Shown here: one piece after another, positions 1 through 64,000 of the stretch
Layout of the letters: each line of letters opens with the position of its first letter
How positions within the stretch are numbered: position 1 is the first letter of the stretch
Assembly (NCBI RefSeq): GCF_012027615.1
Contig: NZ_SNUT01000004.1
Span: 1-64,000 of the forward strand
DNA: 64,000 bases
DNA from: Thermococcus sp. 21S7
GTDB lineage: Archaea; Methanobacteriota_B; Thermococci; Thermococcales; Thermococcaceae
Direction: 5' to 3'
Made by a program: the position numbers and the translations under genes
Notes under the pieces: generated by a model
Seen by the model: the letters and a program-made list of their open reading frames with translations, nothing else
Databases searched by the model: none
Told to the model about the DNA's origin: nothing

Positions 1-9
1 GGCGTTTGA

Positions 10-136
10 GTGGCCGGCGGCGTCCCCGGTTTCCCGTCCCCTCTCGGAGGACAGTACACCCGGGATCGCTGGCGGGCTTAACTTCCGGGGTCGAAACGAG
101 ACCGGGTGTGACCCCGCCGCTATGACCGCCGTACCG
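10..136 (-). rRNA. rrf: 5S ribosomal RNA
   Basis: The reverse complement has the archaeal 5S rRNA layout: an opening segment near 136 that pairs with the closing segment near 10, the conserved GTTAAGCCCGCCAGCG block at about 68-83, and the CCTCCGAGAGG hairpin at about 40-52. The 5' end is set by a minus-strand TATA box at 157-166, about 26 nt upstream. The gene stands alone with its own promoter, as is usual for a second 5S copy in Thermococcales. End positions are accurate only to a few bases. Confidence 0.95.
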
Positions 137-156
137 CTGTTAACCTTTCGAGTTGG

Positions 157-166
157 GTTTATAAAG
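157..166 (-). promoter_or_regulatory. TATA box of 5S rRNA
   Basis: Read on the minus strand as CTTTATAAAC, centred about 26 nt before the 5S rRNA 5' end, the usual archaeal TATA-to-start distance. Confidence 0.75.
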
Positions 167-220
167 ATTACGGTCGCCCGGAGCCCACCCTCGCGTTTCG
201 GTCCCTACACGGTAGCCAAA

Positions 221-231
221 GCTTTTTATAG
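221..231 (+). promoter_or_regulatory. TATA box of DUF835 gene
   Basis: GCTTTTTATAG lies 45 nt before the ATG at 276. It overlaps the alternative in-frame GTG at 231, which argues that the GTG is not the translation start. Confidence 0.6.
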
Positions 232-275
232 TGATAGAACACAAGTTAACAGCTGGACACATCGGGAGGGTCAGG

Positions 276-1322
276 ATGAACACTACTCTCCTCATGGTGG
301 GGCAGACCCTCAGCCTTCTGGCCAAGTTCGCCGTTTCGGCGGTGCTCTTGACTGTTCACATACGATCCCAACGAAAGTCCGCCCTCATCTGGGCCATCGC
401 CTGGCTTGTGGCGGCCTTCAGCATAGTGGCCGACGCCCTGGGGATTCTCCAGTTGACGGCGTTGACGGAGGCAGCGTTCTCCTCTCTGTTGTTTCTCGGC
501 TCATTGGTCTTTCTGTCTGAAGAACTCGGAAAGAGCGTTAAATACTGCGTCCTGTGGGCAGCACCGCCCTTAATCTCAGCGATTTATGGGGTCTTCCTGG
601 GAAACGACTGGAATTCTGTGGTTGGAATTCCCTACGGTGTCTCCGCATTCTTTATAGTGCTCTCAGGCGCCCTGATCATCACCCCAATAGACTCAAAGTT
701 CAAAAGCGCCAAACTTGCGGCCCTCTCCCTCGGCATTCTTGGAGTCCACAAAATGGACTACCCGTTCCTGCGGGGTGTGAAGTGGTTTGCACCGATTGGC
801 TTCACCCTAGGCGCGGCCCTGACGGTGATCACGGCCTACTTCATGTCCCGCATGGTGCTGTCGAGGGAGTTCATAAACCTCAAGGGGACGGTAAGGATTA
901 ACGTAGACCCCGGCATTGAGCTTGTGTCAAGCAACGCCTACCGCAGGGTAAAGGACGACCTCAAAGGATACCCCGTGCTCGCGTTTATCAGGGAACTAAC
1001 TCCCCCGAAAGAATGGAAGGCATATTTTCTCACCAGCCTGCCCGGGAAGGATACGATAACGCCGACGAACCTTCCGAGGATCCTGGAACTATCTGGAAGA
1101 TACCTCCGGGAGGCAGGGATGCAGGGGATAACCGGGGTTGTTGTTATTGACGGGATAGAGTATCTCGTCATCCACAACGGCATAACCGCGGTAACAAAGT
1201 TTCTCGGAACGCTCAGAGACCTTGTGATACTGCAGGACGGCCGGCTGATAGTTGTAGTAGACGAAACCGCCATGGAAAGGAAGGATTATCGCATCATAAA
1301 GCGCGTTCTCATTGGAGAGTAA
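276..1322 (+). CDS. Membrane protein with C-terminal DUF835 domain
   Basis: This 348-residue protein has an N-terminal membrane half with about six to seven hydrophobic segments (roughly residues 5-205) and a cytosolic C-terminal domain (about 210-345). The C-terminal domain has the features of DUF835, a family common in Thermococcales: a GIELVSS opening, a PVLAF strand and the strands VVIDGIEYLV and LIVVVDE. The function of DUF835 is not established, although its nucleotide-binding-like strand order suggests a regulatory or sensor role. I chose ATG 276 over GTG 231 because GGGAGGGT sits just before it and GTG 231 lies in the TATA box. It is followed 29 nt later by scpB. Confidence 0.8.
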   Translation: MNTTLLMVGQTLSLLAKFAVSAVLLTVHIRSQRKSALIWAIAWLVAAFSIVADALGILQLTALTEAAFSSLLFLGSLVFLSEELGKSVKYCVLWAAPPLISAIYGVFLGNDWNSVVGIPYGVSAFFIVLSGALIITPIDSKFKSAKLAALSLGILGVHKMDYPFLRGVKWFAPIGFTLGAALTVITAYFMSRMVLSREFINLKGTVRINVDPGIELVSSNAYRRVKDDLKGYPVLAFIRELTPPKEWKAYFLTSLPGKDTITPTNLPRILELSGRYLREAGMQGITGVVVIDGIEYLVIHNGITAVTKFLGTLRDLVILQDGRLIVVVDETAMERKDYRIIKRVLIGE

Positions 1323-1363
1323 ACCCTATAAGAACGGAGCTTGATTTCAACGTGGTGGTAATA

Positions 1364-1981
1364 ATGGGACTCCTTGAGGACAAGGCCCTTGTTGAGGCTG
1401 CACTGTTCGTTTCTGGAAGGCCGCTCAGTGTGAAGGAACTTTCGAGGGCTCTGGGGATAAGGTCACTGGACTACCTCGAAAAACTCATCGAGCTTATAGC
1501 AGCCGAATACGCCGAGAGAAAGAGTGCGATAGAGGTTGTGAAGGTTCTGGGGGACAAGTACGTCATGCAGGTGAAGCAGGACTACAGCCAGCGCGTCATC
1601 CATCTAATGCCGAGGCCGGACCTGAGGACCGGCGAACTGAAGACCCTCGCCCTCATAGCCTACCTCCAGCCGATAGAGCAGAGCAAGGTGGTGAAACTCC
1701 GCGGCAGCCAGGCATACGAGCATATACGAAAGCTCCTGGAGATGGGGCTGATTTATGCCGAGCCATACGAGAGAACGAAGCTCCTAGGAACGACGTCAAA
1801 ATTCGCCGAGCTATACGGCTTCCCCGAGAACGACCCCAACATCATAAAGGAGGCCTTCAAGAAGGTTGTCCACGCCGAGTACAGCGACCTGATAGCGAAG
1901 CTGGAGGGTAGGGGTGATGGTGGCGAATCTCAGGAACCGGAGGAGATTGAAGCGGAGACCTCTATGGAGGGCGAAGAGTAA
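1364..1981 (+). CDS. scpB: Segregation and condensation protein ScpB
   Basis: ScpB is the kleisin-associated winged-helix subunit that binds ScpA and regulates the SMC condensin complex in chromosome segregation. The 205-residue protein has the family opening (LVEAALFVSGRPLSVKEL), a first winged helix to about residue 80, and a second one with TLALIAYLQPIEQSKVVKLRG and the LLGTTSKFAELYGF block near 140-155. The acidic tail after residue 180 is probably disordered. ATG 1364 is preferred because GGTGGT lies 5 nt upstream; an in-frame GTG at 1352 would add four residues. ScpA is not adjacent in this window. Confidence 0.9.
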   Translation: MGLLEDKALVEAALFVSGRPLSVKELSRALGIRSLDYLEKLIELIAAEYAERKSAIEVVKVLGDKYVMQVKQDYSQRVIHLMPRPDLRTGELKTLALIAYLQPIEQSKVVKLRGSQAYEHIRKLLEMGLIYAEPYERTKLLGTTSKFAELYGFPENDPNIIKEAFKKVVHAEYSDLIAKLEGRGDGGESQEPEEIEAETSMEGEE

Positions 1982-2074
1982 TTCCTTGGCTCTTCAGTCA
2001 CTCAATTTTCCTTCAGAGGAAGAAATCGTCCTTCCTTTCTGAAAAATGGCCCCTTGGACCGAGTTTGGAGAAAG

Positions 2075-2084
2075 GTTTAAATAG
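2075..2084 (+). promoter_or_regulatory. TATA box of RPA operon
   Basis: GTTTAAATAG lies about 35 nt before the ATG of the RPA41 gene, predicting a very short leader that still contains the AAGGTGAG ribosome binding site. Confidence 0.6.
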
Positions 2085-2116
2085 TCCGAGCCATTATTAC
2101 CATTAAGGTGAGTGTT

Positions 2117-3181
2117 ATGGGAGTGCTGACGAAGGAGCAGATTATTGAGATGATCGAGGGGCAGAAGGGCCTCTCGAAGGATGAAATCGAGAGGAGAATA
2201 TCGGAGATAGCCTCCCGTGAGGGAATCTCCGAGCACGCCGCGGCATTGATGCTCGCCGAGGAACTCGGGGTGAACCTTGAGGGCAGGGAGGAGCTCCTCC
2301 ACATAGCCGATCTGGTTCCTGGAATGACCGGCGTCAACGTCGTGGCAAGGGTTCTGCGAAAGTACCCGCCCAGGGAGTATCAGAAGAGGGACGGCTCCAC
2401 CGGACAGGTGGCCAACGTGATAATATACGACGCCACTGGAAAGACGAGACTCGTCCTGTGGGACGGCCTCGTGACCAAGTACTACAGCGAACTCAACGCC
2501 GGTGACCTCATCAAGATAATCGACCCCAGCGTCAGGGAGGGTCGTAACGGCGTCGAGCTGCACGCCAACTTCAGGACGAGAATAATCGTCAACCCGGAAG
2601 ACCCGCGCGCCGGGGAGATACCCCCCATCGAGGAGGTCAGGAGCTACAACTACCAGCGGAGAAAGATAGGCGAGCTGATGGGAGGCGAGCGGTTCATCGA
2701 GGTTCGCGGGACGATTGCGAGGCTCTACCGCGTCACCGTCTACGACGCCTGCCCCCAGTGCAGGAGAAAGGTCGATTACGACCCCGCAACGGATACCTGG
2801 ATATGCCCTGAGCACGGTGAGGTTCGGCCGGTTAAGATAACGATAGTGGACTTCGGCCTGGACGACTCCACGGGATACATAAGGACAACGCTCTTTGGAG
2901 ACGATGCGGCCGAGCTGGTGGGCAGGGACCCCGAAGAGATAGCCGAGAAGCTCAGGGAGTTCGTCGAGAGCGGTTTAACGCTCAGGGAAGCAGGACGGAA
3001 GCTGGCGGAGGAGGAGTACTACCACCTGCTCGGCAGGGAGGTAATCGTCAGGGGCAACGTTGTTGACGACAAGTTCCTCGGACTCATCCTGAAGGCCTTT
3101 GGATGGGACGAGGTTGACCCGAAGCGCGAGATCGCCAGGGTGAGGGCCGAGCTGAAGGAGGTCATCAAGGACTTGGTGTGA
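2117..3181 (+). CDS. rpa41: Replication factor A, 41-kDa subunit (RPA41)
   Basis: This is the large subunit of the archaeal single-stranded-DNA-binding RPA heterotrimer used in replication, repair and recombination. The 354-residue protein has an N-terminal helical region (1-60), an OB fold (about 65-175, including VARVLRKYPPREYQKRDGS and the strands around IIYDATGKTRLVLWDG), and a second OB fold holding a zinc finger with CPQC and CPEH at about residues 215-236. Start ATG 2117 follows AAGGTGAG; the GTG at 2108 lies inside that site. The gene order RPA41-RPA14-RPA32 matches Pyrococcus, which fixes the assignment. Confidence 0.95.
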   Translation: MGVLTKEQIIEMIEGQKGLSKDEIERRISEIASREGISEHAAALMLAEELGVNLEGREELLHIADLVPGMTGVNVVARVLRKYPPREYQKRDGSTGQVANVIIYDATGKTRLVLWDGLVTKYYSELNAGDLIKIIDPSVREGRNGVELHANFRTRIIVNPEDPRAGEIPPIEEVRSYNYQRRKIGELMGGERFIEVRGTIARLYRVTVYDACPQCRRKVDYDPATDTWICPEHGEVRPVKITIVDFGLDDSTGYIRTTLFGDDAAELVGRDPEEIAEKLREFVESGLTLREAGRKLAEEEYYHLLGREVIVRGNVVDDKFLGLILKAFGWDEVDPKREIARVRAELKEVIKDLV

Positions 3182-3191
3182 GGTGTTGACG

Positions 3192-3569
3192 ATGGAGGAA
3201 GTTAGGTTCAGGCGCAGAAAGCCCGCCGTCGAGAGAAAGATTGAGGAGATCAGGGAGGACGACACCAGGGTTTCGCTCATCGGAAAGGCCTTCAAGGTCG
3301 ACAAGATGGACTACACCTTCTGGCTCGACGACGGAACGGGCGTCATACTCATCGAAAGCGAGGAGAACGTTCTTCCCGAGAACGGGCAGACCGTGAGGGT
3401 CATCGGAAGGGTCATCAGGAACGAAGAGGAGACCCACATCTACGGCGAGGTCGTCCAGGACTTCAGCGATGCTGACTTAGATGCACTGGAAGAGATAAGG
3501 GAGCTTGAGAGAAAGGTTCTGCCCAAAGTCGAGGGCATCATAGAGTTCTTCGGGGGTGAGGAACTATGA
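3192..3569 (+). CDS. rpa14: Replication factor A, 14-kDa subunit (RPA14)
   Basis: The small RPA subunit is a single OB fold of 125 residues. The core strands are visible as RVSLIGKAFKVDKMDYTFWLDD, the GVILIESEE turn and VRVIGRVI, followed by a C-terminal helix (ADLDALEEIRELERKV) expected to form the three-helix trimerisation bundle with RPA41 and RPA32. ATG 3192 is chosen because AGGTGT (3181-3186) precedes it at good spacing. The stop overlaps the RPA32 start by 4 nt (ATGA), so the two subunits are probably translationally coupled. Confidence 0.93.
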   Translation: MEEVRFRRRKPAVERKIEEIREDDTRVSLIGKAFKVDKMDYTFWLDDGTGVILIESEENVLPENGQTVRVIGRVIRNEEETHIYGEVVQDFSDADLDALEEIRELERKVLPKVEGIIEFFGGEEL

Positions 3570-4369
3570 AGAAGCGCCTTCCGGCGAGCAGGGTCTACAT
3601 CAAGGACATCATAGACGGCTACTACGTCAGGAGCGAAGGCGACTTCGAGCCGAACTACCTGATAACGAGGGACGCCAGAAAGGTCTACCGCGTTAAGGTC
3701 GTCGCCACGGTCGTCAGAGACCCCATGATGAGCGAGGATGAGAGCTACGGAAGGTTCCAGATTGACGACGGCACCGGAACGATATGGGTCTTCGGTTTCA
3801 GGGAGAACACCCGCTTCATAAACCTTGTGAAGAAGGGCGACCTCGTTCAGATCATCGGAAAGGTTGGGGAGTGGCGCGACGACAAGCAGATACTCGTTGA
3901 GGGCATATCGAAGGTCGAGCCGAACATGTGGATACTCCACCGCTTCGAGACGCTGAAGGAGAAGGCCGAGCACGCGGAGAAGGCCAGGAGGGCCTTCGAG
4001 ATATACGACCGCTACGGGATAACCGCCAAGGCCAAGGTTATAGCCAAGAACAAGGGCGTAAGCGAGGACATGCTCATTACCATAGACGAACTCTACACCA
4101 TGATGCTTGAGCAGAGGAGCACGGAGGAGGCCCTCTTTGAGGAGGAGGTCGTCGAGGAGGAACCCAAGGAAGAGAATCCCGAGCTTGAGAAGGCCAAGAA
4201 GGCCGTCCTAGACCTGCTCCGCGAGAAGGGCAAGGCTCTGTCGCACAAGTTCATAATCAAGAAGCTTTCGAAGGAGATCGACGAGGAGCTGATCGAGGAG
4301 GCGATAACCCAGCTTCTGGCGGAGGGCGAGATATACGAGCCCGAGATCGGCTACTACGAGCCGCTTTGA
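3566..4369 (+). CDS. rpa32: Replication factor A, 32-kDa subunit (RPA32)
   Basis: The middle RPA subunit has 267 residues. An OB fold covers about 25-125, with motifs YRVKVVATVV, DGTGTIWVFGF, GDLVQIIGKV and ILVEGISKV. After a charged linker (about 190-210) comes a C-terminal winged helix (about 210-265) like that of eukaryotic RPA32, which in that family binds repair partners. Start ATG 3566 overlaps the RPA14 stop. It closes the operon; a bidirectional terminator follows at once. Confidence 0.93.
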   Translation: MKKRLPASRVYIKDIIDGYYVRSEGDFEPNYLITRDARKVYRVKVVATVVRDPMMSEDESYGRFQIDDGTGTIWVFGFRENTRFINLVKKGDLVQIIGKVGEWRDDKQILVEGISKVEPNMWILHRFETLKEKAEHAEKARRAFEIYDRYGITAKAKVIAKNKGVSEDMLITIDELYTMMLEQRSTEEALFEEEVVEEEPKEENPELEKAKKAVLDLLREKGKALSHKFIIKKLSKEIDEELIEEAITQLLAEGEIYEPEIGYYEPL

Positions 4370-4378
4370 GGCTCTTAT

Positions 4379-4394
4379 CTTTTTCTGAAAAAAG
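4379..4394. terminator. Bidirectional terminator between RPA32 and 4402 gene
   Basis: CTTTTT and AAAAAG flank a 4-base loop between two convergent stop codons 33 nt apart. T-runs are present on both strands, the main archaeal termination signal. Confidence 0.55.
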
Positions 4395-4401
4395 AGAAAA
4401 T

Positions 4402-4782
4402 CTAGTACTGCTCCCTCATCGTCCTTATGACCGGGTCGTGGATCAGCGTTGAGGTTATGCTGTCCACCATGCGGAAGAACTCGTCGCGCCCCTTCTCCAG
4501 CGGCATGTTCTCTAAGCTTATCAGCTCGCATTTTCCCCCGAGTATCCACTTGCCGAGCACTATCTTCTCCCTGTCCCCCTTTCTGGCGTCTATTCTGGCC
4601 AAACCGTAAGGAATGTCGGCCGTCCACCAGTTGGCCTTGAAGGTAACGCGCCAGCCCGCATTCTCAACGGCTTCCACGAGTTTTTCAAGGGTCTTTGCAG
4701 GCCCGTAGGGCGTTTTAAACGTGATGACAGTCCACAGTTCCTCGGATTCGAGGTTTCTCACGAGTTCATCCTTAAACTCCAT
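4402..4782 (-). CDS. Conserved hypothetical protein
   Basis: I do not recognise this 126-residue soluble protein. It begins with a charged helix (MEFKDELVRNLESEEL) followed by an alternating strand pattern (LWTVITFKTPYG, WRVTFKANWWTADI, LARIDARK, EKIVLGKW) and ends with a helix, suggesting a compact alpha/beta fold. It has no signal peptide or membrane segment. GAGGAGGTGGGG precedes ATG 4782. It lies 12 nt after the UbiA-type gene on the same strand and is probably co-transcribed with it. Confidence 0.75.
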   Translation of the reverse strand: MEFKDELVRNLESEELWTVITFKTPYGPAKTLEKLVEAVENAGWRVTFKANWWTADIPYGLARIDARKGDREKIVLGKWILGGKCELISLENMPLEKGRDEFFRMVDSITSTLIHDPVIRTMREQY

Positions 4783-4794
4783 ACCCCCACCTCC

Positions 4795-5625
4795 TCACAC
4801 TATCGCGGCTATTATGAATGCAGTGACGGCCAGGAAGATGCTCACCTTGAGCAGCTTCTGGGCCCTGTGTGCCGATTCCTCCCCCTGGTTCTTAAGTATA
4901 ATGTACGCGGCGTAGAGTATCACCAGGTCAACCGGCACCATAGCGTAGTAACCGAGGCCAACACCGGCTCTGACCGGCAGAAACGAGGCCACCACAGTCA
5001 GAACGGCAAAGAAGACCCCGATGTAGGCTGCCTTCTTCTTCCCCCAGATTATGGGGAGCGTTCTGGCGCCCTTGGCAACGTCGCCCTCAACGTCCTCGAT
5101 GTCCTTGATAACCTCCCTGGCAACGTTTACCAGGAAGGCGCAGAGCGCGAGGTAGCCGGCCAGGCCGATGTGTTCAACGGCGAGGGCGCCGTAGAGCGGC
5201 GTCGCACTGGTGAGGCCAGCAACCACGAGGTTTCCTATGAACGGGAGCGGTTTGAGCTTCCAGGCGTAGAGGAGCATCGCGGCGTAGGCGATAACCCCCA
5301 GGATGAACGCCCGGAGGTTTATTAGGTACGCAAGAGCCAGGCCAACCGCGAACAGGAGCAGCGAGTAGTAGAGTGCGGTTCTTCTGCCCATTGCCCCCCT
5401 GGGAAGGGGTCTCTCGGGCCGGTTGATTTTATCTATCTCGTAGTCGAAGTAGTCGTTTATCGTGTTGCCCCCGGCACAGCCGAGGGTGACGACCAGAAAG
5501 ACCAGAACCGCCGTGGCTAAGTCTGGAAAGTGTCCAACCGCGACTATCGAACCCAGGACACCCACTATCCCGGCGAGGATGCAGTTGTGGGGCCTGGTTA
5601 TCTCTACGAACGCCTTGAGTTCCAT
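4795..5625 (-). CDS. UbiA-family prenyltransferase, probable DGGGP synthase
   Basis: This is probably (S)-2,3-di-O-geranylgeranylglyceryl phosphate synthase, which adds the second geranylgeranyl chain in archaeal ether-lipid synthesis at the membrane. The 276-residue protein has about eight to nine membrane segments and both UbiA aspartate motifs: NTINDYFDYEIDKINRPERP at about 53-72 and REVIKDIEDVEGDVAKGART at about 168-187. Length and motifs fit the archaeal enzyme. ATG 5625 follows AGGTGT; the GTG at 5634 lies in that site. A different UbiA substrate cannot be excluded from sequence alone. Confidence 0.87.
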   Translation of the reverse strand: MELKAFVEITRPHNCILAGIVGVLGSIVAVGHFPDLATAVLVFLVVTLGCAGGNTINDYFDYEIDKINRPERPLPRGAMGRRTALYYSLLLFAVGLALAYLINLRAFILGVIAYAAMLLYAWKLKPLPFIGNLVVAGLTSATPLYGALAVEHIGLAGYLALCAFLVNVAREVIKDIEDVEGDVAKGARTLPIIWGKKKAAYIGVFFAVLTVVASFLPVRAGVGLGYYAMVPVDLVILYAAYIILKNQGEESAHRAQKLLKVSIFLAVTAFIIAAIV

Positions 5626-5669
5626 TAGGGACACCTAATTCGATTAGGTTATCGCCTTAAAAATCTTTG

Positions 5670-6737
5670 CTAGAGCTCCTCCCTCCTGAGAAGGCCGAGT
5701 TCCTCGCCCGTCTCAAGCACCCTTACCCTGCCAAAGCGAAGCTCAAGGACTTTATCCACCTCTGCGGCGGAAAGGGGCGTCAGAACCTGCGCTTTCATCT
5801 CCCCGAAGTTTATCCACTTGAGCACCCCAACGCCGAGGCAGAAACCGCTTCCATCGATGAAGCCCACCAGGAGGTTGCTCAGCCTCTCAAAATCGACCGC
5901 GTGGATTACCGGGCGGCCGTACTGCCGGGGACCGGGCTCGGCATCGGCCTTGACAACGATGTACCGCTCCCCCTTCCAGCCGGCTATCACGAGCCACCTG
6001 AAGAGCGTCGAGAGGAGTTCTTTCTCCTCCCTGATCAGCGGCCTGCCCCTGAAGAGCTCCGTCCCCGTGGGAACAGTCTTCGAGAGGTCGACCTCGACGA
6101 GCGAGGCCTTCGAGAAGTAGGCCCTCCATTTCTCCCGCCTGACTTCCCGCCTCTCATCCCTCGAATGCTCCCTCACCTTCTCGCTGACGGAGAGCCTTGC
6201 CACCTCCCCGTAGGGGGATAGAAGCCTGCGCAGGTGGGAGAGCTCGTTGTCCCGCTCAAGGAAAACGATGAGCTCTGGTTTCACGAGCTCGGCCTTGAGG
6301 CGCTTTATCTCGATACCCTGGGCGGTGACGAAGCCGGTCGTGTCTATGAGAACCACGTCGGCCTCTTTTAAAGCCACCTCGGTCAGTCTCTTGACCCCAA
6401 CGGCCATCTCGCCGGCGTACCCTCCCGGGGTGATCGTCCCTATGAAGTAGTGCGCTCTGGCGGATAGTTCCCCTATCGACTCAAATGGCCCCTCGGGAAA
6501 GGCGAGGCTCACGGTGGCCGGTGGCAGGATTCCCTTCTGGCCGACGTCGCTGTCAACCACCGCGACCCTGAGGCCCTCATCGATGAGCCTGTTGGCTAGA
6601 AATGTCAACAGCGTTGTCTTTCCGCTGTCGGTGGAGCCTATCAGCATGACCTTTGCAGGTCTCTCCAGGGCAGTTATACGCTCAAGGAGTTCAAACCTGT
6701 CCGGCGGAACGTCCTCCGTGTAAGTCGCTTTGTTCAT
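5670..6737 (-). CDS. Clp1/Grc3-type polynucleotide 5'-hydroxyl kinase
   Basis: Members of this family phosphorylate RNA or DNA 5'-hydroxyl ends, as shown for the Pyrococcus horikoshii enzyme and human CLP1. The 355-residue protein has the Walker A motif GSTDSGKTT at about 34-42, a Walker B-like VVDSDVGQKGI segment at about 58-68, and LIDTTGFV at about 140-147 containing the lid/base region. The C-terminal third is a beta-rich domain typical of the family. A TATA-like minus-strand element at 6758-6769 lies 25 nt before the ATG, suggesting a leaderless mRNA. Confidence 0.88.
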   Translation of the reverse strand: MNKATYTEDVPPDRFELLERITALERPAKVMLIGSTDSGKTTLLTFLANRLIDEGLRVAVVDSDVGQKGILPPATVSLAFPEGPFESIGELSARAHYFIGTITPGGYAGEMAVGVKRLTEVALKEADVVLIDTTGFVTAQGIEIKRLKAELVKPELIVFLERDNELSHLRRLLSPYGEVARLSVSEKVREHSRDERREVRREKWRAYFSKASLVEVDLSKTVPTGTELFRGRPLIREEKELLSTLFRWLVIAGWKGERYIVVKADAEPGPRQYGRPVIHAVDFERLSNLLVGFIDGSGFCLGVGVLKWINFGEMKAQVLTPLSAAEVDKVLELRFGRVRVLETGEELGLLRREEL

Positions 6738-6837
6738 ATGCGCTACTATGAGGCCTGAATTAAAAAGCTAACTTTTAGAAAGACTTATAAGAGTGGTAGT
6801 GGCCATAATCCATGAACCAGAAAAAGTTGACATAAGA

Positions 6838-6847
6838 CTTAAAAATA
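6838..6847 (+). promoter_or_regulatory. TATA box of Lrp-like regulator gene
   Basis: CTTAAAAATA lies about 55 nt before the ATG at 6899. A second A/T-rich element (CTTATAAGAG, near 6784) lies further upstream and could serve as an alternative. Confidence 0.5.
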
Positions 6848-6898
6848 GTTGGTTTAATAAAGCTGTAAACGCTAATCTTGCAAAAGGAGGTTTCGGAG

Positions 6899-7363
6899 AT
6901 GGAAGGGAGGTCGACTCTTACCCCGAGGCAGATAAGGCTGCTCAGAAAGTTCTACGAGGAAGGAAAGACGATCGAGGTGCACACCGTCGAGAAGACCCAG
7001 GACGAGCTTGCGGAGGAGCTTGGAATCACCAGACAGGCCCTTAGCAATCACCTTAAGGTGCTTAAAGAACTCGGCTACATAAGGACCGGAAGGGGCTTCA
7101 TAGACCTCACGGACAAGGCCCTCGACCTTCTCGGTGAGAAGAAGGGCGACGTCTTCGTCTTCGTAAAGATAGAGCCCACCAAGAGGAAGCACGTCTACGA
7201 ACACATCAAGGAGCTCAAGATAAAGAAGATATACCGTGTCACCGGCGACATAGACCTCATCATTGAGGCCGACAAGACGAAGCTCGACGATATCCTTGAG
7301 GAGATAGCCTCACTCGACGGCGTCAAGGAGACCATTACCCACATCGTTCTCGAAGTCCTCTGA
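6899..7363 (+). CDS. Lrp/AsnC-like transcriptional regulator
   Basis: The 154-residue regulator has an N-terminal winged helix-turn-helix (about 8-70; recognition helix in DELAEELGITRQALSNHLKV) and a C-terminal domain (about 80-154; VFVKIEPTK, IYRVTGDIDLIIEADK) with the beta-alpha-beta-beta-alpha-beta pattern of Lrp ligand-binding domains. Such proteins act as dimers or octamers that respond to amino acids or related ligands; the ligand here is unknown. ATG 6899 is chosen because AAAGGAGG lies 9 nt upstream; an in-frame TTG at 6878 is weaker. The last 54 nt overlap the convergent engB gene. Confidence 0.85.
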   Translation: MEGRSTLTPRQIRLLRKFYEEGKTIEVHTVEKTQDELAEELGITRQALSNHLKVLKELGYIRTGRGFIDLTDKALDLLGEKKGDVFVFVKIEPTKRKHVYEHIKELKIKKIYRVTGDIDLIIEADKTKLDDILEEIASLDGVKETITHIVLEVL

Positions 7364-7939
7364 GCCAGTTTCCGCGGAGGGCCGCTTCCTTCCCTCTTTA
7401 AGCTTCTTTTCCATGAGCTTCCTCAGCTCAAGAAGGTTCTTCCCGAACTTGGCGGATATCGGTACGAACGTCTCGGGCACCTCGCTGTGGGGAACGCCGA
7501 ACTTCTCCGCTAGGAAGTTTATGGTCCTCTGGAGGTTCCTTATCTTGTCCATCTTGTTGACCGCGACTATCACCGGGATTCCCAGCTCCCGAAGGAAGGC
7601 GTAGAACTCCACGTCGATGGGTATCTCGCCCCGCTTCTCCCAGCGCTCTATTATCTCCGGGGCGGCTTTGCCGTCAACCACCAGGACAGCCAGCTCTATC
7701 TCCTCGGCGTTGTCCTCGATGAAGCGGACTATCTCATCCTTTATGCGCTCCTGCTTCGCCTTTGGAACGCCGCTCATGAAACCGAAGCCCGGCATGTCCA
7801 CAACCAGCTTTTCGCGCCAGTTTATCTCCACGGGCTTCCTCGTAACCCCCGGCCTCTTGCCCCTCTTGACCCACTTGCCGGTCAGGCGGAAGATGAGCGT
7901 GCTTTTGCCAACGTTTGAACGTCCCACGAATATTATCAT
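7310..7939 (-). CDS. engB: GTP-binding protein EngB/YihA family
   Basis: EngB GTPases assist ribosome assembly. The 209-residue protein shows G1 GRSNVGKST at about 6-14, G2 around RPGVTRKP, G3 DMPGFG at about 49-54, G4 NKMD at about 129-132, and G5 ISAK at about 158-161. Start ATG 7939 follows GGTGAG; GTG 7948 lies in the site. The 3' end, coding a divergent charged tail, overlaps the opposite regulator gene by 54 nt, so the tail is probably not part of the conserved GTPase fold. Confidence 0.92.
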   Translation of the reverse strand: MIIFVGRSNVGKSTLIFRLTGKWVKRGKRPGVTRKPVEINWREKLVVDMPGFGFMSGVPKAKQERIKDEIVRFIEDNAEEIELAVLVVDGKAAPEIIERWEKRGEIPIDVEFYAFLRELGIPVIVAVNKMDKIRNLQRTINFLAEKFGVPHSEVPETFVPISAKFGKNLLELRKLMEKKLKEGRKRPSAETGSEDFENDVGNGLLDAVE

Positions 7940-8032
7940 CCCTCTCACCGTTAGCGATGAAGTTCTCTTGCCTTATAAGCCTTGGCGGAAAAGTTAAGTA
8001 GGCGAAGGGATAAGTCCCAACGGTGGTGTTCT

Positions 8033-8689
8033 ATGGTAGATGGTGGCGAAACCAAGGCCAATCAGCTCATCAACAAATTCGTCATATCCCTGACGGATGG
8101 AAAGATACTGGGCTTTGTGACCGACATAAACGTTGAGGTTGAGGGCGACCAGTTCTACTTCATCCTTAAGATGAAGGAAGTCGAGAACCTCGGAAAGGGC
8201 CAGAGCATGTTCTCCAGCGAGAGGAAGCTCAAGATAAGGCCGAGCGATATAGTCAACGTTGGGCCGGATGTTATAATCCTTGGAAACGGCAAAGTCCCGC
8301 CGCTCAGGGAGATAGAGAGGCTGAACCAGATAGCCGAGGAGTACAACGCCCTGGTGAGGGAGCTTGAGGCCAAGGAGAGGCTCATCGAGAAGCTCAAGGA
8401 GGAGAACTACGAGCTGACCAAGAAGCTCGACGAGATACAGCGTGAGTTAAGAAAGCTTCAGGTGATGAAGGAGGACTTCGAACACCTCAAGGAGCAGCTT
8501 GTCAGACAGGAGGGACAGCTCGAAATGGCCAAGGACTACATAAGGCTCCTTGAAGGGCTCAGGCACGACATCGACAAGATAAAGGACGACGTGGACAGGC
8601 TCATCCAGACCCAGCTCGAAGAAGTGGTGAGGGCGATAATCAACGAGGAGCTGAACGCAAGGGGATTAAAGAAGACGAGCTTCATTTAA
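8033..8689 (+). CDS. Coiled-coil hypothetical protein
   Basis: I cannot name this 218-residue protein. Residues 1-90 are a compact beta-rich region (VISLTDGKILGFVTD, FYFILKMKEVEN, SDIVNVGPDVIILG), resembling a small barrel. Residues 95-200 form a long heptad-patterned coiled coil. That layout suggests a structural or scaffold protein acting as a dimer. ATG 8033 follows GGTGGTGT (8022-8029). Its TAA interlocks with the stop codon of the convergent Sec61-beta gene (8686-8689). Confidence 0.8.
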   Translation: MVDGGETKANQLINKFVISLTDGKILGFVTDINVEVEGDQFYFILKMKEVENLGKGQSMFSSERKLKIRPSDIVNVGPDVIILGNGKVPPLREIERLNQIAEEYNALVRELEAKERLIEKLKEENYELTKKLDEIQRELRKLQVMKEDFEHLKEQLVRQEGQLEMAKDYIRLLEGLRHDIDKIKDDVDRLIQTQLEEVVRAIINEELNARGLKKTSFI

Positions 8690-8856
8690 CCGAAGAGCTG
8701 CGTCCCAAAGGCGTGAAGGAGTATCTCAAGGGCAACCAAGATGAGCGTAACCGCTATAACGCCCCTGGGGCTTATCTTTATTGCCTTGGTGTCCTCATCG
8801 AAGAACCTCATGAGGCCGGCACCGGTTGGCGGGAGTGTTGTTTTCTCTTTTGCCAT
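8686..8856 (-). CDS. Preprotein translocase subunit Sec61-beta (SecG homologue)
   Basis: This 56-residue tail-anchored subunit of the Sec61/SecYEG channel is easily missed because of its size. The N-terminus carries the family pattern of a short basic segment, LPPTGAGLMRFFDE (about 8-21) and KISPRGVIAV (about 27-36), followed by one membrane helix (VIAVTLILVALEILLHAF). GGGGTGAG lies just before the ATG. A minus-strand TATA-like element at about 8894-8902 fits a start near 8871. The stop overlaps the convergent coiled-coil gene by four bases (TTAA). Confidence 0.95.
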   Translation of the reverse strand: MAKEKTTLPPTGAGLMRFFDEDTKAIKISPRGVIAVTLILVALEILLHAFGTQLFG

Positions 8857-8988
8857 TCATCTCACCCCTCAAGGAGTGCCTACTGGCGCTAAGGTATAAA
8901 AAAGTTTTGATTGTGGGTTCACCACTTAAAACGCCCTGAATTTTTACAGAGTTTTACTTGTTTAATAGCAAGTTAATTCGGTCGTAAT

Positions 8989-8999
8989 CTTTATATATG
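8989..8999 (+). promoter_or_regulatory. TATA box of candidate RNA and 9140 gene
   Basis: CTTTATATATG is a near-ideal archaeal TATA element. It predicts a transcript start at about 9018-9024, exactly at the beginning of the structured segment and 115-120 nt before the ATG of the next gene, a long leader for this genome. Confidence 0.7.
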
Positions 9000-9019
9000 A
9001 TAAGGCCAATGCCTACACA

Positions 9020-9100
9020 GCAGGTTCTGTCTGGGTGAACCTAAAACGGAGCGCCCGGAAGCCAGCGACAATTCTCACCCAGCGGCGCTCCCTCTGGCAA
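9020..9100 (+). ncRNA. Candidate structured RNA or leader with interleaved helices
   Basis: Three perfect complementary pairs occur in 80 nt: CTGGGTGA 9031-9038 with TCACCCAG 9075-9082; GGAGCGCC 9048-9055 with GGCGCTCC 9084-9091; and GCCAG 9061-9065 with CTGGC 9094-9098. They are interleaved, as in a pseudoknot. A competing hairpin, AGGTTC 9022-9027 with GAACCT 9037-9042, shares two bases with the first helix. A strong TATA box precedes it. It could be a riboswitch-like leader of the gene at 9140 or an independent RNA. I could not match it to a known class; it lacks C/D boxes and a convincing H/ACA layout. Confidence 0.5.
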
Positions 9101-9139
9101 GAACATATGAAATTTTGTTGATACATGGGAGGTGTTCGT

Positions 9140-9454
9140 ATGGCGATGTTCCTCGTCACCCACCGCTATTCGGATGAAGAGAGCATCAAGGCAACCAAGG
9201 AAGCGGCCGATTTCTTCAGACGGCTGCCCCTCACGGGCGATGTTGAGTTCCTCGCCTCGTACAATTTCGTCGGCGGAAGCTATACGATATGGCGGGCCAA
9301 GAACAGAGAAGCCCTTGAGGAGTACATGAAAACGATAAACGCCCCAACATTCCACAAAAACATGGAGATCACCGAAATAGTCCAGAGCTACCCTCCAACG
9401 GTTGAGTACACCATCAGACTCTGGGAGATGCTGTACCATCTCAGCGGCGGCTGA
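9140..9454 (+). CDS. Small alpha/beta protein of unknown function
   Basis: The 104-residue protein has strand MFLVTHRYSD, a helix, strand VEFLASYNFVGG, strand SYTIWRAKN, a helix (REALEEYMKTI) and a late strand MEITEIVQSY. This alternating order resembles ferredoxin-like small proteins of the DUF4242/Dabb type, but I cannot confirm a family. No membrane segment is seen. ATG 9140 is chosen because GGGAGGTG sits 4 nt before it; ATG 9125 would place the site inside the gene. Its mRNA leader contains the candidate structured RNA. Confidence 0.75.
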   Translation: MAMFLVTHRYSDEESIKATKEAADFFRRLPLTGDVEFLASYNFVGGSYTIWRAKNREALEEYMKTINAPTFHKNMEITEIVQSYPPTVEYTIRLWEMLYHLSGG

Positions 9455-9561
9455 CCATCATTTTATTTTTAGAGGAAACTTTTTAAAGGCCAAACCACAG
9501 CGCTCACTGGATAAGGGGTTTACCCAATGAATCCCGCTAATGACATAGGAGGTGGGAGGAA

Positions 9562-9939
9562 ATGGCGACCTTTAAGCTCGTTATATCCAACCCGAAGAAC
9601 GGCATAGCCAGGCAGGTTGAGATAAGCGGCGAAGGAGCCGAGAAGCTCATAGGAAAGCGCATAGGAGAGGAGATACCGGCGAGCGAGCTCGGACTCAACC
9701 TCACCGAGATATTCGGGGAGGAGATTCCGGGCAACGTCAAGCTCAGGATAACCGGTGGTACCGACAAGGACGGCTTCGCCATGAGGCCCGACGTCCACGG
9801 CCCGAGGAGGGTCAAGATCCTCGTTTCGAAGGGCCCGGGCTTCAGACCGAAGGAGAAGGGCGAGAGGAGGAAGAAGACCGTCAGGGGCAACACCATCAGC
9901 CCCGAGATAGTTCAGATCAACATGAAGCTCGTCTTCTGA
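9562..9939 (+). CDS. rps6e: 30S ribosomal protein S6e
   Basis: A component of the archaeal small ribosomal subunit, 125 residues, the usual archaeal length without the eukaryotic phosphorylated tail. Family blocks include [11 protein letters not shown] at the start, [31 protein letters not shown] and the basic [14 protein letters not shown]. An A/T-rich TATA element near 9481-9489 and GGAGGTGGGAGG before the ATG support expression from its own promoter. The order S6e, aIF2-gamma, PIN nuclease is a known archaeal translation cluster. Confidence 0.97.
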
Positions 9940-10046
9940 GCTTCCTCCTTTCCCCAAACTTATCGCTTTTCTGTCCCGCTCAAGTTCTCCCCATCGAGGT
10001 AACCTTAATAAACCGGCCAACGCTCTAAATTTAGGGGTGAGAGAAG

Positions 10047-11279
10047 ATGGCAAAGAAGAAGGAGTTTAGACAGGCCGAGGTTAACATCGGAATGGTTGGT
10101 CACGTTGATCACGGTAAAACGACACTCACAAAGGCTTTAACCGGAATCTGGACCGATACCCACAGCGAGGAGCTCAGGAGAGGAATCACAATCAAGATAG
10201 GTTTCGCCGATGCTGAGATAAGGAAGTGCCCGAGCTGTGGCAGGTACTCCAACTCGCCGGTCTGCCCGTACTGTGGTGCCGAGACCGATTTCGAGAGGCG
10301 TGTTTCGTTCATAGACGCCCCCGGCCACGAGGCGCTCATGACAACGATGCTCGCCGGTGCCTCCCTCATGGACGGTGCCGTTCTCGTCATAGCGGCAAAC
10401 GAGGGTGTCATGCCCCAGACCAGGGAGCACCTCATGGCGCTCCAGATAGTCGGCAACAGGAACATCGTCATAGCCCTCAACAAGATTGAGCTGGTCGACA
10501 GGGAGAAGGTCATCGAGAGGTACCGCGAGATAAAGGAGTTCGTCAAGGGCACCGTCGCCGAGAACGCCCCGATAATCCCGATTTCGGCCCTTCACGGCTC
10601 GAACGTTGACGTTCTCCTCGCGGCGATAGAGGAGTTCATACCAACCCCGAAGCACGACCTCAAGAAGCCGCCCAAGATGCTGGTTCTCAGGAGCTTCGAC
10701 GTCAACAAGCCGGGAACCAGGCCCGAGAAGCTCGTCGGCGGCGTCATCGGCGGTTCAATAATCCAGGGCAAGCTCAAGGTCGGCGACGAGATAGAGATTC
10801 GCCCCGGCGTCCCCTACGAGGACCACGGCAGGATAAAGTACGAGCCGATAACCACAGAGATAACCTCCCTCCAGGCGGGCGGAAAGTTCGTGGAGGAGGC
10901 ATATCCCGGAGGACTCGTCGGCGTTGGAACCAAGCTCGACCCATACCTCACCAAGGGCGACCTGATGGCGGGAAACGTCGTCGGAAAGCCGGGCCAGCTT
11001 CCGCCGGTCTGGGACGACCTCAGGCTTGAGGTTCACCTGCTTGAGCGCGTCGTGGGAACCGAAGAGGAACTCAGGGTCGAGCCGATAAAGAGGCGCGAGG
11101 TTCTCCTCCTCAACGTCGGAACGGCCAGAACGATGGGTCTCGTCACGGGCCTCGGAAAGGACGAGGTCGAGCTTAAGCTCCAGATACCGATATGTGCGGA
11201 AGTCGGCGACAGGGTCGCCATCAGCAGGCAGGTCGGCAGCAGGTGGCGCCTCATAGGCTACGGCTTCATAAGGGATTGA
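10047..11279 (+). CDS. Translation initiation factor 2 subunit gamma (aIF2-gamma)
   Basis: The GTP-binding core of aIF2, which delivers initiator Met-tRNA to the small subunit. In 410 residues: G1 GHVDHGKTT at about 17-25, G2 near [12 protein letters not shown], a knuckle with [16 protein letters not shown] (about 60-75) binding zinc, G3 DAPGHE at about 89-94, G4 NKIE at about 146-149, then two beta-barrel domains. The zinc knuckle and TIKIGFAD switch segment distinguish it from EF-1-alpha. GGGTGAG precedes the ATG. Confidence 0.97.
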
Positions 11280-11315
11280 GCCCCTCTTCTTTTCCATTAA
11301 CTTTCGGTGAGGCAG

Positions 11316-11732
11316 ATGCCTGAAAGACGGGAATGGCTGGTGATTCCTGACACGAACTTCCTCCTCGTTCCCGGCCAGTTCGGCGTGGACATAATCTCCG
11401 AGCTGAACAGGGTTCTCGACGTGAGGTTCAGAATAGCCGTCCCCAACGTCGTCCTTCAGGAGCTGGAGGTTATAGAGAGGAAGTCCCGGGGGAAGGATTT
11501 GCTCGCCATCAGGATGGCCAAAAAGCTCGCGGAGAGGTTCGAGGTCGTTGAGATAGGCCGCTTTGGTGAGAGGCCCATAGACGACCAGATTTACGACTTC
11601 GCGGTTAGGAAAGGGCAGGTAATAGTCTGCACCAACGATAAGGGGCTGAAGAGGCGCCTCCGCGAGAGGGGCGTTCCAGTCGTCTACCTCCGCTCGAAGA
11701 AGATACTTGAGCTTGAGGGAATGCTGGGGTGA
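11316..11732 (+). CDS. FCF1/Utp24-like PIN-domain nuclease
   Basis: This 138-residue single PIN domain has the acidic residues of the nuclease centre: D in PDTNFLL (about 12), E in LQELEVIE (about 48), D in DDQIYDFA (about 90) and D in CTNDKGLKRR (about 109). FCF1-type PIN proteins cleave pre-rRNA at small-subunit sites in eukaryotes, and their position beside S6e and aIF2-gamma suggests the same role in archaea; VapC-type activity is the alternative. ATG 11316 follows GGTGAGG, 36 nt after aIF2-gamma, so it is probably co-transcribed. Confidence 0.85.
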   Translation: MPERREWLVIPDTNFLLVPGQFGVDIISELNRVLDVRFRIAVPNVVLQELEVIERKSRGKDLLAIRMAKKLAERFEVVEIGRFGERPIDDQIYDFAVRKGQVIVCTNDKGLKRRLRERGVPVVYLRSKKILELEGMLG

Positions 11733-11775
11733 AAGCCTTAAAACACCCTCTTCTCCACGTCCTTGGGTGGAAAAG

Positions 11776-12546
11776 ATGTACACGGAGGAAGAACTGCTGG
11801 GCGAGATTGGGGAACTCCTCGGCGACGAGGAGCTCTACGAGCTCTATGAGAGGGCGTTCAGGGAGTACCACTACTACTTCGAGACGACCAACTACATCGT
11901 GCTGAACGTCTACGGCTTCAACGACCACGGGCCGATTCACGTCCTGCTCACGACCAGGCGCGCGCTGGAGCTTCTGAACATCATCGGGAAGTTCGGAATC
12001 CAGACGACTGCAGAGAAGCTCGGCAAGCCCTTCCGCTGGAGCAAGTTCATAGTGGCATTTGGAGCGCTGTTCCACGACATCGGGAACATGATACACCGGG
12101 AGAACCACTACGGGTTCAGCGTTCTCCTGGCGGAGCCTGTAATAGATGCCCTCGTGAGGGAGTTCGGGACGGATGACCCGCTTCTCCTGAAGGCTCTAAC
12201 CCTAAACGCGATATACACCCACGATGAGCACGTGCCGTGCACTACCATAGAGGGCTCGCTCGTCACCATAGCGGACGGCTGCGATATGGAGGCTGGAAGG
12301 AGCAGGCTCGTCCACAAGAGGGACAAGGTTGACATCCACGCCGTCTCGGCTTTAGCGATAGAGAGGGTGGAGATAGGGGAAGGGGACGAGGAGCAGCCAA
12401 TACTCATTGAGATATGGATGAAGCACCCCGCCGGAATCTTCCAGGTGGACGAGATACTGACGAAGAAGGTCAAGAGCTCCCTCCTGAGCGGAAAGGTCCG
12501 GCTCAGGATACACACCGGGGCGGAGGTAATGGAGAAGGTTATTTAA
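11776..12546 (+). CDS. HD-domain phosphohydrolase
   Basis: The 256-residue protein has an HD metal-binding core: H in NDHGPIHVLLTTRRA (about 50-60), the HD pair in LFHDIGNMIHRENH (about 100-113), a further H in YTHDEHVPCT (about 155-160) and D in TIADGCDMEAGR (about 171-182). HD proteins hydrolyse phosphoesters of nucleotides or signalling molecules; the substrate is unknown. The C-terminal 60 residues form a separate alpha/beta region. GGGTGG precedes ATG 11776. It follows the PIN gene by 43 nt. Confidence 0.82.
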   Translation: MYTEEELLGEIGELLGDEELYELYERAFREYHYYFETTNYIVLNVYGFNDHGPIHVLLTTRRALELLNIIGKFGIQTTAEKLGKPFRWSKFIVAFGALFHDIGNMIHRENHYGFSVLLAEPVIDALVREFGTDDPLLLKALTLNAIYTHDEHVPCTTIEGSLVTIADGCDMEAGRSRLVHKRDKVDIHAVSALAIERVEIGEGDEEQPILIEIWMKHPAGIFQVDEILTKKVKSSLLSGKVRLRIHTGAEVMEKVI

Positions 12547-12567
12547 CCCTCCACCGTTTCTTTATCC

Positions 12568-13215
12568 ATGCTCCTCGATGCGTACCGCGACCTGAAGTAC
12601 CTCCTCAACAGGGGCTACCGAAAAAGGTACGCCCTTGAATTCGTGGCCAACCATTACCGGCTGACCAAGGGCGAGCGCTACCTCCTGGCCCGGTGCGCCT
12701 TCTCGGACGAATGGATATATGATGTAAGGAGAAAGCTCCTACGCCCTGAAGAGCTCGGGGGTAGAGTTCTTGGGATAGACGGCTTCAACGTTCTGATAAC
12801 CCTCGAATCGCTCCTCGAAGGAAGAGCTATACTCTGCGAGGACGGGCTCGTGAGGGATTTGAAGTACCAGGGCAGATACAGGCTCAACGAAGGTACGGGG
12901 CGGCTCCTCCACGACTTAGCCCGCGCCCTCGGGGGGCTGGGCCTTAAAAAGGCCGTGTTCTTCTACGGCTCTGCGGTTCCAAGGAGCGGGGAGGTGAAGA
13001 GGCTGACGGAGGAAGCCCCCCTTCTGGAGGGGGTAAACTCCGAGGTGAGGCTCGTGAGGAGCCCCGACTTCGAGCTCAAGGCCTTCGAGACCGTCGCAAC
13101 TGCCGACATCGGAATCATTTCAAAGGTTCCCCACGTCTTCGACCTGGCTGCGTACGTGGGAAGGCTCGCCGGGTGGGAGGCTGGCGATCTCTTTGAAATC
13201 CTGGGAAAAACGTAA
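12568..13215 (+). CDS. DUF434 domain protein
   Basis: The 215-residue protein starts with a helical segment (LLDAYRDLKYLLNRGYRKRY, then FVANHYRLTKGERYLLARC) that I recognise as DUF434. A second domain follows, with GIDGFNVLITLESLL, VFFYGSAVPRSGEVKRL and TADIGIISKVPHVFDL. The acidic positions in the second domain (GIDGFN, SPDFELK, TADIGI) look like a PIN/NYN-type nuclease arrangement, which is my inference. No function has been established. It starts 22 nt after the HD gene. Confidence 0.8.
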   Translation: MLLDAYRDLKYLLNRGYRKRYALEFVANHYRLTKGERYLLARCAFSDEWIYDVRRKLLRPEELGGRVLGIDGFNVLITLESLLEGRAILCEDGLVRDLKYQGRYRLNEGTGRLLHDLARALGGLGLKKAVFFYGSAVPRSGEVKRLTEEAPLLEGVNSEVRLVRSPDFELKAFETVATADIGIISKVPHVFDLAAYVGRLAGWEAGDLFEILGKT

Positions 13216-13363
13216 CCAGGGAGATATTGACATTCAGACGGTCCTTTTAGAGCTGCAAAGCCGTTTGAAGCCTTGGAAAATTTTTAATACATTCGTGTAC
13301 AAGGTAGTTGTATATCCCACGATACCCGCTTTTCTTTCTTGGCGGGTGATGGAGGAAGCCCAT

Positions 13364-13489
13364 ATGGAGGCAACCAAAGCGATCCTGCTGGCACTTCTGG
13401 TGGCCGGCATGTCATCCGGTCGGGGTTCAGGGCTTTACACTGCGGAAAATGTCACGTTTAAATATGATAAAAACCAATTAGATAGGTAG
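13364..13489 (+). CDS. Possible short exported peptide (41 aa)
   Basis: A short frame starts at ATG 13364 after GGAGG (13351-13355). It codes a hydrophobic stretch (ATKAILLALLVAGMSSG) followed by about 20 polar residues, like a signal peptide with a short mature part. TATA-like elements lie near 13280 and 13308. It ends 13 nt before the lipoprotein start. It could be a real small peptide, a leader of the lipoprotein, or the decayed front of a related gene; I cannot decide between these. Confidence 0.35.
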   Translation: MEATKAILLALLVAGMSSGRGSGLYTAENVTFKYDKNQLDR

Positions 13490-13502
13490 GGAGGCGGCGT
13501 GT

Positions 13503-15364
13503 ATGAAAAATGGAAGTTTGGCCCTATTCCTTATTGTTGTTGTTTTGCTGGGCGTAGTTGCAAGCGGCTGCATGGGAAGCGGGGGCGAGGAGAAGCCTTC
13601 CACCAGCGAAACGTATCAGGAAAGCGGGGGGGAAACCCCGGAGACTGGCAGCACAAGCGGTGGAGGTTCGGGGGTTTCAACCTGGAAGACCCCCTGGGAT
13701 GCCTACAACAAGGTTCAGGTTAACGGTCAGGGCTACTACATAACGTACGTGAAGTACACGTTCACAGTCAAGAGTTCCGAGGGGGAGCGCTCCTATGAGG
13801 TGATAAAGCAGAGGGGCTACGTGAAGGCCCACATCTACTCCGACGACAACGGAAAGAAGGATTTGGGGGAGTACAACCTCTTCGCCTACTACGGAAAGAT
13901 AACCCCCTGAACGACCCCGAGATGAACGGGCCGCTTGAGTATCTTATACTCATAAAGGAGAGAACGAAGGACAGCGACTCGTACTTCCTCACTCCATTCC
14001 CTGACTTTGGGGCCATGATGTCGGGAACGACGGCGGTCATTGAAGCGTCGTACGGTGGAAACTACTTCTACTGGAGCAACCCCGCTGCGATAGGCAAGTA
14101 CTCGGAGCTTCCGTACACCGAGGGGGACTTTGAAACGATCATGGGAGGCATATCGGGTTCCACCATCCAGGGATGGATGGCGATGGTGGGCTCTGCCGTG
14201 TGGACGGGGCTTGAGGAGCACGACCTCTCAAAGCCGGACGAGTACAGCTTCTCATTCATGGGGATTGGATACAGCTACAAGGTGGATCCGGACGGAAGCG
14301 TGAGCTTCGGGGGGAAGAGCTTCAAAGTGAGCAACGTCGAATGGAGCTGGGCAATTGGAAACGTTAGGGGTCAGGGAAAGGCAAAGATAGCACCGGAGCT
14401 GCCGATACCCGTGGAAACAGAGGGAACGTTCAGCCAGATGGGCGGCGAAAGCTACTACTCAAAGCTGAAGCTGGAGGACCTAAGGCTATCAAGGGTGTTC
14501 GAGGGAATAAGCGTCGAGATAGAGCAGGGAACGTCCCTGGGGGAGACTGAAACTTCAACGGAAACCCAAACGGAGACCTCGACCTCAACCCCAACGGAAA
14601 CGCCGGGCGGAGGCTCATCGGACAACTGGCAGCTCGCCTGGGACGCAAGCGAGCCCATAACCATAAACGGTGAGGACTACGTTGTAAGGGAGGTAACCTT
14701 CAAGGCTGAGTATCGCGTCTCCGGAGGTTCACAGGTCCAGATGACCGTTAAAAAGGGCTACCGTGAAACCAAACTCAACGGAGAGGACGTCTATGCCCTC
14801 TACGCGATCCTTGACATCGGCGGGGAGACCTACAACTACACGGTCTACGTTGAGCCGGACTACCTCAGCGAGTACACCTCCGGAATCCTGTGGGTTCCGG
14901 CCGTTTACGACATGGTCAACGGCCCGGATTGGGTTAAGGTAGAGGTGACCGGACCAAGCTGCCACTATTCAATGGACGATTCGGGGAACATGGAGGGCGA
15001 CTACAACTGTGGCTACATAAGCGACGACTTCCAGCGGTACAACATGGTTTGGAGTTACCCGACCGGATTCTACGGCGGCATCTATGGTGACGTGCTCAGC
15101 TACGTAACCCTGACCAGCAACGGACAGGGATACACAGTTGAGCCAGGAGACGATATATCCCTGGCAGGCATGGGGTTCAAGACGTACAGGGTAACGTGGA
15201 ATGGTGTCGTCCAGGGCGGGCTGGCCCAGGCCAACGGGGAGACGGTCGTTGCGCCCGAACTCCCGTTCCCCATCGAGGTAACTGCCTCGCTTACCATGCC
15301 TGGAGGCGGGGGAATCTACGTCCATGCAGAGCTTCTCGATATAAAGCTCGAACGTGCCAGGTAG
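13503..15364 (+). pseudogene. Large lipoprotein gene split by a frameshift
   Basis: Two frames, 13503-13910 and the frame containing 13922-15364, are clearly one gene. The first has a lipoprotein signal (hydrophobic run, lipobox VASGC) and a Ser/Gly/Thr linker, then stops at TGA 13908-13910 after a run of five C. Re-reading one base gives a continuous product of about 620 residues. The product has two related beta-rich domains (WKTPWDAYNKVQVNGQGYY and WQLAWDASEPITINGEDYV) joined by a Thr-rich linker. It is likely anchored outside the membrane. The shift may be a true mutation, a homopolymer sequencing error, or slippage at a C-run before a stop. I do not recognise the family. Confidence 0.75.
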
Positions 15365-15403
15365 TAAGCAAACTTTAAATCTTTCCTTACATTATTTTTA
15401 CCC

Positions 15404-16042
15404 ATGTTTGGTGAGCACAGGCTGAAAACTCAGTTCATCAAAATCATCGATAAGAAAATTCATCTCGTGGAGAGTTCTGGAGACACCGTTCTTTACCGGC
15501 GGGACGATGTGAGCGTGCTCATAAAACGGGGGGATGGGAATCTCCTGGTTCTTCCCGCCCCGGCAGAGGGCTACGGCGTGAAGTTCCTTATGGTAAAGCT
15601 CTCGGAGAGAATAGCCGTGCCTCCAGGGGAGAAGCTGACCGGCTACCTCTCTGCGCCCATAGACATCTCAGTTAGAAGCGGGGACGTGGAGATAGACCGC
15701 TTCGTCGTCGGAAGGGAGAAGTATGCCCTCTACGGCGAGAAGACCATCGGGGTTATAGCACGCTATCACGTGAGCGACTTCCACGAGAAGATACCCGACT
15801 CACCGGGGATTGTAAAGCTGATCATCAACAATCCGACCGAGAGCTGGAAGCTCGTGGAAAAGATAGTGTTCCCGATAAGGAACAGCGTGATGTTCTACTC
15901 CGAGGACAGGGCGTATTACCCCCTGATAATACTCACCACGAGGGAAATCTACGAGGTCAACAACACCGGAAATCCACCGGACGGAACGCTGAAGCCAACC
16001 CATGAGGCGGAACCGCTACCCAACTTCAGGATGAGGTGGTGA
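15404..16042 (+). CDS. DUF432 domain protein
   Basis: The 212-residue soluble protein is beta-rich throughout (VLYRRDDVSVLIKRGDGNLLVLP, ISVRSGDVEIDRFVVGREKYALYGE), matching DUF432, an archaeal family with no proven function often found next to MscS channels, as here. A TATA-like element (AACTTTAAATC, near 15371) lies about 30 nt before the ATG, so the mRNA may be leaderless. Its stop lies 2 nt before the MscS ATG, so the two are one operon; a regulatory or accessory role for the channel is an inference. Confidence 0.82.
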   Translation: MFGEHRLKTQFIKIIDKKIHLVESSGDTVLYRRDDVSVLIKRGDGNLLVLPAPAEGYGVKFLMVKLSERIAVPPGEKLTGYLSAPIDISVRSGDVEIDRFVVGREKYALYGEKTIGVIARYHVSDFHEKIPDSPGIVKLIINNPTESWKLVEKIVFPIRNSVMFYSEDRAYYPLIILTTREIYEVNNTGNPPDGTLKPTHEAEPLPNFRMRW

Positions 16043-16044
16043 AC

Positions 16045-17124
16045 ATGGCAGCGAACAACACGACGGTTTCCCATCTGGGTATACCCAGCATAGGCCTCTC
16101 ACTTTTCACGCTGATCGAGGCCGCACTGGTCGTCATGGGCATGATAGTCCTGGGCAGGCTCATGAGGCGCTTCATCCTCAGAAAATCCAAGGAAACGACC
16201 CTCACATGGATAATCAACGAGGATACGGCCGACATAATCTTTCGAATGTTCGTGCTCGGTGGAATAATCTGGTCCCTGTACCTGCTCGGCATAATGAGCT
16301 ATGGGATATGGAACACCACCGTAGGAAACATAGCCTTCGCGATAGGGTTCTTCTACTTCGCGTACCTCATAGCCAAGAAGTCCAAGGACTACATGATTGC
16401 CAGCTCTGGGAAAAAGGCCCGACCGGAGGTCATGATAAAGGCCAAGATATTTTACTACATCTTCCTGACCGTGGCGTTCTTCTTGGCCCTCAACTTTGCC
16501 GGGATAAGCGGTGAGCTGAGCGCTGTTTTGGCGGCGATTGGGATAACCGGTATAGTCCTAGGTTTTGCGGCCCAGACCGTTGTTTCGAACTTCATCTCCG
16601 GGGTCTTCATGTACTTTGACAGGCCGCTCTCCATAGGCGACCAGGTAAGGATAGGGGAGCTTGAGGGCGTCGTTGAGGACATAAGAATACTCTCGACGAG
16701 GATACGGGCCTGGGACGGGACTCTGATAAGGATTCCAAACGAGAAGCTTTTCAACAGCAACATAGTCAACTTCATGCGCTATCCGGTGAGGCGCGTGGAC
16801 ATCGACATGGGGATATCGTACAGCGCCGATGCGGAGAGGGCCGTTGAGATAATAAAAGACGTTCTGGACGGGATACCCCTCGTTCTGGCCGAGCCAGAGC
16901 CCCTGGTTTACGTCAACGAACTCTCGGACAGCGCGGTTGTGATTGCCATAAGGGCATGGACACCCAGCGAGAAGTGGTTTGATGTCAGAACGCGAATCGT
17001 GCGGGACGTTAAGAAGGCCCTCGACGAGGCGGGAATAGAGATACCGTTCCCGCAGAGGGTGAACTGGTTCGCCAACGAGCTGAGGGTAAAGGTGGAGGAA
17101 AGCGGGGAAAGCGAAGAAACCTAA
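16045..17124 (+). CDS. mscS: MscS-family mechanosensitive ion channel
   Basis: The 359-residue protein has an N-terminal membrane region with four to five helices. The pore-lining helix and start of the beta domain are conserved: IGITGIVLGFAAQTVVSNFI (about 168-187), then YFDRPLSIGDQVRIGELEGVVEDI, LSTRIRAWDGTLIRIPN and the alpha/beta C-terminal domain. MscS channels open under membrane tension and release solutes at osmotic downshift. GAGGTGG precedes ATG 16045. The stop codon interlocks with that of the convergent methyltransferase gene. Confidence 0.93.
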   Translation: MAANNTTVSHLGIPSIGLSLFTLIEAALVVMGMIVLGRLMRRFILRKSKETTLTWIINEDTADIIFRMFVLGGIIWSLYLLGIMSYGIWNTTVGNIAFAIGFFYFAYLIAKKSKDYMIASSGKKARPEVMIKAKIFYYIFLTVAFFLALNFAGISGELSAVLAAIGITGIVLGFAAQTVVSNFISGVFMYFDRPLSIGDQVRIGELEGVVEDIRILSTRIRAWDGTLIRIPNEKLFNSNIVNFMRYPVRRVDIDMGISYSADAERAVEIIKDVLDGIPLVLAEPEPLVYVNELSDSAVVIAIRAWTPSEKWFDVRTRIVRDVKKALDEAGIEIPFPQRVNWFANELRVKVEESGESEET

Positions 17125-18449
17125 TCCCCCTTCTTTTCCATCAGGGCGTAGAAGAAGCCTATCGTTTTGTGCCTGTGGGGCCAGGCGCGCATCGTTCCGG
17201 GCAGAAAGCCCTCGTCGTAGGGTCCATTGATCTGAATCAGCGCGGCATCCCCGTGCCGCCCAAGGAACCACTCGATAACTTTTTCGTTCTCCTCGGGGAG
17301 CATGGAGCAGGTTGAATACAGCAGCCTGCCGCCGGGTTTGAGGAGCCTCCAAGCACTCTCAAGGAGCTCCTTTTGAAGCGCCACGACCTTTGGAATGTTC
17401 TTCTCGCGGAGACGCCACCGAAGCTCGGGGTTCTTCGCTATCGTCCCGTCGCTGGTGCACGGCGCGTCGAGGAGAACCCTGTCGGCCCTTTCTTCCCCCA
17501 GTATCTCTGGTGCCTTCCTGCCGTCCGCCCTGATGGTTTCGGCAATCTCAACGCCCGTACGCCTGAGAACCTCCTTCATGCGCTTTATCCTGGCACCGTC
17601 AACGTCGAAGGCGTAAATTCTTCCCTCGTTGTTCATCAGCTCGGCCATGTGGGCGGTTTTGCCACCCGGGGCGGCGGCCAAATCCACGACTGTTTCTCCG
17701 GGCTCCGGAGCCAGAACCAGAGATGCAACCGCTGCCGCTTCCTCCTGCGCTACGGCGAACCCCTTGTTGAATAGCCATTCGGGGTTGAATGGGTCAAGGA
17801 TTCTGATAACGGTATCAACCCTGCCGCTCCTCTCGAACCTGACGTTCTTTTTCCTCAGGTATTCCTCCACGTCTCCAATGCCTGCCCTCAGCAGGTTAAC
17901 CCTGATGCTCGTCGACAGCGTCTCGTTGAGAGCCTTAAGGAGCTCTTCAGCCTCGTCGCCGAGGAGCCCCCTCATCCGGGCTATGAACCACTCGGGAAAG
18001 AGGTAGTCCCATTTGAGGCGCTTCTCCTCGGTGTCGATGACCGGCACGTATTCAAGGATGCGCGGAAGGAGGTCGTAGTAATAATAGCCGGCGTAGGGGT
18101 GCGTTCTCTTCGACAGAAACTGGGCGAGGCCCCTCAGATGTCCCCGCGTTCGCTCACCCGGATCCCTGAAGATAGCCACCTCAACGGCCACCCTGAGCGT
18201 CGCCCTGAGCCATGGGTCGAGGATGAGCGGGGAAACACCGACGAGCTCCTCGATTATCTCGTCTATCAGACCGAGTCTGCGCTGAATGGAGTAGAATATC
18301 CCCGTGAGCTTGGAGTTCTCCCAGCCTTCGATTTTGTACCTGGCGAAGGCCTTTCTCTTGGCGCTCTGGCTGGGCTTGACTTCCTCCCCGAGCTTCACGG
18401 CCTCTATAAGGGCGTACAGTTGCCTGTCGCTGAGTTTGAGTTTCGGCAT
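17121..18449 (-). CDS. RsmB/NOP2-family RNA cytosine-C5 methyltransferase
   Basis: This 442-residue SAM-dependent m5C methyltransferase has an N-terminal NusB-like helical domain (1-160), an RNA-binding region, and a Rossmann domain with VVDLAAAPGGKTAHMAEL (motif I, about 255-272), DAPCTSDG (motif IV, about 327-334) and YSTCSMLPEENE (motif VI, about 383-394). Both family cysteines, the nucleophile in TCS and the release cysteine in APC, are present. Target (tRNA or rRNA) cannot be read from sequence. A second family member is at 61187. Start ATG 18449. Confidence 0.92.
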   Translation of the reverse strand: MPKLKLSDRQLYALIEAVKLGEEVKPSQSAKRKAFARYKIEGWENSKLTGIFYSIQRRLGLIDEIIEELVGVSPLILDPWLRATLRVAVEVAIFRDPGERTRGHLRGLAQFLSKRTHPYAGYYYYDLLPRILEYVPVIDTEEKRLKWDYLFPEWFIARMRGLLGDEAEELLKALNETLSTSIRVNLLRAGIGDVEEYLRKKNVRFERSGRVDTVIRILDPFNPEWLFNKGFAVAQEEAAAVASLVLAPEPGETVVDLAAAPGGKTAHMAELMNNEGRIYAFDVDGARIKRMKEVLRRTGVEIAETIRADGRKAPEILGEERADRVLLDAPCTSDGTIAKNPELRWRLREKNIPKVVALQKELLESAWRLLKPGGRLLYSTCSMLPEENEKVIEWFLGRHGDAALIQINGPYDEGFLPGTMRAWPHRHKTIGFFYALMEKKGD

Positions 18450-18473
18450 GGTTAAGGCTACGGTGGGGACTAT

Positions 18474-19412
18474 TTAAAGTTCCCTGAGGAACCGGGGTAG
18501 CCTACCGGTGTTCTCTTCCAGTATGGAGATGGTGGATGCGTTCCAGTCATAGGCGGGCAGCATCTGCTCCAGGAAGACCGCTTCCTCTGTGAACCCTTCC
18601 TCCTTTAGTCTCCTCGCCAGATCAATCGCATCGTCGGGTCTTTTGCCGTAGTAGTTCATGATGGCCCTCCGCATGAGTCCGAGTACCTCCCTGACCCGCG
18701 AGCGTACGAGTATGTCCTCGTGGGAGGTGGCCAGAACGGAGAGCCTGAAGTACGACGACCTGAGGAGAACCTCAATGATCTCCTGGGACGGCGTCGTGAG
18801 CATCTGAACCATCGAATCAAGGGCCACTTCAAGGAGCAGGACATCGTTGAGATCAAGAATCTCCGAGAAAACCCTGCCCACGTGCCTCAGGTTTCCGTCC
18901 AGAGCGTATCCGGTGGAAGCCGCAAGCTTCAGCCCTATCGACGACACCCAGAGGTTGTCCGAACTCAGAAATCTGGCCACGTGTCCGTCAACGGACGAAT
19001 AGTATCCCGGGGAGATTGCCGACAGGAGGTCGAGGATTCCTATCCATGTTGTCTTTCCGCGAGGTGCCAGGATGTAAAGAGCGTCAAGGAGGCGTGCAAA
19101 CTGGGATTCCGTGAGGTTCGTATTCTCAATGAGCTTTCTGAGCACGGAAAGTGTTCTCATGACGATTCTGTCGTCATCGGCCGTCAGGAGGTCAACCAGC
19201 CTCTCAAAACCCCTGGAGAGGACCTTTCTTCGGAATGAGTCGGAGGGGTCGCTCAGCAGGTCATCCAGCACGAACAGTGCCCTGAGCTTGAGCGCATCGT
19301 CACCCTCCCCCAGCAGGCTGATCACAACGTCTAGGACATTCTCATCGCTCCTCACGAGGCGGGCGACTTCCCTCGTCTGCCAGGAAAGAACCAGTTCTTT
19401 AATTTGATCCAT
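18474..19412 (-). CDS. HEAT-repeat-like helical protein, short paralogue
   Basis: The 312-residue protein is built of helical pairs with Leu and Ala spacing typical of HEAT/ARM repeats (for example KLRALFVLDDLLSD, MRTLSVLRKLIEN, LLEVALDSMVQML). It aligns over its whole length with the first half of the protein at 20140: FLSSDNLWVSSIGLKLAAST versus LLSSKNLRLKAMGLRLLLNT, and NYYGKRPDDAIDLARRL versus KYYLNNPEKAMEKLHEL. Such solenoids act as binding scaffolds; the partner is unknown. ATG 19412 follows GGGGTGAAG; the longer in-frame extension to 19556 lacks such support. Confidence 0.8.
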   Translation of the reverse strand: MDQIKELVLSWQTREVARLVRSDENVLDVVISLLGEGDDALKLRALFVLDDLLSDPSDSFRRKVLSRGFERLVDLLTADDDRIVMRTLSVLRKLIENTNLTESQFARLLDALYILAPRGKTTWIGILDLLSAISPGYYSSVDGHVARFLSSDNLWVSSIGLKLAASTGYALDGNLRHVGRVFSEILDLNDVLLLEVALDSMVQMLTTPSQEIIEVLLRSSYFRLSVLATSHEDILVRSRVREVLGLMRRAIMNYYGKRPDDAIDLARRLKEEGFTEEAVFLEQMLPAYDWNASTISILEENTGRLPRFLREL

Positions 19413-19473
19413 GGGCTTCACCCCTAATTGTACCCGCGAGATGTTGAACTTCATCCAATATATTGTTTTCGCT

Positions 19474-20085
19474 TCACACCCGCTGGAACCTGTACAGGTC
19501 AACGGAGATTCTCTCCAGCTTCTTCCGATGGAAGAAGAACTGGGCCGGAATCTCAAAGGGGAGGGTTATTCTATGCGTTATTGAAAAATTGAAGTCTCTC
19601 ACAAAGGCCTCGATGAAGCGCCTCACCTCGGGCTTGGCAAGATGGATGGAGTAGGCAACGTCGCCCACCTCAAAGGCCTTGGTCAAAAAGGGCCTGTCGG
19701 CGTGGGGTTTTTGGCTCCCGAAGGGCGGGTTCATCAGGACCGTGTCGACCCTCTCAGAAAAATCCGAGACATCCGTGTGAACCACCTCAACGCAGTCACT
19801 CAGCCCAAGACGCTCCACGTTGCCGCGGAGAACACCAACGGCATCGCCGTCGACCTCAACCGCGTAGACCCTCTCGGCACCGAGGAGGCAGGCACCGACG
19901 GTCAGAACCCCCGTTCCGGCACCCAGGTCGGCAACCACCCTGCCCGCGATATCGCCCTGGGAGTGGGCCAGCCAGAGCAGTTCGGCCGCGACATCCCCCG
20001 GAGTCCTGTACTGCTCAAGCTCCGGTTTGGGGTTTTGGAAGCCCTCCAGCCGGGAGAGGGTCATGGCAAGGTGCCTCTTTCTCAT
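19474..20085 (-). CDS. METTL5-like RNA adenine N6-methyltransferase
   Basis: The 203-residue class I SAM methyltransferase shows VVADLGAGTGVLTVGACLLG (motif I, about 51-70), acidic VYAVEVDGDA, and the catalytic NPPF motif (about 118-121) in VLMNPPFGSQ, typical of N6-adenine methylation. The N-terminal LEGFQNPKPELEQYRTPGDV block is characteristic of METTL5 homologues, which modify small-subunit rRNA in eukaryotes; the archaeal target here is inferred. ATG 20085 follows GGTGAG. It lies between two paralogous HEAT-like genes on the same strand. Confidence 0.87.
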   Translation of the reverse strand: MRKRHLAMTLSRLEGFQNPKPELEQYRTPGDVAAELLWLAHSQGDIAGRVVADLGAGTGVLTVGACLLGAERVYAVEVDGDAVGVLRGNVERLGLSDCVEVVHTDVSDFSERVDTVLMNPPFGSQKPHADRPFLTKAFEVGDVAYSIHLAKPEVRRFIEAFVRDFNFSITHRITLPFEIPAQFFFHRKKLERISVDLYRFQRV

Positions 20086-20139
20086 GGGACTCACCGTCGC
20101 TCTGCCGATATCAAAAGGCGCTTATATTAAGTTTGTGGG

Positions 20140-21930
20140 CTATTCATGAACGAGTCCCTTTTCCCTGTCGGCTAGAGCCTCAAGAATCCTGATCGCAAGC
20201 TTCTGATCCTCGTAGGCCGCCGATTTCTTGATCATTTTAAGCTGCTCAACGAAGGGCTTGAAAAGAGACATCCGTTCGGCGGGAGCGGACCTGACAAGTG
20301 CTTCGAGGACGAGCAGCGCATCAAATCGTGTTTCATCCCTGTCGAGGTACTCGGGGAGAAGCGAAAGAACCGCCATTGCGCTTTTCTCATCCCACATCCT
20401 GTCGAAGTAGTAGCCGAGGAACTCAAGGGCAGGGATCGCCTTTGATGTGTCCCCAGACAGATAGAATTCCAGAAAACGCCTCACTATCCCACTACCGTAA
20501 GGAGTCCGCGACGCCAGTACGGCCAGGGTTTTTACGGCCCTCATGCGCATCCACCGGTTCTTGGACAGTGCCAGGTTTATCAGCGGCTCTACACAGGTTT
20601 CGAGTAGGGGCATCCATCTAGAATCGAGCTTTTCCGCAAGCTTGGAAAGGGCCCACAGGGCGTCCATCTTCTCAAGCTTATCGCCGTTATCCAGCATACG
20701 AACTAGCTCGAACACCAACTCGGGGTTTATTCTGGACAGTTCAAGGAGTCTTTCTTCATCGCCTGATGCGAGAGCACGGTTGAATTCAGTCCGTCTATCC
20801 TCCGGGGACTCATTTGCCCTCCTCTGCTTGGACGTGGTGGCACTGGGAGAAGACCCCGCGGTCTTTTTGCCCTTCCCTCTGAACCGGGACAGGGTCGGGG
20901 GTTGGAGATACCGCTGGGCTTTTTTCTCTGGGGGTATCTCCGGATACTTCGGCCCCGGAAGAATCCTTTCATTGATTTTCAGGGTCTCCTTACCCATCTC
21001 CTTCAGAACCCCAGCGAGCCATTTCAGAACGTAGGTATCCCCCACCGCGAGGGCCAAATCCACCGCCTCGTAGAAGCGCTCGTGCACCAGGAGTTCATGA
21101 AGTTTCTCCATTGCCTTTTCAGGGTTGTTCAGATAGTACTTCTTTATGGCGGCCTCCAGTCTGCCCGCCACCAGCCGAGCTTTCTCTCCCAGTTTCTGGT
21201 CTCCCCTTAGGGAAAGGTTCTTAACAGCCGTGAGCACCCTGACAGCGTCGTCCACGAGTTCTTCATTCAGCGGGAAATTCGAAACCTCCATGAGGATGTC
21301 CAGGGCAAAATCCGCCAGGGGCACGTCTTTTTCGGAGAGCATGTTTCCGACCTCTGAGAACACGGTCTTCAGCAGGGGGGACGCCCCCGTGTACGTGCCG
21401 GTGTTCAGGAGGAGTCTGAGCCCCATGGCTTTTAATCGCAGATTCTTCGAGCTCAACAGTCTCGAAAGTACGTCCATAAGGGCCGGAGTGTATGAAACCG
21501 CCTTCATGTTCATGAGGACTGGAGGTATCTCAATCAGAACGGCCTCGTTTCTGCGGCTTTTAACGAGGTCTTTGAGGGCGTGCGCAAGTCTCACGAAGGT
21601 GTCCGGACGGAGGGGTATCCCGTGTATGAGTTCTGCCAGCACCCTGAGCGCGTGGATGGAAACCTCATCGCTGTTGCATTTCACGGCCGCAAGTACATCG
21701 TTTAGGTACTCCCTGAGAAGAAACAGCCTCTTTACGTCCGGTAAGGAAGCCAGAACCTCCTCAAGCGCCATGAGGGCGCGGAGTCTGACCTCACCATCGC
21801 CCTCGCGGAGCAGTTTGAACAGCCCTTCTAGGGCGGCATCGTCGGCAAGGGCCAGCTCAACGGCCCTTCCGATCGCCCAGGAACGGAGGCATTCCTCCAG
21901 CGTCCCGATGATATCATTCTTCGGAGGCAT
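20140..21930 (-). CDS. HEAT-repeat-like helical protein, long paralogue
   Basis: The 596-residue protein has two helical-repeat solenoids. Residues 1-320 match the short paralogue at 18474. A basic, Ser/Pro-rich linker (about 335-385) then leads to a second HEAT-like domain (about 390-590; for example MDALWALSKLAEKL, MRAVKTLAVLASRT, FDALLVLEALVRSA). It has no signal or membrane segments, so it is probably a cytosolic scaffold. Together with the METTL5-like gene it forms a minus-strand group of three; a shared complex is possible but unproven. Confidence 0.82.
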   Translation of the reverse strand: MPPKNDIIGTLEECLRSWAIGRAVELALADDAALEGLFKLLREGDGEVRLRALMALEEVLASLPDVKRLFLLREYLNDVLAAVKCNSDEVSIHALRVLAELIHGIPLRPDTFVRLAHALKDLVKSRRNEAVLIEIPPVLMNMKAVSYTPALMDVLSRLLSSKNLRLKAMGLRLLLNTGTYTGASPLLKTVFSEVGNMLSEKDVPLADFALDILMEVSNFPLNEELVDDAVRVLTAVKNLSLRGDQKLGEKARLVAGRLEAAIKKYYLNNPEKAMEKLHELLVHERFYEAVDLALAVGDTYVLKWLAGVLKEMGKETLKINERILPGPKYPEIPPEKKAQRYLQPPTLSRFRGKGKKTAGSSPSATTSKQRRANESPEDRRTEFNRALASGDEERLLELSRINPELVFELVRMLDNGDKLEKMDALWALSKLAEKLDSRWMPLLETCVEPLINLALSKNRWMRMRAVKTLAVLASRTPYGSGIVRRFLEFYLSGDTSKAIPALEFLGYYFDRMWDEKSAMAVLSLLPEYLDRDETRFDALLVLEALVRSAPAERMSLFKPFVEQLKMIKKSAAYEDQKLAIRILEALADREKGLVHE

Positions 21931-21956
21931 TACATCATGTTGTTCGAATTCAAAAC

Positions 21957-23006
21957 TTATACGCCTTTCGGTGATATGCCCCCTCCGTGCAGGCTGATTC
22001 CCAGGGGCTCGTCCCGCTCCCTCGCCGTCCCAGGTATCTCGTCAAAGGCGTAGTCCTCGCGCAGGCCCAGGAGTATCTCGACCTCCGGCGGCGTCAGCAC
22101 CGGCTTCCTCCAGTTCTCGTAGTCGTCTATCGGAACGCGCGGGCAGGCTACCACGACGTACGCATCGAAGTCGAAGCCCTCCAGGGCAGGGTAGTTGATG
22201 TGGTTCATGACTATGAGCCTCGCGTACTTCCCGTGCTCGCGGAGGAGTTTCACCACGCGCTTCGCCTCGGCCAGGCGGAGCTGTCCCCTCTTGGTACTTG
22301 TTATCACGCCGAAGCGCTCCGCATCCATGGCCTTCGCTACCTGTGCCCAGCGCCTCCTGATGAGCCTCTCGGCCTCGCTATCCATCCAGACCGCATCGCC
22401 GGAGTAGGGGTTTACCGCGAGGGTGGGCTTCCCCGTCGCCAGTGCGACGCCGAGCGGGTGGAAGTAGCCGGCGCCGATGAAGAGAACCCCCTCCCCGTCA
22501 ACTTTCGCCGCGGCAAAGTTGCACCCGAGAACCTGGCCCGGCCAGCTGACGCGGGAGTCCCCTTTTCCAACAAGAACCTCGAAGCCGTTCTCCTCAAGGA
22601 ACTCCCTCGCCCGGTCGAGCTGGTGGATGTGCTGGGCCGTCGTGACCAGGACTATCCTCCTTCCAAGTTTCCGTATCTCGCCCAGGTTCCTTTCAAGTGA
22701 GAGAACAACATCGACGTTCGCGAAGGCGGGAACGAATATCGTTGGGACCTCAAGGTGGAGGCGCATGTATGAGTGGCCGAGGTGTATCAGCGCATCGCAG
22801 CCGAGCAGCCTCGCTTCCCTATCGGCCGGGTCGCAGGCACCGTAGTTTATATCGCCGCTTATTATCGCCTCGACTCCGTTCTCCTCAAGGAAATCCGCCA
22901 GAGACTGGGCTTCCCTCTTCAGCCCCTCCGGCGTCTGAATGAGCACCCTCTCCGCGCCGAGCTCTCGCAGGGTTTCAAGTATCTCGCGGGTCGAAACTTC
23001 GTGCAT
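21957..23006 (-). CDS. dph2: Diphthamide synthase Dph2
   Basis: Archaeal Dph2 uses a [4Fe-4S] cluster and SAM, by a non-canonical radical, to add the 3-amino-3-carboxypropyl group to the diphthamide histidine of EF-2. The 349-residue protein keeps the three cluster cysteines, one per domain: DINYGACDPADRE (about 60-72), VLGCNFAAAK (about 160-169) and VVACPRVPIDDY (about 280-291). The three repeated alpha/beta domains match the family. ATG 23006 is chosen; the longer frame reaches into the promoter (TATA-like minus-strand element near 23034-23044). Confidence 0.94.
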   Translation of the reverse strand: MHEVSTREILETLRELGAERVLIQTPEGLKREAQSLADFLEENGVEAIISGDINYGACDPADREARLLGCDALIHLGHSYMRLHLEVPTIFVPAFANVDVVLSLERNLGEIRKLGRRIVLVTTAQHIHQLDRAREFLEENGFEVLVGKGDSRVSWPGQVLGCNFAAAKVDGEGVLFIGAGYFHPLGVALATGKPTLAVNPYSGDAVWMDSEAERLIRRRWAQVAKAMDAERFGVITSTKRGQLRLAEAKRVVKLLREHGKYARLIVMNHINYPALEGFDFDAYVVVACPRVPIDDYENWRKPVLTPPEVEILLGLREDYAFDEIPGTARERDEPLGISLHGGGISPKGV

Positions 23007-23100
23007 TGAGTCCACCGAAATCCATAGCTGAGAAGCCTTTAAATGCCCATCGGCATCAGTACTATGCGAAAAAGTTAAAAATAAAAAATCTCGACCTGGA

Positions 23101-23937
23101 ATGGTGAACAACGTGGTAGAGTTTCTTGGACTCCTTGGGGAGGCATGGGGAAAGTTCGAAGAGACCAAATGGCTCCTGCCGGTGCCGCTCGTGATGAGTC
23201 TGATGGACTACGACAAAGTCATCAGAACCCTGCACTTGGGAGGTTTTCATTTTGGAATTCGCTTTCCACTTCCGGAACCCTTGCCGACCCTCTGGAGCTT
23301 TGTATCCCTGCCCGCGGGAGCACCTGGTACAACGTTTTCACCAGAGGGCATCCTGTTCACGGCGCTCCTCGTTCTCTTCGGAAGCTATCTCCAAGCCGGC
23401 TACGTCGGAAGCATTAGGGACGAGGTTCTTATGCGGGAGGGCCGATTCCTCAAAAACGCGGAGCGGGACTTTCTTGAGTTCCTCCAGTTCAACCTGATGA
23501 TGTACGCCGCCGTGACTATCCTAGTCCTCTCACTCATAACCGTACCGTCCATGTTTCTCCTGGCCTTCCTGGCGCTCCTCGTATTCCTCTACGCCGTCTA
23601 TGGAACACCGTTTCTAATCTCAATCCTCGGGCTCAGGTTTCGTGATGCTCTGGTGGAAAGCCTGAACCTAGCGAGAAGGGGTGGCGAATATCTGGACTAC
23701 GCCCTCAAGTACCTCGCCATTGGGGCAATGATTTCAGTCCCGCTGACGTTCATCGCGACGAATGCAGGGGTGTTTGGCCTCACGGTTGGTCTGTTTCTGG
23801 TGGCTCCAGTATCCCTAACGCTGAGCATAGCCACCGTCCTGTTTTTCATTGACATTACCTCAAAGTTCTCGGACTGGGAGAAAGCCTTAAATACTCTGGA
23901 CGTCAATTATACCTCGAAGTTCGATGCATCGAGGTGA
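23101..23937 (+). CDS. Polytopic membrane protein of unknown function
   Basis: The 278-residue protein has five to six hydrophobic helices (about 75-95, 130-180, 205-260). The helix-rich layout with an amphipathic segment before DYALKYLAIGAMI resembles DUF4013-like archaeal membrane proteins, but I am not certain. A TATA-like stretch at 23070-23080 is so close to ATG 23101 that the message would be leaderless; GTG 23113, with GGTGA upstream, is an alternative start. It heads a group with the YbjQ-like, YhfC-like, PadR and SdpI-like genes. Confidence 0.7.
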   Translation: MVNNVVEFLGLLGEAWGKFEETKWLLPVPLVMSLMDYDKVIRTLHLGGFHFGIRFPLPEPLPTLWSFVSLPAGAPGTTFSPEGILFTALLVLFGSYLQAGYVGSIRDEVLMREGRFLKNAERDFLEFLQFNLMMYAAVTILVLSLITVPSMFLLAFLALLVFLYAVYGTPFLISILGLRFRDALVESLNLARRGGEYLDYALKYLAIGAMISVPLTFIATNAGVFGLTVGLFLVAPVSLTLSIATVLFFIDITSKFSDWEKALNTLDVNYTSKFDASR

Positions 23938-23942
23938 GGGGC

Positions 23943-24281
23943 ATGAGTGATTTTATCATAACGACCACCGAGAAGATTCCGGGCTACCGGGTGATCGAGG
24001 TCAAAGGCCTCGCGAGGGGCGGCATAGTCAGGGCCACCCACGTCGGGAGGGATATAATGGCCTTCTTCAAGAATCTCAAGGGAGGCGAAGTTCAGGAGTA
24101 CACCCAGATGCTCGCGGAGGCTAGGGAGGAGGCACTGAGGAGGATGGTGCTCCACGCAGAGGACATGGGTGCCAATGCCGTCGTGGGAGTCCGCTTCATG
24201 ACCTCAGCGGTGGCCTCGGGTATGGCCGAGATATACGCCTACGGCACGGCGGTGGTCGTTGAGAAAGTCGAGGAGGAGTGA
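23943..24281 (+). CDS. YbjQ-family (UPF0145) protein
   Basis: The 112-residue protein has the family pattern: GYRVIEVKGLARGGIVRATH near the start, FKNLKGGEVQEYTQMLAEAR (about 40-60), then MGANAVVGVRF and an AYGTAVVVE ending. YbjQ proteins form beta/alpha pentameric rings of unproven function, once suggested to bind heavy metals. ATG 23943 is 6 nt after the preceding stop, with GGTGAGG spanning that stop. The next gene starts 3 nt after its stop. Confidence 0.85.
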   Translation: MSDFIITTTEKIPGYRVIEVKGLARGGIVRATHVGRDIMAFFKNLKGGEVQEYTQMLAEAREEALRRMVLHAEDMGANAVVGVRFMTSAVASGMAEIYAYGTAVVVEKVEEE

Positions 24282-24283
24282 GC

Positions 24284-24988
24284 ATGTACCTCCTTCCTTT
24301 CCCCATACTCGGCGGGCTGCTGGCGTGGGCAACGATTTACTCCCTTGGCTTTGATAAGCAGAGGTGGGGGGAGTTTGTTCTCGGTTTGGCGGCGTTCTTC
24401 ATAGCGATCATCATCCAGAACCCCGTCCAGCAGCTCCCGCTCCTCGGGGTGGGGATAAAGTCCAACGCGGACATCATAGCAAGGGGAACCGCGTTCACCG
24501 TGGGTGTTTCGATATGGCTCGGTCTCATCGCTGGAATAGCACAGGAAGGAGCGAAGTACCTTCTGGTAAAGGGAAAAAGCCTGAACACAGGACTTTTCCT
24601 CGGTCTGGGCTTCGGAATAACGGAGGTCTTCGTTATAGCCGGAGCTGCTCTCGCGGGTGCGCTGGCGACGGGAGAGCCCCTCGACGTCCCGCTAAGCGCG
24701 GCGCTCGCCTCGATGGTGGAGCGCTACTTCGTCGTCCTCTTCCATGTGGGGACGGGAATATACCTCGCGTATGCCTACAGGGAGGGCTACGGAAGGACGG
24801 GCCTCCTGGCGATGATAGGAATCCACACGGTCATCGATTCGATGGCGGCGTACTACCAGCTCACGAAAAGCACGCCGGTAATGTACGCGGTAGAGTTTAT
24901 AACCGCCCTCGTCGCACTGGGTCTGTTGTACCACACGATTCCAAAGGCGAAACTCGAACTCCCGGAGGAAGAGGCCGCCCTGTGGTGA
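24284..24988 (+). CDS. YhfC-like intramembrane metalloprotease-type protein
   Basis: The 234-residue protein has seven or so membrane helices. It carries polar residues in helices that match the YhfC/PrsW/CPBP-type intramembrane protease layout: E in GIAQEGAKYLLV (about 87-98), E and H in MVERYFVVLFHVGTGIYLAY (about 146-165) and H in IGIHTVIDSMAAYY (about 184-197). Activity is inferred from these residues only. GGAGGAGTGAG precedes ATG 24284. Relatives often lie near bacteriocin or stress genes. Confidence 0.75.
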   Translation: MYLLPFPILGGLLAWATIYSLGFDKQRWGEFVLGLAAFFIAIIIQNPVQQLPLLGVGIKSNADIIARGTAFTVGVSIWLGLIAGIAQEGAKYLLVKGKSLNTGLFLGLGFGITEVFVIAGAALAGALATGEPLDVPLSAALASMVERYFVVLFHVGTGIYLAYAYREGYGRTGLLAMIGIHTVIDSMAAYYQLTKSTPVMYAVEFITALVALGLLYHTIPKAKLELPEEEAALW

Positions 24989-24999
24989 ACGACGTGCTG

Positions 25000-25350
25000 A
25001 TGGACAGGAAGGAGAGGGCTCTCAAAAAGCTGAGAAAGGACCTCCGTTCGGGGCTGTACTCGTACCTAGTCCTCCTGCTCCTGGAGAAGGAGGAAGAACT
25101 CCACGGCTACGCGATACGGAAAAGGCTTGAGGAATTGAGCGACGGTCGAATCGTGCCGAGCGAGGGGGCACTTTACGACATCCTTAAGAGCCTGAAGAAG
25201 CTGGGCCTCATCCAGGACGCCTGGGCGGAGGTTGGGGGGAGGCCGAGGAAGTACTACTCCCTGACGAAGCTCGGAAAGAACGTTCTGGAGGACATGAAGA
25301 AGGATATACTGGCCATAAGGGAAATCCTTGAGAAGCTTGAGGGGGAGTGA
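25000..25350 (+). CDS. PadR-family transcriptional regulator
   Basis: The 116-residue regulator matches the PadR winged helix: SYLVLLLLEKEEELHGYAIR, LSDGRIVPSEGALYDILKSL and GGRPRKYYSLTKLGK, followed by a C-terminal dimer helix. PadR proteins repress transporter, stress or phenolic-acid genes. The start is uncertain: GTG 24985 overlaps the preceding stop, and GTG 24994 is also in frame; ATG 25000 is used. It is operonic with the YhfC-like gene and the SdpI-like gene that follows, which it may regulate. Confidence 0.85.
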   Translation: MDRKERALKKLRKDLRSGLYSYLVLLLLEKEEELHGYAIRKRLEELSDGRIVPSEGALYDILKSLKKLGLIQDAWAEVGGRPRKYYSLTKLGKNVLEDMKKDILAIREILEKLEGE

Positions 25351-25390
25351 AGGGGAAAGGGTCGGAGCCATCGTCTCACGGTGAGGGAGG

Positions 25391-26134
25391 ATGAACGGGT
25401 ATGGGCTCCTAAGAATCCTATATGGACTGTTCCTCGGCCTTTTTCTCATAATCGCCGGAATCCTGACGTTCACCTCCAAGGGCGAGCCCGGGATAGGCTT
25501 CAGGATAGGGTACACCTACCTCTCGGAGCGGGCGCGGAGAAAAGCCAACCGCGTTTCAGGAATCGGAACGATTTTGACGGGGATAGCGCTCGTCCTCCTC
25601 TCGCCTTTCCTCCCGATGCCCTGGCCCTTCGCCGTCATAATCGCCGGCCTCGGCGGAACCCTTCTGCTCGCATACCTCACGGCAAAGCGCGAGTACGAGC
25701 TTGAGGAGCTCTCAAAGGAGGCGCCGGAGAAACCGGGGAGGAGGATAGAACCTCCAAGGGTCGGAAAGTACATCACCCTCCAAGCATTCTTCGCCGGCCT
25801 TTCCTTCGTGCTCCTTCTCGCTGGAAAACTCCCGAGGGACCCGGGGGTCGTACTAATCGCAATCCTCCAGCTCTTCCTCCTCGCGCTTACAGTCTTCGTT
25901 TCCCGGCCCCTCGTCTTCCAGCTCGCCCCCAAGTTCAATGGAAAGATGGCGCTCGGCTTCGCGAGGGCGATGGCGGCGGTTTCGGCGATGGTAGTGCTTC
26001 AGCTGGCGGTTGCGGCCTTAAATCCCAAGGCGAGCCCGCTCCTTGTAATCCTCATGCTCCTCATCTCCCTCGGTGCGGTATTCTACGCGGCCTTCACAGC
26101 TTTGACGAGCGCCTACGAGGAGGGTTACTATTAA
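25391..26134 (+). CDS. SdpI-like membrane protein
   Basis: The 247-residue protein has six to seven membrane helices. The segment GIGFRIGYTYLSERARRKAN (about 34-53) fits the SdpI motif in which an Arg-containing loop is followed by a charged K-A-N element. SdpI gives Bacillus immunity to the SdpC toxin and also acts in signal transduction; archaeal homologues are uncharacterised. GGTGAGGGAGG precedes ATG 25391. The group with YhfC-like and PadR genes is suggestive of self-protection or membrane stress. Confidence 0.7.
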   Translation: MNGYGLLRILYGLFLGLFLIIAGILTFTSKGEPGIGFRIGYTYLSERARRKANRVSGIGTILTGIALVLLSPFLPMPWPFAVIIAGLGGTLLLAYLTAKREYELEELSKEAPEKPGRRIEPPRVGKYITLQAFFAGLSFVLLLAGKLPRDPGVVLIAILQLFLLALTVFVSRPLVFQLAPKFNGKMALGFARAMAAVSAMVVLQLAVAALNPKASPLLVILMLLISLGAVFYAAFTALTSAYEEGYY

Positions 26135-26164
26135 AAGGGTCGCATATCAACCGACCGGAGGAGG

Positions 26165-26371
26165 ATGGAGGGGGCTCGCTACCTGAGAACCTTCATGGAT
26201 CCGAAGAGCGAGGTTGCTCCGAACAGATTCATGGGACTGCGCTCCTTCTTGGCAGAATTGGCAGGCGTTGGAAAGGTCCTCTTCGGGGAGGCGGGGATAA
26301 TAAGAAAAGGCGAGCACGGCGTCGTGAACGTCGGGAACATCGTCTACCCTCGCAGACCCTATAAAACGTAG
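26165..26371 (+). CDS. Short hypothetical protein or gene remnant
   Basis: A 68-residue frame with a good ribosome binding site (GGAGGAGG just before ATG 26165) and normal composition (MEGARYLRTFMDPKSE opening). I do not recognise it. Its last 13 nt overlap the 3' end of the convergent nitrilase gene. The length and lack of a clear fold suggest either a small protein or the preserved front of a lost gene. Confidence 0.45.
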   Translation: MEGARYLRTFMDPKSEVAPNRFMGLRSFLAELAGVGKVLFGEAGIIRKGEHGVVNVGNIVYPRRPYKT

Positions 26372-27153
26372 TACTGCGGTCTCCTGTCCTTGAAGACGTC
26401 GTTGAGCTCGTTTAACTTTTTGTTCCTTACCAGCTGGAGGTCCACCTCGACGACTGCAACCTCCTCTTTACTCTCGCTCCCCATTGCCAAGACCTCGGCC
26501 TTCGGCGAGGCTATCGTGCTCTTGCCTATGAACCTGAGACCCCTCTCTTCACCGATTCTGTTGGCGGTTATCGTGTAAATGCGGTTCTCCAGTGCCCTAA
26601 TCGGCATGGCCCTCGGGGCGTAGGGCATGACGAGATTGCTCGGATGGGCGATTATCTCGGCACCCTTCAAAGCTAAAGTTCTCGCGCTCTCGGGGAAGAA
26701 CCAGTCGAAGCATATCATCACCCCGACCTTCGCAATGCCGATGTTGAAGACATGAAAACCAAGGTTGCCCGGCTCAAAGAAGAGCTTCTCGCGATAGAAG
26801 AGATGAACCTTGCGGTACTTTCCGATGTAGCCGCTCCCTATCGGCCCGGTCATCACAGCCGAGTTGTAGAGTCTTCCCCTTTCGTCCTTTTCGGCGGTTC
26901 CGGCGACTATGAACACCCCCAACTCCATCGAAAGCTCCATCAGAAACTGCGTCGTTGGCCCATCGGGAATCTGACCCGCAACCCCGTCAACCTCCTCCCG
27001 GCTCTCGAAGTTGTAGCCGGTATCAAAAAGCTCGGGCAGAACGACGAGCTGGGCACCCTCATCGACCGCCGCACGGATCAGCTCCTCGGCCTTGGAATAG
27101 TTCACCTCCGGCTCAAGAAGGACCGGTTCCATCTGAACGTAGGCGACCTTCAT
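26359..27153 (-). CDS. Nitrilase / carbon-nitrogen hydrolase
   Basis: The 264-residue enzyme belongs to the nitrilase superfamily, with the Glu-Lys-Cys triad visible: E in VVLPELFDTGYN (about 42), K in YRKVHLFYREK (about 113) and C in VMICFDWFFPE (about 146). Length and sequence pattern match the characterised Pyrococcus abyssi nitrilase, which prefers aliphatic dinitriles, but amide substrates are possible. ATG 27153 follows GGTGGT. The upstream 27250-27281 inverted repeat could be a control site. Confidence 0.9.
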   Translation of the reverse strand: MKVAYVQMEPVLLEPEVNYSKAEELIRAAVDEGAQLVVLPELFDTGYNFESREEVDGVAGQIPDGPTTQFLMELSMELGVFIVAGTAEKDERGRLYNSAVMTGPIGSGYIGKYRKVHLFYREKLFFEPGNLGFHVFNIGIAKVGVMICFDWFFPESARTLALKGAEIIAHPSNLVMPYAPRAMPIRALENRIYTITANRIGEERGLRFIGKSTIASPKAEVLAMGSESKEEVAVVEVDLQLVRNKKLNELNDVFKDRRPQYYVL

Positions 27154-27509
27154 GCTACCACCGCCCTAACATTGCCCGCGGGATAGATAAGGTTAGCGGA
27201 AGGTCTTTTCAGGCCTAATGTCAAAAGGTACGGAAAAATAGACCCACTATTGTTCTGTAAATCCTATTGCGATAGGAACAACAACGCATTTGTAGTAAGA
27301 ACCCCATATATTTACTGAATGGCAGCAAGAAGAGCTGGGAGGCGTGGAAAGTTTGGAAACTCGGAACCTGCTCTCACACGGCTTTTTGGGGCAGTTGGGG
27401 CAGCCAGGCAGCTTTTCGACGGTTCGAAGGTAGCCGGCCCTCCTCCATGGAAAAGCTTAAAAAGGAACCGCTGGAGCTATGGCTGGAGAGAAAGTCAGGG
27501 GTGATGATC
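27154..27509. other. Intergenic region with inverted repeat, TATA boxes and possible small RNA
   Basis: Between the divergent nitrilase and L41e genes. TTGTT (about 27250) with AACAA and an inner CCTAT/ATAGG pair (27263-27276) form an imperfect inverted repeat about 100 nt before the nitrilase start. CATATATTTA at 27305-27314 is a strong TATA element, and a T-run at 27383-27387 could end a transcript of about 55 nt. GCTTAAAAAG at 27455-27464 fits the L41e promoter. A 61-codon frame at 27319 looks like chance. Confidence 0.5.
27455..27464 (+). promoter_or_regulatory. TATA box of L41e gene
   Basis: GCTTAAAAAG lies about 50 nt before the ATG at 27510, the expected distance for a leader of 20-25 nt. 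Confidence 0.6.
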
Positions 27510-27623
27510 ATGAAGAGGCGCCCGAGGAAGTGGAAGAAGAAGGGAAGGATGAGGTGGAAGTGGATCAAGAAGAGGATCAGGCGCTTGAAGAGGCAGCGCA
27601 GGAAGGAGCGCGGACTCATCTGA
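27510..27623 (+). CDS. rpl41e: 50S ribosomal protein L41e
   Basis: This tiny 37-residue, Arg/Lys/Trp-rich protein starts [16 protein letters not shown] and consists of one long basic helix, the hallmark of L41e, which bridges the ribosomal subunits. GGGGTGAT (27498-27505) precedes ATG 27510; an in-frame ATG at 27504 lies inside that site. Its small size makes it easy to overlook. It is followed 33 nt later by the phosphoesterase gene. Confidence 0.95.
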
Positions 27624-27656
27624 TGCCCTCTTCTTATCCTTTTGCCCGGTGGTTCC

Positions 27657-28304
27657 ATGTACTCTTTTGAATCCTTTGAACGGCTCTCACTGGAGATTGA
27701 AACTCACAGGGGAAGAACTCTCCTGATAGCCGACCCCCACATCGGCTTCGAACTGTCCAGGGGGCTGAGGATACGAACCCACTTCGAGGAGAGCCTCGCG
27801 GAGTTCATAGCCGAAAAAGACCCCGACCTGCTGATTCTGCTCGGCGACCTTAAGGAGCCGATAGGTATGAGCTTCACGGTTAGGCGCCTCCTTATGGGCT
27901 TCTTCTCCGACCTCCAGGGGATACCCACGCTGATAACCAAGGGGAACCACGACGGCAGGATAGAGGAGGTGGCCGAGAGGTTTCCCGACGTTGAGGTCGT
28001 CGAGCATGCCCTCATCGGAGACCTTCTGTTCCTCCACGGGCACACGAACCTCCCAGGGGTGGAGTTTTCGGAGGCCTATCTGGGCCACATACATCCCGCG
28101 TACACGTTCAGGAGCGGGGGTACCTCCAGGAAAACGAAGGTCTTCTTCAGAGTGGGCGAGTTTCTAATCCTCCCAACGGTCAACCCCTTCATTGAGGGCT
28201 TCGATGTGCGGCAGGGGATAAAGATGGTGCCTTTTTTGAAGAATTCCAAGGAGGGGGAAGCATTCCTCCCCGAGGGCATCTACCTGGGGCGTGTTCCGCT
28301 CTAG
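27657..28304 (+). CDS. Metallophosphoesterase
   Basis: The 215-residue calcineurin-type phosphoesterase shows the metal motifs in order: ADPHIGFE (about 27-34), ILLGDLKEP (about 62-70), KGNHDGRI (about 103-110), LFLHGHTN (about 132-139) and the GHIHPAY motif (about 152-158). Relatives of this size are often annotated as nuclease- or helicase-associated phosphoesterases; substrate unknown. ATG 27657 follows GGTGGT. Confidence 0.9.
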   Translation: MYSFESFERLSLEIETHRGRTLLIADPHIGFELSRGLRIRTHFEESLAEFIAEKDPDLLILLGDLKEPIGMSFTVRRLLMGFFSDLQGIPTLITKGNHDGRIEEVAERFPDVEVVEHALIGDLLFLHGHTNLPGVEFSEAYLGHIHPAYTFRSGGTSRKTKVFFRVGEFLILPTVNPFIEGFDVRQGIKMVPFLKNSKEGEAFLPEGIYLGRVPL

Positions 28305-28405
28305 GAACAATGAACCGCCGTTTTGTCCCGCCGGCGGGGAAAGTTTATTAAGGTATGAAGGTAATACTTCATAGGTGGGATAAAAGTATATCAGGTGACC
28401 CGGAG

Positions 28406-28747
28406 ATGAGCGACGTCTACGAGAGACTTGAGGCGCTGCTGCGTTCGCTTGGGGTTAAGAAGACGGAGCTGAGGATATACCGCCTCCTCCTTGAAAAGAG
28501 GGAACCCATGAGGATAACGGAGATACAGAGAGAACTTGGCATAAGCGAGCGCTCGGTGAGGGAGCACGTCCTGAGCCTGTACCGCAAGGGCATACTCAGG
28601 AGAAGGCTCATCGAACAGGGATGGCTGGGCTACGTCTACACCGCCGTCTCGCCGAGTGAGGTTCTGGAGCACCTGAAGGAGAACCTGATAAAGAGGATAA
28701 ACGAAATCGAAAAGGAACTCAAGAACTCCTCCAAACAGAGGAACTAG
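28406..28747 (+). CDS. HTH transcriptional regulator
   Basis: The 113-residue protein has a winged helix (about 8-85: TELRIYRLLLEKREPMRITE, then IQRELGISERSVREHVLSLY) resembling the TrmB/MarR-like DNA-binding module, and a C-terminal coiled-coil helix (LKENLIKRINEIEKELKNSS) for dimerisation. No ligand domain is present. ATG 28406 is preferred because the upstream ATG 28355 lies directly after a TATA-like element (AGTTTATTAA near 28341). Its stop interlocks with that of the convergent peptidase gene (CTAG). Confidence 0.75.
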   Translation: MSDVYERLEALLRSLGVKKTELRIYRLLLEKREPMRITEIQRELGISERSVREHVLSLYRKGILRRRLIEQGWLGYVYTAVSPSEVLEHLKENLIKRINEIEKELKNSSKQRN

Positions 28748-30432
28748 AGCCGCTCTATAACCCCAAGCCTCTCCAGCAGGGTTAGGAGCTTCTCCAGCTT
28801 CTCTTCTTCGACCTCCCCGAACTCCTCCTTCAGCGCGCGCATCGCATCGTCCCTCGGAAGGAGCTCGCCGAGCATGAGAAGCTCGTGGAGGTGCACCAGC
28901 GTTCTCCTGTCCTTCGTCAGCTCCCTGAACTCCTCGTAGGCTTTTTCGTCGATGCTCCTTATGAGCGCACCCGATATCTGACCTTTTCTAACCCACCGCA
29001 TCCAGGGCCTCCTCTCGAAGGGATGGCCGCTCTCGATGCCTAGGAAGTGCGAGTCCCTGGCCAGACCCATCATGACGAGCTTCTCCGCGTGTTCGGTGTC
29101 CCTCTCAAGGGAGAGCTCACCGAGGTACTTCATGGCGTAGCCGCGCGCAAAGCGCTGGAGTTCCTCGGTTTCGGCCTTGGCGAGCGCCAGCGCGGTTGCC
29201 AGAACGGCCCTGCCTATAACCTCCACGGTGGTTTTGCTCACCTTCTCAACGGTGTCTTCACTGGAGTGGTAGAACCTGTCCGGCCAGGTTATCGGCATCA
29301 CCGACGGAACCCCAAAGAAGTTGAAGACGTCGTGGTCGCTGCCCATCTCGTAGGGGTAGCTCTTGAGCTTTAAACGGGGTATTGGACTTCCCGAGAAGCT
29401 CTTTCCTTCCCGATTGGCCAGCCCGAGGAAGTACTCCAGAAGGCCGGAAACCACCGAGAACCTTGACAGGGGAGTCCTTACGAGCATTATCGTTGAGCCG
29501 GCCCTGTCCTCGCTTCCGGCCACCATGTCGAGGTTTATGACGGCGTAGTACCTGTCCAGCCCCGCGTAGTTCTCCACGAAGGCCTGGGTTCCGTAGTACT
29601 CGGGAATCCACAGGAAGGCGAAGCCGAAGCGGAAGGACTCGTCGTAGAGCCTTCCCAGAACCCTCGCGAGCTCCATCAGCATGGCGCTTCCGGAGGCGTT
29701 GTCGTTGGCACCGGGCCTGGGATGGCAGATGTGGGCGGTGAAGAGAAGGAACGGCTCCCTTCCTATCTCCGCGTAGAGGATCGGCAGAACCTGACGCTCG
29801 TTTATCTGGGTCTCAACTTCAATCCTCGCCTCAACCCTCTCGCCGGAGTTCAGCTTTCCAACGATGCCCTTTGCCAGGCTTTCGGGAACGGCAACGGCGG
29901 GAATCTTTGCCCATTCCAGGTCATCCTCGGAGAGGAAAAGGCCGATGTATGGAATCGCATCTCCGGTTCCCTCGCGGTAGGCGATGAAGCCCAGGGCACC
30001 GGTCTCATTGGCCTTTCTGTAGGCGTCGCGCCATTCCTTTCCTACCAGGACTATCTTCCCCTCGGCGTTCTCCCAGTCCTTCTCGCTGGCTATGTGCACG
30101 ACCTCACCCTCGGCATTTCCGCTCGGCGAGTGGGCCATGACGACGAGGGGGCTCTGGGAAGTAGTCAGGGTTTTCTCCAGAACCTCCACCCTTCCGTGCA
30201 CCAGGTCCCATGCTATGGGGGACTTAAGCGTTAGGAACCACCTTTTTCCATCGTAGAACTCCTCGTAAAGCTCCGCGTTGATTCCACATATCCTTAGCTC
30301 CTCCCGGATGAAGCGAACGGCCTCAGGGAGCTCCTTTGAACCCTGTATCCTGTGGAACTGGCTTATCTCGGCTATGTAGTGCAGAACGTTCGAGGGGTCG
30401 AAAACCCCGGCTTCGTTTAAAAAGCGTCTCAT
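28744..30432 (-). CDS. M28-like metallopeptidase with PA-type insert
   Basis: The 562-residue protein has an aminopeptidase fold with likely zinc ligands H and D in TAHICHPRPGANDNASG (about 242-258), E in WIPEYYGTQ (about 285), D in VINLDMVAGS (about 305) and H in DRFYHSSEDTVE (about 392). Residues about 100-200 form a protease-associated-like insert. The C-terminal 110 residues are helical and unusual for M28. There is no signal peptide, so it is probably cytosolic. A minus-strand TATA box (30461-30470) lies about 35 nt before ATG 30432. Confidence 0.8.
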   Translation of the reverse strand: MRRFLNEAGVFDPSNVLHYIAEISQFHRIQGSKELPEAVRFIREELRICGINAELYEEFYDGKRWFLTLKSPIAWDLVHGRVEVLEKTLTTSQSPLVVMAHSPSGNAEGEVVHIASEKDWENAEGKIVLVGKEWRDAYRKANETGALGFIAYREGTGDAIPYIGLFLSEDDLEWAKIPAVAVPESLAKGIVGKLNSGERVEARIEVETQINERQVLPILYAEIGREPFLLFTAHICHPRPGANDNASGSAMLMELARVLGRLYDESFRFGFAFLWIPEYYGTQAFVENYAGLDRYYAVINLDMVAGSEDRAGSTIMLVRTPLSRFSVVSGLLEYFLGLANREGKSFSGSPIPRLKLKSYPYEMGSDHDVFNFFGVPSVMPITWPDRFYHSSEDTVEKVSKTTVEVIGRAVLATALALAKAETEELQRFARGYAMKYLGELSLERDTEHAEKLVMMGLARDSHFLGIESGHPFERRPWMRWVRKGQISGALIRSIDEKAYEEFRELTKDRRTLVHLHELLMLGELLPRDDAMRALKEEFGEVEEEKLEKLLTLLERLGVIERL

Positions 30433-30460
30433 GGCTATCCCCAGTAGTAATTGGCCGATG

Positions 30461-30470
30461 GATATTTAAG
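30461..30470 (-). promoter_or_regulatory. TATA box of M28-like peptidase gene
   Basis: CTTAAATATC on the minus strand, about 30 nt before the start codon, giving a very short leader. Just upstream, between 30490 and 30515, GC-rich complementary runs may end the preceding transcript. Confidence 0.5.
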
Positions 30471-30519
30471 ACATTCCATTTTTCTTTTGAAAGCCCAGCC
30501 CTTTGGGGCGGGGAGGAGG

Positions 30520-30951
30520 TCAGTCGCGGGGACGGAGCATCTTTGGAAAGTCTAGGTGCCGCATAGAGTCCAGGATGTCGGGGGGAAGGAGAATCCGGGT
30601 GGTTTCGAGAAACCGGGCGAACTCAACGCGCCTCAGCTCTTCCTCCGGAACCTCCTTCTCCTCTGCCCTCGGCTTGACCTTCGGTCTGGGCGCCTTCTCG
30701 GTGACCCTGCCCTTCTCTATGAGGCTTAGATGTATCTCCTCCTCACGTTTTTTGGCACCCTCCGCCTTACCGCGTGCGTACGCCTCCCTGACGAGGTCGT
30801 AGATTTCCAGTCCCTCGGCCTCAGTGTACAGCTCTTCCTTCATGTTCCTGACCCATTCGGCCCAGTCGCTGTGTCCCTTGTAGCCTATGAAGTATCCAAA
30901 CTCGTAAGCCTCCTTGATGAGCTTTTTCGCTCTCTCCCTGTCGGCTTTCAT
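30520..30951 (-). CDS. Small charged protein, partner of KaiC-like ATPase
   Basis: I do not recognise this 143-residue protein. It is helical and highly charged: an N-terminal helix with aromatic residues (KKLIKEAYEFGYFIGYKGHS, about 8-27), a conserved-looking SDWAEWVRNMKEELY segment, a Lys/Glu/Pro linker (about 85-110) and a C-terminal helix ending in LDFPKMLRPRD. It starts 12 nt after the RAD55-like ATPase gene with GGGTGA upstream of ATG 30951, so it is probably co-translated with the ATPase. Confidence 0.75.
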   Translation of the reverse strand: MKADRERAKKLIKEAYEFGYFIGYKGHSDWAEWVRNMKEELYTEAEGLEIYDLVREAYARGKAEGAKKREEEIHLSLIEKGRVTEKAPRPKVKPRAEEKEVPEEELRRVEFARFLETTRILLPPDILDSMRHLDFPKMLRPRD

Positions 30952-30963
30952 CGGAATCACCCG

Positions 30964-31680
30964 CTAAAACGGCGCCTCCGGGTACACCCTTACACCCTCG
31001 TCCGTGAACCGTATCCTCTTGAGGTTGCTGTCGTGGGGGACTCCGTGCATCTTGAGCACCTGAAGCGCCCGAATCATCTGGTAGTTGCGCATGAAGTGGT
31101 GGAGGACTATGACACCGTCGGTGAGGTAGTACTCATCGGTGTATTTATCCGAGCTCAGCATCTCGGAGATTATGACGGTCGTTATCTCAAGGGAGTACAG
31201 CTTCCTCATGAACTTGCCGATGGCCACCCGCTTATTCTCCGAATCCACCACGGAGCACTCCAGCGATGTAAATGAGTCTATGACAACCCGCCTTATGTTC
31301 TCCTCCCGCTTTATGATCTCCAGAATGGCATCCAGAACCTCGTCCCAGGTGAACTTCTTCCCTGCCCCAAAGAGAATCTCGCCAAAGTCATAAAGAATTA
31401 TCCGCTTGGATTGAACGTATCCGAGCAGTCCAAAGTTGTATCTTAACATTTCCTGGGTTATCAGATTGGGGTTTTTGAACAGGGATATGAACAGTCCCCT
31501 CTCCCCGTTCTTTGCTCCCTCCACGAGAAACTGGATGCCCAGGGTGGTCTTTCCGCTACCGGGGGGGCCTACAATCAGGTAGGTCCTGCCGGGCAAGAAT
31601 CCACCGCTGAGAACGTCATCAAGCCCTGGAACGCCGGTTGAGACCCTGTCAAGGCTCTTGAGGAGTTCTCCCACGTACAT
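30964..31680 (-). CDS. KaiC/RAD55-like RecA-superfamily ATPase
   Basis: The 238-residue single-domain ATPase has the opening RVSTGVPGLDDVLSGGFLPG, Walker A GPPGSGKTT (about 38-46) and Walker B RRVVIDSFTSLE (about 132-143). This is the KaiC-like/RAD55 group common in archaea, thought to act as ATP-driven switches in signal transduction or motility (FlaH relatives), not in recombination. ATG 31680 follows GGAGTGGTG; an upstream start at 31695 is less likely. Downstream is its charged partner gene. Confidence 0.87.
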   Translation of the reverse strand: MYVGELLKSLDRVSTGVPGLDDVLSGGFLPGRTYLIVGPPGSGKTTLGIQFLVEGAKNGERGLFISLFKNPNLITQEMLRYNFGLLGYVQSKRIILYDFGEILFGAGKKFTWDEVLDAILEIIKREENIRRVVIDSFTSLECSVVDSENKRVAIGKFMRKLYSLEITTVIISEMLSSDKYTDEYYLTDGVIVLHHFMRNYQMIRALQVLKMHGVPHDSNLKRIRFTDEGVRVYPEAPF

Positions 31681-31930
31681 CACCACTCCCTCCACAGAAA
31701 GGGTAGGGCGTCCTGGTATTTAAAGGTTAAAGTGACCGCCAGTATCGGGGAATGATGAACAGTTCGAAAGGAACGGGGGACGCTATGTAACTTCACGGCA
31801 TAGGAAAAGTTAAAAAATCATCTGTGTGGGCGTTACAGATTTAACATTCAAAATTGGAATAAAATCGCACTGATTAATGTTATGACCAAAAAGTTATAAG
31901 TGTTCAGGATTATTACGCAACGTGGAAGCT

Positions 31931-32383
31931 ATGCGGCGCAAGCTCTTTGGGTTCATAATCCCGTGGTTCACCGCCGGCCTCCTCATTCTGGAGGACTACC
32001 TCAACCTCCCCTGGTTCTTCAGGAAGCGCGTTTGCCTCGGAATCACGGACGTAGAATGGAGCCTGCGGTGCCACGATTTCTTTGACCTGCTCTTCCTCGC
32101 TCTTCCCCTCGTCGCCGTGGCACTGGTCACATGGCTCCTCAGAAGACGATGGAACGCGGACGGGCTTTCACTCTTCACCAGTACTGTCGTTCTGGGAGTT
32201 CCAGGAATCCTGGCGCTTTTTATCATTATCGCGGTGGCGGTGTCTAAAAGGCTCCCCACCGGAATCGGGGAGGAGTTCACCATCTTTGTGCTCTTCGTGT
32301 ACCTGATGACACTTGTGGGAGTCGCCGCGGGGGCGTTAGCCCCACGTCACGTGCCTGTTGACGATGAAGCGCACGGCGAATGA
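31931..32383 (+). CDS. Small membrane protein
   Basis: The 150-residue protein has four hydrophobic helices (about 5-25, 48-66, 82-105, 112-132), with two cysteines in the first loop (RVCLGITDVEWSLRCHDFF). No family is recognised. TATA-like AAAAAGTTATAAGTG near 31888-31902 and GTGGAAG support ATG 31931. Its last 48 nt overlap the convergent glycosyltransferase gene. Confidence 0.7.
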   Translation: MRRKLFGFIIPWFTAGLLILEDYLNLPWFFRKRVCLGITDVEWSLRCHDFFDLLFLALPLVAVALVTWLLRRRWNADGLSLFTSTVVLGVPGILALFIIIAVAVSKRLPTGIGEEFTIFVLFVYLMTLVGVAAGALAPRHVPVDDEAHGE

Positions 32384-33418
32384 AACGACTATCCCGATCA
32401 GGTTGGAGATAAGGTAGTACAGTCCCATGTAGACGAGACCGGCGTAGATGAGCCACTGAACAACGGCCCCGGTTAAAGCCGCCATGTGAAACGTGAGGAG
32501 CCTCCTCCAGAGGGGCTTTCTCCTGATGTCCTTGAACGTCCAGAGGTCGTTCCAGGTGAAGTTGTTCAGTATCGCCAGCTCTGTCGCCGGAACGTTGGCG
32601 AGTATCTTATCCCATCCGAAATCGGAGACGAAGAGCCAGAGAAAGCTCTCGTTGACGAGAACACCCGAGAGGCCGACGAGGGTGAATTTAACGAGCCTGT
32701 CCAGCTCTCCCTCCCAGCGCATGAGCCTGTAAACGTGCCGGAGGTAGTTGAGCATCGTCCTCGTACCAAGCTTGCTCTCCCCGGCTTTCCTGAGACCGAA
32801 GGTGAAGGGAACCTCGGCTACCTTCCCGTATTTGCCCTTGATCAGAATCTCCATAAGGATTTTAAAGCCGACCGGATTCAGGTCTACACCTTCAACGACC
32901 TCCCGTCTGAGGGCGAAAAAACCGCTCACGGGGTCTTTGACGTTCCTTATTCTGGGCAGCGCGAGGCGGCCTATCATTATGGCACCCCTGGAGATGAGCT
33001 TCCGGTACCAGTACCAGTTCTTCACGCCGCCGCCCGGAACGTACCTGCTCGCTATCGCTATATCGGCGCCGTTTTCAATGGCCCTCAGAAGCTTGGGAAT
33101 AACCTCCGGTGGATGCTGAAGGTCGGCGTCCATGACAACGAAGATATCTCCAGAAGCCTCTCTAAACCCTCTTATAACGGCCGAGGAGAGGCCCTTCTCC
33201 TCGGTGCGGCGTATCACCCTGACGGGGTACCTTTCACCCAGCCCCTGGGCAAACTGCCAGGTTCCATCGGGAGAATCGTCGTCAACGATGATGATTTCGT
33301 AATCGTGACCCTCAAGCGCTCCCTGAATCCTATTAAAGAGCTCCTCAAGGTTCTCTCTCTCGTTGTAGGTGGGAACTATCACGCTGATTCTCAAGGGGCT
33401 TCCCTCCACCTTCATCAA
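32336..33418 (-). CDS. Dolichol-phosphate mannosyltransferase-like GT2 fused to GtrA domain
   Basis: Residues 10-235 are a GT-A glycosyltransferase of the Dpm1 type (ISVIVPTYNERENLEELF, IIVDDDSPDGTW, VVMDADLQHPPE with the metal-binding DAD, PVSGFFALRR). Residues 240-355 are a GtrA-like four-helix membrane domain. Fusions of this type make and flip polyprenyl-linked sugars for N-glycosylation. The ATG at 33418 is listed; a TTG at 33394 with GGTGGAGGG upstream is a good alternative that removes eight residues. It overlaps the convergent membrane-protein gene by 48 nt. Confidence 0.88.
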   Translation of the reverse strand: MMKVEGSPLRISVIVPTYNERENLEELFNRIQGALEGHDYEIIIVDDDSPDGTWQFAQGLGERYPVRVIRRTEEKGLSSAVIRGFREASGDIFVVMDADLQHPPEVIPKLLRAIENGADIAIASRYVPGGGVKNWYWYRKLISRGAIMIGRLALPRIRNVKDPVSGFFALRREVVEGVDLNPVGFKILMEILIKGKYGKVAEVPFTFGLRKAGESKLGTRTMLNYLRHVYRLMRWEGELDRLVKFTLVGLSGVLVNESFLWLFVSDFGWDKILANVPATELAILNNFTWNDLWTFKDIRRKPLWRRLLTFHMAALTGAVVQWLIYAGLVYMGLYYLISNLIGIVVSFAVRFIVNRHVTWG

Positions 33419-33430
33419 CTGTTCCGTAAA

Positions 33431-33439
33431 CTTTATAAG
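33431..33439 (+). promoter_or_regulatory. TATA box of tRNA-Pro
   Basis: CTTTATAAG lies 29-37 nt before the tRNA 5' end. Confidence 0.65.
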
Positions 33440-33467
33440 TCCTGCGACTGCCCTTATCAGCGGGCAT

Positions 33468-33545
33468 GGGGCCGTGGGGTAGCTTGGCCTATCCTTCCGG
33501 CTTCGGGAGCCGGGGACCCGAGTTCGAATCTCGGCGGCCCCACCA
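33468..33545 (+). tRNA. tRNA-Pro (anticodon CGG)
   Basis: The acceptor arms GGGGCCG (33468-33474) and CGGCCCC (33535-33541) pair, the anticodon stem CCGGC/GCCGG encloses the loop TTCGGGA with anticodon CGG, the T loop TTCGAAT is present, and CCA is encoded at 33543-33545. The mature tRNA without CCA ends at 33542. Confidence 0.96.
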
Positions 33546-33548
33546 CAA

Positions 33549-33573
33549 CAAACTTTTGCCCTGCAAAAGTTTG
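33549..33573 (+). repeat. Palindromic repeat 1 after tRNA-Pro
   Basis: CAAACTTTTGC and GCAAAAGTTTG form an 11-bp perfect stem with a 3-nt loop, starting 3 nt after the tRNA CCA. The same element follows tRNA-Lys at 33831. It may aid transcription termination or processing, or be a dispersed intergenic repeat. Confidence 0.8.
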
Positions 33574-33710
33574 ACCAAAAGATTGTGATTCTTTTTGAGT
33601 GGTCATGTTAGTGGGTTTTTGTTTTAGTGACTGTGCGCACGATTGATTCTTGCCCTCATGATGAGAAGGTGTTCTTTTCGCCGGCCTTTCTTAAAGGCTG
33701 CAGGGCAAAG

Positions 33711-33720
33711 CTTATAAAAT
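33711..33720 (+). promoter_or_regulatory. TATA box of tRNA-Lys
   Basis: CTTATAAAAT lies 27-36 nt before the tRNA 5' end. Confidence 0.7.
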
Positions 33721-33746
33721 CTCCCCACAGTTATCCCATCGGATGT

Positions 33747-33824
33747 GGGCCGGTAGCTCAGCCTGGTTAGAGCGCGGGGCTTTTAACCCCGTGGCCGCGG
33801 GTTCGAATCCCGTCCGGCCCGCCA
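33747..33824 (+). tRNA. tRNA-Lys (anticodon TTT)
   Basis: The acceptor arms GGGCCGG and CCGGCCC pair, the anticodon stem CGGGG/CCCCG encloses CTTTTAA with anticodon TTT, the D-arm GCTCAGCCTGGTTAGAGC and T loop TTCGAAT are regular, and CCA is encoded at 33822-33824. Confidence 0.97.
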
Positions 33825-33830
33825 GTAATA

Positions 33831-33855
33831 CAAACTTTTGCTCTGCAAAAGTTTG
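33831..33855 (+). repeat. Palindromic repeat 2 after tRNA-Lys
   Basis: CAAACTTTTGC and GCAAAAGTTTG with a TCT loop are identical to repeat 1 except for one loop base, and start 6 nt after the tRNA CCA. Two more hairpins of a related type follow. Confidence 0.8.
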
Positions 33856-33857
33856 AT

Positions 33858-33946
33858 GAAACTTTGTAGCGCAAAGTTTCCTGTACTCTCAAACCCCCGA
33901 AGTAGGGCTGCGCCCACGTTAAGAAACTTTGAGCAGGTAAAGTTTC
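33858..33946 (+). repeat. Two GAAACTTT-type inverted repeats
   Basis: GAAACTTTG/CAAAGTTTC (33858-33880, 9-bp stem, 5-nt loop) and GAAACTTT/AAAGTTTC (33923-33946, 8-bp stem, 8-nt loop) lie between tRNA-Lys and the DtxR-like gene. Both share the AAACTTT core with repeats 1 and 2, suggesting one repeat family. No coding frame is seen here. Confidence 0.7.
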
Positions 33947-33991
33947 CTGTGGTGCGAAAGCTACTTAAAGGTTTTTGGGTAGCCTAATCAG

Positions 33992-34438
33992 GTGAGGTCG
34001 TTGGAGGTAAGCAAGAGGGAAGAGGAGTACCTTGAGACCATGTACATCCTTCATAAAAATAAGGGGATCATCCGCGTCAAGGACATCGCCAAGATGATGC
34101 GCGTCAAGCCGCCAAGCGTGGTGGATGCTCTGAAGAAGCTCTCGGAAAAGGGCCTGGTGGAGTACGAGAAGTACGACAGGATTCTGCTAACGGACGCCGG
34201 CAGGGATATAGCCGAGGCAACCTACTCGAAGCACCTGCTCCTCACGCAGTTTTTCATTGACATTCTGGGCATTCCGCCGGAGATAGCCGAGCACGACGCA
34301 TGTCAGTTCGAGCACTACGTCAGCGAGATAACCGTGCGGAGAATAAGGGAGTTTGCCCAGTACATACAGGAGCAGTGCCCCTACGTTCTCAAGCAGTTCA
34401 TCAAAGAGAAGCTTGCAGAAAACGCTGAATCCAAATGA
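33992..34438 (+). CDS. DtxR-family metal-dependent regulator
   Basis: The 148-residue protein has the DtxR/MntR layout: a winged helix with YLETMYILHKNKGIIRVKDI, MMRVKPPSVVDALKKLSEKG (about 35-54), and a helical dimer/metal domain with D and E/H positions (AEHDACQFEHYVSEITV, about 100-116) typical of Fe or Mn binding. It lacks the SH3-like third domain. The start is GTG 33992 or TTG 34001; the GGTGAGG at 33991-33997 favours the latter, so the first three residues are doubtful. Its target genes are not evident. Confidence 0.85.
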   Translation: MRSLEVSKREEEYLETMYILHKNKGIIRVKDIAKMMRVKPPSVVDALKKLSEKGLVEYEKYDRILLTDAGRDIAEATYSKHLLLTQFFIDILGIPPEIAEHDACQFEHYVSEITVRRIREFAQYIQEQCPYVLKQFIKEKLAENAESK

Positions 34439-34478
34439 CTCTCAACTTTTGCCGTTCTCTGATTAAAAGAAAATGGAG

Positions 34479-35858
34479 TCAGAAGACTCCGCCGAGGTAG
34501 GCGAAGTAAGCCACGAATATCAGAGACAGGGCATACATCAGTGGGTGTATCTCGTCCTTTCTGCCGCTGAAGAGCTTGAGTATCGTGTAGCTGATGAAGC
34601 CGATGCCTATTCCGTCCGCTATCGAGTAGGTGTAGGGTATGGTTATGAGCACGAGAAATGCCGGGATGGCCTCTGTGTGGTCGGCGAAGTTCACCTCCCT
34701 GATGGCGCTGAGCATGTAGTAACCGACAATGACGAGGGCTGGAGCCGTTGCGAAGGCTGGTATGGCCTGGGCCAGCGGCGCTATGAACAGGCCTATTCCG
34801 AGGAAGAGCAGTCCCGTGACGAGCGCAGTCATTCCAGTTCTTCCGCCCTCCTCTATTCCGGCCGCGCTCTCGATGTAGGTCGTGACGGTTGAGGTTCCTA
34901 GGACCGCTCCGACGGTCGTGCCTATGGCGTCCGTTAGGAGTATCTTCTCGGCGTCTGGAACCTTTCCGTCCTTCGTGAGGAATCCTGCCTTGGCGCTCAG
35001 GCCAGTAACCGTTCCCAGGGTGTCGAAGAAGTCCACCATGAAGAACGCGAATATCACTCCTATCGCACCGACGTTGAGGAGGCCCTGGAGGTCCATCTGC
35101 ATGAACGTGTAGCTGATGTCTGGGGTTGAGAACAGGTGCTCGGGCCAGGGGGCGGCCCCAGTGATCCAGCCAATGACGCTGGTGACTATGATGGAGATGA
35201 GCAGCGAGCCCTTGACGCGGAGCGCGATGAGAACCATCGTGAGGAAGAGCCCGAAGAAGAAGAGCAGTATCGGTTTGCTGGTCAGGACTCCTGTGTTGAG
35301 TCCGGTGAACTTGAGGGTTCCGATGAGGTTTATCTGGTCGTTGATCACGAGTTCGGAGCCCTTAGGCCCGACGACCTTGGCGGAGAGCAGGCCGATGTCG
35401 TTGAGGCCTATGAAGGTCAGGAAGAGGCCTATACCGGCTCCGATTGCGTACTTCTGGCTTATGGGTATCGCGTGGATTATCGCACTCCTCACCTTGGTAA
35501 CGCTGAGGACTATGAACACCAGACCCTCTACGAAGACCGCCGCGAGGGCGACGCGCCAGTCGTAGCCCATACCTAGGACGACGCTGTATGCGAAGTAGGC
35601 GTTCAGTCCCATTCCCGGCGCGAGGGCGAAGGGCTTCTTGGCGTAGAGGCCCATCAGAATGGTCGCGAAGCCTGCAGCTAAGGCCGTAACCGCCACGAGT
35701 GAATTGAAGGCCTCTTTACCCATGGCATCGCTGAGGATCGCTGGATTCACGAAGAGGATGTACGCCATCGTCATGAAGGTGGTAACGCCCGCCAGGATTT
35801 CGGTCTTCATATCCGCGCCGTGCTTCTCAAACTCGAAGTAGTTCTCGAACCATCCCAT
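34479..35858 (-). CDS. NCS2-family purine permease (AzgA-like)
   Basis: The 459-residue transporter has about 12-14 membrane helices and the AzgA-type opening WFENYFEFEKHGADMKTEILAG cut short here, followed by TTFMTMAYILFVNP, the substrate-site region FFDTLGTVTGLSAKAG (about 285-300) and GTSTVTTYIESAAGIEEGG (about 325-343). This type imports adenine, guanine or hypoxanthine with protons. ATG 35858 follows GGGGTGAAG; GTG 35867 is inside that site. No purine regulator or riboswitch is visible in the 150-nt upstream gap. Confidence 0.9.
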   Translation of the reverse strand: MGWFENYFEFEKHGADMKTEILAGVTTFMTMAYILFVNPAILSDAMGKEAFNSLVAVTALAAGFATILMGLYAKKPFALAPGMGLNAYFAYSVVLGMGYDWRVALAAVFVEGLVFIVLSVTKVRSAIIHAIPISQKYAIGAGIGLFLTFIGLNDIGLLSAKVVGPKGSELVINDQINLIGTLKFTGLNTGVLTSKPILLFFFGLFLTMVLIALRVKGSLLISIIVTSVIGWITGAAPWPEHLFSTPDISYTFMQMDLQGLLNVGAIGVIFAFFMVDFFDTLGTVTGLSAKAGFLTKDGKVPDAEKILLTDAIGTTVGAVLGTSTVTTYIESAAGIEEGGRTGMTALVTGLLFLGIGLFIAPLAQAIPAFATAPALVIVGYYMLSAIREVNFADHTEAIPAFLVLITIPYTYSIADGIGIGFISYTILKLFSGRKDEIHPLMYALSLIFVAYFAYLGGVF

Positions 35859-36018
35859 GAGCTTCACCCCTGGTTTGACTTATCCCTGCCTAATAACTTG
35901 GTTTTTTAAAGATTTTTTGACATAAAAATGTTAAAGAAACGTGGCGGGGCAGGGGAAGGGCTGGCCTTTTCCCCTGGAGGGCGAGGCTTTCAAAAGGTAA
36001 TGTTGGGTGGGCCGACCC

Positions 36019-36918
36019 TCAATCCCCATCACCCACCGCGGTGAAACCTTCCGCGTAGGCTTTCACGACTTCCTTTTCCTCCGCGAGTATCATGAGAACC
36101 CTGACCAGGTCCAGACCCTTCACCTGGGCGAACTCCACGTAGAGGTATTCGTCGCCCCTGCGGTATAGCTTGACGCTGAGGGGCTTGAAGCAGTCGTTTT
36201 CCCTGGGTGTGGTCCAGAGCTCGCTCTCCTCGAAGCCCTGGGCTTTAATGGAAGCCTCAAACCTCTCGGCCAGCGTTTCTATAGGGCAGGTGCAGGTGGC
36301 TTTAAGCTCCACCGGAGTCTCGAAGAAGATGTGATAGTCCCTGAAGTCCGTCCAGGTCTTGGTCGGCGTCAGGACGGTAAATTTCCAGGTTGCGTTGGCC
36401 GTTGGAATGAACTGGACCGCGAAGTAGGCCTTTCCCGGCGGCAGTTCCAGCCACCGCCCGTTTCCCTCTCCCCAGCAGTCCCTCGCCTGTTTCGGGGGTG
36501 TTTCGTTCCTTAAAACCGCCTGGTAGAAGGATTGCCCGCTTTCCCTTCCTACCAGGGCCATTGTAAAGCCGCCCATGGAGCAGGGTACCGTCAGGTTGAA
36601 CTTCTCCGGCCAGTAGATGAGGTAGGCGTTCCAGCCCTCCGGTGGGGAGGTGAGGTTCATGTGGGGGTAAACGACGAACCAGTCCTTCAGTGTGATCTCA
36701 GAACCGTTGGTCACCTCAGTAATTCTGTTGTCTATCCACCCGCCGATTAGGGCATTTTTTGGGGCCTTGGAGCTGACTTTGAGGGAGCATTCAACGTCCG
36801 AATGGTTCATCGGTGAGTTTTCCTCCCGTGCACTTGGAGGGGAGCTATCCCCTGCCAGGACCGCAATGATCGCCAGCGCAAGAACCAGCAATAGCGCGCC
36901 AGCAAGGGCCCTCTTCAC
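36019..36918 (-). CDS. Exported or membrane-anchored protein of unknown function
   Basis: The 299-residue protein begins with a basic then hydrophobic segment (KRALAGALLLVLALAIIAVL) serving as signal anchor, followed by a Ser/Pro linker and a beta-rich exterior domain. Six cysteines (ECSLK, PCSMG, DCWGE, TCTC, DCFKP) and several N-glycosylation sites are consistent with an outer-face protein. No family is recognised. GTG 36918 is preferred because GGTGGG lies 5 nt upstream; GTG 36927 is in frame. Confidence 0.65.
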   Translation of the reverse strand: MKRALAGALLLVLALAIIAVLAGDSSPPSAREENSPMNHSDVECSLKVSSKAPKNALIGGWIDNRITEVTNGSEITLKDWFVVYPHMNLTSPPEGWNAYLIYWPEKFNLTVPCSMGGFTMALVGRESGQSFYQAVLRNETPPKQARDCWGEGNGRWLELPPGKAYFAVQFIPTANATWKFTVLTPTKTWTDFRDYHIFFETPVELKATCTCPIETLAERFEASIKAQGFEESELWTTPRENDCFKPLSVKLYRRGDEYLYVEFAQVKGLDLVRVLMILAEEKEVVKAYAEGFTAVGDGD

Positions 36919-37010
36919 TATTCCCACCGGCTTTATATTCGGGGTTCTCCTATTTAATTCTTTCCATACCTAATGGTGGAAGTTTTAATGGCACTGAGTT
37001 AAATCACATC

Positions 37011-38021
37011 TCATTCCGCTTCGAGCACCGAGAAGCTCCTCACCTCGACGTCCACCCGCTCGGGCATCGTCTCAACGCCGAAGGGCAGCTCGTCGAGGAA
37101 GCGCTCCGCGAGGATTACCTCCCCTCCAATCCCGAGCCTTAGCCTTATCCTGCCGGGCAGGAGTTCGTAGTCGATGATTTCAGCGGTATCGCCGGGTGTT
37201 ACGTAGACGCTCTCCGGCCTGAAGAATACCCTCACTTTTCCCTCCCTTCCGACGTCAAAGCACAGTTTGCCGAGGCAAGCCCTTCCGTTCTCGGCTTTAA
37301 GCTCCAGTATGTTGCTCAAACCCAGAAAGCGCGCCACGAACTCGGTCTTTGGACGGTAGTAGAGCTCCAGCGGTTTCCCTACCTGCTCAACGTGGCCGAC
37401 GTTCATAACCGCTATCCTGTCGCTTATCGCCATGGCCTCCTCCTGGTCGTGGGTAACGTATATCGTCGTTATGCCGAGTTCGCGCTGGATTCTCTTTATC
37501 TCCCCCCTAAGCCTTTCCCTTATCTTGGCGTCGAGGTTGCTCAGCGGCTCGTCCAGGAGAAGAACCTCCGGCTCGACGACCAGAGCCCTCGCGAGGGCAA
37601 CCCTTTGCTGCTGGCCGCCGCTCAGCTGCTCCGGATAGCGGTTTTCGAGGCCCTCCAGACCGACCAGCTCAAGCGCCCACCTTACCCTCCTCTCTATCTC
37701 CGCCCTTGGAAGCCTCTTCATCTCAAGGCCGAAGGCGATGTTCTTGAAGACCGTCATGTGGGGAAACAGCGCGTAGTCCTGGAAGACTATGCCTATCCCG
37801 CGCTCGTAGGGAGGTAAATCGTTTACCCGCCTTCCGTCGAAGAGTATCTCACCCCTCTCCGGCTTTTCAAAGCCCGCTATCATCCTCAGCGTCGTCGTCT
37901 TTCCGCAGCCGCTCGGGCCGAGGAGCGTGAGAAACTCGCCGTCCTTAACTGCCAGCTCGCTTATCTCAAGCCGAAAATCCTCCCACTCCTTGAGGACTTC
38001 CTTCAGTTCTACCCTCACCAT
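37011..38021 (-). CDS. ABC importer ATP-binding protein
   Basis: The 336-residue ATPase has Walker [10 protein letters not shown] (about 34-42), the Q-loop region [12 protein letters not shown], signature [15 protein letters not shown] (about 133-147), Walker [14 protein letters not shown] and switch H in VTHDQEEAM. The C-terminal 100 residues form a TOBE-type regulatory domain. With the fused permease next to it, the pair matches the Fe(III)/thiamine (SfuC/ThiQ-like) class of importers. It overlaps the permease stop by 7 nt, so the two are one transcript. Confidence 0.9.
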
Positions 38022-39640
38022 ACCTCCTCACCTATCCTCTCGATTATCAGAAAGCTGAGCGTTGAGACGGCCATAAGAAGAACAGCCAGGGCCGAGGCTG
38101 AGCCGAACTGCCTCGCCCCGAGGAACTTGTATATGGCCACAGTCATCGTGGTGTACTCCGGTTTGGCCAGCATGTAGGTCGCTCCCAGCTCGGCTATGCT
38201 TATGGCGAAGGCGAATATCGCGCCGACGATGACCCCACCGAGCGCCAGCGGAAGCTCCACCCTCAGGAAGGCCTTCCACTCCTTGGCTCCCAAGCTCAGC
38301 GCCGCCTCCCAGAGGTTCGGCTGTATCTTCTTCAGGGACGTTGAAACGGCACGGAGCACGAAGGGATAGGCTATGACGGTGTGGGCGGCTATGATTATCC
38401 AGGCGGTGAAGTAGAGGGGCGTGGTGTGGAAGACCCTTATGTATCCCAGACCGAGGGTTATGGCCGAACTCGCCAGCGGGAGCATCACCAGGACGTCGAA
38501 GAGCCTCTTTCCCCTGAAGTTCCACCGGTGGAGGGCGTAGGCTATGGGAAGTGCCACGAGAACAGATAGGACTATCGTCGCCAGACCGAATGTGAGTGAG
38601 TTCCTTACCGCGTCAAGCGTTGTCGCCCCGAACATCGGGTTGTACTCAGTCGAGAATATTCTCTTGTACCATTCGAGGCTCCAAGCATCGTTGAAGCGCA
38701 GGGAGTCGTAGAGGACAGCCAGGAGCGGGGAGACTATGAAGAGAAAGACGATTAGGGAGTATATTCCAACGAGCAGGCCCTTGAGGCTCAGCCAGTCGCG
38801 CCTCGTGAAGGGGCGGGGCTTTCTAAACACGCGTTGCTCCTCGCGCTTGGCGTAGGCATCGAGCGCCCTCAGGTAGAGGTACATGAAGCCCATGCTGAGG
38901 AGTATCTGGATTATGGCCAAAGCTGAGCCTGTCTTGAAGTCGAGGAGCACCATTATCGAGGTGAAGATGTCCACCTCTATCGTGGCGTACTGGTAGCCGC
39001 CGATGATGAGGGGGATCGAGAAGCTCAGGAAGCAGAACACGAAGGTGAGCATCGCCGAGGCAAAAATCGCCGGGGATATCATCGGTAGGGTAACCTTGCG
39101 GAAGAGCGTCCAGCCCCTCGCCCCCAATGCCATCGCGGCCTCCTCGTAGTGGGGATTCACGCGCTGCCACAGCGACGAGACCATGCGTATAACTATCGGA
39201 AAGTTGTAGAAGGCGTGAGCTAGGAGAATGCCCTTCCAGGAATAGATTATGCCCAGATCGCGGCCGATGAGGCCGGTTATGAAGCCGCTCTTTCCGAAGA
39301 GGAGTATGTATCCCAACGCGACCATCACGCTGGGCATGACGAACGGGACTGTTAAGACAGCCTTTATGGTGCCCTTCCCCGGAAAGTCGTACTTGGCGAA
39401 TATGTACGCCCCTGGAAGGCCGAGTGCCAGGGTAAGGAGGGTTGAGGCTATCGCCTGCCCTATCGTGAAAAGGATGACCCTCCTGTGGTAGTCGTTGGCC
39501 AGAACGGCGGAGAGGTGTTTGAGGGTGAAGCCGTTCTCCCAGAGGCCGGTTTTTAGAATACTGACTAACGGGACGTAGAAGAAGATGAGGAGGAAGGCCA
39601 GAGGGATGAGCAGGAAGAGCTTCGAAGGCTTCACCCTCAT
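38015..39640 (-). CDS. ABC importer permease, two fused domains
   Basis: The 541-residue permease has about 12 helices in two homologous halves, each with an EAA-type loop for contact with the ATPase: [20 protein letters not shown] (about 170-189) and [20 protein letters not shown] (about 440-459). Fused double permeases are typical of iron and thiamine importers. ATG 39640 is chosen over the TTG at 39646. No solute-binding protein gene lies next to it, so the substrate cannot be inferred from context. Confidence 0.9.
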
Positions 39641-39724
39641 GGGCAAAACTCGGTTTTGGGGGTTTATAAGTATTGATTGGGCAAGGTTGTTAAATCCGGC
39701 ATGCTATTTATCACCGGTGATACC

Positions 39725-40792
39725 ATGAAGGCTCCCGAGCTGGGAATAAGGATCGGGCTTCACCCTCACGGAAAAAGGAACTCAATAGCGGATTTGGGCG
39801 TTAAAGTCGGTCACTCAACGATAATCGATGGAGACGACATCAGAACCGGGGTTACCGTTCTGCTTCCTCCCGTCAAGAACCCCTACAGGGAGAGGCTTTT
39901 TGCCTCGACTTTCGTCATGAACGGCTTCTCCAAGCCGATAGGCTTCGTCCAGGTCGATGAGCTGGGCTACATTGAGACACCCATAGCGTTAACCAACACG
40001 CTGAGCGTCTATACGGTCGCGAACGCTATGGTCAAGCACATGATCGAGCTGAATCCGGAGCTTAGGAGCGTCTCCCCGCTCGTGATGGAGTGCAACGACT
40101 CCTACCTGAACAACATAAGGAAGCTCGCCGTGGGGGAGGGGCACTACTTTGAGGCCCTCAAAAACGCGAAACTCGACTTTGAGGAAGGCTCGGTTGGCGC
40201 CGGCACCGGAATGAGCGCCTTCGAGTTCAAGGGCGGCATAGGCTCATCGTCGAGGGTCGTTGAAATCGGCGGCGAGGAGTATACGGTTGCTTCCCTCGTC
40301 TTAGCGAACTTCGGCAGGAGGGAGGACCTGACGATAGCAGGGGTCCCCGTTGGCCTTGAGCTGAAGGACTACCCGGGCAGGGGAACCTCCGGAAGGGGGA
40401 GCATCTCGATGGTGGTTGCCACGAACGCTCCCCTGACAGCGAGGCAGCTGAGAAGGCTGGGGAAGAGGGCGGTTGTCGGGCTCGCGAGAACCGGGGGCTA
40501 CGCCTACCACGGGAGCGGCGACGTGGTTCTGGCCTTCTCCACAGCCCAGACCGTTCCGCTGGATAAGGAGGCCCATCTGCTCAGCTTCCTGCCCGACAAC
40601 GCTCTGAGCCGGCTCTTCAGAGCAGCCGCCGAAGCCACTGAGGAGGCTGTAATCAACGCGCTCCTGCAGGCCAGAACCGTCGAGGGAAACGGACACGTGA
40701 GGTACGCACTGCCCCCTGAGCGGGTTTTGGGGATACTCAAAAATTATGGGATGGGTGGGCGGGCCCTCATATCTCCTCAATCTGCGGGATGA
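39725..40792 (+). CDS. P1-family (DmpA/S58) aminopeptidase
   Basis: The 355-residue protein belongs to the self-processing N-terminal-nucleophile family DmpA: start LGIRIGLHPHGKRNSIADL, GTGMSAFEFKGGIGSSSRVV (about 158-177), and the cleavage site before Ser in GRGSISMVVATNAPL (about 221-235), which would split it into two chains. Homologues release N-terminal amino acids, often D- or beta-amino acids; a P. horikoshii homologue has been solved. GGTGATACC precedes ATG 39725. Its end overlaps the convergent array ATPase gene by 26 nt. Confidence 0.9.
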   Translation: MKAPELGIRIGLHPHGKRNSIADLGVKVGHSTIIDGDDIRTGVTVLLPPVKNPYRERLFASTFVMNGFSKPIGFVQVDELGYIETPIALTNTLSVYTVANAMVKHMIELNPELRSVSPLVMECNDSYLNNIRKLAVGEGHYFEALKNAKLDFEEGSVGAGTGMSAFEFKGGIGSSSRVVEIGGEEYTVASLVLANFGRREDLTIAGVPVGLELKDYPGRGTSGRGSISMVVATNAPLTARQLRRLGKRAVVGLARTGGYAYHGSGDVVLAFSTAQTVPLDKEAHLLSFLPDNALSRLFRAAAEATEEAVINALLQARTVEGNGHVRYALPPERVLGILKNYGMGGRALISPQSAG

Positions 40793-41429
40793 CCTCTTGG
40801 GGGCCGCCCTTCAGAACAACCTTTCCGGCGGCTATGACCACTACCTCATCGGCAAAGCCGATAAGGGGACGCCATATATGGGATACTGCCACGATGTTCA
40901 ACCCCTCATTCGCGAGCTTTCCGAGCGTCTCCGAGACCTCCTTTATTCCTTTGAAGTCGAGGTTTGCAAGGGGCTCGTCCAAAAGGACTAACTCGGGTTT
41001 TCCGATGAAGGCTTGAGCCAAAGAAAGCCGCTTCAGCATACCCGCGGAGTACTCGCCAATCCGCCTGTCAAGAAAACCCGTAACCGAGAACATTTCAGCA
41101 CTCTCCAGAACGTCGCTCTCATCGGCTCCCTTGAACCTTGCAATGTACTCAAGCCACTCCCGCCCGGCCCTGTGCTTTGGGAGTGACGGCGGGTCAAAGG
41201 AGACGCCGAGCCTGGACTTGACCCTTTCGTTGCTCCACGGAGCCTCGCCGAGAACCTCAATCCTTCCCGAGCTTGGCCTGTAGAGGCCCGCGCACAGGTT
41301 CAGGAAAGTGCTCTTGCCCCCGCCATTCGGGCCGAGGATAAGGGTGAATCCCTTCCCAATCTCTACACTGACCGAGTCAAGGGCCACGAGCTTTCCAAAA
41401 CGCTTGCTCAGGTTTTCTGCAGTGATCAT
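40767..41429 (-). CDS. ABC transporter ATPase at the end of the surface-protein array operon
   Basis: The 220-residue ATPase has Walker A GPNGGGKST (about 33-41), signature region GEYSAGMLKRLSLAQAF (about 129-145), Walker B LVLLDEPLANLDF (about 152-164) and switch H in VSHIW (about 189). The signature is YSAGM, as in ABC-2/NatA-type systems, and there is no TOBE domain, which fits an exporter or membrane-remodelling pump more than an importer. It starts with a 4-nt ATGA overlap with the preceding gene. It is the last gene of the 13-gene operon. Confidence 0.88.
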   Translation of the reverse strand: MITAENLSKRFGKLVALDSVSVEIGKGFTLILGPNGGGKSTFLNLCAGLYRPSSGRIEVLGEAPWSNERVKSRLGVSFDPPSLPKHRAGREWLEYIARFKGADESDVLESAEMFSVTGFLDRRIGEYSAGMLKRLSLAQAFIGKPELVLLDEPLANLDFKGIKEVSETLGKLANEGLNIVAVSHIWRPLIGFADEVVVIAAGKVVLKGGPQEVIPQIEEI

Positions 41430-41863
41430 CTTCTCACCTCCCTAAAAAGCAGTAATGCGAGCAGTATCGCCGAAGTTCCGCCGATAAAGTATTTTATCTC
41501 CAAAATCCGCTTTGATGGGTACTTTGAAGTCATCCTGTACGCTAAGGTGACCGGGGCATAGTAACTCGTTACCTGAGCGAAATAATAACCGGCGTGCTCA
41601 ATTTTTAAGTACCCGTTGAGCTGACCCTTTGGAGTCTCGTTGATGAGGAACCTGTTATCCTCTGGGTCGTAGAATGAAACGCTGTAATTCGCGCCCTTTC
41701 CGGCGTTGGTCGTCACGCGAAGGACACCTGCTGAGGGAAGCACAAAACCTCTCTCCTGGCTTACAATGCCGGAGGTCGATGTCCTGAGGGCCTTTTCCTG
41801 GAGCGGAAATGAAAGGAGGGTGAAGAGCAGCAGGGCTAGGAGGAACGCTTTTATGAGCCTCAC
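41426..41863 (-). CDS. Small membrane protein with external beta domain
   Basis: The 145-residue protein has an N-terminal hydrophobic segment (LIKAFLLALLLFTLLSFPL), an exterior beta-rich domain of about 95 residues with N-glycosylation sites, and a C-terminal helix (GGTSAILLALLLF) with a basic tail. Its start is GTG 41863, forming a GTGA overlap with the preceding permease stop. It resembles the array proteins in layout (signal, beta domain, C-terminal anchor) though not clearly in sequence. It is likely a component of the ABC system. Confidence 0.78.
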   Translation of the reverse strand: MRLIKAFLLALLLFTLLSFPLQEKALRTSTSGIVSQERGFVLPSAGVLRVTTNAGKGANYSVSFYDPEDNRFLINETPKGQLNGYLKIEHAGYYFAQVTSYYAPVTLAYRMTSKYPSKRILEIKYFIGGTSAILLALLLFREVRR

Positions 41864-42636
41864 GAGACATCCCTCCATTCGCTCAGAACGAGCGTGAGTG
41901 ATAGAACGACCAGCGGGAGCAGCAGGCCGGCGTAGAACGTCGTGTTGAAGAAAACGCTCAGCTTCTCTCCGGGATCCCAGAACACGGCGTGCGCCTTTAC
42001 GAGTCCGTCGTTCAAAATCCTCGGGGGCAGGAATTCCCAGTCAAGAATCTCCGGGATGTACATTACTGTAATCCCTCCCAGGATCGATGCGAACGTGCCG
42101 GGGCTCAGGAGAGCTATTAGGGACGACAGGGCCGACACGTACAGGGATGCTTCAAGCCAGTACATGAGGTGTATGAGCAGGTAACGCTGACCGAGCATTC
42201 CCTCCTTAATCATGCCGGGGCTGTCTCCGTAGGCGTAGATGTAGGCAACAAAAGCCGCACTGAAGGCTGAGAGGAAGAGGACGGTGAAGACCGTAATGAA
42301 CTTCGCTAGGATAACCTCGTAGTTCCTGACGGGAAGGGAGTAGACGCTCTTTGCAACCCGCGTGTCTCTGTCGTAGCGGATGGTAAGGGATGCAAGGAGA
42401 ACGCCGGTAATGGCGAAGATTGCGGAGGACTTATCGGAGAGTCCAGGGAAAAGTATGGCCGTCCCCGCGGCCGCCTGCTCCCTGGCCATCTCCAGGCCCA
42501 TGGGCATCACGTTCGCGTTAATGCTGAAGAGAGTGGTGTAGAACGTCACCGCGAGCAGGATGAAGCTGAAAACAAATATGAGTGCCACGTAGGGATCCTC
42601 CAATTCCCACTTCAGCTGTTCTTTGACGCGTCCCAT
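41860..42636 (-). CDS. ABC-2-type permease
   Basis: The 258-residue protein has six membrane helices: one near the start (ALIFVFSFILLAVTFYTTLF), a large loop, then five (AIFAITGVLLASL, ITVFTVLFLSAFSAAFVAY, SLYVSALSSLIALL, ILGGITVMYI and a last at LLLPLVVLSLTLVL). The helix 1-loop-helix 2 spacing and SVYSLPVRNYEVILAK segment match ABC-2-type permeases. GGAGGTGAG precedes ATG 42636, 4 nt after the stop of family-A gene 1, the same spacing as the A-to-B junctions of the array. Confidence 0.82.
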   Translation of the reverse strand: MGRVKEQLKWELEDPYVALIFVFSFILLAVTFYTTLFSINANVMPMGLEMAREQAAAGTAILFPGLSDKSSAIFAITGVLLASLTIRYDRDTRVAKSVYSLPVRNYEVILAKFITVFTVLFLSAFSAAFVAYIYAYGDSPGMIKEGMLGQRYLLIHLMYWLEASLYVSALSSLIALLSPGTFASILGGITVMYIPEILDWEFLPPRILNDGLVKAHAVFWDPGEKLSVFFNTTFYAGLLLPLVVLSLTLVLSEWRDVS

Positions 42637-42640
42637 TCGC

Positions 42641-44356
42641 TCACCTCCGCCTGAGCAGGAGTAGGGTAATCCCAAAGACTAAGACGAGAACGAGGAGCTT
42701 GAGCTCCACTCCCTTGCCGGTGTCCAGCAGTGAAGCGCTGGAGGGGCGATCACTTGAGGTTGTGGATGTTGGAGTAATCGCAGGCGCACTGCTGGTCGTT
42801 CGCTCCTGTTTGATTTTTTCAAGGGTCAGCGTTACGCTGGCGTTCTCCCCGGCTTCTAGGTAAACTCCAGCACTCGTGTTCTCGTAGCCCTCCAGCGACG
42901 CAGTGACAACGTAGTGGCCGGGGGTTAGGGTTAGCCTGCAGGGACTGGCGCAGGCCTGGTTCCCGACGCTAATCCTTGCTCCAGCTGGCTTTGTGTCGAC
43001 AACTAGAACTGGGAGGGGCTTTAGGATTACTCTCAAGGTTCTGGACTCGTTTGGGGTGAGGAGTACGCTGAGGTTCTCTGCGACGTAGCCATTGGCCGAT
43101 ACTAGAATCTGGTGCTCACCAGGCGAAAGCGTCACACTCGTGTTCTTGACCTGCTCGCCGTCAATGGTTATTGAAGCGTTCTCGGGGGTGACGTTGAGGG
43201 TGAGAGTCGCGGGGAGGGGCTTAAGCGTGAGGTTAATCTCTTCCCTCCCCGGGATGCTGAAGCTCTCCACAGCACCGCTACCGTTGAGAAATGCCGTTGC
43301 GGTGTAGTTTCCGGTGGGCAGGTAGAATGTGGCGGGAGAAGTGCCCCTGACGAGGACGGCGCCGCTGATGACGAGCGATGCTCCCTCCGGATCCGTTCTA
43401 ACCGTTATTCGGTGGAGCTCTACTTTCTCCTCGGTAACGCGCACCAGGTCACGGGCGCGCTTGAGATTGTAACTTATTTTGTACCTCTCCTTTGGTTTGA
43501 GTTTGACAACTGCCGTCAGAAGAGTGTGGTTGACGCCGACGCTTAGGTTGTAGGTGTCAATCCTTGGAATGTGCTCTATTCTTATGACGTCCCCGTCCGT
43601 ACTCGTCCCCGTGACGTTGTACACATCGCGGGGAATCACCGGCAGGATTACGGTAAACGGGGTCGTCATCGAGGCCGCACTGGCATTGAAGACGTAGCCC
43701 TTAACGTACTGTATGTCAGAGGCAACGCTGACGGCGGATAGGGGAGTTATAAAGCTCGCGTTCTTGAGTACAGCACCACCACCAACACCAAAGGGCCCTG
43801 CAATCGTATGGGAGACGTACTCAAGCTTCCCGTCTATGTCCTGCGTGCCGTCCCTGAGATAGCAGGGCATCACTGTGTCGTTGATTAGGAGCTTTGCAAC
43901 GGTGCTCCCGATGTCCATTAAGGTCATGGGGAAGGGCCTGTCTGTGTAGTAAAAGGGGCTCCAGCCGCCTCCGCATCCCCGCCCAACGCCGAGGCTTGGC
44001 GTGGAGTTGTAAACGGGGTAGTTCTTCCACTGGTCGTACGTCACTTTAACGCCGAGGATTGTGAGGTTGCCCTCAACGAGCTCCCCCGGGTTTCCCTTCC
44101 TGAACTCCACCTCGACGAGCTTTGAATGGTTCACGAAGACTCTCGCCTCGAGCTCAACGTCTCCTTTCACTCTAACGGTGTAGTTGCCGGCGGGGAGGAC
44201 TAAGGCAACCGGAGCGGTAAAGGTGCCCACCCCATCAATTGTGACTTTTCCCGCTCCCTTTATGCTCAGGACGCCGTATGCGATGTTGCTGGCATTGACG
44301 GCGGGCAGTAGGGAGAGCAGGAGGACTCCAAGCAGGAACAGTCCCTTCAACTTCAC
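42641..44356 (-). CDS. Array family A, copy 1 (PEGA-repeat surface protein)
   Basis: The 571-residue protein has a signal peptide (KLKGLFLLGVLLLSLLPAVNA, cut short), an N-terminal PEGA-like beta domain (about 25-85), a central domain (about 85-310) with cysteines in GRGCGGG and MPCYL, three PEGA-type repeats (about 315-510; for example GYVAENLSVLLTPNES), a CASPC motif in the last repeat, a Ser/Thr linker, and a C-terminal helix ending RRR. Its tail differs from copies 2-4. Start GTG 44356 gives a GTGA overlap with B1; the upstream GTG 44365 lies in the ribosome site. PEGA domains are extracellular binding modules. Confidence 0.85.
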   Translation of the reverse strand: MKLKGLFLLGVLLLSLLPAVNASNIAYGVLSIKGAGKVTIDGVGTFTAPVALVLPAGNYTVRVKGDVELEARVFVNHSKLVEVEFRKGNPGELVEGNLTILGVKVTYDQWKNYPVYNSTPSLGVGRGCGGGWSPFYYTDRPFPMTLMDIGSTVAKLLINDTVMPCYLRDGTQDIDGKLEYVSHTIAGPFGVGGGAVLKNASFITPLSAVSVASDIQYVKGYVFNASAASMTTPFTVILPVIPRDVYNVTGTSTDGDVIRIEHIPRIDTYNLSVGVNHTLLTAVVKLKPKERYKISYNLKRARDLVRVTEEKVELHRITVRTDPEGASLVISGAVLVRGTSPATFYLPTGNYTATAFLNGSGAVESFSIPGREEINLTLKPLPATLTLNVTPENASITIDGEQVKNTSVTLSPGEHQILVSANGYVAENLSVLLTPNESRTLRVILKPLPVLVVDTKPAGARISVGNQACASPCRLTLTPGHYVVTASLEGYENTSAGVYLEAGENASVTLTLEKIKQERTTSSAPAITPTSTTSSDRPSSASLLDTGKGVELKLLVLVLVFGITLLLLRRR

Positions 44357-45366
44357 CTCTTCCACCTCCTTAAGAGCGATGCGGTTAGAATGACGAGCCC
44401 GAGTAGCAGGTAGTACTTAAGGGGCGTGTCGGGGGCTTTGCCAGTCTGTTCTTTGGGGAACTGGATGTTTGTTTTATAGAGAACGAACCCGTACGGCCAG
44501 TACTCCTTTGAAAAGTCCAGCTTTTTATTCATTTTGGCGGAATAGTAGTTGGATATCCCCCCGTTTATTATTCCAAGGATATAAAGTTCCGGCCAAGGTG
44601 CCGGCCATATGCCAATGGCCACCCCAGTGTCTAAGTCATAAATGGTGTTTGTTATTAAGGACGCGCTTAGATAGCCCTTCCGCGAGTAGATTAGTGGTGG
44701 CTGGTTTGATTTGACCTCAATGAGAGGGGGATAAAAGGTTTTGATGAAGGTTAAAGCTTTCCGTCTATCTTCAAACGTCACGTTCTCCACCAGGAGGTCA
44801 TGGGAGATAAAGCCGTATTTTTTGAGAAGCGACGCCCTGAAAAGCAGAGTCTTCTTCCCTGGGAGTTCGTAGGGGAGGATAAAGAATGAAGGCCTGCCAA
44901 TTTGAGTGCCATTAAAATAATAATAGCCGTCAGTAAAGTTCAAAAGTAGCTTTCCTGTTAACGTAACGTTACCGAGATTGCACCAGGGGATTGTAGTGTT
45001 ATAGAGCTTTAAGGTGATTTTAATCACCGCGGAGGAGTTCGTGACATTAACTATCCTAAAAGTCAAGAGCAACTTGTCGGTTACAACCGGATCACCAACA
45101 TGGCCAGACTCTAAGAGCACACGTTTAACATCCTCGCACTGCTCATCACTGGAGTTGTCTATCCCCTCAAGCAGTGCTTTCTTATTCTTTTCCGACATAA
45201 GCTCTGTGAAGAAAAATAAATCGTTAACACCCTTCTTTGTATTGCTGGCAAAAACTACGTATGTGACATACGTCCCGTTCTTGAACCAGGAGGGCGGAGT
45301 GAGGGCACTAACCAGGGGGGATAAGAGGAGGATGAGCAGGAGGGGGATGATTTTAACGGCTTTCAC
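44353..45366 (-). CDS. Array family B, copy 1
   Basis: The 337-residue protein has a signal peptide ending near VSALTPPSWFKNG; the family's hallmark PSWFKNGTYVTYV opens the mature protein. It has a beta-rich exterior domain with many Asn-X-Ser/Thr sites, two cysteines (EQCEDV, PWCNLG), a conserved block NLTDGYYYFNGTQIGRPSFF (about 150-169), a juxtamembrane WPYGFVLYKTNIQFPKEQTG block, and a C-terminal helix with a basic tail. Start GTG 45366 overlaps the B2 stop by 4 nt. Function unknown. Confidence 0.82.
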   Translation of the reverse strand: MKAVKIIPLLLILLLSPLVSALTPPSWFKNGTYVTYVVFASNTKKGVNDLFFFTELMSEKNKKALLEGIDNSSDEQCEDVKRVLLESGHVGDPVVTDKLLLTFRIVNVTNSSAVIKITLKLYNTTIPWCNLGNVTLTGKLLLNFTDGYYYFNGTQIGRPSFFILPYELPGKKTLLFRASLLKKYGFISHDLLVENVTFEDRRKALTFIKTFYPPLIEVKSNQPPLIYSRKGYLSASLITNTIYDLDTGVAIGIWPAPWPELYILGIINGGISNYYSAKMNKKLDFSKEYWPYGFVLYKTNIQFPKEQTGKAPDTPLKYYLLLGLVILTASLLRRWKR

Positions 45367-46439
45367 TTCCGCACCTCCCTTAACTTCAAAACTCCGACGA
45401 TTCCGAGGATTGCAAGACCAAGGAGGAGGTAGTACTTGAGAACAGTATCGGGAGCCTTGCCGGTCTGTTCCTTGGGGAACTGGATGTTTGTTTTATAGAG
45501 AACGAACTCATACGGCCAATACTCCTTTGAGAAGTCAATTTTGTCGTTTAGTTCAGCGGAATATGGGTTGAAATCATCCCCTTCCACTATCCCGATGGAG
45601 TACAGTTCAGGGTATGGGAAGCTCATGTCAACCGCTACCCCTGTGTCTAAGTCGTAGAGCGAATCAATTCTAAGGGAGGAGCTCAGGTAGCCTGCCTTCT
45701 GGTAGAGTATCGGCTTCCTGCTTGATTTTGCCGCTATGAGGGGCGGATGGAAGGTTCTAACGAAGGTGTGGACGAGTTTGCCCTCCTTGAAGGTTACGTT
45801 TTTAACGGTTAAATCCTCTACGAGCTGGAAATCGTACTTCCTCAGGAGGGAGGCCCTATAGAGCAGACTACCCTTCTCAGGGAGGCTGTAGGGAAGGATG
45901 AAGAATGAAGGTCGACCTATTTTAGTGCCGTTGAGGTAATAATAACCGTCGGTGAGGTTCAACAGGATTTTTCCTTGGAAAGTTAGAGATTTGAGGGTGC
46001 AGTAAACTGTTGGACTGACGTTCATCATTTTCAGCGTTACGAGGATTACGGCGGTGGAGTTAGTAACATTGGTAATGTTGAACGTCACAAAAACGGGGCC
46101 ATAAACGTGAAAGCAGTCCCAGATTGAACGGTACCGCGGGCTTTCTATCTCCTTCTTAAACTCAATGCAGTCCTTCGAACCATTTTCAAGCGCATTCATA
46201 AAAACCTCCCAATCCCTCGCAGGGAGTAGTGCTGGGATGTAAGTGGGCATGAGTATGGGCATGTCCTTGTACCTCTCCTTCCCTGGGAAAATCGCGTACG
46301 TCACGTACGTTCCGTTTTTGAACCAGGAGGGTGGAGTGAATGCACTGGCCTGGGGGGATAGGAGGAGGAAAATGAAAAATGCGGGTAATGTTTTAAAGAT
46401 TCTTACTCTCCATTCCAGGCCCTTGGACTTTTGTTTCAT
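45363..46439 (-). CDS. Array family B, copy 2
   Basis: The 358-residue protein has the same plan as copy 1: signal peptide, PSWFKNG opening near residue 38, paired cysteines (SKDCIEF, TVYCTLK), the YYYLNGTKIGRPSFF block, a PYEFVLYKTN juxtamembrane segment and a C-terminal anchor. It is closest in type to copy 5 (shared FHPPLI segment, KLVHTFV and LYSIG/LYTLG motifs). AAGGAGGT precedes ATG 46439, 4 nt after the A2 stop. It is followed by another B, not an A, unlike all other B copies. Confidence 0.82.
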   Translation of the reverse strand: MKQKSKGLEWRVRIFKTLPAFFIFLLLSPQASAFTPPSWFKNGTYVTYAIFPGKERYKDMPILMPTYIPALLPARDWEVFMNALENGSKDCIEFKKEIESPRYRSIWDCFHVYGPVFVTFNITNVTNSTAVILVTLKMMNVSPTVYCTLKSLTFQGKILLNLTDGYYYLNGTKIGRPSFFILPYSLPEKGSLLYRASLLRKYDFQLVEDLTVKNVTFKEGKLVHTFVRTFHPPLIAAKSSRKPILYQKAGYLSSSLRIDSLYDLDTGVAVDMSFPYPELYSIGIVEGDDFNPYSAELNDKIDFSKEYWPYEFVLYKTNIQFPKEQTGKAPDTVLKYYLLLGLAILGIVGVLKLREVRK

Positions 46440-46443
46440 TTGT

Positions 46444-48117
46444 TTACCTCCTTTTTAGTGCGAAGATCAACCCAAGGATTATCAAACCAAGGAGGAAGAG
46501 CTTTAAGGCGGTAGAATGTTCGCTGGAAGCGTCCGTTGAGAAGTTTGCTCCTTGGGTGGGAGTGGCCGGTGAGGTGGTGCCGGGGTTTGAATGTGTCATT
46601 GTCTTCTGGGTTTTAATGGGTTTGAGAGTTATTGAGACGTTCTTGCTCTCTCCTGCGGTTAGGTACACGAAAGCAGTCTCGTTCTGGTAACCCTTCAGAG
46701 AGACCTCGACGGTGTAGCTTCCGGGCTTTAGTGTAAGCTTGCATGGGCTCGTGCAGGTGGTGTTTTTGATCCTGACGAGGGCTCCAGCGGGTTTAGTTTC
46801 AATCCTAAGGGAGGGAAGGCGCTTTAGGGCTACCTTCATGTTCTTGGACTCGTTTGGGGAAAGCACTATGGAGATATTGTCTGGTACGTACCCGCTGGCT
46901 GAGGCGTAAATCCAGTGCTCGCCGGGCGAAAGCGTCACACTCGTGTTGTTGACCTCCTCGCCGTCGATGGTTATTGAAGCATTCTTGGGGGTAATGTTGA
47001 GGATTAGCATCGCGGGTAACGGCTTCAGGGTGAGTTCAACTTTTGAAGTCTCCGGAATCGAAAAGTTCTCTACTGCTCCGCTCCCGTTGGTGAATGCCGT
47101 CACCTTGTAGTTTCCTTTTGGTAGATACAGTGTTGCGGGGCTTGTGCCATTTACCACCAAAATCCCGTCCGTGATGATAAATCTAGCGTTCTCGGGTTTT
47201 GTGGAGATTCTGAGATTGTAGAGTTCGGCGGGTTCTTCTTTAACTGTTATTAGCTTCTTTGCGGTTTTCAGGTGGTACTTGATTGCGTACTTCTCCCTTG
47301 GTTTGAGTTTGACAACCGCCGTCAGAAGAGTGTGGTTGACGCCGACGCTCAGGTTATAAGTGTCTATCTTTGGAATATGGTCTATTATAAGGGTACCCCC
47401 GTAGTAATCCACGGCGGTGACGTTGTACACATCGTGAGGAATCACGGGCAGGATTAGGGTGAAGGGAGTCACCATCGAGGCTGCACTAATGTTGAACAGG
47501 TACCCCTTTGCGTACTGTATGTCAGAGGCAACGCTGACGGCAGAGAGGGGCGTTATAAAGCTCGCGTTCCTGAGTGCAACGCCAACAACACCAAAGGGCC
47601 CTGCCAGGGTGTAAGAGAGGGAAGGCATCACTGTGTTGTTCAGGAGGAGTTTGGCCACACTGTTGCCCACGTCCACGAGACTCATTGGGTATGGAACCGT
47701 GGTGCCATAACCTGCCCCTACCCCGTAGCCCCGTTTAATGCCGAGGCTTGGTGGGGAGTTGTACTTTGGGTAGTTCTTCCACTGGTCGTACGTCACTTTA
47801 ACGCCGAGGATTGTGAGGTTGCCCTTAACAAGGTCGCCCGGGTTTCCCTTTCTGAACTCCACCTCGACGAGCCTTGAAGAGTTCACGAAAACCCTCGCCT
47901 CAAGCTCGACGTCTCCCTTCACTTTAACGGTGTAGTTTCCGACGGGGAGGACGAGAGAGACAGGGACTTTAAACGTCCCGATTTCCGGAACGGTGACCTC
48001 ATCCACGTCTCCACGTATACTCAAAATGCCATAGGCTGGTTCATTAGCATCCACAGGGGTAATTGCCATCAGCGCGAGCAGGAGGACTCCAAGCAGGAAC
48101 AGTCCCTTCAACCTCAC
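46444..48117 (-). CDS. Array family A, copy 2 (lacks central cysteines)
   Basis: The 557-residue protein has the family-A plan but is shorter. The central segment has GYGVG in place of GCGG and lacks the stretch that holds the second cysteine (PSLSYTLAG directly follows the VM), so the proposed central disulphide is lost as a pair. The CTSPC motif in the last PEGA repeat is kept. It shares an exact 242-nt block with copy 4 and the same PTQGANFSTDASSEHST tail with copies 3 and 4. Start GTG 48117 overlaps the B3 stop by 4 nt. Confidence 0.85.
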   Translation of the reverse strand: MRLKGLFLLGVLLLALMAITPVDANEPAYGILSIRGDVDEVTVPEIGTFKVPVSLVLPVGNYTVKVKGDVELEARVFVNSSRLVEVEFRKGNPGDLVKGNLTILGVKVTYDQWKNYPKYNSPPSLGIKRGYGVGAGYGTTVPYPMSLVDVGNSVAKLLLNNTVMPSLSYTLAGPFGVVGVALRNASFITPLSAVSVASDIQYAKGYLFNISAASMVTPFTLILPVIPHDVYNVTAVDYYGGTLIIDHIPKIDTYNLSVGVNHTLLTAVVKLKPREKYAIKYHLKTAKKLITVKEEPAELYNLRISTKPENARFIITDGILVVNGTSPATLYLPKGNYKVTAFTNGSGAVENFSIPETSKVELTLKPLPAMLILNITPKNASITIDGEEVNNTSVTLSPGEHWIYASASGYVPDNISIVLSPNESKNMKVALKRLPSLRIETKPAGALVRIKNTTCTSPCKLTLKPGSYTVEVSLKGYQNETAFVYLTAGESKNVSITLKPIKTQKTMTHSNPGTTSPATPTQGANFSTDASSEHSTALKLFLLGLIILGLIFALKRR

Positions 48118-49175
48118 CTCTTCCACCTCCTTAAGAGCGATGCGGTTAGAATGACGAGCCCAAGGAGGAGGTAGTACTTGAGGACAGTATCCGGGGCTTT
48201 GCCAGTCTGTTCTTTGGGGAACTGGATGTTTGTTTTATAAAGAACGAACCCGTACGGCCAGTACTCCTTTGAAAAGTCCAGCTTTTTGTTCATTTTGGCG
48301 GAATAGTAGTTGTACTCTCTGACAGTCACGATACCCAAAGCGAGGAGTTCCGGAGAGGTTATCGGCTCAAGCGACGTGGCAACACCCGTGTCGAGGTCAT
48401 ATGTTGCGAAGGAAATGCCCGTAAGGGAGATTCTGTGTTTTGTGCTACTAAGGTAGAACTGGGAATACCTGACATAAATGTGGGGGGGATAAAACTTTTT
48501 TACAAACGTGTGGATAACCTTATCCGAAAATGTCTGGATGACTTCTTCCCCCTTAAAACTGACGTTTGCAATTTTAATGTCATTGCAGGTGAAACTGTGT
48601 TTTCGGAGCAGGTCTGTGGTTACAAAGAGTTCGTCCTTCTCTGGGAGGCTGTAGGGGAGGATGAAGAAGGAAGGCCTGCCCAGTTTAGTGCCGTTGAGGT
48701 AGTAGTACCCGTCGGTGAGATTCAGGAAGAGCTCTTTCTCCAGCGTGACGTTACCGATGTTGCACCAGGGGATTGTGGTGTTGTGGAGCTCCAGGGTGAC
48801 TTTAACAACCGCGGAAGAGTTGGTGACATTGGTCAGATTAAATGTAAGGAGCATTTTGCCGCTCACAAGGAGGCTCACTAGGCCCTCGGGCCTGTCGAAG
48901 TATTCCCTCACATCAATACACTCCTTGTCACTTTCATTGAGCTTACCAACTATCTCCCTCAGGTTTCTCTCGGAGAGGAGGGAGGTGAGAACATCAACTC
49001 CATTGAAAGCATCACTGTCAGAGTAAACTACGTATGTAACATACGTCCCGTTTTTGAACCAGGAGGGTGGAGTGAAGGCACTAACCGGGGAGGAGAAAAG
49101 AATAAAAATGAAAAGGATGGGTGACGTTTTAATGACTCTCACGGTCCATTTTTGGTCTTTGGATCTTCTTTTCAT
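48114..49175 (-). CDS. Array family B, copy 3
   Basis: The 353-residue protein has a signal peptide, PSWFKNGTYVTYVVYS opening, cysteines in DKECIDV and PWCNIG plus an extra one in FTCNDIK, the YYYLNGTKLGRPSFF block and a C-terminal anchor. Its 3' end is almost identical in DNA to that of copy 1 over about 120 nt (48187-48310 versus 44430-44545), while the middle differs, a mosaic pattern. ATG 49175 follows AAGGAGGT, 4 nt after the A3 stop. Confidence 0.82.
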   Translation of the reverse strand: MKRRSKDQKWTVRVIKTSPILFIFILFSSPVSAFTPPSWFKNGTYVTYVVYSDSDAFNGVDVLTSLLSERNLREIVGKLNESDKECIDVREYFDRPEGLVSLLVSGKMLLTFNLTNVTNSSAVVKVTLELHNTTIPWCNIGNVTLEKELFLNLTDGYYYLNGTKLGRPSFFILPYSLPEKDELFVTTDLLRKHSFTCNDIKIANVSFKGEEVIQTFSDKVIHTFVKKFYPPHIYVRYSQFYLSSTKHRISLTGISFATYDLDTGVATSLEPITSPELLALGIVTVREYNYYSAKMNKKLDFSKEYWPYGFVLYKTNIQFPKEQTGKAPDTVLKYYLLLGLVILTASLLRRWKR

Positions 49176-49179
49176 TCGT

Positions 49180-50898
49180 TTACCTCCTTTTTAGTGCGAA
49201 GATCAACCCAACGATTAGCAAGCCAAGGAGGAGGAGCTTTAAGGCTGTAGAATGTTCGCTGGAAGCGTCCGTTGAGAAGTTTGCTCCTTGGGTGGGAGTA
49301 GCCGGTGCGGTAGTACTCTGGACAGGGTTTAGGGGTGTCCTTGTTTTCTGGGTTTCAACGGGTTCGAGGGTTATTGAGACATTCCTGCTTTCCCCAGCAT
49401 TGAGGTATACAGAAACAATCTCGTTCTGGTAACCATTCAGTGAGACTTCAATGGTGTGGCTTCCGGGCTTTAGCGTAAGCCTGCACGGACTCGTGCAGGT
49501 GGTGTTTTTGATCCTGACAAGGGCTCCGGCGGGTTTAGTTTCAATCCTCAGGGAGGGGAGGCGCTTTAGGGCCACTCTTAGGGTTCTGGACTCGTTTGGG
49601 GTGAGGAGTACGCTGAGGTTCTCCGCGACGTAGCCATTGGCCGATACTAGAATCTGGTGCTCACCAGGCGAAAGCGTCACACTCGTGTTGTTGACGGTTC
49701 TACCGTCTATAACAACCAGAGCGTCCTCTGGTGTAGTGTGGAGTGTTAATCTCGCGGGGTGGGGTTTTAGTGTGAGGTTAATAGTGCTCACTTCGGGTAT
49801 TCTGAAGCGTTTGATGGCCCCGCTCTCATTAGTGAATGCTGTGATCATGTACTCTCCAGCGGGCAAGTAAAACACTTCCCCTGAATGACCGTGTGCTACC
49901 GCGCTCCCGTTAATCACGATTTCTGCAGGTGTTGGGCTCGTGCTCACAATGAGCTTGTAAAGTTTCACGCTCTCTTCTTTAACCTTAATGAGGTTTAAGG
50001 CTGTTTTAAGGCTGTATGTGATGCTGTACCGTTTCCTGGGTTTGAGCTGGATTACGGCGGTTAAGAGAGTGTGGTTAACGCCCACGCTCAGGTTGTACAC
50101 GTCCAGTTTGGGAACGTGCTCAATCCTGATGACGTCTCCCTCTTCAGTCACTCCCGTCACGTTGTAAAAGTCCTCTGGTATTGTTGGGAGGATGAGTTTA
50201 AATGGCGTGACCATTGAAGCCGCGCTCATGCTGAAGAGGTACCCCACAACGTAATCCACATCAGCATTCACATTCACTAAGGACAAAGGCGTAACAAAAC
50301 TCGCGTTCTTGAGTCCAACACCACTAACCCCAAATGGCCCTGCTATAGTGTAGAACAAGTACTCTAGTTTCCCTGTGATGTTCTGTTTCCTGCCCTTGAG
50401 GTAGCAGGGCAGTATAGTATTGTTCAAGTGTAGTTTGGCCACATTATTATCCACGTCCTCAAGGCTCATTGGGTAGGGTTTTGTAGTTCCATAGCCTGGC
50501 CCTACCCCTCCTCCGCATCCCCCTATGAGGCCGAGGCTTGGCGTGCCATTGAGTTTCGGGTATGCCCTCCATTGGTTGTATGTGACTTTAACGCCGAGGA
50601 TTGTGGTGTTTCCTCTAACGAGATCTTTTAGCTTGGCCTCTTCAAACTCCACTTCGACGAGTCTCGACCCGTTCACGAAGACTCTCGCTTCAAGTTTGAC
50701 CGCTCCTTCTGTTCTAACGGTGTAGTTGCCGGTGGGCAAAACGAGGACAACAGGTGCCTTGAAGGTTCCTACACCATCAATCGTGACTCTTTTGATCCCC
50801 TTAATGCTCATGACTCCGTATGCAGTGTTGCCAGCATTGACGTTGGGGCACAAGGCAAACAGGAGAACTCCAAGCAGGAGCAGTCCTTTTAGCTTCAT
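49180..50898 (-). CDS. Array family A, copy 3
   Basis: The 572-residue protein has a signal peptide (ending PNVNAGNTAYG), the PEGA-like N-terminal domain, central GGCGGG and LPCYL cysteines, PEGA repeats with GYVAENLSVLLTPNES (shared with copy 1), CTSPC in the last repeat and the PTQGANFSTD tail. It combines copy 1-like middle repeats with a copy 4-like tail. Start ATG 50898 gives an ATGA overlap with the B4 stop. Confidence 0.85.
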   Translation of the reverse strand: MKLKGLLLLGVLLFALCPNVNAGNTAYGVMSIKGIKRVTIDGVGTFKAPVVLVLPTGNYTVRTEGAVKLEARVFVNGSRLVEVEFEEAKLKDLVRGNTTILGVKVTYNQWRAYPKLNGTPSLGLIGGCGGGVGPGYGTTKPYPMSLEDVDNNVAKLHLNNTILPCYLKGRKQNITGKLEYLFYTIAGPFGVSGVGLKNASFVTPLSLVNVNADVDYVVGYLFSMSAASMVTPFKLILPTIPEDFYNVTGVTEEGDVIRIEHVPKLDVYNLSVGVNHTLLTAVIQLKPRKRYSITYSLKTALNLIKVKEESVKLYKLIVSTSPTPAEIVINGSAVAHGHSGEVFYLPAGEYMITAFTNESGAIKRFRIPEVSTINLTLKPHPARLTLHTTPEDALVVIDGRTVNNTSVTLSPGEHQILVSANGYVAENLSVLLTPNESRTLRVALKRLPSLRIETKPAGALVRIKNTTCTSPCRLTLKPGSHTIEVSLNGYQNEIVSVYLNAGESRNVSITLEPVETQKTRTPLNPVQSTTAPATPTQGANFSTDASSEHSTALKLLLLGLLIVGLIFALKRR

Positions 50899-51911
50899 TT
50901 TCTCAGCCTCCGGATGAGTGATGTGATGAGAAGGGTGATTCCAAGGATGAGGTAGTATTTAAGCGGCGTGTCAGGTGCTCTCCCAGTCTCTTCCTTTGGG
51001 AATTGAATGTTCGTTTCATAAAGAACGAACCCGTAGGGCCAGTACTCTTTGGAGAAGTCCAGCTTCTTGTTCATTTCAGCAGAGTAGTGGTTGTACGTGC
51101 TGGGGCAGATTATCCCGAGGGCGATGAATTCTGGGGAGGTAATGGTATCGAGGGATATTGCGAGGCCTGTGTCAAAATCATAGATTGTCCATGAGATTCC
51201 TGTAAGGGCCAAGTTCCCGTGTTTTGTGGTCGTTAGGGAAAGGGTTCCCAGGGATACTTTCACTTGGGGCGGATGGAACTTTTTAACGAAGGTTATCACG
51301 GTCTTTTTGGACTCGAAGCTTACGTTGGACACTTTGAGGTCGTTACATGCGAAGGCGCGTTCTCTGAGGGGTTTACAGTTCAGGAAAATTTTTCCCTTGG
51401 GGGGCAGGTTTGATGTGCTGATGAAGAATGAGGGCATTCCAATGCGCGTGCCGTTCAGGTAGTAGTAGCCATCAGTGAGGTTCAACAGGAGCGTTCTTGA
51501 AAGGGTTAGGCTTTTTATTGGCTTGGAGCGCCCAAGTGTGGCATTCCTGAACTCCAGTGTAATGTTCACAAGTGCTGAGGAGTTGGTGACGTTGTAAAGC
51601 CTGATGGTCAGGAAGGTGGGTCCGTAAGTATCAACGTCAAAAAGTGCATCGTGCTTTATGTAATCGCCAACATAAGGCCTGAACTTGATAATATCTTTGG
51701 GGGGCATTAGGGAGGGTAATAGGAGATTAAAGCCCTTCTCGTCCTCACCTTCCCCTGGGAAAATCGCGTACGTCACGTACGTTCCGTTTTTGAACCAGGA
51801 GGGTGGAGTAAAGGCACTGGCCTGGGGGGATAGGAGGAGAAAAATGAAAAATGCGGGTGATGTTTTAATGACTCTCACGGTCCATTTTTGGTTTTTGAAT
51901 CTTCTTTCCAT
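50895..51911 (-). CDS. Array family B, copy 4 (lacks paired cysteines)
   Basis: The 338-residue protein has the family-B plan, with PSWFKNG opening near residue 38 and a PYGFVLYETN juxtamembrane block. Both cysteines of the conserved pair are missing (the first position lies in a shortened YIKHDALFD region, and RNATLGRSKPIKS replaces PWC or YC), while other cysteines occur (LNCKPL, FACNDLK, IICPS). The central part resembles copy 3 (FACNDLKVSNV versus FTCNDIKIANV). ATG 51911 follows GGAGGT, 4 nt after the A4 stop. Confidence 0.82.
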   Translation of the reverse strand: MERRFKNQKWTVRVIKTSPAFFIFLLLSPQASAFTPPSWFKNGTYVTYAIFPGEGEDEKGFNLLLPSLMPPKDIIKFRPYVGDYIKHDALFDVDTYGPTFLTIRLYNVTNSSALVNITLEFRNATLGRSKPIKSLTLSRTLLLNLTDGYYYLNGTRIGMPSFFISTSNLPPKGKIFLNCKPLRERAFACNDLKVSNVSFESKKTVITFVKKFHPPQVKVSLGTLSLTTTKHGNLALTGISWTIYDFDTGLAISLDTITSPEFIALGIICPSTYNHYSAEMNKKLDFSKEYWPYGFVLYETNIQFPKEETGRAPDTPLKYYLILGITLLITSLIRRLRK

Positions 51912-51915
51912 TCGT

Positions 51916-53646
51916 TTACCTCCTTCTTAGCGCAAATCCTAGCCCAAGGATTAGCAAGCCAAGGAGGAGGAGCTTTAAGATGGTAGAATGTTCACTGGAA
52001 GCGTCCGTTGAGAAGTTTGCTCCTTGGGTGGGAGTAGCCGGTGCGGTAGTACTCTGGACAGGGTTTAGGGGTGTGGTGGTCTTCTGGGTTTTAATGGGTT
52101 TGAGAGTTATTGAGACGTTCTTGCTCTCTCCAGCAGTTAGGTACACGGAAGCAGTCTCGTTCTGGTAACCATTCAGTGAGACTTCAATGGTGTGGCTTCC
52201 GGGCTTTAGCGTAAGCTTGCATGGGCTCGTGCAGGTGGTGTTTTTGATCCTGACGAGGGCTCCAGCGGGTTTAGTTTCAATCCTAAGGGAGGGAAGGCGC
52301 TTTAGGATTACTCTCAAGGTTCTGGACTCGTTTGGGGAAAGCACTATGGAGATATTGTCTGGTACGTACCCGCTGGCTGAGGCGTAAATCCAGTGCTCGC
52401 CCGGGGCAAGAGTGAGGGTGGTGTTTTCGACTGGCTTGCCGTCAACGGTTATGGAAGCGTTCTTGGGGGTGATGTTGAGGATTAGCATCGCGGGTAGCGG
52501 CTTCAGGGTGAGTTCGACCTCTGAAGTTTCTGGGAGTGAAAAGTTCTTTACTGCTCCGCTCCCGTTGGCGAATGCCGTCACCTTGTAGTTTCCTTTTGGT
52601 AGATACAGTGTTGTGGGGCTTGTGCCGTTTGCCACTAGGATTCCGTCAGTGATAATGAACTTGGCGTTCTCGGGTTTTGTGGAGATTCTGAGATTGTAGA
52701 GTTCGGCGGGTTCTTCTTTAACTGTTATTAGCTTCTTTGCGGTTTTCAGGTGGTACTTGATTGCGTACTTCTCCCTTGGTTTGAGTTTGACAACCGCCGT
52801 CAGAAGAGTGTGGTTGACGCCGACGCTCAGGTTATAAGTGTCTATCTTTGGAATATGGTCTATTATAAGGGTACCCCCGTAGTAATCCACGGCGGTGACG
52901 TTGTAAATATCATGGGGAATCACGGGCAGGATTAGGGTGAAGGGAGTCACCATCGAGGCAGCGCTGACGTTGTAGAGGTAGCCCTCCACGTAGGGCACAT
53001 CAGAAGTTACTTTAACGGAGGAGAGTGGGGGTATGAAGCTTGTGTTTTTGAGCGATGTTCCGAAGGTTCCAAAGGGACCCACAATCGTGTAGAAGATGTA
53101 CTCTAGTTTTCCGCTTATGTCTTGAGTACTGTTCTGCAGGTAACAGGGCATTATAGTGCCGTTGATGGTGAGCTTTGCAATGGTGTCCCCAACGTCCTCA
53201 AGGGTCATCGGCAGGGGTCTGTCCGTGTAATAAAATGGACTCCATACCTCTCCGCACCCGCGTATCCGAGGGTGGAGGCTTGGTGGGGAGTTGTACTTTG
53301 GGTGATTCTTCCACCAGTCGTACGTCACTTTAACGCCGAGGATCGTGAGGTTTCCCTCCACCAACTCATCAGGCATAGCTGTGCTGAATTCCACCCTCAC
53401 GAGTTTTGAAGTGCTGACGAAGACTTTGGCCTCAAGCCCAACTTGACCCTCCGCGGTTACGGTGTAGTTCCCTACTGGAAGGACGAGAGTTATTGGGGTG
53501 TTAAAAACTCCAACGCCGTGAACTTCAACCGTGAGGTTGGCCCCTTCTATCGTGAGGACACCGTAAGCAGAGCTGGCCAGTGCTCTCTGTGCTGTGGGAT
53601 TGAAGATGGCAGTCAACAGCAACCCCATTAAAAATAGCCTCTTCAC
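51916..53646 (-). CDS. Array family A, copy 4
   Basis: The 576-residue protein has a divergent signal peptide (KRLFLMGLLLTAIFNPT), the PEGA-like N-terminal domain, central cysteines in RGCGEVW and MPCYL, PEGA repeats with GYVPDNISIVLSPNES, CTSPC and the PTQGANFSTD tail. It shares 242 identical nucleotides with copy 2 (52664-52905 versus 47186-47427). Start GTG 53646 gives a GTGA overlap with the B5 stop; GTG 53655 lies in the ribosome site. Confidence 0.85.
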   Translation of the reverse strand: MKRLFLMGLLLTAIFNPTAQRALASSAYGVLTIEGANLTVEVHGVGVFNTPITLVLPVGNYTVTAEGQVGLEAKVFVSTSKLVRVEFSTAMPDELVEGNLTILGVKVTYDWWKNHPKYNSPPSLHPRIRGCGEVWSPFYYTDRPLPMTLEDVGDTIAKLTINGTIMPCYLQNSTQDISGKLEYIFYTIVGPFGTFGTSLKNTSFIPPLSSVKVTSDVPYVEGYLYNVSAASMVTPFTLILPVIPHDIYNVTAVDYYGGTLIIDHIPKIDTYNLSVGVNHTLLTAVVKLKPREKYAIKYHLKTAKKLITVKEEPAELYNLRISTKPENAKFIITDGILVANGTSPTTLYLPKGNYKVTAFANGSGAVKNFSLPETSEVELTLKPLPAMLILNITPKNASITVDGKPVENTTLTLAPGEHWIYASASGYVPDNISIVLSPNESRTLRVILKRLPSLRIETKPAGALVRIKNTTCTSPCKLTLKPGSHTIEVSLNGYQNETASVYLTAGESKNVSITLKPIKTQKTTTPLNPVQSTTAPATPTQGANFSTDASSEHSTILKLLLLGLLILGLGFALRRR

Positions 53647-54674
53647 TTTCTCCACCTCCGGGTGAGTGATGCGGTGAGAATAATCAACCCAGCGAGCAGG
53701 TAGTACTTGAGGATTGTATCCGGAGTTCTTCCGATCCTCTCCTCCGGGAACTTGATGTTCGTCTCATAAAGAACGAACTCGTAAGGCCAGTACTCCCTGG
53801 AGAAGTCGATTTTATCGTTCATCTCCGCGGAGTAATGGTTAAAGATGTGCCCTTTCACCACGCCGAGGGTGTAGAGTTCGGGATATGGCAAGTCCCCAAT
53901 TGAGACCGCCACGCCGGTGTCGATGTCATAGAGAGAGTCCATGCCAATGGACGAGCTCAGATAACCCTTTTTCTGGTAGAGTATTGGTTGCCTGTTTGAT
54001 TTGACTCCTATCAACGGCGGGTGGAAGGTTTTAACGAATGTGTGCACGAGCTTGCCCTGGGTGAAGGTTACGTTGCTCACCTCAAGGTCACCAACCAGCG
54101 TGAAACCGTGCCTCCTCAGTATTGATGCTTTGTAAAGCAGATCCTTCCTCTCCGGAAGGTGGTAGGGAAGGATGAAGAATGAAGGTCGACCTATTTTAGT
54201 GCCGTTGAGGTAGTAATACCCGTCCGTCACATTCAGGAAAAGCCTTCCACGGAGGGTTAAAGAGCTGACAGTGCAATGCAAGGTGGGAGTGAAGTTGGTC
54301 AGCGTTAATGTAACCACAACCACAGCGGAAGAATTCGTCACGTTCGTGAGGTTAAACGTCACAAAAATCGGACCGAAAACGGACAAACCATAGAGAGGAT
54401 ATTCACTGCCTGAGTTCTCTATCTTGGCTTTGAGTTTTTGGCAGGAGTTGGGGCCATTTTCGAGCACGTCGATGAAAGCATTCAGGGTTTCATCAGAGAG
54501 CTTGCTGGGAGTGTAGAAGAGCATGTTGGGATAGCCTTCGTACTTCTCTTTCCCTGGTAGCACCGCGTACGTCACGTACGTTCCGTTTTTGAACCAGGAG
54601 GGTGGAGTGAATGCACTAACCGGGGAGGAGAAAAGAATAAAAATGAAAAGAAGCGAAAAAGCTCTGGCCTTCAA
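53643..54674 (-). CDS. Array family B, copy 5
   Basis: The 343-residue protein is the first B gene transcribed. It has a signal peptide (KARAFSLLFIFILFSSPVSA), PSWFKNGTYVTYAVLPG opening, the cysteine pair (NSCQKL, LHCTVS), the YYYLNGTKIGRPSFF block and a C-terminal anchor ending WRK. Start TTG 54674 is supported by AGGAGGTGA upstream and a 4-nt TTGA overlap with the leader-gene stop; the ATG at 54701 would place the ribosome site inside the gene. Confidence 0.82.
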   Translation of the reverse strand: MKARAFSLLFIFILFSSPVSAFTPPSWFKNGTYVTYAVLPGKEKYEGYPNMLFYTPSKLSDETLNAFIDVLENGPNSCQKLKAKIENSGSEYPLYGLSVFGPIFVTFNLTNVTNSSAVVVVTLTLTNFTPTLHCTVSSLTLRGRLFLNVTDGYYYLNGTKIGRPSFFILPYHLPERKDLLYKASILRRHGFTLVGDLEVSNVTFTQGKLVHTFVKTFHPPLIGVKSNRQPILYQKKGYLSSSIGMDSLYDIDTGVAVSIGDLPYPELYTLGVVKGHIFNHYSAEMNDKIDFSREYWPYEFVLYETNIKFPEERIGRTPDTILKYYLLAGLIILTASLTRRWRK

Positions 54675-55093
54675 AGGTTCACCTCCTGGCGTCGGGGCCA
54701 CAGATGAGGGATTCTTGCGTAAACTTGGGATTTCTTTCCTGTTTCTGGGTCAATGTATGTAATCCAAGCTCCGGCTTCACTTAGGTCATCTTTCACGTAT
54801 TTACCGTTTTCAAGCACTGTAACATCCTGAGCATTCACCACGAAGCGAGGTGATCTGTGGTTCGGAGTCGGGTCTATGATTATGCGAACGAAGCTTCCGT
54901 TGCAGACGAGAACCTTGGCGTGGACGCCGACCCAGACGAGCTTAGAAGCGCCCCAGCTCTTCTCATCAACGTCGTGGTCCCAGACTTCTTTGCAGGGTGA
55001 TGTTGCTGTGGGGACCAGCGGTCTCCATGCTGACACCAACCCGAAGAGGAGTCCCCCGAGCAGGAGAACTCCGAGCAGTTTCCTTGACCTCAT
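54671..55093 (-). CDS. Leader gene of the array operon, secreted protein
   Basis: The 140-residue protein has a signal peptide (RKLLGVLLLGGLLFGLVSA) and a small beta-rich mature part with two cysteines (SPCKEVW, LVCNGSF) and no C-terminal anchor, so it may be released or held by partners. It has no recognisable family. It is the promoter-proximal gene of the operon; ATG 55093 follows GGGGTGG. Its stop overlaps the start of family B copy 5. Confidence 0.8.
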   Translation of the reverse strand: MRSRKLLGVLLLGGLLFGLVSAWRPLVPTATSPCKEVWDHDVDEKSWGASKLVWVGVHAKVLVCNGSFVRIIIDPTPNHRSPRFVVNAQDVTVLENGKYVKDDLSEAGAWITYIDPETGKKSQVYARIPHLWPRRQEVNL

Positions 55094-55106
55094 GGTGCCA
55101 CCCCAC

Positions 55107-55120
55107 TGCCCCAGCGGGCA
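55107..55120 (-). promoter_or_regulatory. Hairpin at the 5' end of the array mRNA
   Basis: TGCCC and GGGCA enclose a 4-nt loop. It lies at the predicted transcription start, so the mRNA would begin with a hairpin, which could protect the 5' end of this long message. Confidence 0.4.
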
Positions 55121-55140
55121 GTCCTAACTATGTTCAAAAG

Positions 55141-55148
55141 TATATAAG
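55141..55148 (-). promoter_or_regulatory. TATA box of the array operon
   Basis: CTTATATA on the minus strand is a strong archaeal TATA element. It predicts a start near 55118-55122, about 25 nt before the leader ATG. No other convincing promoter was seen within the 14.3-kb array because all genes overlap or nearly touch. Confidence 0.7.
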
Positions 55149-55519
55149 TTTTTTTAGAAAACAAAATAATTTACACACAATATGAATAATTAAGGACATA
55201 CATGAATACTGTTGTTCCGTAGATACTGACTTTTAATGGTCACAAAGTAACAATAGATGTTCCAGTGGGGGCCCACATCAGGCCGAGGGTTGGTTTCAAC
55301 GTAATTCATTGAGGAGACAATGTTGCATTAAGTACGCATACTGAGATCACCACCGCCTTCGGGCATCATGATTTGGGAAGCATGTGTCGGGTTTCCACTC
55401 TGTATTACTCTAATTCATAGTTATTAATTGGAATATTCTAAATTGGCACTATGATATTTCTGGAAAACAGAAATTCTTAAATATGCAATTTTTTCTTCAG
55501 ATGTATGTGGTGATCAGAG

Positions 55520-57127
55520 ATGACTAGGATTGTTTTCACACTGGACGAGACCCTGACGAGCACGTACCACGACGTCCCCCTGCTTGACTTTCTCGGCTGT
55601 GCGCCCTACGACAAACTCCCCAAGTGGGTCTTCCGGGTAATGGACACCCAGCTCCCGGATGAAGACGGCATCTTACTCCAAGCGCCCTACGGCCTCCGGA
55701 AGGTCGAGGCGGCGCTCCTCCGGGAGGGATTTGCGAGGGATGAAGTGGTTGTGGCGCACCCACGGAAGGTAGAGGGGTTCATAGGAGAGGACACGACGAT
55801 AGTTTCCCTCTACGAGATGGACCCCCTCGGCCTCGGTCCGGTAAGCATGATGTTCACCAACGGCGGCCAGTGGGGGAACTACACCCGCGTTAAGTTCAGG
55901 GAGCTAGTTGAGAGGATAAACGCGGTAAGGGAAAAGAAGAACTTGGACTTCAAGCTCGTTGTCGGCGGCCCTGGAGCGTGGCAGCTTGACTTCAGGAAGG
56001 ACGAGAGGGAAATGCTGAGGATAGACCACGTCGTCATAGGGGAGGCCGACCACGTTGCTGGAAGACTTTTCAGGGAGATAGAGGCTGGAAGCGCCGACGC
56101 GACGATAGTGATCAGGGACTGGCCGAGGGTGGAGGAGATACCCACTATCGTGGCCCCCTCCTACAAGGGGCTCGTGGAGGTCATGCGGGGTTGTGGGCGG
56201 GGCTGCCGCTTCTGCGAGCCAAACCTGAGGGTTGCGCGCTTTATACCCCCTGAGAAAATCGAGGCTGAGATAGCGCTCAACGTCAGGTCTGGAATAGACC
56301 ACGCATGGCTGCACAGTGAGGACATCTTTCTATACATGGTCGAGGACAGGAGGAACTTCTACCCCAACGTGGATGCCGTGGTTGAGCTCTTTGAGACCGC
56401 GAGGAAGTACACAAGAAACGTGAACCCTACCCACGGAACCGTTGCGGCGGCGCTGGCTGCGCCTGGCATGATAGAGGCTATCTCGGGCATCGTTGACGCC
56501 GGTCCAAACCACTGGGTCGGCATACAGGTCGGCTTTGAAACCGCCGCCCCGGAGCTTATCGGCAGGTACATGAACAACAAGATGAAGCCGTTCTCTCCCG
56601 AGGAGTGGCCGTGGGTTCTGCTCAACGGAACCTACGTCTTCAACAAAAACTACTGGTTCCCCGCGTACACGACGATACTCGGTCTGCCCGGTGATACGGA
56701 CGAGTACGAGATAGAAACGGCCCGGCTGATTGTCACGATGGAGAGGGAGCTTGAGGCTAGGCTCGGCGAAATGGCTCACTTCACGGTGACCCCGCTTGCC
56801 TTCGTGCCCATGGGACTCCTGAGGGGCGAGGAGTTCTACCGCATCGAGGACATGATCACCTACGGCCAGTTCCTCCACCTCTACTACGCCTGGAAGCACC
56901 TGGCGAAGGAGGTCATGCGCGGGTTGCCCAAGCTCCTCCGTGGAAACCCGTTCCTGATTCCCTTCTATCCGCTCGCGCGCTTTGGTGTGAGGGTCGTCCT
57001 CAGGCAGATAGAGAAGTGGGGTAGAAAGAAGGGCTACGAAGTCAAACCCCTCGAACCGCTCGATTTGCACATCGAGGTTGATGAGCACAGATGGTACGGC
57101 CAGCCGAGTCTTGTCGAGGCTTATTAG
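55520..57127 (+). CDS. Radical SAM protein with B12-binding-like N-terminal domain
   Basis: The 535-residue protein has an N-terminal alpha/beta region (about 1-190; DGILLQAPYGLRKVEAAL, TTIVSLYEMDPLG, VVGGPGAWQL) like the cobalamin-binding domain of COG1032-type enzymes, though without a clear DxHxxG motif. The SAM cluster motif CGRGCRFC lies at about 225-232, followed by a TIM-barrel half. Product unknown; related archaeal enzymes act in lipid, cofactor or RNA modification. Its stop interlocks with that of the convergent endonuclease gene. Confidence 0.82.
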   Translation: MTRIVFTLDETLTSTYHDVPLLDFLGCAPYDKLPKWVFRVMDTQLPDEDGILLQAPYGLRKVEAALLREGFARDEVVVAHPRKVEGFIGEDTTIVSLYEMDPLGLGPVSMMFTNGGQWGNYTRVKFRELVERINAVREKKNLDFKLVVGGPGAWQLDFRKDEREMLRIDHVVIGEADHVAGRLFREIEAGSADATIVIRDWPRVEEIPTIVAPSYKGLVEVMRGCGRGCRFCEPNLRVARFIPPEKIEAEIALNVRSGIDHAWLHSEDIFLYMVEDRRNFYPNVDAVVELFETARKYTRNVNPTHGTVAAALAAPGMIEAISGIVDAGPNHWVGIQVGFETAAPELIGRYMNNKMKPFSPEEWPWVLLNGTYVFNKNYWFPAYTTILGLPGDTDEYEIETARLIVTMERELEARLGEMAHFTVTPLAFVPMGLLRGEEFYRIEDMITYGQFLHLYYAWKHLAKEVMRGLPKLLRGNPFLIPFYPLARFGVRVVLRQIEKWGRKKGYEVKPLEPLDLHIEVDEHRWYGQPSLVEAY

Positions 57128-57969
57128 GTCTTTATCTCCTCGTATTTCTTCTTCATCAGAATTGCATCGCCCTCGATGTTCGGGCTCTCGCTTATGACTA
57201 CGCCCTTGACCCTGAACTCCTTGAGGACCCTCAGCAGGTCTTCCCAGTTCATGTCGCTCTCCTGGAGGTTCAGGTGGTTCCTCTCGCCCTTCGAGGTGTA
57301 GTTTATGCCGCTTATGTGGATGTGCATGTTGTCCAGGGCTTCCCTGCCGAGCCTGTCCTCCATAAAGCTCAGCATCTCGCGCCACTCCTCGGCGGTGTTG
57401 AACTTTCCGACGTTCCTGGCGTGGCAGTGGGCGAAGTCTATCGTCGGCAGAACCATCTCGACCTCTTCGCTCAGCCTTACCAGCTCCCTGAGGTCTCCGA
57501 ACTGGGTCGGCTTGCCGGTCAGCTCGGGCCTTACCCACACCTCGATGCCCCTGTCCTGGAGGCTGTTCACTATATCCTTGATCTCGCCCTTTATCCTCTC
57601 GTAGACCTTCTCTGGATCCTGCTTGAGGTAGTAGCCTGCGTGAAAAACAACGCTCCAGCCGCCTGCGTCGTGAAGCCGTTCGGCGCTCTGGATTATCCTC
57701 TTCTTGCTGGCCTCGACCTTGGATTTCTCCGCCGCGTTCAGGTTGATGTAGTACGGCGCGTGGGCCGTCAGGAGAACGTCGTGCTTTCTGGCGACGTGTT
57801 TTATCTTCTTGGCCAGCTCCGGCCTCAGATTAACGCCTCTGACGAACTCAAGCTCCATCGCATCGAGGCCGAGGTTTCTTACGTGGGCTATCCCGTCTAT
57901 AGTTGAGCGCTTTGGGGTTGAGATGGGTATCCCGGCCGTTCCGAAGCGCAGCCTGTCAACTTTAAACAT
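57124..57969 (-). CDS. nfo: Endonuclease IV-like AP endonuclease
   Basis: The 281-residue TIM-barrel protein has the metal ligands of the Nfo family: H in LTAHAPYYINLNA (about 68-80), H in VVFHAGYYL (about 107-115), E in WVRPELTGK (about 146), D and H in TIDFAHCHAR (about 176-185), H in HIHISGINY (about 218) and E in VVISESPNIEG (about 260). The family cleaves DNA at abasic sites in base excision repair. ATG 57969 is preferred with GGTGAG upstream. Confidence 0.88.
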   Translation of the reverse strand: MFKVDRLRFGTAGIPISTPKRSTIDGIAHVRNLGLDAMELEFVRGVNLRPELAKKIKHVARKHDVLLTAHAPYYINLNAAEKSKVEASKKRIIQSAERLHDAGGWSVVFHAGYYLKQDPEKVYERIKGEIKDIVNSLQDRGIEVWVRPELTGKPTQFGDLRELVRLSEEVEMVLPTIDFAHCHARNVGKFNTAEEWREMLSFMEDRLGREALDNMHIHISGINYTSKGERNHLNLQESDMNWEDLLRVLKEFRVKGVVISESPNIEGDAILMKKKYEEIKT

Positions 57970-58010
57970 GCTCACCACCCAAAAGAATTAGGGAAACCTA
58001 ACTCATAAAC

Positions 58011-59072
58011 CTATCGTTCTATTGACTCCCCGAGTATCTCTTCGAGCCTCGCCAGGCTCTCGTCCAGCTCCCTCTCCAGGTGCTCAAGTTTGCGCTTGAG
58101 CTTCCGTATCTCGGCCTCCTTCTCCTCGATGAGCCTCTGAATCTCCCAGATTTCCTTCTTCCTGGCATCTCCGTCCGCCAGAATCCGGTCTCTTTTCCTT
58201 TCGAGTTCGGAAAGCTTCTCCCTCTCCCTCTCGATGGCGTCTGCCCTTTCCTTGAGGTTCTCCATCAGCCACTGGGCGGTTTTCCTGTACTTGCCGTCGA
58301 GCCTGGGGTACAGCCTCTGGAGCAGGGAAATGAATTCGTCCGGCTTTCTGAGGGCTACCGAACTGTCCCCCACGAGTTCGTCTGCTATCGGTTCATGGAG
58401 GCGCATCCGCTTTATCGGCTTCTGGAGCTTTGATGCCTTTGAGCGAACCTCCATCTCGGCAGTTCTGAGCGAGGAGGAGAGATTTTTTATGTCCTCCTCA
58501 AGCCTCTGTAGGCCGTGTTCCCTGTAGAATTCATCCAGCTCTCTTTCTTTTTCCTTCAGCTCCCTCCCCAGCTCTAGCTTTTCCCTCTCCGCGGTGGCAA
58601 TGTTTTCCTTTGTCTTTTCTACCTCCGAGATGAGTTCCCTGACTCTGAGGTCTGGCAGGCCTTTTCTGCCCAGTTCGTTGTAGTATTTCACGTAATCCTC
58701 GTTGAGCTCCTTCAGCAGGCGGTTGATGGCGTAGACGTCCTTCTCGAAGATTAGGAGGAGGTACTTTCCATGTCCCACGTGGAGCTTGGCTAGATCAGGA
58801 AGGCGCTTTCCGAGGTCGTCCATGGTCTCTATGCTGGCCAGCGCGTTTCTCAATGCCGTGACGTAGTTCTTCTTCTCCGCGATGACGATTTTCTTTATGT
58901 TGTCGTCCACGTTCCCGGGAACGTCCTTCTTCTCCAGGGAGTCTATTTTCTTCAGAATCTCCCGGATTTTCTTCTTAAGGTGCTCCCTGTACTTCTTCCT
59001 GACCTTTTCAACCTCTTTCTCGGCCTTCTTTTTCCGCTTTTCGTACTCATCAAGCGCTCGTTCCAGTCTCAA
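58011..59072 (-). CDS. Coiled-coil protein
   Basis: I cannot name this 353-residue protein. It is almost entirely helical and charged, with heptad-patterned coiled coils at about 1-50, 150-220 and 270-345, and a compact region between (KLHVGHGKYLLLIFEKDVYAINRLLKEL). It has no Walker motifs, so it is not SMC or Rad50. Start TTG 59072 follows GGGAGAGAG and overlaps the end of the DUF373 gene by 23 nt, so the two are probably translated together. Confidence 0.72.
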   Translation of the reverse strand: MRLERALDEYEKRKKKAEKEVEKVRKKYREHLKKKIREILKKIDSLEKKDVPGNVDDNIKKIVIAEKKNYVTALRNALASIETMDDLGKRLPDLAKLHVGHGKYLLLIFEKDVYAINRLLKELNEDYVKYYNELGRKGLPDLRVRELISEVEKTKENIATAEREKLELGRELKEKERELDEFYREHGLQRLEEDIKNLSSSLRTAEMEVRSKASKLQKPIKRMRLHEPIADELVGDSSVALRKPDEFISLLQRLYPRLDGKYRKTAQWLMENLKERADAIEREREKLSELERKRDRILADGDARKKEIWEIQRLIEEKEAEIRKLKRKLEHLERELDESLARLEEILGESIER

Positions 59073-60183
59073 CTCTCTCCCATCCTCTAACTTTTCCCCT
59101 CATGTAGATTCCAACGAGAACCGCCACCGCCACGTCCGCAAGGGCGAGCAGGAACTTCGCGAAGACATCTATGTCGGATATCGTGAGTATGGCCATCGCG
59201 TACCTGGTCGTCAGGTCGATGGTTATCCAGAGCGCGGGCATCAGGAGGAGCGCCGAAACGTAGTACCATATGTGGTAGTCCTTCCGGAGGTACGCCTGTA
59301 TGCTCTTCCCCATTATCATCACGGAGATTCCGATTATCAGCGGGGCCGCTATGGCGTTTATGTAGATGAGCGTTGCCAGGAGCGGCGTTCCGGGCCAGCC
59401 GCCTATTATCTCCTTGGCGTACTCCTCCAGTCTGAAGTAGGCGTTTATGGCGCCGCCGCTGATTATGAGGGCACCCGCGATGACGGATATGACGAAGATG
59501 AACTGCTTCGCTATGGTCTCCCTGACGTTGAAGCGGAAGCCCTTGGTGAAGAAGTAGCCGCCTATCAGGAGGAGTATTGTTCCGGTTATCGTGGCGGAGA
59601 CTATCTTGACGCTGTCAGGGTACCAGACCCCTATCAGCCTTGCAATTCCATACAGCAGGAGTATCATTCCGGGAATGCCGAGGACTACCTTTGCCACCTC
59701 TGGATCACTTAGTATCTCCCTCATGTAGCGATAGATGATGTAGTAGGTCGTTTCTATGCCCTCACTCTGTTTGACCACGACGCGGTGGGAGCTTATTATC
59801 GGCACCTTCGAGGTTATTATCGGGAATATCTGCTCGTCCTCGGCGCCGTCGGTGACGGTGATAACCCCATCGGCCGGAAACCTCTCAAGGACGAGCTCCA
59901 GCTGCCTGGCGAGCTCCAGGTCGCTCTTGACGCCCACCTTGGGATGTCCGGTTATCAGGGCCACCTGAACGTCTTCAAACTCGCCGCTCTCCTTCAGCTC
60001 ACCATAAAGCTTAACGGCCGCGTAAACGACGTTGGCGTCGCTGTCCTCGGGGTCGGCAAGGCTGAGCTTTAGGGCGGCGTCGATGCAGGCGTCTCGCCCG
60101 ATGACCGGCCCCTCCACGCCGGCCTTTGTCCCGAAATCGTCGTCGCGGTCTATAGCGAGAATCAGTGCTTTAATATCAACCAC
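59050..60183 (-). CDS. DUF373 membrane protein
   Basis: The 377-residue protein matches DUF373: an N-terminal cytosolic domain (about 1-150) with LILAIDRDDDFGTKAGVEGP and DAEDEQIFPII-like block (actual TDGAEDEQIFPII), then about seven membrane helices (155-370). Function is unproven; the DRDDD opening suggests metal or nucleotide binding. GTG 60183 overlaps the end of the MTH1187-type gene by 8 nt. Confidence 0.87.
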   Translation of the reverse strand: MVDIKALILAIDRDDDFGTKAGVEGPVIGRDACIDAALKLSLADPEDSDANVVYAAVKLYGELKESGEFEDVQVALITGHPKVGVKSDLELARQLELVLERFPADGVITVTDGAEDEQIFPIITSKVPIISSHRVVVKQSEGIETTYYIIYRYMREILSDPEVAKVVLGIPGMILLLYGIARLIGVWYPDSVKIVSATITGTILLLIGGYFFTKGFRFNVRETIAKQFIFVISVIAGALIISGGAINAYFRLEEYAKEIIGGWPGTPLLATLIYINAIAAPLIIGISVMIMGKSIQAYLRKDYHIWYYVSALLLMPALWITIDLTTRYAMAILTISDIDVFAKFLLALADVAVAVLVGIYMRGKVRGWERVETGTSA

Positions 60184-60478
60184 CCCTCACCTTCTCCATC
60201 ACCGATTTTACCTTGTCCTCCATGCCTCTGTCCTTGTCGCGCCGGTCGTCTATTCTTACGGTCGTTGAAACCCTGGAAGCACCGAGTTTGAAGATCAATT
60301 CGTGCGCCTCCTCTATTATATCGAAAGCTTCCCTCACGGTCGGGACTTCTATTATAGTTGCCATCGGCGTCAGTTGATATTTAACTCCCTTCCTCTCTAA
60401 AAGCTTTACTACCTCTGCAACGTACCTGCTCAGGCTCTTCTCTCCCAGGGGCACTATCACGAACTCGACGATCACCAT
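60176..60478 (-). CDS. MTH1187-family (DUF77) protein, probable thiamine-binding
   Basis: The 100-residue ferredoxin-like protein shows VIVEFVIVPLGEKSLSRYVA, the YQLTPMATIIE segment (about 36-46) and ASRVSTTVRIDDRRD (about 78-92), characteristic of the MTH1187/YkoF-like family, which binds thiamine or related pyrimidines in bacteria. ATG 60478 has GGGTGT upstream; GTG 60487 is in frame. It is co-directional with DUF373. Confidence 0.88.
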   Translation of the reverse strand: MVIVEFVIVPLGEKSLSRYVAEVVKLLERKGVKYQLTPMATIIEVPTVREAFDIIEEAHELIFKLGASRVSTTVRIDDRRDKDRGMEDKVKSVMEKVRGG

Positions 60479-60572
60479 CTTCGACACCCGACTTAACTTC
60501 CTTCGGCAATTTTTTAAGCCTTACGGGAAAGATAAATAACCCTTCCCACCTTAGAAGTCAATGGTGAAGAGG

Positions 60573-61190
60573 ATGTACAAAATTAAGGATGAATGGGGAG
60601 AGTTCCTCGTCAGGCTCGCGAGGAGTGCAATAGAGGAGTACGTCAGAAATGGAAGGACGATAGAGCCTCCCGAGGACACGCCCCCCGAGCTGTGGGAGAA
60701 AATGGGCGTCTTCGTGACCCTCAACAAACGCCATGCGCCGCCCCAGATGGCCCTCCGCGGATGCATCGGCTTCCCTCTCCCTATATATCCGCTCGTCGAG
60801 GCCACGATAAAGGCGGCCATCTACGCCGCCGTCGACGATCCGCGCTTCCCGCCCGTGAGGGAAAGCGAGCTGGACGACCTGGTTATCGAGGTGAGCGTCC
60901 TGACACCCCCCGAATTAATCGAGGGCCCGCCGGAGGAAAGGCCGAAGAAGATAAAGGTCGGCCGCGATGGGTTGATAATTGAGAAGGGCATCTATTCCGG
61001 CCTGTTGCTCCCGCAGGTGCCGATAGAGTGGGGCTGGGACGAGGAGGAGTTCTTAGCCCAGACCTGCTGGAAGGCCGGCCTTCCGCCCGACTGCTGGCTG
61101 GATGAGGACACGAAGGTTTACCGCTTCACGGCAGAGATATTTGAAGAGGAAAAACCGGGAGGGCCGGTCAAAAGGAAGCCGCTGGTTTAG
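60573..61190 (+). CDS. AMMECR1-family protein
   Basis: The 205-residue protein has the signature block LRGCIGFPLPIYPL (about 63-76), which is conserved from archaea to human AMMECR1, with flanking DPRFPPVRESELDDLVIEVS (about 89-108). The length equals that of the solved Pyrococcus homologue. Function is unknown; the conserved Cys suggests an active site. ATG 60573 has GGTGAA upstream; ATG 60561 is in frame but lacks a good site. Its stop overlaps the convergent methyltransferase stop by 4 nt. Confidence 0.9.
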   Translation: MYKIKDEWGEFLVRLARSAIEEYVRNGRTIEPPEDTPPELWEKMGVFVTLNKRHAPPQMALRGCIGFPLPIYPLVEATIKAAIYAAVDDPRFPPVRESELDDLVIEVSVLTPPELIEGPPEERPKKIKVGRDGLIIEKGIYSGLLLPQVPIEWGWDEEEFLAQTCWKAGLPPDCWLDEDTKVYRFTAEIFEEEKPGGPVKRKPLV

Positions 61191-62542
61191 CCCTTTCTCA
61201 ATTTTGCAATGAAGAATCCGTTGCAGTCGTGTCTGTGAGTCCACGCTCTGAAAACCCTATCGCCGATTTCAAGGAAGCCCCTATCGCCCCAGCTGAAGTC
61301 GTAGTCCATCAGTTCAAGCCCGACCCTCTCAACCGCGAAGAGGACGTTCTCCTCGTCCTCGTCGATCCTTATCGAGCACGTCGAGTAGGTCATCTCCCCG
61401 CCTTCCCTGAGGTTCTCGTAGGCGTTGCGGAGCATGTTCCTCTGGACGTTTATGATGCGCTTTATCTTCTTCTCATCGAAGCGCCACTTCACCTCCGGGA
61501 ACTGCCGGTAGGTTCCGGAGCTTGAGCACGGCGCGTCGAGGATGATTCTGTCGAACTTGGCCTTGTCTTTAAAGCTCTGGCCGTCTGCATGAACAAGTTT
61601 GACGTTTTTGATTCCGAGCAGCTTCATCTTCTCCTTCATGCGCATGAGCCTGTCGTAGGAGTAATCAACCGCGATTATCTCCCCTTTGTTCTCCATCAGC
61701 GCCGCCGCGTGGAAAGTTTTGCTTCCCGGTGCGGCTGCTAAGTCCAGAACCCTCTCGCCGGGTTCGGGGGCCAGTACGTGGGCAACGTAGGCAGAGGCCA
61801 GATCCTGGATAACGAACTTCCCTTCCCTGTACCAGTCGAGCCTCGTTACCGGAGTTTTGTATTCGAGTATCTTCAGGACGTCCGGAACTGGGGTTAAGGC
61901 CGTCCTCACGCCGTTCTCCTCAAGGTAGTCCCTCAGCGAGTCCACGTCGGTCTTAAGGGTGTTTGCTCTGACGTAGTACCTCTGGGGCCTGTTGTTGCTC
62001 AGGAGTAACCTAACCGCCTCATCGTAGCCCAAAAGCTCCACCGCGTACTCGACGTACCAGCGGGGATGGGAGAAGCGGACGGAGAGCCATTCTATCCTGT
62101 CCTTCTCCTTGAGCCTTTTCAGGGCTTTCTCCACGTCGAACTTCTCTATCGAGTGCATGAGCGCGTTCACGAACTTCGCCCTTGAGAAATCAAAGCGCTC
62201 CTTGACGACCCTGATTATTGAATCGGTCGCCACAGCCGGCGGCACTTTCCTGAAGTGGATTTCAAAGGTGCCTATCCTCAGAAGGTTGGCCAGGTATGGG
62301 TCAAGGTCTTCCACCCTCGAACCCTTTAGGACGGAGTTGATTATGAAGTCTATCTTGGCGCGCCACTTCTCTATCTCGAAGACGTAGGCATGAGCCAATC
62401 CCCGCGCCTTGTCCCGGTCTCTACCAGACACCTTCTTGAAGACCCGCTCAAGGGCGTGCTTCGATGAGAGCTCGCGCTCCTCAACCAAGCTTAACGCGTC
62501 CGCCACCACTTCCTGAAAGCTCACGCGGTAAAACAGCTCCAT
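61187..62542 (-). CDS. RsmB/NOP2-family RNA cytosine-C5 methyltransferase, second copy
   Basis: The 451-residue enzyme has an N-terminal NusB-like domain (about 1-145) and a Rossmann domain with VLDLAAAPGSKTFHAAALME (motif I, about 264-283), DAPCSSSGTYR (motif IV, about 336-346) and TYSTCSIRIDEDEENV (motif VI, about 388-403). Both catalytic cysteines are present. It is a different paralogue from that at 17121. ATG 62542 is preferred over the longer frame, whose opening is a His/Thr-rich stretch. Confidence 0.92.
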   Translation of the reverse strand: MELFYRVSFQEVVADALSLVEERELSSKHALERVFKKVSGRDRDKARGLAHAYVFEIEKWRAKIDFIINSVLKGSRVEDLDPYLANLLRIGTFEIHFRKVPPAVATDSIIRVVKERFDFSRAKFVNALMHSIEKFDVEKALKRLKEKDRIEWLSVRFSHPRWYVEYAVELLGYDEAVRLLLSNNRPQRYYVRANTLKTDVDSLRDYLEENGVRTALTPVPDVLKILEYKTPVTRLDWYREGKFVIQDLASAYVAHVLAPEPGERVLDLAAAPGSKTFHAAALMENKGEIIAVDYSYDRLMRMKEKMKLLGIKNVKLVHADGQSFKDKAKFDRIILDAPCSSSGTYRQFPEVKWRFDEKKIKRIINVQRNMLRNAYENLREGGEMTYSTCSIRIDEDEENVLFAVERVGLELMDYDFSWGDRGFLEIGDRVFRAWTHRHDCNGFFIAKLRKG

Positions 62543-62707
62543 GGACGGGGCTTTGCGGGGGGAGTTTAAAAAGGTGGTGGTGTGTGCATGAGTATGCAAC
62601 TCTTTTACTCGGGCTTCTTTTGATGAGTTCTCATTGTAAGACTAAACTCTGAAAAAATTTATCCTCGAAAAAAAAAGGAAAAGCAATTACTAATAGTAAA
62701 TAGAAAT

Positions 62708-62716
62708 GCTTATAAG
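62708..62716 (+). promoter_or_regulatory. TATA box of 62765 gene
   Basis: GCTTATAAG lies about 50 nt before GTG 62765; the purine-rich GGAAAAA next to it is downstream of the box. Confidence 0.6.
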
Positions 62717-62764
62717 GAAAAATAGTCCTATTTGTAATGCAAAATTAGATTGGAGGTGAACAAT

Positions 62765-63589
62765 GTGAAATGGAAACCGTTGTTGGTTATTCTGCTGGCG
62801 CTTATAGTTAGCTCGATTCCTACAAATGGCATAGTAGCTGCGGCGTATACACACATAGATGAAGGCAATGGTCCGATACGCACATTTTCTTATGGATCTA
62901 TGAGCACTAGAGCAGCGATGATCATATCGGTTGATGGAGAGGATCCTAACTTCGGTGCCCAAATTGGTAATGTCTTTGAGTTGTCTGTGGGTATCACCCC
63001 GTCAATAGAGGAAAATAATTGTTACCCAGGATCGGCTTGTTTTGTGCCACATAACCAGAAAATAGTGCTACAAAACACCTGGTACAATCCTTCGGATGTT
63101 GAATTTGTGGTTCTGTGGGTCGGAGACAATAGTGGTGATGGTTTGGGACCCTATAAGGATTTGGTTGTTTTGGCAACGAATTGGCTCAAGACACTTTTAG
63201 ACAGGTTTATTCCTTACGCTTCTCAGATACTAGACAGTATCAAATTACTGACAACACGTCAATACGAACCTAACTCATATTATGGGAAGAACAGTATCAC
63301 TATATACCCCGGGAATTCCAATAGTGCAGGTGTGATTCTTTGGGTTAGAGCGCTTAATTACCAGGATTATTTGAGACGGCATCCTTCCCAGAAAATTTTT
63401 AAATACAAAATTACAGCAGCTGCCAGTAGTGACATTTATTATAGGTACTCGTATTCATGGGTATCTGGCATCCCTTCGAAACCCGGTGTAGATGCGAACG
63501 GGATTTATCCCCAGCTGGTAGAAACTAAGTATGTTGGAAGGGTGTATACATCGACCACCTTTGAAATAACCTTCAGGAGAAATCTTTGA
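62765..63589 (+). CDS. Exported protein of unknown function
   Basis: The 274-residue protein has a signal peptide (KWKPLLVILLALIVSS up to about residue 27) and a beta-rich mature part with two nearby cysteines (NNCYPGSACF). No family is recognised. Start GTG 62765 is set by GGAGGTGA (62752-62759); an in-frame TTG at 62750 lies inside it. Codon use is unlike the rest of the window, with many A/T-ending codons, which suggests recent acquisition or a different selection. Confidence 0.75.
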   Translation: MKWKPLLVILLALIVSSIPTNGIVAAAYTHIDEGNGPIRTFSYGSMSTRAAMIISVDGEDPNFGAQIGNVFELSVGITPSIEENNCYPGSACFVPHNQKIVLQNTWYNPSDVEFVVLWVGDNSGDGLGPYKDLVVLATNWLKTLLDRFIPYASQILDSIKLLTTRQYEPNSYYGKNSITIYPGNSNSAGVILWVRALNYQDYLRRHPSQKIFKYKITAAASSDIYYRYSYSWVSGIPSKPGVDANGIYPQLVETKYVGRVYTSTTFEITFRRNL

Positions 63590-63608
63590 AAATGCTGGAG
63601 GTATACCA

Positions 63609-64000
63609 ATGAAGAAAGTCTATCCACTTGCTTTTTTTCTGGTTTTTCTCCTAATCACAGGCGTATATTACTCTCGTTCAATTTCGATGAACACTAAACC
63701 CATTCCCGACCCCAGCGGGGATATTGTTATCTACGGGCGCTGCGAGGATACAACTGAATTGACCCAAAAATTAAATCTTTGGATTGGACATTCTAATAAT
63801 TCTGCTCTGATCAGTCCTTTTGATTACTGGTACCAAGAACTTGCCGCAAATGTAAGTGCTCAACTTGTTAATGTAACCCCTGAGATGTATTCATCTCTCG
63901 TTAGAACCAATTCCTGGGAATACCAGAATATAAAGTTGAAAATGAGGGCCTACGTGAAAACACTTAAGAGCCTTGAGTTTAGAGTCTCTGATCCAAACTC
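63609..64000 (+). CDS. Exported protein of unknown function, cut by window end
   Basis: An open frame from ATG 63609 (with GGAGGT upstream) to the end of the window gives at least 130 residues. It begins with a membrane segment (KKVYPLAFFLVFLLITGVYY), then a beta-rich mature part with several Asn-X-Ser/Thr sites. It is AT-rich like its neighbour, 19 nt after its stop, so the two are one operon that continues past the window. Confidence 0.75.
   Translation, partial: MKKVYPLAFFLVFLLITGVYYSRSISMNTKPIPDPSGDIVIYGRCEDTTELTQKLNLWIGHSNNSALISPFDYWYQELAANVSAQLVNVTPEMYSSLVRTNSWEYQNIKLKMRAYVKTLKSLEFRVSDPN

Follow-up and report, generated by a model that had tools for sequence, protein, structure and literature searches.

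A conserved pseudoknotted leader RNA, most plausibly of riboswitch type, upstream of a small orphan gene in Thermococcaceae

Overview

The leader of a 104-aa orphan gene in Thermococcus sp. 21S7 almost certainly contains a conserved pseudoknotted RNA built from two interleaved helices, a and b. The element lies in the window, the whole 64,000-nt stretch of DNA analyzed here, which comes from a 2.37 Mb assembly in 48 contigs (G000). Sequence comparison suggests that it most plausibly represents a new family of pseudoknotted cis-regulatory leaders of riboswitch type in Thermococcaceae, uncatalogued as far as we found. Its leader position, its linkage to one gene and covariation of its helices support a cis-acting pseudoknot, and a cis-regulatory role is, we infer, probable. 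Ligand sensing is a putative function that we propose tentatively.

To our knowledge, archaeal examples of structured regulatory leaders are few, and the element has strong comparative support. According to a 2014 paper (PMC4247193), riboswitch or attenuator regulation had not yet been shown in vivo in archaea. Since the core of the element is delimited to 70 nt and there is one visible promoter and one gene, direct testing is feasible in genetically tractable Thermococcus. It also offers an entry point to an uncharacterized protein family.

Layout of the Element

Read directly from the sequence in the 5′ to 3′ direction, the strands follow in the order a b c a′ b′ c′ (Table 1). Helices a and b, of 8 bp each, interleave as a pseudoknot with a core of ~70 nt. 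The sequence-only reading had described two 8-bp pairings and one 5-bp pairing in this order, together with a competing 6-bp hairpin that overlaps helix a, and all of them are present in the window. As a three-helix structure, that proposal holds for a and b, which are conserved and covary, but not for c, which is not conserved.

Table 1. Features of the leader and the downstream gene in the window
Feature	Position	Strand	Basis or remark
TATA box TTTATATA	8990–8997	+	Sequence; relatives have a TATA-like box 38–49 nt before helix a
Hairpin P0, AGGTTC (9022–9027)/GAACCT (9037–9042)	9022–9042	+	Competes; overlaps the last two bases of helix a
Helix a, 5′ strand CTGGGTGA	9031–9038	+	Sequence; other clades keep it paired with an entirely different sequence
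Helix b, 5′ strand GGAGCGCC	9048–9055	+	91.8% of cells paired; two-sided changes in 5/8 pairs
Loop L2, 19 nt	9056–9074	+	Conserved A residues and UU directly 5′ of a′
Proposed helix c, GCCAG/CTGGC	9061–9065/9094–9098	+	Present in sequence; outside the conserved structure
Helix a, 3′ strand TCACCCAG	9075–9082	+	As for the helix a 5′ strand
Helix b, 3′ strand GGCGCTCC	9084–9091	+	As for the helix b 5′ strand
Single-stranded tail NUCURRCA, conserved, 3′ of b′	9092–9099	+	U 27/28, C 22/28, U 23/28
Ribosome-binding site GGAGGTG	9128–9134	+	Sequence; also precedes the gene in relatives
Orphan gene, 104 aa (predicted small acidic ferredoxin-like protein)	9140–9454	+	26 copies, 25/94 Thermococcaceae genomes

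In the UU preceding a′, one U is found in 27 of the 28 copies and the next in 22, and the NUCURRCA tail is kept even where the proposed helix c is missing. The nearly contiguous a′ and b′ strands, combined with a short L1, suggest either a hinge with helices lying side by side or one long stack bridged by a stretched L1. Both options would depart from the classical H-type layout, and this unusual loop geometry is of interest for RNA structure. The 5′ strands of both helices (9031–9055, also in relatives) are rich in purines and look like ribosome-binding sites (GGGUGA, GAGGAG, GGAG); a′ and b′ resemble the anti-Shine-Dalgarno sequence, and their predicted pairing with the real ribosome site is weak.

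The TATA box reported by the sequence-only reading is present and starts 41 nt upstream of helix a. The usual archaeal TATA spacing predicts a transcription start at ~9015–9023, placing the helices within about 8–16 nt of the 5′ end and giving a leader of about 120 nt. Its description as unusually long is fair, as the published median in T. kodakarensis is 16 nt, with about 20% of mRNAs having leaders of 50–300 nt, according to PMC4247193. No promoter is visible between the element and the gene. Since a second promoter is lacking and the RNA and gene travel together, a new small RNA transcribed on its own, also considered initially, is not favored. A coding leader or upstream ORF was rejected: the spacing between conserved anchors differs by lengths that break the frame and stop codons are spread over different frames, and the leader is non-coding in that no reading frame is conserved.

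Distribution of the Leader and Its Genes

BLASTN identified 13 clear leader homologues (the window included), all located 5′ of the same gene. A protein profile search extended this to the 26 gene copies listed in Table 1, distributed over four genera, and revealed no homologues outside Thermococcaceae in the other searched genomes of the phylum; the gene was not found on plasmids or viral contigs. The a-b-a′-b′ arrangement accompanies every copy (26/26), with helix a 38–49 nt after the TATA box; the copy in G046, missed by the automatic search, was positioned by hand with one mismatch in helix a. Across the family, L1 spans 8–17 nt and L2 14–26 nt, and the a′-to-b′ linker is mostly 1–3 nt; some registers extend it to as much as 9 nt.

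A covariance model of helix b alone recovered 28 copies in 25 genomes, comprising all 26 plus one extra each in G119 and G124. Thus, 26/28 leaders precede homologues of the 104-aa gene, and the gene is never found without the element. A second RNA model yielded no further accepted copies in 396 genomes, and the element is absent from the nine searched genomes of genus g28, which we take to be Pyrococcus. Weak model matches in G106, G117, G129, G127 and G031 (C69) were left uncounted, most of them lying in or running into protein-coding frames, as was a match in G088 that follows an ORF and was judged to be a chance hit.

The RNA and gene occur jointly in several genomic neighborhoods and therefore move as one unit. 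The gene adjoins Sec61-beta in Thermococcus and in most of genus g29, frequently ahead of S6e. G031 and G131b have it between methionine-aminopeptidase-like and CBS-domain-like genes, the latter also being found downstream in G102, and in G131a and G114 it stands beside nucleotidyltransferase-like and acetyltransferase-like genes (names other than Sec61-beta and S6e were assigned by eye).

The two extra copies are L084 (G119:C4:47517–47817) and L085 (G124:C1:263004–263102). Behind the former lies a 49-aa ORF that has a GGAGGAG ribosome site and appears to encode one membrane segment; the same ORF behind the latter is frameshifted. The 49-aa protein has distant relatives in about 21/94 Thermococcaceae genomes, and no RNA-model match accompanies the other members of this family. 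With two associated gene types in all, one confined to two close genomes, the case for a ligand regulon is thin.

Chance Pairing and Covariation

Four of 1500 random 110-nt windows from the same 64-kb sequence contained, anywhere inside, an interleaved pair as strong, so the argument from the single sequence is no more than suggestive. The nested minimum-energy fold of that sequence (z −0.43) is uninformative for a pseudoknot. With the family loop spacing imposed, 0/1000 dinucleotide shuffles match the window element; the same test on 13 other representatives gave 0 or 1/1000 in 12 cases and 17/1000 in G055, which has weaker helices. In our reading of the aligned sequences, it is conservation, rather than single-sequence statistics, that decides the reality of helices a and b. 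The search among relatives proposed by the sequence-only reading found both conservation and compensatory changes.

On a plain MAFFT alignment, which was not fitted to pairing and whose register was not chosen by it, 91.8% of helix b cells pair and 5/8 pairs show two-sided changes. The covariation score was reached by no shuffle, and sliding the partner strand cuts pairing to 37–62%. In distant relatives helix b is partly rewritten and helix a wholly so (CUGGGUGA/UCACCCAG versus AGAAGAGGAG/CUCCUCUUCU), with both remaining paired. The first of these versions of helix a characterizes the nearest clade, others carry AGAAGAGG/CCUCUUCU or GGAAGGGG/CCCCUUCU, and the extra copy of G119 has AGGAAGAGAA/UUCUCUUCCU. 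For the two helices together 89.8% of cells are paired, 13/16 pairs are doubly changed and covariation is 0.509, compared with 0.271 after shuffling and no more than 0.213 after sliding, counts that are biased upward for helix a by registers chosen by pairing in the divergent clades.

We also used a tree-conditioned null, in which the tree is kept and substitutions fall in the observed columns and branches but introduce random bases (500 runs). Helix a pairs in 92.9% of cells against 64 ± 8% under the null (0/500), helix b in 91.5% against 86 ± 3% (9/500) and both together in 92.2% against 75 ± 4% (0/500). Inside the nearest clade, covariation of helix a is no higher than in shuffles; its support, as judged from the alignment, comes from replacement between clades, where pairing guided the choice of register. 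A per-pair phylogenetic covariation test (R-scape style) found no significant pair and is powerless here because there are too few independent sequences. G-U and A-C pairs number 22 and 20, respectively, and are uninformative for strand assignment.

Helix c is 76% paired in the nearest clade and loses its partners outside it, and was rejected. Hairpin P0 is 95.8% paired in 15 nearest-clade sequences, with no more covariation than shuffles, and is not seen in other clades; it is possibly a clade-specific elaboration. Strand a makes up most of the loop of P0 (GGUUC/GAACC, 9022–9042); helix a could take a clade-specific form here, in which the P0 loop pairs with a′.

Comparison with Known RNA Families

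Rfam searches returned one chance match in the window, outside the element, at E up to 10, and tRNAs only in the loci of 16 relatives, searched with E up to 0.5. The element thus matches neither the fluoride, preQ1, SAM-II and HDV families, to which the sequence-only reading could not assign it by eye, nor any other Rfam family. The SAM-II, preQ1 and fluoride riboswitches are likewise compact pseudoknotted leaders 5′ of a presumed target gene with conserved unpaired bases. The element differs from them in lacking any Rfam match (E up to 10), in gene context and in its core of about 70 nt, near-contiguous 3′ strands and long b-to-a′ loop.

The passages of the open-access literature that we searched contain no account of the element; other Thermococcales leaders appear there (fluoride, preQ1-like sRk28, sscA). 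Among these, sRk28 and other ncRNAs derived from 5′-UTRs are conserved structured leaders of the same archaeal order, but are tied to other genes, sRk28 to a QueC-like ATPase; the searched passages of the paper describing them (PMC3124441) do not mention the element. HDV-like ribozymes share the interleaving a b a′ b′ of two main helices; in contrast, the a′–b′ linker of the element, mostly 1–3 nt, has no space for the catalytic-C linker (P4/J4-2). The single a′–b′ base is neither conserved nor a conserved C, and with no Rfam match this assignment was rejected.

Properties of the Encoded Protein

AlphaFold (pLDDT 85) models a beta-alpha-beta-beta-alpha-beta fold with a C-terminal helix; we predict a small ferredoxin-like protein of acidic character (median pI 5.3). 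Given this acidity, RNA binding is not an obvious guess for its function. Matches to solved structures are weak (E about 1e-3, TM about 0.5) and comprise dimeric alpha/beta-barrel enzymes and Lrp-type ligand-binding domains. Pfam gives weak matches below the cut-off to the SCO4226-like and DUF3303 families for a few members. For the SCO4226-like nickel-responsive family (PF14026), 6/22 members do so, with a best E of 4e-4, and the curated cut-off is exceeded in no genome. The nickel ligands of the SCO4226-like protein are listed in PMC4186839; nickel as a guess for the ligand of the RNA was dropped, the PF14026 scores being below the cut-off. PADLOC detected no defense systems (three members), and no Pfam toxin family was found among 22 members.

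Proposed Mechanism and Alternative Explanations

On balance, we favor a pseudoknotted cis-acting leader of the mRNA of the 104-aa protein, acting as a riboswitch-type switch. Transcription would begin just 5′ of the element, and the nascent RNA would fold helices a and b. In this fold a′ and b′ would nearly abut, 19 loop nucleotides would separate b from a′, and the conserved NUCURRCA tail would stay single-stranded. A small molecule, ion or cellular factor may then stabilize the fold and thereby alter how the gene, which starts some 40 nt further on, is expressed. Such a ligand or factor is favored by the conserved unpaired bases (tail U and loop U, each in 27/28 copies) and by the association with a second gene. 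The sequence-only proposal of a pseudoknotted riboswitch-type element is thus supported by leader position, compensatory changes, gene linkage and the lack of an Rfam match, with its sensing part presumed. We put forward a more specific version even more tentatively: a new archaeal class of pseudoknot riboswitches, limited to Thermococcaceae, sensing the ligand of a mobile ferredoxin-like protein and also preceding a second, unrelated small membrane-protein gene.

Predicted mean accessibility of the ribosome site without and with the pseudoknot is 0.23 and 0.26 at 37 °C, and 0.51 and 0.54 at 80 °C. As it hardly depends on the pseudoknot, no expression platform is visible, and sequestration of the site by a′ or b′ is unsupported. 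Attenuation at a U-run is not supported either: the run is short and missing in several relatives, with no conserved U-run terminator. No terminator-like site was found on the + strand between the element and the gene.

The strict linkage of RNA and gene would also fit autoregulation, with the leader serving as the binding site of the downstream protein, which would repress or stabilize its own mRNA. Ferredoxin-like folds do include RNA binders; however, this protein is acidic, its fold is matched best by enzymes that act on small molecules and by ligand-binding domains, and the element also precedes an unrelated ORF, making autoregulation rather unlikely. We regard as unlikely, too, a constitutive, ligand-free element that shields the mRNA from 5′–3′ decay or sets ribosome loading. 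The fold does lie close to the predicted 5′ end (about 8–16 nt) and the accessibility prediction found no switching partner, but the unpaired conserved bases and the gene-specific, patchy distribution suggest more than stability.

That patchy distribution and the co-travel of RNA and small protein gene recall a processed or trans-acting RNA, including an RNA-protein pair of the type III toxin-antitoxin kind moving as a unit. ToxI and CptI are also pseudoknot RNAs directly 5′ of a small, co-mobile protein gene, the pseudoknot fold of ToxI-type antitoxins being described in PMC5086642. Unlike them, the element is a single copy rather than tandem repeats, has no terminator-like site before the gene, and its gene product matches no toxin or defense family and has a different predicted fold; we consider this explanation improbable. 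A reading without RNA, with the inverted repeats acting as operator sites in DNA or the pairing arising by chance in GC-rich sequence, is very improbable. Although the lone sequence is only mildly unusual (4/1500 windows) and G-U pairs are no commoner than A-C, a DNA-binding protein would keep sequence rather than complementarity, yet helix a is rewritten and still paired, and spacing-restricted shuffles almost never match.

Variation Around the Gene

Outside the Sec61-beta/S6e setting, an 84-nt tRNA gene lies about 0.3–1.4 kb from the leader at three loci (L063, L064 and L073), which might fit integration beside tRNA genes. The gene looks broken or shortened in L061/L013 (G044), L070 (G124) and L072 (G118) with the pseudoknot intact, through an in-frame TAG, an in-frame TAA or missing segments. 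In g29 the interval between the gene and S6e varies (L068, L069, L070 and L072) and holds different inserted genes, either an HTH-type regulator together with an ORF resembling a membrane protein, or an ORF resembling a transporter, which suggests from gene order that this interval may be an insertion hot spot.
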